From: a bacterium UBP3_UBA6266
Lineage (GTDB): Bacteria > Auribacterota > UBA6266
NCBI GenBank assembly: GCA_002440765.1
Contig: DJVC01000004.1
Span: 1 to 23,303, forward strand
Length of the DNA: 23,303 nucleotides
Direction: 5' to 3'
The notes under the pieces were generated by a model. The model was not told where the DNA came from, did not search any database, and saw only the letters and a program-made list of their open reading frames with translations. Shown piece by piece: positions 1 to 23,303 of the stretch (its first letter is position 1; each line of letters starts with the position of its first letter). The position numbers and the translations under genes were made by a program.

Positions 1-705
1 CCATACAAAATTTTCAGCTTTTCCGGTGCTGCGGACTGTGGCATCCGGATTTCCGGAAACAAGATATTTTAATTTCTCTTCTTTCGAACGGCCGCTGAGA
101 TTTTTAAAATCTTTCAGAAATTCTCTCTTATCACCCCTGAACAGGCTTTCTATATCTTCAAAAGTAATTTTCTTTTCCTTGGTTAAATCTTTTGAATACC
201 CCGGGCGCAGGGCTTCCAGAAGAGCCCATGTATCATTTTTTATTTCGTCCAAAACGGCTTTTTCTTTCCGTTCCGAAAACATCTTCAGGGATTTTTCGAA
301 GAGGAAGTAACGGAAGGAAGGGCAGGTTGCCTTAAATTCCATTGATTCTTCAAACACTATTCTGAACAAGACAACCAGCAGCAAATGTCCTTTTATATCA
401 TGGATGTCACTTTTAAAATCATCGCTTTTTAAAGGGCTTTTAAAGCCTGTATCCGTCCATTTGTAACGGTCCCCGCATCTGGAAGACCATTTCTCATATT
501 CAGAAAGTTCTATTCCATATAAGGATTTAAGGCTGATATCTTTAAACTCCGCCTTTGAGAAAATCCTGGTTATTATGGCATTGACGCACGCGCTGTAACT
601 ATCCGGGCTTGCGCCCAATTCAGCTAATGCCTCGTTTATAAGAGGCCTGAATTCTTTCGCCACATTTTCCTTAAATGTAATCTGAAGTTTTGATTTTTCC
701 GTCAT
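1..705 (-). CDS. Hypothetical cytoplasmic protein, C-terminus cut by window edge
   Basis: Read by hand from an ATG at 705-703, the frame stays open for 235 codons to base 1, so the stop lies outside the window. The product starts MTEKSKLQITFKEN and is rich in Lys, Glu, Asp and Phe. It has no signal peptide or clear membrane segment, although one hydrophobic stretch (HLLLVVLFRIVF, around residue 107) could be a buried helix. I do not recognise a family. It lies 47 bases after the stop of the 1661-residue secreted protein on the same strand, so it is probably the third gene of the TolC-like operon. The ribosome-binding site is weak (AGAG about 9 bases upstream). The part of the reading frame seen here has no stop or frameshift. 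Confidence 0.75.
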   Translation of the reverse strand, partial: MTEKSKLQITFKENVAKEFRPLINEALAELGASPDSYSACVNAIITRIFSKAEFKDISLKSLYGIELSEYEKWSSRCGDRYKWTDTGFKSPLKSDDFKSDIHDIKGHLLLVVLFRIVFEESMEFKATCPSFRYFLFEKSLKMFSERKEKAVLDEIKNDTWALLEALRPGYSKDLTKEKKITFEDIESLFRGDKREFLKDFKNLSGRSKEEKLKYLVSGNPDATVRSTGKAENFVW

Positions 706-752
706 ATTTTTTTCTCTTAAAGTTTTTCCTGACTTTCATGTATTTTAGGAAA

Positions 753-3700
753 TCACAATCTTTCATCCCGTTTCTTCAGCATCCTTAAATGTTCCCGGGA
801 TCCCAGAAACCATATTAACAATAAAAACGCTGATATCAAAGCCAGAGGGATTTTCCACCCGACCCGCTTTAAAGTATACATCGATTTGCTCTCTATGTGC
901 TCCTTCTTATATTTAAGTTCTTCATCTTCATCATAATAATTCACCGACTTTATCCAGTGATCGATATCAAGCGGCCTCCGTTCCATAAATGTCTGGGCTT
1001 TCCATCCGTTATCAAGATATACCGTGGAGTTATCAGGAAACACGGCTATGGTAAGCATGCCCGGCTTTTCCCCGGTCGGCTCTCTGCCCGATTCAAAATT
1101 CCTCTCAATCTTTATCGGCCTCAGATAAGGATACGGAACAAAAGGATCATAATATTCTACCTGCTCATCCCCGCTTTCAACCGGGAACATATTTACAAGC
1201 CTTATCTGGATATAGGGCCTCGCCCTGATAATCAGCTGGCCGTTCAGCGTGTGGACGTCATAGATAAAATCGTCTGAATTAAGAATACAATATTTTAAAC
1301 CAAGTATCGGCGGACCTTCAGGCAGGCCGAACGGTCTTATCTCTTTTTCATATGGCACGGCTATGCCTTTATGGCTGAAGACATCCCTGGGGTATTCAAA
1401 CATACCGGCAAAATATTTTACCTCCTTCAGGGAACCGTCATCTTCTATTATATGCAATCCGGGTAATACACCCGGAGGCACCACGTCCATATTTTCAAGA
1501 GAACTCTTGATTTTGGCAATACTTATATGTAAATTTTTCTCTTTTATTGTTCCTTTTTTTATAATGTTTTCAAGCTCATCAAATGTTTTCGGCCATTTTC
1601 CCTTTTCAACATCCGCGGACAGTAAAGCCCCGCCGGCAAATTCTTTTATAAGAGCCGCTCTCATTTCATCGACGTTTTTTGATTCGTTATACCATTCCTT
1701 GATTATGGTTTCTTTTCTCTTCCCTATAGTTTTTTCTTTTTCGCGGTTGTTTTCATCATCCCATTTTTCGATAAGTATCTCCTGCCCGAGCCAATTGCGA
1801 ACTCTCCGGATATTTTTCTTTATATCAAGCCCTTTATGTTTCCCGATAACATTGTATTTGATCACCGCAAGTTCCCTGCTTAAGATATCTTCGGGCATAA
1901 GATAACTTACGTTTATATGGGATATTGTGTCGGTGTGGACAGGGTTGCCCGATGCGTCTGTAACAATCCTGTAGTTTATTTCGACAGAACCCGGAAGAAG
2001 GGTATCTGAAGTTATCCCCAGACTACCCATGTTTTCCAGGTCTGCGCTATTGAAAACGCTATCTGCGCGCTCAGGGTCAAGAATCTCTCTTACAGCCAGC
2101 AACTGCCCGCTTAAATTAAATGAAAGAGACCTGGATGCGACAGGTTTACCGCTTATCCATTCAAACGGAATCTCGATTTTGCCGCCGGTTATCTTAAGTC
2201 TTTCCCTCCCCATGGCATCACCCGGCATGTAATACACTACAAAAGATACGGCTTCCTCGCCATAAACCCCCTGAAGGTTATTTATAACTTCCCTTTCTTC
2301 AATCACCATTGTATCGTTTATCTCTTCCGTTGCCTGACTGTTAACCAGCACCAGAATAATGTCCGCCGCTTTCTGTCTTTCTTCAGGAGCCATATATATA
2401 AGATTTTTTTCAATGGCTTCCCTTAACGTAGGTTTTTCACCTGTGGACCTGAAACGGTAAACCCACTGCCTGCCTTTCAGCATTTCCGAGAGGTCTTCAA
2501 CATTACCCATATTCACTTTTACAAGAGGGTCAATATATACATCCCTTAACAGTTCGCTTCCGTCTTCGTAACCCATAACCGCTATAACATCACCCGAGAC
2601 TCCCGCTTCCAATTCGCCTTCCATATTGTAATAGTTTATTATTGTCTCATATGCCGGCAAGCCATCCCGGAAAACTGTTTTTCCGTATATATCTTTAACA
2701 AATATCCTTTCCTCCATTACATAATTTTTCTCATCCGGAGTCCGGCCCTTATAAATACTTTCCGAAATATCCGTAACCCAGCTGCCCTCCATATCTATCA
2801 CATAGGTATGGCTTCCCATCATCTGACCGGAATCTTCATCGTATAAAATATCCGTTCTGGTCTCCGCGATAACATTCTTGGTAAGAGGGTCGATATGAAT
2901 ATTTCCCGCAAGTATGAACTTCAGATTTCCCGCTATATCATAAGTTTCTACCTGCAGCATATTCCCGCTTTTCTTATCCCTTACGCCTATCCACACAAGG
3001 CCGTACACATCACGGTAATCTCTTCCGCCGATATCTCTCCCTAAAACGGAAAAGTATTCTTTTGGAGACGCGTCCGCTTTGATTTTCGCTTTCTCTATTT
3101 CTTTTAAAAGTTTTTCGGCTCCTTTTAACCCATGGCTTATGGTGTGAAGATATCCTTTCTCGTCAAGCCAGAACATCTCGGTATTAAGACGGTCAAACTC
3201 CTTGATGAGAGACTGTCTGACCTGCGCGTCCGCTTCTTTGTCGATTTTCTCAATCAAATCTGCCTGGATATTTTTCAGGTTCTGTAGTTCTTCGTCACGG
3301 GCATCTTTCCCGAGCAATATCCACAACGGCTCGATCTTAAGGGGCTTTTCCCCTATCAACGGGCGCTTAATAGTCATGGCCATGCCGTCAATAAGGCCTT
3401 TCTCATATTTCACCGAATTGATTTTTGTCCGCTTGTCAACTTCCCAATCGGCCAGCAGTAACCTTGTCCCAACGACAATATCGGTGCCCCTGTCTCTTGA
3501 ATAGGTCCTTGAAAACAGGCGGCGGGATGTGTCAAGGGCAAGAACCTGTATATAGTAAAAATTGCCTTCTTCGCGCATGGCAAGCGTTCCGTCAAAAAAA
3601 GGAATTATTCCGGACTCAAGCAATCTTCTTCTTTCCTGCCCCTCCGCATTATTGAATCTTATATACATCTGCTCGTTTATCGGCACCTTCGCTACCATAG

Positions 3701-5738
3701 CGGGCAGGTCGTCGACGCTTTCATAGGCATCCACCACCCTGTTGTTTTCATCAAGTTCCACGGCGGTACAATACTTCATGATAATATGTCCTTCAGGCAG
3801 CCCCCGTACCGACTTGAATTCCACCGTATTATCTTTTAAATCTTCCCTGTTTGACTGCGGGACATCCCGTTCTGTCCTGAACTGCCTTACAATATTATAA
3901 TCCCCATCCACTTCGAAAGCGTAATTGGCGCCTTTTGAATAATCAATGTCCAGGTTATATTTAATGGCTTTCATCCACTGGCTGCCGGTCGATTCATCAA
4001 AATAAAGGTATTCTTCCTCAATTATTTTCCTGATGTCGGGAGAAATCTCATATGTTTTTTTCTTTACCAGCTTCCCATCCCGGGTGATTTCCACCGCATC
4101 ATACCCCGATTCCGATATATCTATCAAACCGTCAACCCACGCGCTGTAACTCGTCATCAGCACCGATTCAAGCCTTGATCTAGCGAGAAGATAATCCATA
4201 AGTGATTTTTCATAAAGTATTTTGTAATATATAAACGGTCTTTCGGGCACATCGTCTTCGCGGACCGCCTCCCTGTAGGCCGAAAGAGTAATTTCCGGAG
4301 GCAGGTCGGTCTCGATAAACTGCGGGAACATGTTCAGGGGCGCTTTTATCTTTCCAAAAGCAACCACCCACGGCGCAATCCTCTCGATGGAATCCCTTAT
4401 TTTAAACCCGTCCAATTCAAACGGGTTGTACCCGGCAAGAGGAAAAGCAACCCAGCAGGAGGAAATGTTCGCTTCCGCCGCCGGAGTAAACCAGTTATCA
4501 AAACCGAATCTCCTCATTCTCGGAAGAGTCGCATACGGAAGAGACGCTGTTTCTTCTGTCCGGGCAGCCATTATGGAAAGATTTTCAAGTATGCCCTTTG
4601 CCTTATCCGAATAATATACGGCTTTCTGATTATTATCCCTGTCCAATTCATAAACAGCCATCACCATATACGCAAGCGCTGTTTGTGAACTGAACTCGGG
4701 AGTTATTATTTCCTGCCTGCCTCCTCTCCCCAATTTATCGGTAAAATCAAAACCTGTAACTCCTTTTATTTCCGTTCCGTCGGGATGCAGATAATCAACA
4801 GTAACCAGCGCTTTATCAAAACTTTCAACGATTTTTCCGGCTGTATCCTGACCTTCGAATACAACTTTTCCTTCCGCGGCATTGAGCACTTCGGGCCCGA
4901 GGATAATAATAGCCAGCGCGTTAACATCAAGCCCGTACGTCGGGTCAACAACATTGTTGAAAGTGCCTATGGAAAAAAAGCCCTGTTTTCTGTTGTAAAC
5001 ACCGCTTTGCGCAAGCCACTGAAGAATTTTGCCGGCGGTTCTTTCATACTTATTATCGCCCGTAACCCTGAAGAGCATCTTAAAGAAAGCATAACAGTCC
5101 ATATTTTCTTCAGTGGACTTCACGCGGTATTCAGCATTCAGGGGATTGGGATCTTTTCTGACACCACCGTCGACACTCTGCAGGGATACGAGAAACTCCG
5201 CGATTTTGACGGCCGCATCAAGCCATTTCTGCTCCTTTGTCAGGTGGTATTCTTTCAAAAAACCGATCCCCCAAAAAGCATTGGGGCCGGCGGTAGTGTA
5301 AAAATCCGAACTCAAGCCGCTTACCAGGTCGACCGTATTGGGGATATTCCTTTTTTCTTCGAGGCTTCTCATCGTATCGGCCATATTCCCCGCTTCTTCG
5401 GTTTTCCCGCTCATAAGCAATACCTGGTGGGCAATGGCAGAGGCATATGTTGAAGATTGGCCTCTGTGTATATTGGGCACCCCCTCAGTTGATATTTCAG
5501 TAGGAATAAGTCCTGTCGCGGGATACCGGCATTCAAGAAGAAACGAGGTTATTTCCCCCGGCCTTAACATCTCATCTCTATGCGTCACATCAGCAAGCGG
5601 ATTAACGATAATATCATATTTGCTGACTGTGGTTTTCCTGCGGGCCTCGGTGGCAAAAACATATAAATCGCAAAAAGCCGCCGTAAACAGGACAAATAAA
5701 ACACCTAAAAAAAGATAATTTATTTTTTTATTTTTCAT
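753..5738 (-). CDS. Giant secreted alpha/alpha-toroid plus beta-repeat protein with C-terminal membrane anchor
   Basis: 1661 residues. Residues 1-29 form a signal peptide or N-terminal membrane segment. About 85-445 is helical with short motifs (FWGIGFLKEYHLT near 155, ENMDCYAFFKMLFR near 211, YGLDVNALAIIILG near 268) and ends LPY...ISSCWVAFPLAGYNPF; this looks like an (alpha/alpha)6 toroid of the six-hairpin glycosidase/lyase type. Residues 450-1620 are beta-rich and unassigned, with a recurrent aromatic/His-x-x-x-G-x-L turn near 934, 1037, 1207 and 1497, GLPEG at 647 and 1471, and a charged helical stretch at 815-890. A hydrophobic helix at about 1630-1646 followed by a basic tail would anchor the C-terminus in the inner membrane. 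It starts 12 bases after the TolC-like gene and shares its toroid domain with the 9817-11589 gene. The substrate is unknown and catalytic residues cannot be assigned by eye. The start ATG has only a poor Shine-Dalgarno, consistent with coupling to the gene before it. Confidence 0.85.
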   Translation of the reverse strand: MKNKKINYLFLGVLFVLFTAAFCDLYVFATEARRKTTVSKYDIIVNPLADVTHRDEMLRPGEITSFLLECRYPATGLIPTEISTEGVPNIHRGQSSTYASAIAHQVLLMSGKTEEAGNMADTMRSLEEKRNIPNTVDLVSGLSSDFYTTAGPNAFWGIGFLKEYHLTKEQKWLDAAVKIAEFLVSLQSVDGGVRKDPNPLNAEYRVKSTEENMDCYAFFKMLFRVTGDNKYERTAGKILQWLAQSGVYNRKQGFFSIGTFNNVVDPTYGLDVNALAIIILGPEVLNAAEGKVVFEGQDTAGKIVESFDKALVTVDYLHPDGTEIKGVTGFDFTDKLGRGGRQEIITPEFSSQTALAYMVMAVYELDRDNNQKAVYYSDKAKGILENLSIMAARTEETASLPYATLPRMRRFGFDNWFTPAAEANISSCWVAFPLAGYNPFELDGFKIRDSIERIAPWVVAFGKIKAPLNMFPQFIETDLPPEITLSAYREAVREDDVPERPFIYYKILYEKSLMDYLLARSRLESVLMTSYSAWVDGLIDISESGYDAVEITRDGKLVKKKTYEISPDIRKIIEEEYLYFDESTGSQWMKAIKYNLDIDYSKGANYAFEVDGDYNIVRQFRTERDVPQSNREDLKDNTVEFKSVRGLPEGHIIMKYCTAVELDENNRVVDAYESVDDLPAMVAKVPINEQMYIRFNNAEGQERRRLLESGIIPFFDGTLAMREEGNFYYIQVLALDTSRRLFSRTYSRDRGTDIVVGTRLLLADWEVDKRTKINSVKYEKGLIDGMAMTIKRPLIGEKPLKIEPLWILLGKDARDEELQNLKNIQADLIEKIDKEADAQVRQSLIKEFDRLNTEMFWLDEKGYLHTISHGLKGAEKLLKEIEKAKIKADASPKEYFSVLGRDIGGRDYRDVYGLVWIGVRDKKSGNMLQVETYDIAGNLKFILAGNIHIDPLTKNVIAETRTDILYDEDSGQMMGSHTYVIDMEGSWVTDISESIYKGRTPDEKNYVMEERIFVKDIYGKTVFRDGLPAYETIINYYNMEGELEAGVSGDVIAVMGYEDGSELLRDVYIDPLVKVNMGNVEDLSEMLKGRQWVYRFRSTGEKPTLREAIEKNLIYMAPEERQKAADIILVLVNSQATEEINDTMVIEEREVINNLQGVYGEEAVSFVVYYMPGDAMGRERLKITGGKIEIPFEWISGKPVASRSLSFNLSGQLLAVREILDPERADSVFNSADLENMGSLGITSDTLLPGSVEINYRIVTDASGNPVHTDTISHINVSYLMPEDILSRELAVIKYNVIGKHKGLDIKKNIRRVRNWLGQEILIEKWDDENNREKEKTIGKRKETIIKEWYNESKNVDEMRAALIKEFAGGALLSADVEKGKWPKTFDELENIIKKGTIKEKNLHISIAKIKSSLENMDVVPPGVLPGLHIIEDDGSLKEVKYFAGMFEYPRDVFSHKGIAVPYEKEIRPFGLPEGPPILGLKYCILNSDDFIYDVHTLNGQLIIRARPYIQIRLVNMFPVESGDEQVEYYDPFVPYPYLRPIKIERNFESGREPTGEKPGMLTIAVFPDNSTVYLDNGWKAQTFMERRPLDIDHWIKSVNYYDEDEELKYKKEHIESKSMYTLKRVGWKIPLALISAFLLLIWFLGSREHLRMLKKRDERL

Positions 5739-5750
5739 AAATTTTTAAAA

Positions 5751-8700
5751 TCACTCGGCAAATGCAACATCTTCATTTTTTTTTGATTCCACTGTTTGTA
5801 ATATATCGTCTAAGCCTTTATTGACATATTTCCTGAGGTATTGATCAATCCGGTTGGATGCCGCGACTATCCCATAGAAAGACTCTATTCTTTCTATCTT
5901 CATCTGAAGAAGTATGCCGAGCACTTTCAGCTCTTCCGTAAGGTCCATTTTCCCCGTTCTCCTTATGTCGTCAAACCTGTTCTCCATTTCGTGCTCAATC
6001 CCGGAAAGGTTTCTCACCGCATAATCAAAATCCCTCAAAGCTATCTCATAAGCATCAAGCAGCCTTTGAGCATCCTGTACTCTTTCGATGATATCATCCT
6101 GCGCCGTCAAAGCCGTGATTTTTTCTTCAATGGACTCAATCTTGCCGGACAACCCCGTTCCCGGATCATAAAGCGTCAGTGACGCGCTTGAATTCACAAA
6201 TTCTTTAAACTCCTGGACAGCTTCCTCGGTAAGCAGGGGTAAATCCAGTATGGCTTCTTCAAAGTCGCCTATATCGGAAAGCGAATTGGTGAGGTAAGAA
6301 TAATTTGTGCTTATCAACATCGACTTTATCATCCTGGCCACCGCTTTGGTTGCATACTTCGATGCTTCTTCCGCAAATTCGCCGTATTTCGATTCGGTCA
6401 TAATAAGAGGGCCGAGAAGGGCTTCCCTCACGGCATCAATTTCCCTGTCGAGTTTCAATCTTATCTTTTCGGGCTCTGTCGGTATAATGACATTTCTGTC
6501 TTTATCGAATATCTCAAGGTTCATCACCGAAAATCGCGGATCGAGAGAACCAACCACGATTTCAAGGTGTTTTTTATTGTTATCGGCGGTTTCCTTGGAA
6601 TCAAGAAGTTTCGCCTGAATCAGGCTTATGACCTGTTCCTGTTTTAAATACTCCATCCGGGTTTTTATCCCGGATTTCATCTGTTCCTCTATGCTGTCGA
6701 GAGTTTCTTTTTCCTTGTAATACCTTTCGTTGACCGCGGATAAGACCGCCATTGATTTAAGATAATCGGCATAGGCCCCTATCACACCCTGCGCAATGTC
6801 AAATTTCGCCCTTGCGATTTCGAGCTTGTCCATTTCGACTTTCATTTCCTGTTCTTTTTTCATCAGGCTGCTGATAAAATTGACTTCGGCGTCTATGGAC
6901 CCCACAAAAACAAACGATTCTATTTTAGTTTTCTTGCCGGCATCTTCTTTTATCTTTTCTTCCACGTAATTGGTTTTAAAACTCCCTGAGAAATAAAACG
7001 AATTTATATAATTCATTATATCTTCTTCAGAGCCGAGCCTATTTTTCAGGCTTTTCAACTCATCGCTCGTTTCCATGGCAAGGTCAAGCGCATTTTGCAG
7101 TCCGGAAATTATGAAAGTCCCTTTGTCACTCGAAATATTCCCATCCGGACCGGAAAGAAATTCATTTAAAGACTCATTGTAAATATAATCCTGAAGAGCC
7201 GTATCCATCTGAAGGTCAAGCGCGACAATCCTCATTTCGGATTCCGTCTGGTCTCTCTTTTGTTTTGTTCCGAGTTCCACAAGCTTCTCTGTTAGCCTGT
7301 GCTGGGCTTCAAGATTGAGCCTGTCGAGTTTCATCCTTCTCAGGGATAATTTATCCTCTCTGGATTTGATTCCGACAGTTGTTTTCATCTCATCAAGTTC
7401 CTTAAGAGCCTCCGCATATACAAGTTCCGCATCAAACCTGTTTTTTTCCTGCTTGGACCTTTCCATGTTCCTTATCTCATTGCCTCCGAAAGGGACAGAA
7501 CAGATAAGGGCTGTCATCAGGTTGGGGTTTTCAAAACCCTTAAGGTCCTCTCCCTTGACCTCAGTAAGGAACTGGCAGTTAAAACCCCGGAATGCGGTTT
7601 GCTTTATCTCTGCCGCTTTAAACGCGTTCACTGTATTCAGTGCCGCGCTTACACCGGCTTCGGAATCGTAGAAAGGAAGTATGTTTTTCCTGATCGTGTC
7701 CAGAAATCTTTCCGTCCCTTTCTCTCCGTCAAACATCAGCTCTCCCTCAAGCGATATCTTATCGTTTAGCGGTATGCCGGTTAATTTCTTCAGGATATAT
7801 TCACAGATGAACAGATTGCATTCTGTTCCCGCAAGGTCAATGTTGGCTTCGAGCTGTTCCAACACAAGGGGCTTGATGTTTATTTCCTCATATTTGGGAT
7901 ATTGGCCGCTTTTACCTTCTCTCATATCATCAATAACGGATTCCTTCAAATCCATGATTTTCCGGATAAATCCCATCTGTCTTTTATATTGCACGACTTT
8001 GACAAAGTTATTTATCAGCTCAATGTATTTCCTATTCCTGTAAACCTGTAATTTGTCTTTTGCCGCTTCAAGCTTGGCTTTTGCTTCCTCTATCATATAT
8101 TGCTGGCCTATATCAAAAAATTTGCTCTCGACCGATATGAAAGCCTTTGTGGTATTGGTCTTATCGCCGGTAGCATAAGACTCGTTTTCAACGGCTACTC
8201 CGCCTTTCAGAATGGGATTGTTAAAACATCTGGCCATTTTAAGGTTAAGCATTTGCAGTTCAACGTTCTTTTCCATTGCAAGCTCTTCCGCCGTCTTATT
8301 GCTTTCCCCGAGGTCAAGAATATTCTCAAATGTCAGGTTTTGGAATGAGGGGGAAGAAAGTGTTTCTTCCGGGTTCTCCCTGGAAATCATCATATAATTA
8401 TACGTGTAATCTCTCATCAACTGCCGCAAAAGCAGTCTCGCCGTCAAAAGCTGCTCATTTTTTTTAAGCAATTCTTCTATGGGAAGCTCCACTCTCTCCT
8501 TCATCAATGCCACAGTATCTTCGATCCCGGCAATAAACTCGGTAATTATCTCAAATGCGGTGGAGAATTCCCTGGTTTTGCCGTTTCTCTCGATGTTATC
8601 CCTTTCTATGGCATCATTTTCCACATGAACGTCCAATCCGGCTATATCAGCGTTAACCCTGCCGAACTTTTTAAAACTGTCGGAATAACCGAAATCGGTC

Positions 8701-9716
8701 ACGAAAAGATTCAATACCAGCGAAGACGTGGCTCTGTAAGTCGCGGGCGTGTCTTTTATTGTATCCTGTTCCATCGTTCCCGTAGATGTCGCGATAAGCT
8801 CGAGCAAAGGACGGTAATCCAATTTTGTTCCGGCCCTTGCGACTTCATATTTTTTTTTCAGGACATCGATACTGTATTCCGGTTGCCGCAAATGCTCCTC
8901 AAAAACCAGGTTCCTGGCTTCTTCAAGAGTTTCGGGGAACTCGGAAACTTTTATTACAAGAGTCTCATAGTCATCAAGGCCCAGAAGGATTTTAATATCC
9001 CTCTGCACATCCTTAAATCTTTTATATGCTGCAAGGGACTCTTTAAAAAAAGGGGTTTTATTGTATTCGGCTTTTAAAATATCCAGCCGTGTATATTTAG
9101 GGTCTTTTCTCATTTTTTCAAGCTGGCTTTCGGCTTCTTTATAACTTTCAACGCAAACGGTCAGTTCCTTCTGAGACAGTGAGAGGTTAAGATACGCTTC
9201 CATAAGTGCTATAAAACGGTCTTTAAACGTGGAGACTAATACCGTTAATTCTGTTTCCCTGTTTCTTTCCCCCACATTTATACGGTCAAGAAAATCCGAG
9301 TCAAATTTATATGTTATGTTCAAGCGCTGGCCCAAATAAGCGCCTTTCGCGTTGCTTATTTTATAAAAAAGGTCTACCGGAGCGCTTATTCCGGCCACGG
9401 CGGTAATGGTCGGGAAAAGCGAGGATACTGTTGTCTTTTCAATATCTAATTCCGCCTGCTTTATTATAAATTTCTGCGCGGCAATATCCCTGTCTGTTTC
9501 ATAAAGTCTTTTTATCGCATCCTGTATGGAAAGGTTGTTATAGTCTACCCCGTCTATGACACGGGGTCCGCTGTCGAGGGCGACTTTTTCAAGAAAAGCA
9601 ATTTCATCCTGTATCCCGCCGTCTTCAGAAAAAGATGCCGGCAAACAGAAAATGAAAAAGATATAAATAAAAAACGCCCTCTGGGTTGCCTGCCGGGCAA
9701 AATGCAATATGCTCAT
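5751..9716 (-). CDS. Single-chain triple TolC-like outer-membrane channel protein
   Basis: 1321 residues from the ATG at 9716. An upstream in-frame TTG at 9722 also exists, but AAGG lies 6 bases before the ATG, so I prefer the ATG. An N-terminal hydrophobic signal sequence ends near CLPASFSED. The rest is six successive TolC/OEP half-protomer repeats, beginning (TTG-based numbering) near residues 65, 264, 463, 668, 870 and 1085. Each has a long helix, a beta hairpin over a loop, a strand-to-helix turn (e.g. YKFDSDF near 138, SKFFDIGQQ near 533, SVPFGGN near 742, LTLYDPGTG near 1182) and a long return helix. Ordinary TolC has two such repeats per ~450-residue protomer and trimerises; this chain has three protomer equivalents, enough for 12 strands. 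The modules are strongly diverged from each other, so this is not a recent duplication or assembly artefact. It has no lipobox. It is the first gene of an operon with the 1661-residue protein. Confidence 0.87.
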   Translation of the reverse strand: MSILHFARQATQRAFFIYIFFIFCLPASFSEDGGIQDEIAFLEKVALDSGPRVIDGVDYNNLSIQDAIKRLYETDRDIAAQKFIIKQAELDIEKTTVSSLFPTITAVAGISAPVDLFYKISNAKGAYLGQRLNITYKFDSDFLDRINVGERNRETELTVLVSTFKDRFIALMEAYLNLSLSQKELTVCVESYKEAESQLEKMRKDPKYTRLDILKAEYNKTPFFKESLAAYKRFKDVQRDIKILLGLDDYETLVIKVSEFPETLEEARNLVFEEHLRQPEYSIDVLKKKYEVARAGTKLDYRPLLELIATSTGTMEQDTIKDTPATYRATSSLVLNLFVTDFGYSDSFKKFGRVNADIAGLDVHVENDAIERDNIERNGKTREFSTAFEIITEFIAGIEDTVALMKERVELPIEELLKKNEQLLTARLLLRQLMRDYTYNYMMISRENPEETLSSPSFQNLTFENILDLGESNKTAEELAMEKNVELQMLNLKMARCFNNPILKGGVAVENESYATGDKTNTTKAFISVESKFFDIGQQYMIEEAKAKLEAAKDKLQVYRNRKYIELINNFVKVVQYKRQMGFIRKIMDLKESVIDDMREGKSGQYPKYEEINIKPLVLEQLEANIDLAGTECNLFICEYILKKLTGIPLNDKISLEGELMFDGEKGTERFLDTIRKNILPFYDSEAGVSAALNTVNAFKAAEIKQTAFRGFNCQFLTEVKGEDLKGFENPNLMTALICSVPFGGNEIRNMERSKQEKNRFDAELVYAEALKELDEMKTTVGIKSREDKLSLRRMKLDRLNLEAQHRLTEKLVELGTKQKRDQTESEMRIVALDLQMDTALQDYIYNESLNEFLSGPDGNISSDKGTFIISGLQNALDLAMETSDELKSLKNRLGSEEDIMNYINSFYFSGSFKTNYVEEKIKEDAGKKTKIESFVFVGSIDAEVNFISSLMKKEQEMKVEMDKLEIARAKFDIAQGVIGAYADYLKSMAVLSAVNERYYKEKETLDSIEEQMKSGIKTRMEYLKQEQVISLIQAKLLDSKETADNNKKHLEIVVGSLDPRFSVMNLEIFDKDRNVIIPTEPEKIRLKLDREIDAVREALLGPLIMTESKYGEFAEEASKYATKAVARMIKSMLISTNYSYLTNSLSDIGDFEEAILDLPLLTEEAVQEFKEFVNSSASLTLYDPGTGLSGKIESIEEKITALTAQDDIIERVQDAQRLLDAYEIALRDFDYAVRNLSGIEHEMENRFDDIRRTGKMDLTEELKVLGILLQMKIERIESFYGIVAASNRIDQYLRKYVNKGLDDILQTVESKKNEDVAFAE

Positions 9717-9754
9717 TGTCAACCTTATGATATAAAATTAAAATTTGATTTAAA

Positions 9755-9783
9755 ATTATATCATCTCGGAAGGATTTTTCCAA
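9755..9783 (-). promoter_or_regulatory. Extended -10 sigma70-type promoter for the TolC-like operon
   Basis: On the minus strand TTGGAA (9783-9778) is followed by a 17-base spacer and a perfect TATAAT (9760-9755). TG one base before the -10 gives the extended TGnTATAAT form. The predicted start of transcription is near 9748, leaving a leader of about 30 bases before the ATG at 9716. It sits in the only gap between the toroid gene and the TolC-like gene. Confidence 0.6.
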
Positions 9784-9806
9784 TAAAACGGAAAAGATTA
9801 TTGGAA
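9778..9806. repeat. Inverted repeat overlapping the -35 element
   Basis: TTCCAATAA (9778-9786) and TTATTGGAA (9798-9806) are perfect 9-base complements around an 11-base loop. The left arm contains the -35 hexamer of the promoter at 9755-9783. No T-run follows on the minus strand, so it is not a good intrinsic terminator for the toroid gene upstream; an operator for a dimeric regulator is possible. Confidence 0.5.
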
Positions 9807-9816
9807 GGTATTGTCT

Positions 9817-11589
9817 CTACTGCAATTCAACCGCTGTCTGTTTCAATGTCAGGGGATTAAAACCGTTTTTGGCGAATATATACCATGCGGCAACGGATAT
9901 AAAACCTCTGTCCTGTCTTACCCATTCGAATCCGCCCGATTTATTGGATGTATAAGGAAGGGCTTTAAGCGTAATATTATCTATTTTTCTGCTTATTATG
10001 AATTTATCCATCTCATTCGCATAAAAATATCCTCTTTGTTTGTCTCCGCAGGTAATAAAGGCGCAGGCAATATGCCCTGTCCCGTCCAGCCAGGCATTAT
10101 TTATTTCCATATCCGGAGAATGATAAAAGCCTATGGCTTTCTTCCCGTTAAAATCCACCGTCTTCCGGTATCTCAGGTCATATTCGGGAATATTCAGCAG
10201 ACCGGCATAATCACTGCCGAACGCAAGCACTCTCCATGTATATAAATCAAGAGGAAGGCTTTTTCCCTTTACTGATTTGTCCAGCCACTTTCTGATTTTT
10301 TTCGCGTAATCAGTTTCCCCGCATAAAAGAAAAGCTGCGTAACAATCAATATTACCTTCCGGGTGGCCATAGTTTTCATGCAGTCTGCTGTCGCCGTTGC
10401 GCCATCCGTGCCGGACATAACCGCTGGCGCTGTCTTCCTCCTTGTACCACGATTTGAGCAGATCCTTCAAAAGTACCGTTATCTTCTTATATCTGTCGGA
10501 AGAATATGTCTTCTCATGGTATCTATACGCGATAAGAAGCCACGCCATATCTCCCATCCACCTGTCGCTGGCGCCGGGGTTATGGTAAGCGGGCGTTCCG
10601 CCTGATTTGGCAAGCACGACAAACTGGAAAAACCCTCTCGGCTCGCTTTTATAGAAAAAGTTCTGTATTGACGGACATGGATTTGCTTCAAAGGTCATAT
10701 CAGAGAAAAAATCGAGTATCCTCTCCGCCCTTTCCCTTTCTCCCTTAAGTATAAATGCCATGGCGACAAGCGCATTATTGAAAGTATGTGCCTGATTGCC
10801 CTCCATTGAAGGTAAAAGCTGTTTTTCGGGAGAGGATGTATCCTGAATGACTTTCAACCATTCAATGACAAGTGTCTCTTCAGGTATAAGTTTTTCCGCT
10901 CTTCTCTGTCTGTCTCCAATACCCGAAAGTCCGCTATCAGGGTCTATGACCGGGCCGGAGGGAGAAAAGGAAGCGGGAAGCCCCTCCTTTGCAAACCCTA
11001 TTTCATCAAGCCAGACGGTCCCTTTCCCGCTGCCCGAAAAAGCAAGTGAGACTTCGGAAAGGGCGTCAAAATTATCATCTCCGCCCCACGCATATTCCAG
11101 GGTATCGCTGTATACCACAATGCGTTGCCAATCTTTGTGATTATTGTTAAGTTTTATTTTTCTCCAGAATGTCGAACCGTCCTTATCTATAAATTTTATC
11201 TCCATATCGCCGGTCGCTTTCGCCTTAATCAAAAAGGCGAAAGGTATTTTTTCGGAAAAGCCGGAGGATATTTTTTTGTTGAACTGTACCCAACCGCCCC
11301 CTTTTTTGAGCTCATACTTTATTTCAAGCCCCTGTCCGTAGCCGGATTCGCATGAATTTATCACAATTGAACTTTTGCCGTCAGTGCCTATGACCCACAG
11401 TCCGGGGCTGTCCCATGCTTCTTCAACATAAGAATCCGGTATTTTTTCTTCTTTCGGTTCAGTAATCCGCCGGGGTTCTTCTTCGGCTCCCCTGATATCT
11501 TTGCCGGCAAATCTGGATTTTCTCACAGCCGCAAAACAAACTGTCAGCGCAGCGCAGAACAACAGAATAAATACAAGGGTCTTTCTCAT
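9817..11589 (-). CDS. Secreted carbohydrate-binding-like plus alpha/alpha-toroid protein
   Basis: 590 residues with a clear signal peptide (1-20), then a Pro/Glu/Arg-rich linker. Residues 52-200 form a jelly-roll like those of galactose-binding-type carbohydrate modules, ending GTVWLDEIGF. Residues 230-580 form a helical toroid: NQAHTFNNALVAMAFIL near 265, WMGDMAWLLIAYRYHEK near 344, EGNIDCYAAFLL near 411, NNAWLDGTGHIACAF near 497 and a final ALPY...ISVAAWYIFAKNGFNPL. The DCYA and LPY...NP(F/L) motifs recur in the 1661-residue protein, so the toroids are related. Known families with this fold hydrolyse or cleave polysaccharides, but the reaction here is unproven. A strong GAGGAGAGG site precedes the ATG. 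The gene lies 63 bases after the prepilin-like gene and 100 bases before the start of the TolC-like gene. Confidence 0.85.
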   Translation of the reverse strand: MRKTLVFILLFCAALTVCFAAVRKSRFAGKDIRGAEEEPRRITEPKEEKIPDSYVEEAWDSPGLWVIGTDGKSSIVINSCESGYGQGLEIKYELKKGGGWVQFNKKISSGFSEKIPFAFLIKAKATGDMEIKFIDKDGSTFWRKIKLNNNHKDWQRIVVYSDTLEYAWGGDDNFDALSEVSLAFSGSGKGTVWLDEIGFAKEGLPASFSPSGPVIDPDSGLSGIGDRQRRAEKLIPEETLVIEWLKVIQDTSSPEKQLLPSMEGNQAHTFNNALVAMAFILKGERERAERILDFFSDMTFEANPCPSIQNFFYKSEPRGFFQFVVLAKSGGTPAYHNPGASDRWMGDMAWLLIAYRYHEKTYSSDRYKKITVLLKDLLKSWYKEEDSASGYVRHGWRNGDSRLHENYGHPEGNIDCYAAFLLCGETDYAKKIRKWLDKSVKGKSLPLDLYTWRVLAFGSDYAGLLNIPEYDLRYRKTVDFNGKKAIGFYHSPDMEINNAWLDGTGHIACAFITCGDKQRGYFYANEMDKFIISRKIDNITLKALPYTSNKSGGFEWVRQDRGFISVAAWYIFAKNGFNPLTLKQTAVELQ

Positions 11590-11652
11590 AACCTCTCCTC
11601 ACTAAAAGCCTGATATTATTATTTTATCATAACGCGTAAAAAACCTTAAAAA

Positions 11653-12306
11653 TCATTCAACCCATCCGCGCCCGTAGAATTTATCTTTCTCTGCGCCGGA
11701 CAGATTCATCTCGGCGTCACGCAGCCAGATGACATGCCCATCCACATAAAGGCAGTTGATGCCGTTGCCGTGAGGCCTTTCATCCCACGCGTTATAGGGA
11801 TAATCATACAGATACGCGTAAATACTGAAATCTTTATTCTTAAGGTCCTTTAGTGTTTTCCCTCCCGAAGAATAACCGTTAACTTCATAATCCAGTATAA
11901 TATTTCCACTGCTGTTCTGGTCGTCAAAAACATCGTCTCTCCAGCCCGCATTGAGTGTGTTTTGATTTGCCGGACACCTGTAAACTTCAATCCCCTCTAT
12001 ATAAGAATCAAACCTTCTTATAATATCCGAAAACGCGTTCCAGAGATGGACATTGTTGCACACGAGATAGGGAAATTTTTCATCCTGTTCTATAAGATAC
12101 ATCTGGAGCGCGATACCTATCTGTTTGAGATTACCGTAGCATACGGCCTGTTTGGCTTTCTGCCGTCCCTTCTGAAAAGCAGGTGCCAAAAAACCAGCAA
12201 GAAGGGAAATTATCGCAATAACCACAAGAAGCTCAATGAGGGTAAAGCTCTTTAGAGAAATTTCTTCCATGAGTCTTTTTGAGCTCCGGTCAACCATATT
12301 ATTCAC
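11653..12306 (-). CDS. Type IV prepilin-like / pseudopilin protein with H-X9-DG motif
   Basis: 217 residues from a GTG at 12306; in-frame ATGs at residues 4 and 13 are alternative starts, and no ribosome-binding site decides between them. Residue 13 would give an 8-residue leader, the usual length. The N-terminal signature is [20 protein letters not shown]: a hydrophobic helix with Glu at mature position 5, normally cut and N-methylated by prepilin peptidase. The residue before the cut is Ser instead of the usual Gly. The C-terminal half is globular with a single H-X9-DG motif ([12 protein letters not shown]), found in large prepilin-like families of planctomycetes, Lentisphaerae and related phyla. 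Such proteins may be fibre subunits or surface pseudopilins; no assembly ATPase, peptidase or secretin is in this window. A hairpin lies immediately upstream. Confidence 0.85.
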
Positions 12307-12332
12307 CCATTACACCGGATCCTTTCCCGTTT

Positions 12333-12405
12333 AAAAAAAACAGCCGCCCTTAGAACTTTCTTGTGGGGGAAAGAGGGAAAACCCTTTTATAAGAACGGCT
12401 GTTCC
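12333..12405 (-). terminator. Intrinsic terminator or attenuator after the PEP-CTERM gene
   Basis: On the minus strand AACAGCCG (12403-12396) pairs with CGGCTGTT (12346-12339), followed by a run of eight T (12340-12333). The 49-base loop can extend the stem by CTTA/TAAG and holds a small GGG-TTTT-CCC hairpin. The position is after the stop of the PEP-CTERM gene and only about 27 bases before the prepilin start, leaving no room for a downstream promoter. It may therefore attenuate read-through into the prepilin gene instead of fully ending transcription. The large loop makes its strength uncertain. Confidence 0.55.
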
Positions 12406-12427
12406 AAACAAATATCAGTCTATCGCG

Positions 12428-13051
12428 TTATTTTTTTCTCGAAAAAACAATAAGTCCGAGTAAACCTCCTGCGAGTAAAACTATTGTTCCCGGCTCAGGC
12501 ACCGGAGTGGCGTCAAGATAAGCATTATCGAAATATGCTGTCCCCGTGCCGCCGTCAACGGTCTGGTTGATAAAAAATGCAAGAGAAGCATGAGTAGCAT
12601 TAACGGGCGCCGCTCCGCTTATATTGAGCGCTGTCCAGTCATTTGTCCCGCTCAGAGGAGTTGATGCTCCTGACGTTCCAACCCAGCTTCCTGTGTTGAA
12701 CCAGTCTATCTTTATCGTTACTTCTTCATTGATAAGCGCATTGGTTTTAGCAAATATCGTCCCGTAATATGTCTGCCCTGCCGTAACGGCAACAAGCGTA
12801 TTATCATACATAAAATAATCATCGCCGGTTCCTGCATTGGCATTAGCGGTGAACTTAATGGATTTTGAACCTCCTACACCTGTACCCGTATCCCCATAAG
12901 CTCCTGCATGCTGGCTATTTCCCCAGGGCCCCCACCATGCGCCCTGTTCAGCATTCTCAAATCCGGCATTCGATAAAAGATTTGCATGTGCGATTGCCGG
13001 GAAAAAGCCGATAACTACTGTTAAAAGAACTACTGTCAACAACTGTTTCAT
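12428..13051 (-). CDS. Secreted jelly-roll protein with PEP-CTERM sorting signal
   Basis: 207 residues from the ATG at 13051, chosen because GGGAGG lies 7 bases upstream; a farther in-frame ATG at 13069 sits inside that site. A signal peptide ends near AIAHA. The mature part starts NLLSNAGFEN and ends GTAYFDNAYL, the framing of CBM4/9-like carbohydrate-binding jelly-roll domains. The C-terminus is a classic PEP-CTERM tripartite signal: PVPEPG, a hydrophobic helix (TIVLLAGGLLGLIVF) and a basic SRKK end. In Gram-negatives this tail is processed by an exosortase and often marks exopolysaccharide-associated proteins; no exosortase is visible here. It is the second gene of a pair with the 13074-13640 gene, 22 bases apart. 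Confidence 0.88.
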   Translation of the reverse strand: MKQLLTVVLLTVVIGFFPAIAHANLLSNAGFENAEQGAWWGPWGNSQHAGAYGDTGTGVGGSKSIKFTANANAGTGDDYFMYDNTLVAVTAGQTYYGTIFAKTNALINEEVTIKIDWFNTGSWVGTSGASTPLSGTNDWTALNISGAAPVNATHASLAFFINQTVDGGTGTAYFDNAYLDATPVPEPGTIVLLAGGLLGLIVFSRKK

Positions 13052-13073
13052 CTGTTTTCCTCCCTCCATTTAT

Positions 13074-13640
13074 TTATTGGCCTGAGCTTATAACAAGCTC
13101 AAAATCATCAAAATAAATTTTTCCTTTTGAAAATGGCTTTGCCCCTTTATTGAACGCAAGCACTCTTGCCTCTGTCGCGCCTCTCGGAACTTTTGCTTTT
13201 ACATCCAGTCTTATCCATCCTTCGGTCGCATCCCTTATATGTTTACTTTCAGTATGGCCTGAGCCCAGCGGACCGCTGTCGTTCCAGAACTCTACCCTTA
13301 TGAATGCTTCCGCGCTATCCGTCAATGCATCAGACGGGGGATTATTCGCCCAGGCGCTTATTTCCAGAGTCTGTCCCGGGGAAACCGGTACAATCTGGCC
13401 GTAGCACCCCATTCCCACTCCATATATTTCCCTGCATGCGGAAACACTGCCTCCGTGAAATTCAGATGATTCTATGCTTCCGGAACTTTCGCCGTCATTC
13501 CAGTTGTACCATTCAAAATCACTGTCTTCGAAACCTTTGTTGATTATCAGGTCTTCGGCAACTGCCGGAGACGCTCCCCTGATAAAAAACAATAGTATGA
13601 ATATACAGAACACACCTAACGCCAACCTCTTATTTTTCAC
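13074..13640 (-). CDS. Secreted CBM-like jelly-roll protein without anchor
   Basis: 188 residues from a GTG at 13640 with AGGGGG 6 bases upstream. A signal peptide ends near GASPAVA. The mature protein starts DLIINKGFED and ends GKIYFDDFELV, the same N- and C-terminal framing as the following PEP-CTERM protein, so the two are probably paralogous CBM4/9-like beta-sandwich domains. Unlike its neighbour it has no PEP motif, C-terminal helix or basic tail, so it should be released or held non-covalently. Ligand binding to sugar is inferred from fold resemblance only. It is the first gene after the promoter at 13746-13773. Confidence 0.82.
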   Translation of the reverse strand: MKNKRLALGVFCIFILLFFIRGASPAVAEDLIINKGFEDSDFEWYNWNDGESSGSIESSEFHGGSVSACREIYGVGMGCYGQIVPVSPGQTLEISAWANNPPSDALTDSAEAFIRVEFWNDSGPLGSGHTESKHIRDATEGWIRLDVKAKVPRGATEARVLAFNKGAKPFSKGKIYFDDFELVISSGQ

Positions 13641-13681
13641 AACATACCCCCTTTTAATTAATATATTTATTATAACTTAAT

Positions 13682-13740
13682 TGTTTTACTAAAAGATCAA
13701 AAAAATTAATTTATTTACTATATGTAAAATGTTTTACTAA
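13682..13740. repeat. Direct repeat TGTTTTACTAA in the leader of the CBM pair
   Basis: An 11-base sequence, TGTTTTACTAA, occurs exactly at 13682-13692 and again at 13730-13740, 48 bases apart start to start. Both copies lie at or downstream of the predicted transcription start of the CBM/PEP-CTERM operon. They may be protein-binding sites or chance in an AT-rich gap. Confidence 0.4.
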
Positions 13741-13745
13741 TATAG

Positions 13746-13773
13746 ATTCTAATAACTTTTCCGGGTTTGTCAA
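13746..13773 (-). promoter_or_regulatory. Sigma70-type promoter for the CBM/PEP-CTERM pair
   Basis: On the minus strand a perfect TTGACA (13773-13768), a 16-base spacer and TAGAAT (13751-13746, one mismatch to TATAAT). The transcription start would be near 13739, giving a leader of about 100 AT-rich bases before the GTG at 13640. It lies in the 207-base gap between divergently purposed but same-strand operons, the clearest break in the gene run. Confidence 0.6.
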
Positions 13774-13847
13774 GCATGTTTTTTCAATTATAAGGCCAAA
13801 ACAAGTAGAATTTTATATAATTACCTATGTAACAAGATATTATAAAT

Positions 13848-14366
13848 TTACTTTTTTAAGTATGAACTGATAACATTTGCAAAAACCATTATTAAAACCA
13901 AGCCTATAATCCCGATAAAAGACCCGATTAATCTTTCTCTTAACATCCTGTCTGATAAATCTTTTTCATGGATTTTGGCTACAATGTCTATTGTTTTGTC
14001 ATCAGTTTCAATCAAGGGCGTTAACTCATGTTTTCTTTCTTCGAGCTGACTTATTGTCTCTTTTGCCTGGCTGAACAATATATCCTGTTCTTCAATATAT
14101 CGTTGAAGCTTCGATATAGACTCATTTATCTCATACAACTCTTTTTTTTGCTCCAGGATATGCCCTTTTACCGTTTTATTACGTCCGACAGCAGAAAAAT
14201 AAACAGCAACGGCAGCCATAATAATGGATACTATGCAAAGTCCGATTATCAGAACAAGTGTTCTGTATCCGCCCGTATTTGCTTTAACCGACTTGTAAAA
14301 AGCGGCCGCCAATGTCATAAAAGCGGCAAAACCGGAAAAAAGCTGAATGATAAAGTCAACATCCAT
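13848..14366 (-). CDS. Membrane-anchored coiled-coil protein, unknown function
   Basis: 172 residues. Predicted membrane helices at about 6-24, 36-59 and 146-168, with a charged coiled coil at 66-118 (ILEQKKELYEINESISKLQ and following heptads). The two-helix hairpin, soluble coil and final helix resemble no family I can name. The start ATG has GGGAG 5 bases upstream and lies 30 bases after the HEAT-repeat gene, so it is probably the last gene of the addB-addA run. No convincing terminator follows; the 207 bases downstream are AT-rich and hold the next operon's promoter. Confidence 0.75.
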   Translation of the reverse strand: MDVDFIIQLFSGFAAFMTLAAAFYKSVKANTGGYRTLVLIIGLCIVSIIMAAVAVYFSAVGRNKTVKGHILEQKKELYEINESISKLQRYIEEQDILFSQAKETISQLEERKHELTPLIETDDKTIDIVAKIHEKDLSDRMLRERLIGSFIGIIGLVLIMVFANVISSYLKK

Positions 14367-14396
14367 AATAACTCCCTGTTAGAACATTACCGCCGT

Positions 14397-14768
14397 TCAA
14401 TCAGAATCGCCTGCGGCCGATTGGATATTGGCCAATGCCCCGGCTGCGGCTCTGCTTACGCTGTCATCTTTGCTTTTAAGAAGAGGTTTCAGGACTTCGA
14501 CAGCCCTTTTATCCCCTATTTTCCCCAGGCTTTTTATGGCTTCCATCCTGACGCCATAATTCTGATCGGTCGCTATCACCCTTATCAGAGGGTCAACCGC
14601 CCTTATGTCTTTTTCCTGTCCCAGAAACATTACGGCTTTCCATCTGGCGCTGTCCGAGCTGCTATTCAAATCATTTATAAGATTATCGACCTTATCAGCC
14701 AATGAAATGGTTCCCGGTCCGTATAAAACAAAGAAAAAAATGCATGCTAAAAAAATATTCTTTTTCAA
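14397..14768 (-). CDS. Small secreted HEAT-repeat protein
   Basis: 123 residues from a TTG start; GGAGGGAGGG ends about 5 bases upstream and no other start fits the signal peptide. A hydrophobic signal peptide spans 1-24. Residues 39-115 hold two to three HEAT/PBS-lyase-type helical repeats of about 31 residues (ARWKAVMFLG, VRMEAIKSLGKIGDKRAVE, VSRAAAGALANI). Such repeats are protein-protein scaffolds, here probably periplasmic. It lies 21 bases after the DJ-1-like gene in the same operon. The partner is unknown. Confidence 0.82.
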   Translation of the reverse strand: MKKNIFLACIFFFVLYGPGTISLADKVDNLINDLNSSSDSARWKAVMFLGQEKDIRAVDPLIRVIATDQNYGVRMEAIKSLGKIGDKRAVEVLKPLLKSKDDSVSRAAAGALANIQSAAGDSD

Positions 14769-14789
14769 TTGGTCCCTCCCTCCACTATT

Positions 14790-15338
14790 CTATTTTATCA
14801 GTATTGCCCTGCGTATATCATCCGCTTTTTTTGCTCCCGCCAGATACTCCACAATGGAACAGGAAAATTCCAATGCTGCGCCGGCTCCCCTGCTTGTAAT
14901 AATATTGACGTCCCTTATAACAGGCCTGTCTATGAATTCAGCAATTCCCCTGAATCTGGATTCTGTTCCGGGGAAACCTGTCACTTTTCTGCCTGCGAGA
15001 ATACCGGCGGGAATAAGCACATAGGCGGGAGAAGAGCAGATTGCGGCAATCAGTCTGCCTTTGCCGTTTAAATTCCTGACTGAGTTTAATACTTTGTCCG
15101 AACCCGCCAGATTTGCGGACCCCGGCATCCCCCCCGGCAGTATCAAAGCGTCTGCGTCGGAAATCTCCTCAAACAAAAGGTCTGTTTCTACTTTTATACC
15201 TCGGGAGCCGGGAACAATCTTTTTATCGAGCCCGGCAATATCCACTTTAATGCCCGCCCTTCTTAAAATATCGATTGGGGCAACAGCCTCTATTTCTTCA
15301 AAACCATCGGCCAGAACGATGACAGCTCTTTTCTCCAT
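14790..15338 (-). CDS. DJ-1/PfpI family protein (YajL/ThiJ-like)
   Basis: 182 residues, normal for the family. The flavodoxin-like fold signature is intact: ADGFEEIEAVAPIDILRRAG at the start, LILPGGMPGS near 66, the nucleophile elbow AAICSSPAYVL with Cys101, and TSRGAGAALEF near 148. Glu17 matches the conserved Glu that contacts the reactive Cys in DJ-1. Relatives act as stress chaperones, deglycases or cofactor-free glyoxalases; the true activity is debated in the family and cannot be settled here. The start lies 4 bases after the addA stop with AAGGA in the end of addA, so translation is likely coupled. Confidence 0.9.
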   Translation of the reverse strand: MEKRAVIVLADGFEEIEAVAPIDILRRAGIKVDIAGLDKKIVPGSRGIKVETDLLFEEISDADALILPGGMPGSANLAGSDKVLNSVRNLNGKGRLIAAICSSPAYVLIPAGILAGRKVTGFPGTESRFRGIAEFIDRPVIRDVNIITSRGAGAALEFSCSIVEYLAGAKKADDIRRAILIK

Positions 15339-15342
15339 TCTA

Positions 15343-18243
15343 TTATCCTTTCTTCATATAGAGAATGCGTGTTTCTATATTCATATCGCTTGAATGTTTT
15401 TCGAACGCTTTTTTATATATTTCAAGCTGTCTATTGTATCTTTCTCCTCTGTAGTCGGACCATTTAAAATCAACTATTATTATCCTGTTGTTTTTTCTGT
15501 AAACACAATCAATCCTTCCGTTGATTTCATATCGCCCTTCCCTGAGAACAAACGGCAATTCCCTGTATACCTCATCGGCAGATTCCATTTCCCTGTACTC
15601 GGGCGTTTCGACAAATCTTTCAACCTCCGGGGCAACTTTAAGGGCCTCAGTCTCAGACAATTTATGCTTAAGCAGTCTTAGAATATCCTTTTTTGAATCC
15701 ATGTGTTCCAGAGTGTAATGAATAGCCGTTCCGATAGTTTCCTTTTTATCCGCGCGGGACTCATCTTCAATATCCGAAGATGTATCCTCTTCCTGTTCCA
15801 TAATATCCCTGGAAAGCATATATCCTTCCTTATCAAGATACCGCGAGACGCTTATTTTTTCAACAGGCGGATTCAACACATCCATATCGGTATCGGCAAA
15901 TTCCATGTTTTGCCCCACATCCAGTTCTACAACGCCGGGGGTTTTCCCCGAAGCTGTTTCTGCCGGACTTTCATATCTGTTTTCGATATAAATATCCCGC
16001 GCCGGAGAAACATTCTTAAGGCAATCAAACCATGTGTTAAGGTTTTTTCCCTTTTCTCTGGATTCCGGCGTCTTGTTCAGGCAGGAAACAATCAACACAT
16101 CTCTGGCCCGCGTAACGGCGACATACAACAGCCTTTTTTCTTCTTCGCTTCTTTCATATTTTGTTCTGTTTTTTTCTTTTTCATAATTGGAAGTTTCCCA
16201 GTATTTATTCATTTTGAACGCAAACGTCCCGTTATGTCTTATAATCACCTTATCCCCGATAAATCTTCCCGACGATGTGTCGGGAATGATTACAATGGGG
16301 AACTGCAGCCCTTTGGACCTGTGAACCGTCATCAGCTTCACCGAATTATCGCCTTCTCCGGACACCGAAGCAAGCCCCTCATCCGACTCAAAACTTATAT
16401 CATCGATAAACCTCTGGGCTATGTTTTCCAGAGAGTCATAACCCGAGGATTCCATGGCGCGTATTTTTCCTATAAGCTTTCTAACGTTGGCAATTCTTAT
16501 ATCCCCGTCGGCAAGTTTTGCCAGGGCACTAAAATATGAAACCCTCTCCAGAAACTCGGACAATAATTCGGACGGGGTGCGGGTGCTTTTTTTCTGCCTT
16601 ACATCCAGCAAAATGCCGTCCAATTTTTGAACAGCGTTTTTTCTCCCGCCATTCAAAAACTTTTCGGGTTTCAGTATTTTATTTTCCAGTTTCCCGCAGA
16701 CTATCCGGTTATCATCCGCTGTTGACGCAAAAGATCTCAAAAGGCTCGCATATGCAAGCTCATCCCGCGCATTGGACATAACATTCAAAAAATTCAGTGA
16801 GTCACGCACTTCAAATCTTGACAAAAACCCGGAATTGCTCATAACAAAATAAGGGATGCCGCGCTCCTGCAGGCATTTTTCGTAGATATCGACTTTGGTC
16901 AGTTTGCGGAATAAAATTGCGATATCCGAATAAAGGGGGTTCTCTTCTTTCCCGTTCCTGAACACTTTCACTTCCTTCCCGTTTAAAGTGCCTTCCTCCG
17001 CCATCTGCTTAATAAGCACGCTCAGGTATTCCGCCTCCTTTTTTCTCTGCGCTTCGGCGGTTTCAAATCCTTCCCTGTTAAACAACCTGTAAACACTGCC
17101 GGAATCATGCGTTTCTTTTCTCTTCGCTTTAATAAGGTCTCCGGTTTTATCGAAGTCAGATATAATAAGCATTGAAAGATTATTTATATAATCCAGTATT
17201 TCCTTCTGGCTTCTCCTGTTCTCCCTTAAAGACCTCTTAAGCCCTATTTGTTCTCGGATTTTACTGAATATCGCGGGATCCGCATTTCTCCAGCCGTAAA
17301 TAGACTGCTTAAAATCACCCACGACAATTATTTTGTCGGACAGCTGAATTTCGGCGATATTTCCGGCAAGGGTCTCCTCTCTCTCGGAAAGCCACAGAAT
17401 AAACTCCATCTGGATATTGTCCGTATCCTGGGCCTCGTCGAGTATTATCAATTTATATCTTTTTTTTATCTCCTGTCTTACGTCTTTATGATCCCTCAAT
17501 AAATTCCTGGCTTTGATAAGGATTTCATCATATGTAATCCTGTTTTGTTTAAGTTTTTCATACCTTTCAAGGACATCATCCGCAATCTCCGCAAGACATA
17601 AAGAAATCTGTTTTATTTCATCTTTCTCATTTTTAACGGACTTCGAAACAAAGTTTTTCACTTTTCCGGAAATATCCGCAGCCCGGAAATTATTTACAAT
17701 ATCAAAAACATAATTCTCAAAACCGCTCTGAAATCCTTTCTTTTCGAGAGGGAGGACGGCAAGAACCCTGTTAAGAACCGCATCTTCGCCGGAATCAATC
17801 CTTGAAACCACCGCCTGCCTTAACGCTTTTCTCAGAATTTTCCGTTTGTCCTCATCTATTATTTCCGGGTCCGGGTCTATATCCGCATAGGAGCAGAATT
17901 CTCTTAATATTTTTACCGCAAATGAATGTATTGTTGATATCTGGATTTCATCTATTACTCTTACATAATCAAACCGTTCGCGAAAATCCGATCCTTTTGC
18001 CGTTTCCAGAAGTATTTCTTTTGCTCTTTCCTTAAAATCTCCCGCAGCTTTTTTCGTAAATGTTATGCAGCATATGGAGGCCGCTATTTCCTTTCTCTCT
18101 TTAGCATTACGTCCTTCTTCAATCAACCGTATTACCTTATTCATCGCAAAAGTTGTCTTCCCTGTTCCCGCAGAGGCGGAAATCGCGGCTTTCGTTTTGG
18201 TGTTTAGAACATCTTCTATCTGTTTTTCCCATTTATATTTCAT
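15343..18243 (-). CDS. addA: AddA-like UvrD-family helicase/nuclease
   Basis: 966 residues from the ATG at 18243, chosen because it overlaps the upstream stop as ATGA; a longer in-frame start at 18303 would run 60 bases into addB. SF1A helicase motifs are intact: Walker A SASAGTGKT (22-30), motif II LIILDEAQDTD (about 265-275), motif III VVGDFKQSIYGWRNA (307-321), motif V VKLMTVHRSKGLQF (635-648) and motif VI LLYVAVTRARD (705-715). A C-terminal RecB/PD-(D/E)XK nuclease follows: GTAIHYTLEHM (838-848), GRIDCVY, VDFKW (about 924-928) and RQLEIYKKAF (938-947). With the upstream AddB-like subunit it should unwind and resect double-strand DNA ends to load RecA. It is somewhat shorter than Bacillus AddA. 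Confidence 0.9.
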   Translation of the reverse strand: MKYKWEKQIEDVLNTKTKAAISASAGTGKTTFAMNKVIRLIEEGRNAKERKEIAASICCITFTKKAAGDFKERAKEILLETAKGSDFRERFDYVRVIDEIQISTIHSFAVKILREFCSYADIDPDPEIIDEDKRKILRKALRQAVVSRIDSGEDAVLNRVLAVLPLEKKGFQSGFENYVFDIVNNFRAADISGKVKNFVSKSVKNEKDEIKQISLCLAEIADDVLERYEKLKQNRITYDEILIKARNLLRDHKDVRQEIKKRYKLIILDEAQDTDNIQMEFILWLSEREETLAGNIAEIQLSDKIIVVGDFKQSIYGWRNADPAIFSKIREQIGLKRSLRENRRSQKEILDYINNLSMLIISDFDKTGDLIKAKRKETHDSGSVYRLFNREGFETAEAQRKKEAEYLSVLIKQMAEEGTLNGKEVKVFRNGKEENPLYSDIAILFRKLTKVDIYEKCLQERGIPYFVMSNSGFLSRFEVRDSLNFLNVMSNARDELAYASLLRSFASTADDNRIVCGKLENKILKPEKFLNGGRKNAVQKLDGILLDVRQKKSTRTPSELLSEFLERVSYFSALAKLADGDIRIANVRKLIGKIRAMESSGYDSLENIAQRFIDDISFESDEGLASVSGEGDNSVKLMTVHRSKGLQFPIVIIPDTSSGRFIGDKVIIRHNGTFAFKMNKYWETSNYEKEKNRTKYERSEEEKRLLYVAVTRARDVLIVSCLNKTPESREKGKNLNTWFDCLKNVSPARDIYIENRYESPAETASGKTPGVVELDVGQNMEFADTDMDVLNPPVEKISVSRYLDKEGYMLSRDIMEQEEDTSSDIEDESRADKKETIGTAIHYTLEHMDSKKDILRLLKHKLSETEALKVAPEVERFVETPEYREMESADEVYRELPFVLREGRYEINGRIDCVYRKNNRIIIVDFKWSDYRGERYNRQLEIYKKAFEKHSSDMNIETRILYMKKG

Positions 18244-21200
18244 GTTTTCGGGCCCCAGTCTTCGGCTATCCTGCAAAAATAAGGGAACTCGCAGTTCCTG
18301 CAATCAACCTGCCTGTCAAAAGGGTGTGCGGGAAACTCCATGTCGATAACAGCTTTTTTGAATCTCATTATTTTTTCGGAAAGGATTTCCTCCCAGTCGC
18401 CCGATACGGCGATTTCCGAAAAGAATTCCGCTTTTTCATCAAAGGGGTCGGCTTTTAAAAGGAAATAACATGCCCTGATTTCCGTCGGGTTTTTTATACC
18501 CAGATTTTTCTGCGCGGTTTGTTCTGAAAGGACCAGTTTATAAAGAGCGGCCTGGGCCAGATACCCTTCGCGAAAATCTTCTTCGCTTCTGACCTGCCTG
18601 CTTGTTTTATAATCGACCACATAAACTATGCCTGTTTTCGAAATATCTATTCTGTCTATATACCCGTTCAGTATTATCCTTTCGCCGCGTATACCGGTTA
18701 CGAATTTCTTAAACGGGAATTCAGCCCTGATAAAGTCCGTTTTCCCGGGTCCTATCGGGGATTTTTCTTCAAGCTTCAGAAAGTTCCTGAGGATTTCGGT
18801 CATCTCTTCTTTCTTTACCGACCACAATTCCCTCCTGCCTGTCAGATTGTTCTGCTCATATGAATTAAAAATTCCGCCGGCAATATCCAATAAAAGCTTT
18901 TCTCCGCCCTTTCCTTTCCTCTCTTTGCAGAAATTTTCCAGCACCTCATGGATAATGGTACCTTCATCCATAACATCAATATAGAGTTCCGGCCTCGGAA
19001 AATCTCTCATTTTCATGAGTGACTGCATAAAATATCTGAACGGGCATCTTAGAAACGCCTCCAGCGCGGTTGCGTTAAACGAAAATGCCCCGTCCTGAAA
19101 AAATTTATCCGATAAAAAACGGTGGATCTCCTCGGAAGAATAAAAACCCCTGTAATCTTTAGCATCACCCGGCGCGATGACATTAGGATTTCTCATAAAC
19201 ACGCTGTCATTCTGCTCCAGCTCCCGCTGCAACCCGCCGGGCCGTAAAAGGAGTTTCTTCCCCCTGCTTTTTTTTGCGATTGAGACCAGCAGGTCTGTTC
19301 TGGATGCGGCATCATCCGGTTCACTTATCATAGAGGAGGGCGGGATTTTTTTTATTTCAAGCGTCGAAACCATTTTCCCATCCTTCCCCGATGAAAACAT
19401 CATTTCTATTTCTTCGAGGAATACGGATTTTTTTCTGTCTTCCCGGGTCTCCTCAGTAAACGGGACTGTGAATATGCATTTGTCCGAAATATTCAGAAAA
19501 CTTCTGTAAAAAATATTTCTGTCTACAATTTCTTCATCGGCCGATTTTTGAACCGGCAGCATTCCTTTTTCGTCCAGTATACAGTTCAGGGCTTCTATAT
19601 CGGCGTCTTTAAGTATAAGTCCTTCTGTTTTACGGGACGGGAACTCGCCTTCTACCATCCCGCAAAAAATGCCTATTTTGAAATTCATGCCATCCGTATC
19701 AAAAGGCGTCAATATTTTTACAGCGTTCAGGTTGTTTTTTTCATGTATAACTTCTCTTTCGGCCAGGCTTTCTATCATTTCCTTAAACTGGGCGACAGTC
19801 ACAACAGACGACCCCATGATATTATCCGGACAGGCCTCTATTTTATCCAGCAGTCCGTACACCGCGGATACTTCATCGGCAATCATATTTCCGGTATAGT
19901 AACGGCTTATAAAATCTCTTAACCATTCTGAAAAATCCTTTGCTGTCCGTTCAGCTTCAAACGAAACATCCCGGATAAACCCGCAAAGAAATCCATCTAA
20001 TTTTTTCACATCTGAAATATCAATCCCGGTATTTATAAAATCTCTTGTTTCCCTGCCTTTTCCGGCGAGCCAGTTCAAACACCCGTCAACGGGTTTATTG
20101 TCCGCTGACAAATATCCGCAAAGGCAAAGGATAAGCCCGGCGACATCTTTGTCTATACCTATATCGGCAAAATACGGCGCGCCGATTATCCTGGTAATAT
20201 TTTCCCTGGAAAAATGATCTTCAGCCAGCGACAATACAAGCATCAGGTCTTTGTAAAAGTTGGTACGCTGCAGCTGCCTTCCGCGCCTGAAATAATACGG
20301 GATGTCAGCCCTGTTGAAATATTGTCTTATGTAGTCATCATAAAGCGATATTTTTTTCGTTATCACCACGATATCCGAAGGCTTCAAATATTTTTCGCTG
20401 TAAAGATGTTTTTTTATGCGGAGGGCTATCTCTTTTACTTCTAAATCTCTGTCCGCGGCTTCAACTATGCTGATTGAACCGTCTTTCGTCTTTGCTTCAT
20501 TATTCACAGCCCTGAAAAGGTTTTTCTGGGCAAATGCCAAATCGGAAGGCTGCCTCGCGCTACCCGAAACGGTGTCATCAACCCTGATGTTGCCCGGATT
20601 CATCTGTTTTAAGTACCTGTATGAAGATATACCCGCTTCAAATGCCGCATTGCTTTCCTCGCAGGGGAAATACACAGTAACTTTTATTCCTCTATCGGCA
20701 AAAATTTCGAGCAGTTTCAATTGCACGTTTGTGAGCTGATACCTTGACCTTACCACAATTTTTTTTATGCCTTTTAAAAACAACGGTGTTTCTCCCGTTT
20801 TCCTGAGCGCATCTACAACCAACCAGCCCATATCATCATAATCATGGCAAAAACCGGCGTATCCGGAGTAGATATTGGAAAAATCGGATAATCGTTTTGC
20901 CGACAGTTTTCCGCCCGTATTATTGTCAATATGGATTTTCAGTATTGCGGGCCCAACGGCGGCTTTTTTAAGTATTTTCACGCTCCTTTTCAAATCCCTT
21001 ATAAAACCGGGTTTTGAAAAAACAGAATAAAAATATTTTTTTTCCCTGTCGTTAAAATAACCGGAACAAATCCTCTTGAGGATTATCTCTTTTTCAAAGT
21101 CAGTTATAAAACGCTCCTCAAGAAGCTCCGCCGCAAGATTAAGCAGGATCTTTCCGAATGTATAGAAGGTATGGTTAAAGTAGACTTCTTTTCCCATCTC

Positions 21201-21263
21201 CCTGATATATTCCGAAACGGCAAGAGGGGAAGGAAAAATCTCTATTGTTTCACGAGAAAGCAT
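18240..21263 (-). CDS. addB: AddB-like nuclease/scaffold subunit with Fe-S cysteines
   Basis: 1007 residues. The N-terminal two thirds look like the helicase-related scaffold (VRSRYQLTNVQLKLLEIFA near 171, SDIVVITKK near 296, FKIGIFCGMVEGEFP near 528) but have no Walker A, so this subunit is unlikely to be a motor. The C-terminus is a RecB-type nuclease with four cysteines framing it, Cys740 (LRCPFRYF), Cys988, Cys991 and Cys997 (CRNCEFPYFC), the pattern that binds a 4Fe-4S cluster in AddB. Nuclease motifs are GTIIHEVLE (His772), GYIDRID (Asp870), VVDYKTS (Asp884, Lys886) and QAALY (Gln904). It overlaps addA by 4 bases and follows a membrane-protein gene by 28 bases. Confidence 0.88.
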   Translation of the reverse strand: MLSRETIEIFPSPLAVSEYIREMGKEVYFNHTFYTFGKILLNLAAELLEERFITDFEKEIILKRICSGYFNDREKKYFYSVFSKPGFIRDLKRSVKILKKAAVGPAILKIHIDNNTGGKLSAKRLSDFSNIYSGYAGFCHDYDDMGWLVVDALRKTGETPLFLKGIKKIVVRSRYQLTNVQLKLLEIFADRGIKVTVYFPCEESNAAFEAGISSYRYLKQMNPGNIRVDDTVSGSARQPSDLAFAQKNLFRAVNNEAKTKDGSISIVEAADRDLEVKEIALRIKKHLYSEKYLKPSDIVVITKKISLYDDYIRQYFNRADIPYYFRRGRQLQRTNFYKDLMLVLSLAEDHFSRENITRIIGAPYFADIGIDKDVAGLILCLCGYLSADNKPVDGCLNWLAGKGRETRDFINTGIDISDVKKLDGFLCGFIRDVSFEAERTAKDFSEWLRDFISRYYTGNMIADEVSAVYGLLDKIEACPDNIMGSSVVTVAQFKEMIESLAEREVIHEKNNLNAVKILTPFDTDGMNFKIGIFCGMVEGEFPSRKTEGLILKDADIEALNCILDEKGMLPVQKSADEEIVDRNIFYRSFLNISDKCIFTVPFTEETREDRKKSVFLEEIEMMFSSGKDGKMVSTLEIKKIPPSSMISEPDDAASRTDLLVSIAKKSRGKKLLLRPGGLQRELEQNDSVFMRNPNVIAPGDAKDYRGFYSSEEIHRFLSDKFFQDGAFSFNATALEAFLRCPFRYFMQSLMKMRDFPRPELYIDVMDEGTIIHEVLENFCKERKGKGGEKLLLDIAGGIFNSYEQNNLTGRRELWSVKKEEMTEILRNFLKLEEKSPIGPGKTDFIRAEFPFKKFVTGIRGERIILNGYIDRIDISKTGIVYVVDYKTSRQVRSEEDFREGYLAQAALYKLVLSEQTAQKNLGIKNPTEIRACYFLLKADPFDEKAEFFSEIAVSGDWEEILSEKIMRFKKAVIDMEFPAHPFDRQVDCRNCEFPYFCRIAEDWGPKT

Positions 21264-21291
21264 TTTATATTCCGGTAAATTTTTAAATCAG

Positions 21292-21951
21292 TTAATACTT
21301 GATCCTGCACCGCGATTTCGGGACGGAGCGATACATCACATCCCCTAAAACAACCAGCAGAGCCATACACCAGAAGGAAACTTTCATGCCGTAATACGCG
21401 CTGCCGTTAATCATATGAGGGGACATCCACAAAACATATATCAACGCAAAAATTGCCTGATAAACCCCTCTTTTTCTCTCATCTTCCTTCCTGCTTAGAA
21501 CGGTATGGATGAAAGCCGTTAAAAAAATCAATATCACGGCAATCCCGATACAGGCTAAAACACAGCTGTAAAAATCGATTCTCCCGCTGTTAAAAAAAGT
21601 TATAAAACCGCTAATCATAACACAGCACACATATGAGAGTACTCCAAACGTAAAAACCATGAACAGGTTTTTCTCGAACGCGGCCGATTCCTCCCTTTTC
21701 ATGATAATCCGGAAATTCAGACAGGCAATAAGCAGTCCCCCGAAGTAAGGCAGGGCATACTGCCACACCTTATCAAAAAATATCCTGGCTGACTCTATGG
21801 CCGCAATGCTCTCAAGGTTAAATTCTTTATAGGGATAGATATCCCCTCCGCACCCTTTGACAGACGGCAGAAAAAAACATACGAACAATATCAATCCGGC
21901 AACGGAAGATAAGGAGCCGCCGGAAACTCTTATAGCTTTGCGAAAGTCCAT
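21292..21951 (-). CDS. Six-helix integral membrane protein, unknown function
   Basis: 219 residues from the ATG at 21951, preferred because GAGGA lies 9 bases upstream; an ATG three codons earlier (21960) directly abuts that site. Six hydrophobic segments at about 14-32, 63-82, 95-119, 127-152, 164-180 and 187-207 suggest a polytopic inner-membrane protein. A CGG motif with Cys (VKGCGGDIYPY near 34) follows the first helix. I do not recognise a family; no transport or enzyme motif is visible. It begins the run leading to addB-addA, with a 28-base gap, and has no clear promoter directly upstream. Confidence 0.78.
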   Translation of the reverse strand: MDFRKAIRVSGGSLSSVAGLILFVCFFLPSVKGCGGDIYPYKEFNLESIAAIESARIFFDKVWQYALPYFGGLLIACLNFRIIMKREESAAFEKNLFMVFTFGVLSYVCCVMISGFITFFNSGRIDFYSCVLACIGIAVILIFLTAFIHTVLSRKEDERKRGVYQAIFALIYVLWMSPHMINGSAYYGMKVSFWCMALLVVLGDVMYRSVPKSRCRIKY

Positions 21952-22092
21952 ATTCCTCATTCCTCTTCCCTGACAAAAACAGCGGGAGACAATAATTTCA
22001 AGGAGCCTCTTTTTTACGGGCGGCCACGGCGACTAAAAGGCAAGCAAGTAAAAAAAAGGAGCTCAGTAAGTCTCGGCACCCTGTGAAATTCG

Positions 22093-22116
22093 AAAAATCT
22101 CCGGCCCCCGGAGATT
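22093..22116 (-). terminator. Intrinsic terminator after queCF
   Basis: On the minus strand AATCTCCGG (22116-22108), loop GGG, CCGGAGATT (22104-22096), then a T-run. The 9-base perfect stem plus Ts fits a rho-independent terminator for the queC-queF transcript. Confidence 0.6.
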
Positions 22117-22121
22117 CATAA

Positions 22122-22171
22122 AATCTCAGGGATTAAGTCCCTGGAATTGTTTTACAATTCCCAGGGAGATT
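22122..22171. repeat. Nested inverted repeat with alternative hairpins
   Basis: Outer arms AATCTC (22122-22127) and GAGATT (22166-22171) enclose two overlapping hairpins: CAGGGA/TCCCTG (22127-22132 with 22138-22143) and CCCTGGAATTG/CAATTCCCAGGG (22139-22149 with 22155-22166, one bulged base). They share CCCTG, so they cannot both form. It could be a terminator pair, a switch or part of a dispersed repeat; the sequence alone cannot decide. Confidence 0.55.
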
Positions 22172-22244
22172 GACTACCCGATATTTTCTTCAAAAATTTC
22201 AGAGCAGGACTTACAAATTAGTTGTCGAACCAGGCCATTTTGCA

Positions 22245-22652
22245 TTAAAAACCATCCCTTGCTTCAACTGTTATGCCGATGCCGCCTCTTGTTTTAAATA
22301 CAGCCGTAACCTTCGCGCGTTTCGGCCGTGCTGTTTTTACAATATCGTCTAAAATCCTGTTGGCGATATCTTCCGCAAACATCCCGACATTCCTGAAAGA
22401 AAAAAGATACAGTTTCAGTGATTTGGATTCTATGCATTTCTCAGCCGGAATATATTCTATTTCTATTCTGGCAAAATCAGGCTGGCCGGTGACAGGGCAT
22501 ATAGAAGTGAATTCATCGGTTTCAAATTTTATATTATAATCCCTGTTTATTATATTGGCAAATGTCTCGAGTCCGGCATTATCCGGGGATTTCGGATAAA
22601 CCGTTTTTGCTTTTCCCAGCAGCGTTAAGTTTTTCAACCTTGATTCTTTCAT
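22245..22652 (-). CDS. queF: QueF-type 7-cyano-7-deazaguanine reductase
   Basis: 135 residues, the short unimodular form. QueF reduces preQ0 nitrile to preQ1 with NADPH in the cytoplasm during queuosine synthesis. Catalytic Cys52 (FTSICPVTGQPDFA) and Asp59 are present, as is the ESKSLKLY substrate/NADPH motif (75-82). In Bacillus QueF the next element is FRNHG.FHE, with catalytic His and Glu; here it reads FRNVGMFAED, so both His positions are Val and Ala (Ala93) while Glu94 is kept. The C-terminus has the usual RGGIGI motif but ends soon after. The start ATG overlaps the queC stop (ATGA), so the two are co-translated. The family call is firm; full activity is less certain because of the missing His. 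Confidence 0.9.
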   Translation of the reverse strand: MKESRLKNLTLLGKAKTVYPKSPDNAGLETFANIINRDYNIKFETDEFTSICPVTGQPDFARIEIEYIPAEKCIESKSLKLYLFSFRNVGMFAEDIANRILDDIVKTARPKRAKVTAVFKTRGGIGITVEARDGF

Positions 22653-23303
22653 TTGGCATACCTCAGAGGATCTTTGATTCCCGCTTCCTTAAACCCATTT
22701 TTCCTTATAACACATGAGTCGCACTCTCCGCAGGCAGTTGATTTCATAACGGGGTCATAACAACTATGCGTTTTTGAAAAATCCACGCCAAGAGCCGCGC
22801 CTGTCCTGATTATATCAGATTTCCTCATTTTAACGAGAGGACTGTGTATTTTTATTCCGTTTTTGCCGGCAGGCTTAACCGCCAGCGCGGCCATCTTTTG
22901 ATACGCTCTCAGATATTCCGGCCTGCAGTCGGGATAACCGCTGTAATCAACAGCATTTACCCCGATAAATATATCTTTTGCACCTATGGTCTCGGCCCAT
23001 GCCAGCGCAACCGAAAGGAATATCGTGTTTCTCGCGGGGACATATGTAGAAGGTATGACACAGGCCGTCCTTCCTGTTCTTCTCCTCTTGGGAACCTTAA
23101 TACCTGAAGTCAGGGCAGACCCTCCTATCTTCCTCATGTCAAGGCGGAACACCATATGTTTTCTCGCTTTTACCGCTGCGGCAATTTGTTTCGCGCAGGC
23201 AATTTCTGTTTTGTGGCGCTGGCCGTAATCAAAAGTCAGGGCGTATATGTCAAATCCCCCTGATTTGGCCATAGCGGCGACTGTAGCCGAATCCAATCCT
23301 CCG
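22649..23303 (-). CDS. queC: QueC 7-cyano-7-deazaguanine synthase, N-terminus outside window
   Basis: The frame runs off the right edge: the first visible codons read GGLDSATV, the end of the SGGLDS pyrophosphate-binding loop, so the start lies beyond 23303 and the TTG at 23296 is not a real start. QueC uses ATP and ammonia to turn 7-carboxy-7-deazaguanine into preQ0. Other family motifs are visible: TFDYGQRH, STYVPARNTIFLS, GVNAVDYSGYPDCRPEY, and the zinc-binding cysteines HSCYDP...ACGECDSC near the C-terminus. It is translationally coupled to queF, giving the last two steps to preQ1 together. Confidence 0.95.
   Translation of the reverse strand, partial: GGLDSATVAAMAKSGGFDIYALTFDYGQRHKTEIACAKQIAAAVKARKHMVFRLDMRKIGGSALTSGIKVPKRRRTGRTACVIPSTYVPARNTIFLSVALAWAETIGAKDIFIGVNAVDYSGYPDCRPEYLRAYQKMAALAVKPAGKNGIKIHSPLVKMRKSDIIRTGAALGVDFSKTHSCYDPVMKSTACGECDSCVIRKNGFKEAGIKDPLRYAK

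Follow-up and report, generated by a model that had tools for sequence, protein, structure and literature searches.

A tandem chain of TolC-type units as a candidate single-chain outer-membrane duct in a bacterium of the phylum Auribacterota

A long gene in the bacterium UBP3_UBA6266 on balance probably encodes one natural fused chain that serves as a pseudo-trimeric TolC-type outer-membrane duct. We do not rate a single-chain channel higher, because no strands appear for unit 6 in the structural model and because the chain's own unit 2 is weak when taken alone. The gene lies in a DNA stretch of 23,303 nucleotides (contig DJVC01000004.1 of assembly GCA_002440765.1), here called the window, and its product is referred to as the window chain.

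In the proposed arrangement, TolC/OEP half-protomer units would follow each other in tandem in a single chain, with profile support for four units and a putative total of six. The prediction is that one chain suffices for a pseudo-trimeric outer-membrane barrel of 12 strands and a helical tunnel in the periplasm. Once the protein is exported, every unit would supply a hairpin of two strands to the barrel, while a 67-70-residue helix and some shorter helices would go into the tunnel. Units 1-2, 3-4 and 5-6, joined by short linkers, would be the protomer equivalents, and the tube would close without oligomerisation.

If this is true, asymmetry would be open to such a duct, every sixth of barrel and tunnel evolving separately, and one gene could make the 12-strand composite barrel. 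It would likewise offer structural biology a monomeric OMF whose positions could be changed one by one. A lineage in which very long envelope proteins incorporate OMF modules is also suggested.

The gene and its conservation

The first-pass annotation of the window had placed a long open reading frame on the minus strand, and its position proved correct: the 1323-aa frame is present and is conserved in relatives.

5751..9716, minus strand: six-unit TolC/OEP chain, 1321 aa from the ATG at 9716; stop codon 5751-5753
9630..9716, minus strand: likely Sec signal peptide, with a basic start and a hydrophobic stretch and without a lipobox, read by eye

An alternative start, TTG 9722, is possible, and the open frame then comes to 1323 aa (TTG 9722, ATG 9716, stop 5751); ATG is the first codon in all three database copies of the window chain. 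These copies, the three sequences found in a protein search, are the window's own and two relatives of the same length at 87% and 83% identity. The second genome of the genus (G002) holds a relative that is 69-73% identical, divided between two contigs and colinear with the window chain. Differences between the window chain and this copy at codon positions 1/2/3 number 132/81/286 and 138/87/307. The 1323-aa frame is thus a real, conserved gene. Conservation is nearly even across the units (68-77% identity to G002), while the hairpin intervals, with boundaries set by us, are 76-83% identical to G002 and exceed the identity of the whole unit in five of the six units.

The window chain was found in two of the 192 related genomes searched, its own and G002, which belong to one genus. 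A scan of database genome contigs returned one locus, from the bacterium isolate STD1_172.

Evidence unit by unit

Six repeated units had been proposed at first reading. Their starts fit, with approximately 200-240 aa for each; units 1, 2, 3 and 5 are supported and unit 4 is marginal, but unit 6 has no profile support. The units and the main evidence for each are as follows, all on the minus strand.

8940..9545, minus strand: unit 1, TolC half, residues 60-261; Pfam OEP E 0.0017 alone, hhalign E 2e-5
8346..8939, minus strand: unit 2, TolC half, residues 262-459; decoy test through relatives, joint match of units 1-2
7728..8345, minus strand: unit 3, TolC half, residues 460-665; Pfam OEP E 3.4e-4 alone
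7122..7727, minus strand: unit 4, probable TolC half, marginal, residues 666-867; colinear alignment, VPFGG vs IFDGF
6477..7121, minus strand: unit 5, TolC half, the best match of the chain, residues 868-1082; Pfam OEP E 1.7e-4 alone, hhalign E 3e-5
5754..6476, minus strand: unit 6, putative TolC half, residues 1083-1323; position, colinear alignment (LTLYDPG vs WNIFDG), TolC-guided model

The first-pass annotation had made its reading depend on there being no fewer than three OEP units, and Pfam OEP alone finds three stretches, one per third. On the whole window chain the Pfam OEP model (PF02321) scores 29.7 bits against a cut-off of 22, the three stretches lying in units 1, 3 and 5; no Pfam OEP match was obtained for units 2, 4 and 6 when these were searched unit by unit.

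A TolC profile of 142 rows was built from 120 of 433 database TolCs and from TolC regions of the phylum longer than 400 aa. Units 1-2 together align to this profile over both halves (hhalign E 4.9e-7, a single comparison), and units 3-4 (E 0.0094) and 5-6 (E 1.4e-4) match it in part, again as single-comparison E-values. Among the controls, the lowest E was 0.0036 for 18 reversed sequences and 0.12 for seven other segments of the second chain described below (C108), one of these segments overlapping C108 unit 1. Against the same profile unit 6 received no support, and reversed unit 6 outscored unit 6.

In a decoy test each unit of each family member was compared with TolC half-profiles; the decoys were 146 windows, each 205 aa long, drawn from three giant proteins and from the regions of C108 that flank its TolC part. 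When the highest-scoring of two to four family members was taken for each unit, 0, 1, 0, 3, 0 and 34 of the 146 decoys came up to its score for units 1-6; in the window's own copy the numbers were 2, 13, 0, 10, 0 and 79. For unit 5 no decoy reached any of the four family members (0/146). Two decoy windows overlap a Pfam OEP stretch of the G005 giant, and dropping both lowers the counts by 0-2. From these counts the window's own units 1, 3 and 5 are TolC halves beyond chance, and unit 2 is so through its relatives. When 25 TolCs were compared with their reversals, units 1, 3 and 5 were again supported (p 6e-5, 0.024 and 7e-4), but not units 2, 4 and 6 (p 0.44, 0.49 and 0.91).

Unit 4 is probably a TolC half, as a marginal case. 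Unit 6 would be one by its position, its colinear alignment and the TolC-guided model. Profile comparison of the units with each other detected no similarity within the window chain (15 pairs, best E 0.029), and a PDB profile search with the window-chain family returned no OMF, only two unrelated matches at E 0.6-0.7.

Predicted structure and pattern tests

An AlphaFold model of the whole chain (residues 60-1259, alignment of four rows) reached a pLDDT of 33.3 and a pTM of 0.24, too low to be informative. Closure of the monomer into one 12-strand barrel, on which the first-pass annotation had also made its reading depend, is accordingly a prediction. A model of units 5-6, its alignment guided by 52 TolC rows, was compared with the OMF protomer topology: a pair of helices, each about 67 residues long, plus two strand hairpins. 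It exhibits the OMF long-helix layout, with helices of 68 and 67 residues, and its best PDB matches are TolC/OprM, at a query-normalised TM of 0.33-0.44 and an rmsd of 16-24 A to these channels. No strand of at least three residues is present in this TolC-guided model. Unit 6 receives the 67-residue helix, and the expected site of its hairpin is modelled with low confidence as short helices and no strand.

The spacings of the window chain and the modelled helix lengths match an ordinary TolC tube, with four of eight even-position spacing controls also at 70-72. Anti-helix periodicity was not significant, since 479 of 1000 block shuffles reached the value of the window chain and 174 that of C108. 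Strand-like peptides were not enriched in either the window chain (4/12) or the C108 chain (4/12); in TolCs such enrichment amounts to 84/168 against 0.22 expected.

A second chain in the same genome

The idea of a single-chain TolC, which the first-pass annotation had drawn from the window chain, gains evidence additional to that reading, in that a second chain of the same genome carries TolC units over a six-unit stretch.

L011:49-11589 (G000:C108): second chain, 3846 aa, with three OEP stretches

The TolC part of this chain covers residues ~595-1775 and is six units long, with unit divisions made by eye; the flanks, ~590 aa N-terminal and ~2070 aa C-terminal, have no Pfam matches. For the best member, units 1-6 are reached by 1, 57, 0, 1, 19 and 0 of the 146 decoys. 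Four of the six units are thus supported, and units 2 and 5 are not (57 and 19 decoys). The case for C108 rests on the decoy test, because its anchor spacings are irregular (77, 67, 56, 68, 61, 71). By BLAST, C108 and the window chain gave no alignment better than E 0.14. If both chains share a six-unit ancestor, every unit position from 1 to 6 would have support: unit 5 through the window chain, unit 6 through C108 and unit 2 through the window family.

C108 has a 93% identical database relative, presumably in the same genome as the window-chain relative P0003 since both have a contig of 1,989,506 bases, and a partial copy in G001. Its TolC part was found in two of the 192 related genomes searched, its own and G001, and in one genus only. 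Before the C108 gene lie a Wzz/tyrosine-kinase gene, a polysaccharide export gene and a BBP2_2 barrel, and further on a PPIC-type isomerase and a sugar phosphotransferase. Among the named models for these neighbours, the XrtA/PEP-CTERM ones score under their cut-offs, and the tyrosine autokinase and sugar-transferase subfamily ones above.

We consider it about evenly poised whether the one-chain TolC trimer occurs in two very different versions in one genus, as a free-standing six-unit duct beside carbohydrate-active genes and as a 3846-aa form, enlarged by long additional regions, at an exosortase-type exopolysaccharide locus.

Other long frames with TolC sequence

In 22 further genomes of the phylum, OEP matches at E<=0.001 lay mostly in frames of ordinary TolC size. 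Giant frames with embedded TolC sequence occur in other families of the phylum: G012:C24 (L054, 9031 aa), G005:C3 (L057, 11,357 aa), G006:C33 (L059, 9528 aa) and G016:C98 (L061, 3200 aa). Considered as tandems, these four were rejected, with about one protomer or less where scanned. The scans comprised hhalign on ~2250 residues each of G012 and G006, Pfam on 3300 residues of G005, and 2762 residues of G016. In the G006 giant a third OEP stretch scores below the cut-off, and the G005 giant has a glycoamylase match of 23.2 bits, under the cut-off of 27.

OEP frames of 685-1110 aa were also rejected as tandems, as each of 13 loci in 12 other genomes, chosen among the matches listed, has one TolC protomer. 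Extra N- or C-terminal regions are carried by the 685-1110-aa TolC frames L040-L052 in other genomes of the phylum. Two frames with weak OEP matches, of 865 aa in C25 and 872 aa in G002:C100, look like TPR repeats by reading and were likewise set aside. On contig C98 of the window's genome (L034:609-2994, G000:C98; 4 N in the stretch), frame 609-1175 contains a TolC half, and frame 1099-2994 contains a TolC half together with a PF10091 glycoamylase domain (179.9 bits); together these frames are likely a TolC-glycosidase fusion.

Gene neighbourhood and suggested role

The chain gene lies between two conserved genes, and a PEP-CTERM protein is encoded further upstream.

9817..11589, minus strand: upstream conserved gene, 590 aa, without a Pfam match; same order in G002
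753..5738, minus strand: downstream conserved gene, 1661 aa, beginning 12 bases past the stop of the chain; same order in G002
12428..13069, minus strand: PEP-CTERM protein; PEP-CTERM 27.3 bits (cut-off 20.7), CBM_4_9 20.2 bits (under the cut-off of 25.9)

The 590-aa gene ends 100 bases upstream of the window chain, and in G002 the three genes stand in the same order (590-aa gene, chain, 1661-aa gene) on two contigs. The 1661-aa protein is 75% identical to that of G002 over 1199 aligned residues. It has a GH76-like region near the N-terminus (Pfam E 1e-7), then a long unannotated region, and at the C-terminus a hydrophobic stretch followed by basic residues. The sole PDB match of the GH76-like region is mannan endo-1,6-alpha-mannosidase (E 0.41), and residues 259-439 of the 590-aa protein are weakly similar to this region (E 0.017, single comparison). 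Between the later part of the 1661-aa protein and the C108 flanks no homology was found; the best BLAST match between the 1661-aa protein and C108, each taken whole, had E 0.045. A protein with a pseudopilin-type N-terminus is also encoded further upstream of the chain. At 15343-21263 of the window lie two large genes on the minus strand (986 and 1007 aa) whose products by eye resemble AddA/AddB-type nuclease subunits.

Drugs, proteins or other cargo cross the outer membrane through TolC-type ducts. Neither an adaptor gene nor one for an inner-membrane pump, as expected beside a tripartite efflux or type I secretion system, was recognised in the 23-kb window, by reading and by Pfam on eight ORFs; OMFs can pair with unlinked pumps, so a role of that kind is still conceivable. 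The likeliest role of the window chain would be that of an exit duct for a glycan or a glycan-linked product, as its gene has a conserved neighbour on either side, one of them GH76-like, and C108 follows XrtA/PEP-CTERM-type exopolysaccharide export genes.

Alternative explanations

The chain might be a TolC-derived scaffold that is no longer a channel, in which some units keep the fold while units 4 and 6 have decayed, the result being a long helical periplasmic or surface protein. We regard this as unlikely. In its favour, neither Pfam OEP nor the reversal test picks out units 2, 4 and 6, no pump or adaptor was recognised within the window, strand-like peptides are not enriched, and the modelled unit 6 lacks strands. 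On the other hand, unit 2 passes the decoy test via its relatives, units 1-2 match a whole TolC protomer, and the hairpin intervals are generally better conserved than the units that contain them, with their spacing kept. It is improbable that the chain is a fused channel which oligomerises all the same into a wider barrel (e.g. 24 or 36 strands) for large cargo, as the helix lengths and spacings match the ordinary tube and as two dissimilar chains both come to about six units, just as many as close a TolC barrel.

Still less credence is given to an ordinary TolC protomer extended by unrelated helical sequence, which would trimerise in the usual way and carry additional coiled coils. Other genomes of the phylum do have single protomers in the 685-1110-aa frames, and frames of 3200-11,357 aa with TolC sequence inside them, but in the window chain OEP matches fall in all three thirds and not in one, and this explanation is already disfavoured. 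That separate tolC genes were joined by an assembly or gene-fusion artefact has a negligible probability even for a draft genome of 140 contigs, because two further database sequences have the same length, the G002 copy is colinear although split between two contigs, and the frame is open throughout without stops; the relatives refute it in practice. The single-chain duct remains the explanation that we favour.

Comparison with known systems

One account gives OMFs as trimers, with two repeats in every protomer (PMC8277102). The window chain resembles the OMF family (PF02321) in its OEP units, in the OMF helix layout of the modelled third and in its likely signal peptide. An OMF protomer has two repeats, whereas the window chain likely has three protomer equivalents in 1323 aa. 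It exceeds the canonical TolC/OMF size (two OEP repeats, ~450-500 aa), with OEP signal in all three thirds, and scores 28.3 and 27.8 bits with the NCBIfam TolC models TIGR01844 and TIGR01845, below their cut-offs of 225.15 and 210.05. No described precedent for a single-chain TolC was found in open-licence literature, including passages of PMC13082787 and PMC8277102.

The TolCs of the same genome (C16, C13, C48) belong to the same superfamily as the window chain, but are encoded by frames of 423-531 aa with two OEP domains each. Among single pairwise matches, the best pairs unit 5 with C16-type TolCs (own copy: 20% identity, E 0.2 in the genome). Behind the C16 gene, unlike behind that of the window chain, come a 394-aa frame and a frame that resembles an RND pump by eye. 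The giants of the phylum share with the window chain the placement of TolC sequence inside a longer chain, but differ in having about one protomer or less where scanned, and would therefore still have to trimerise.
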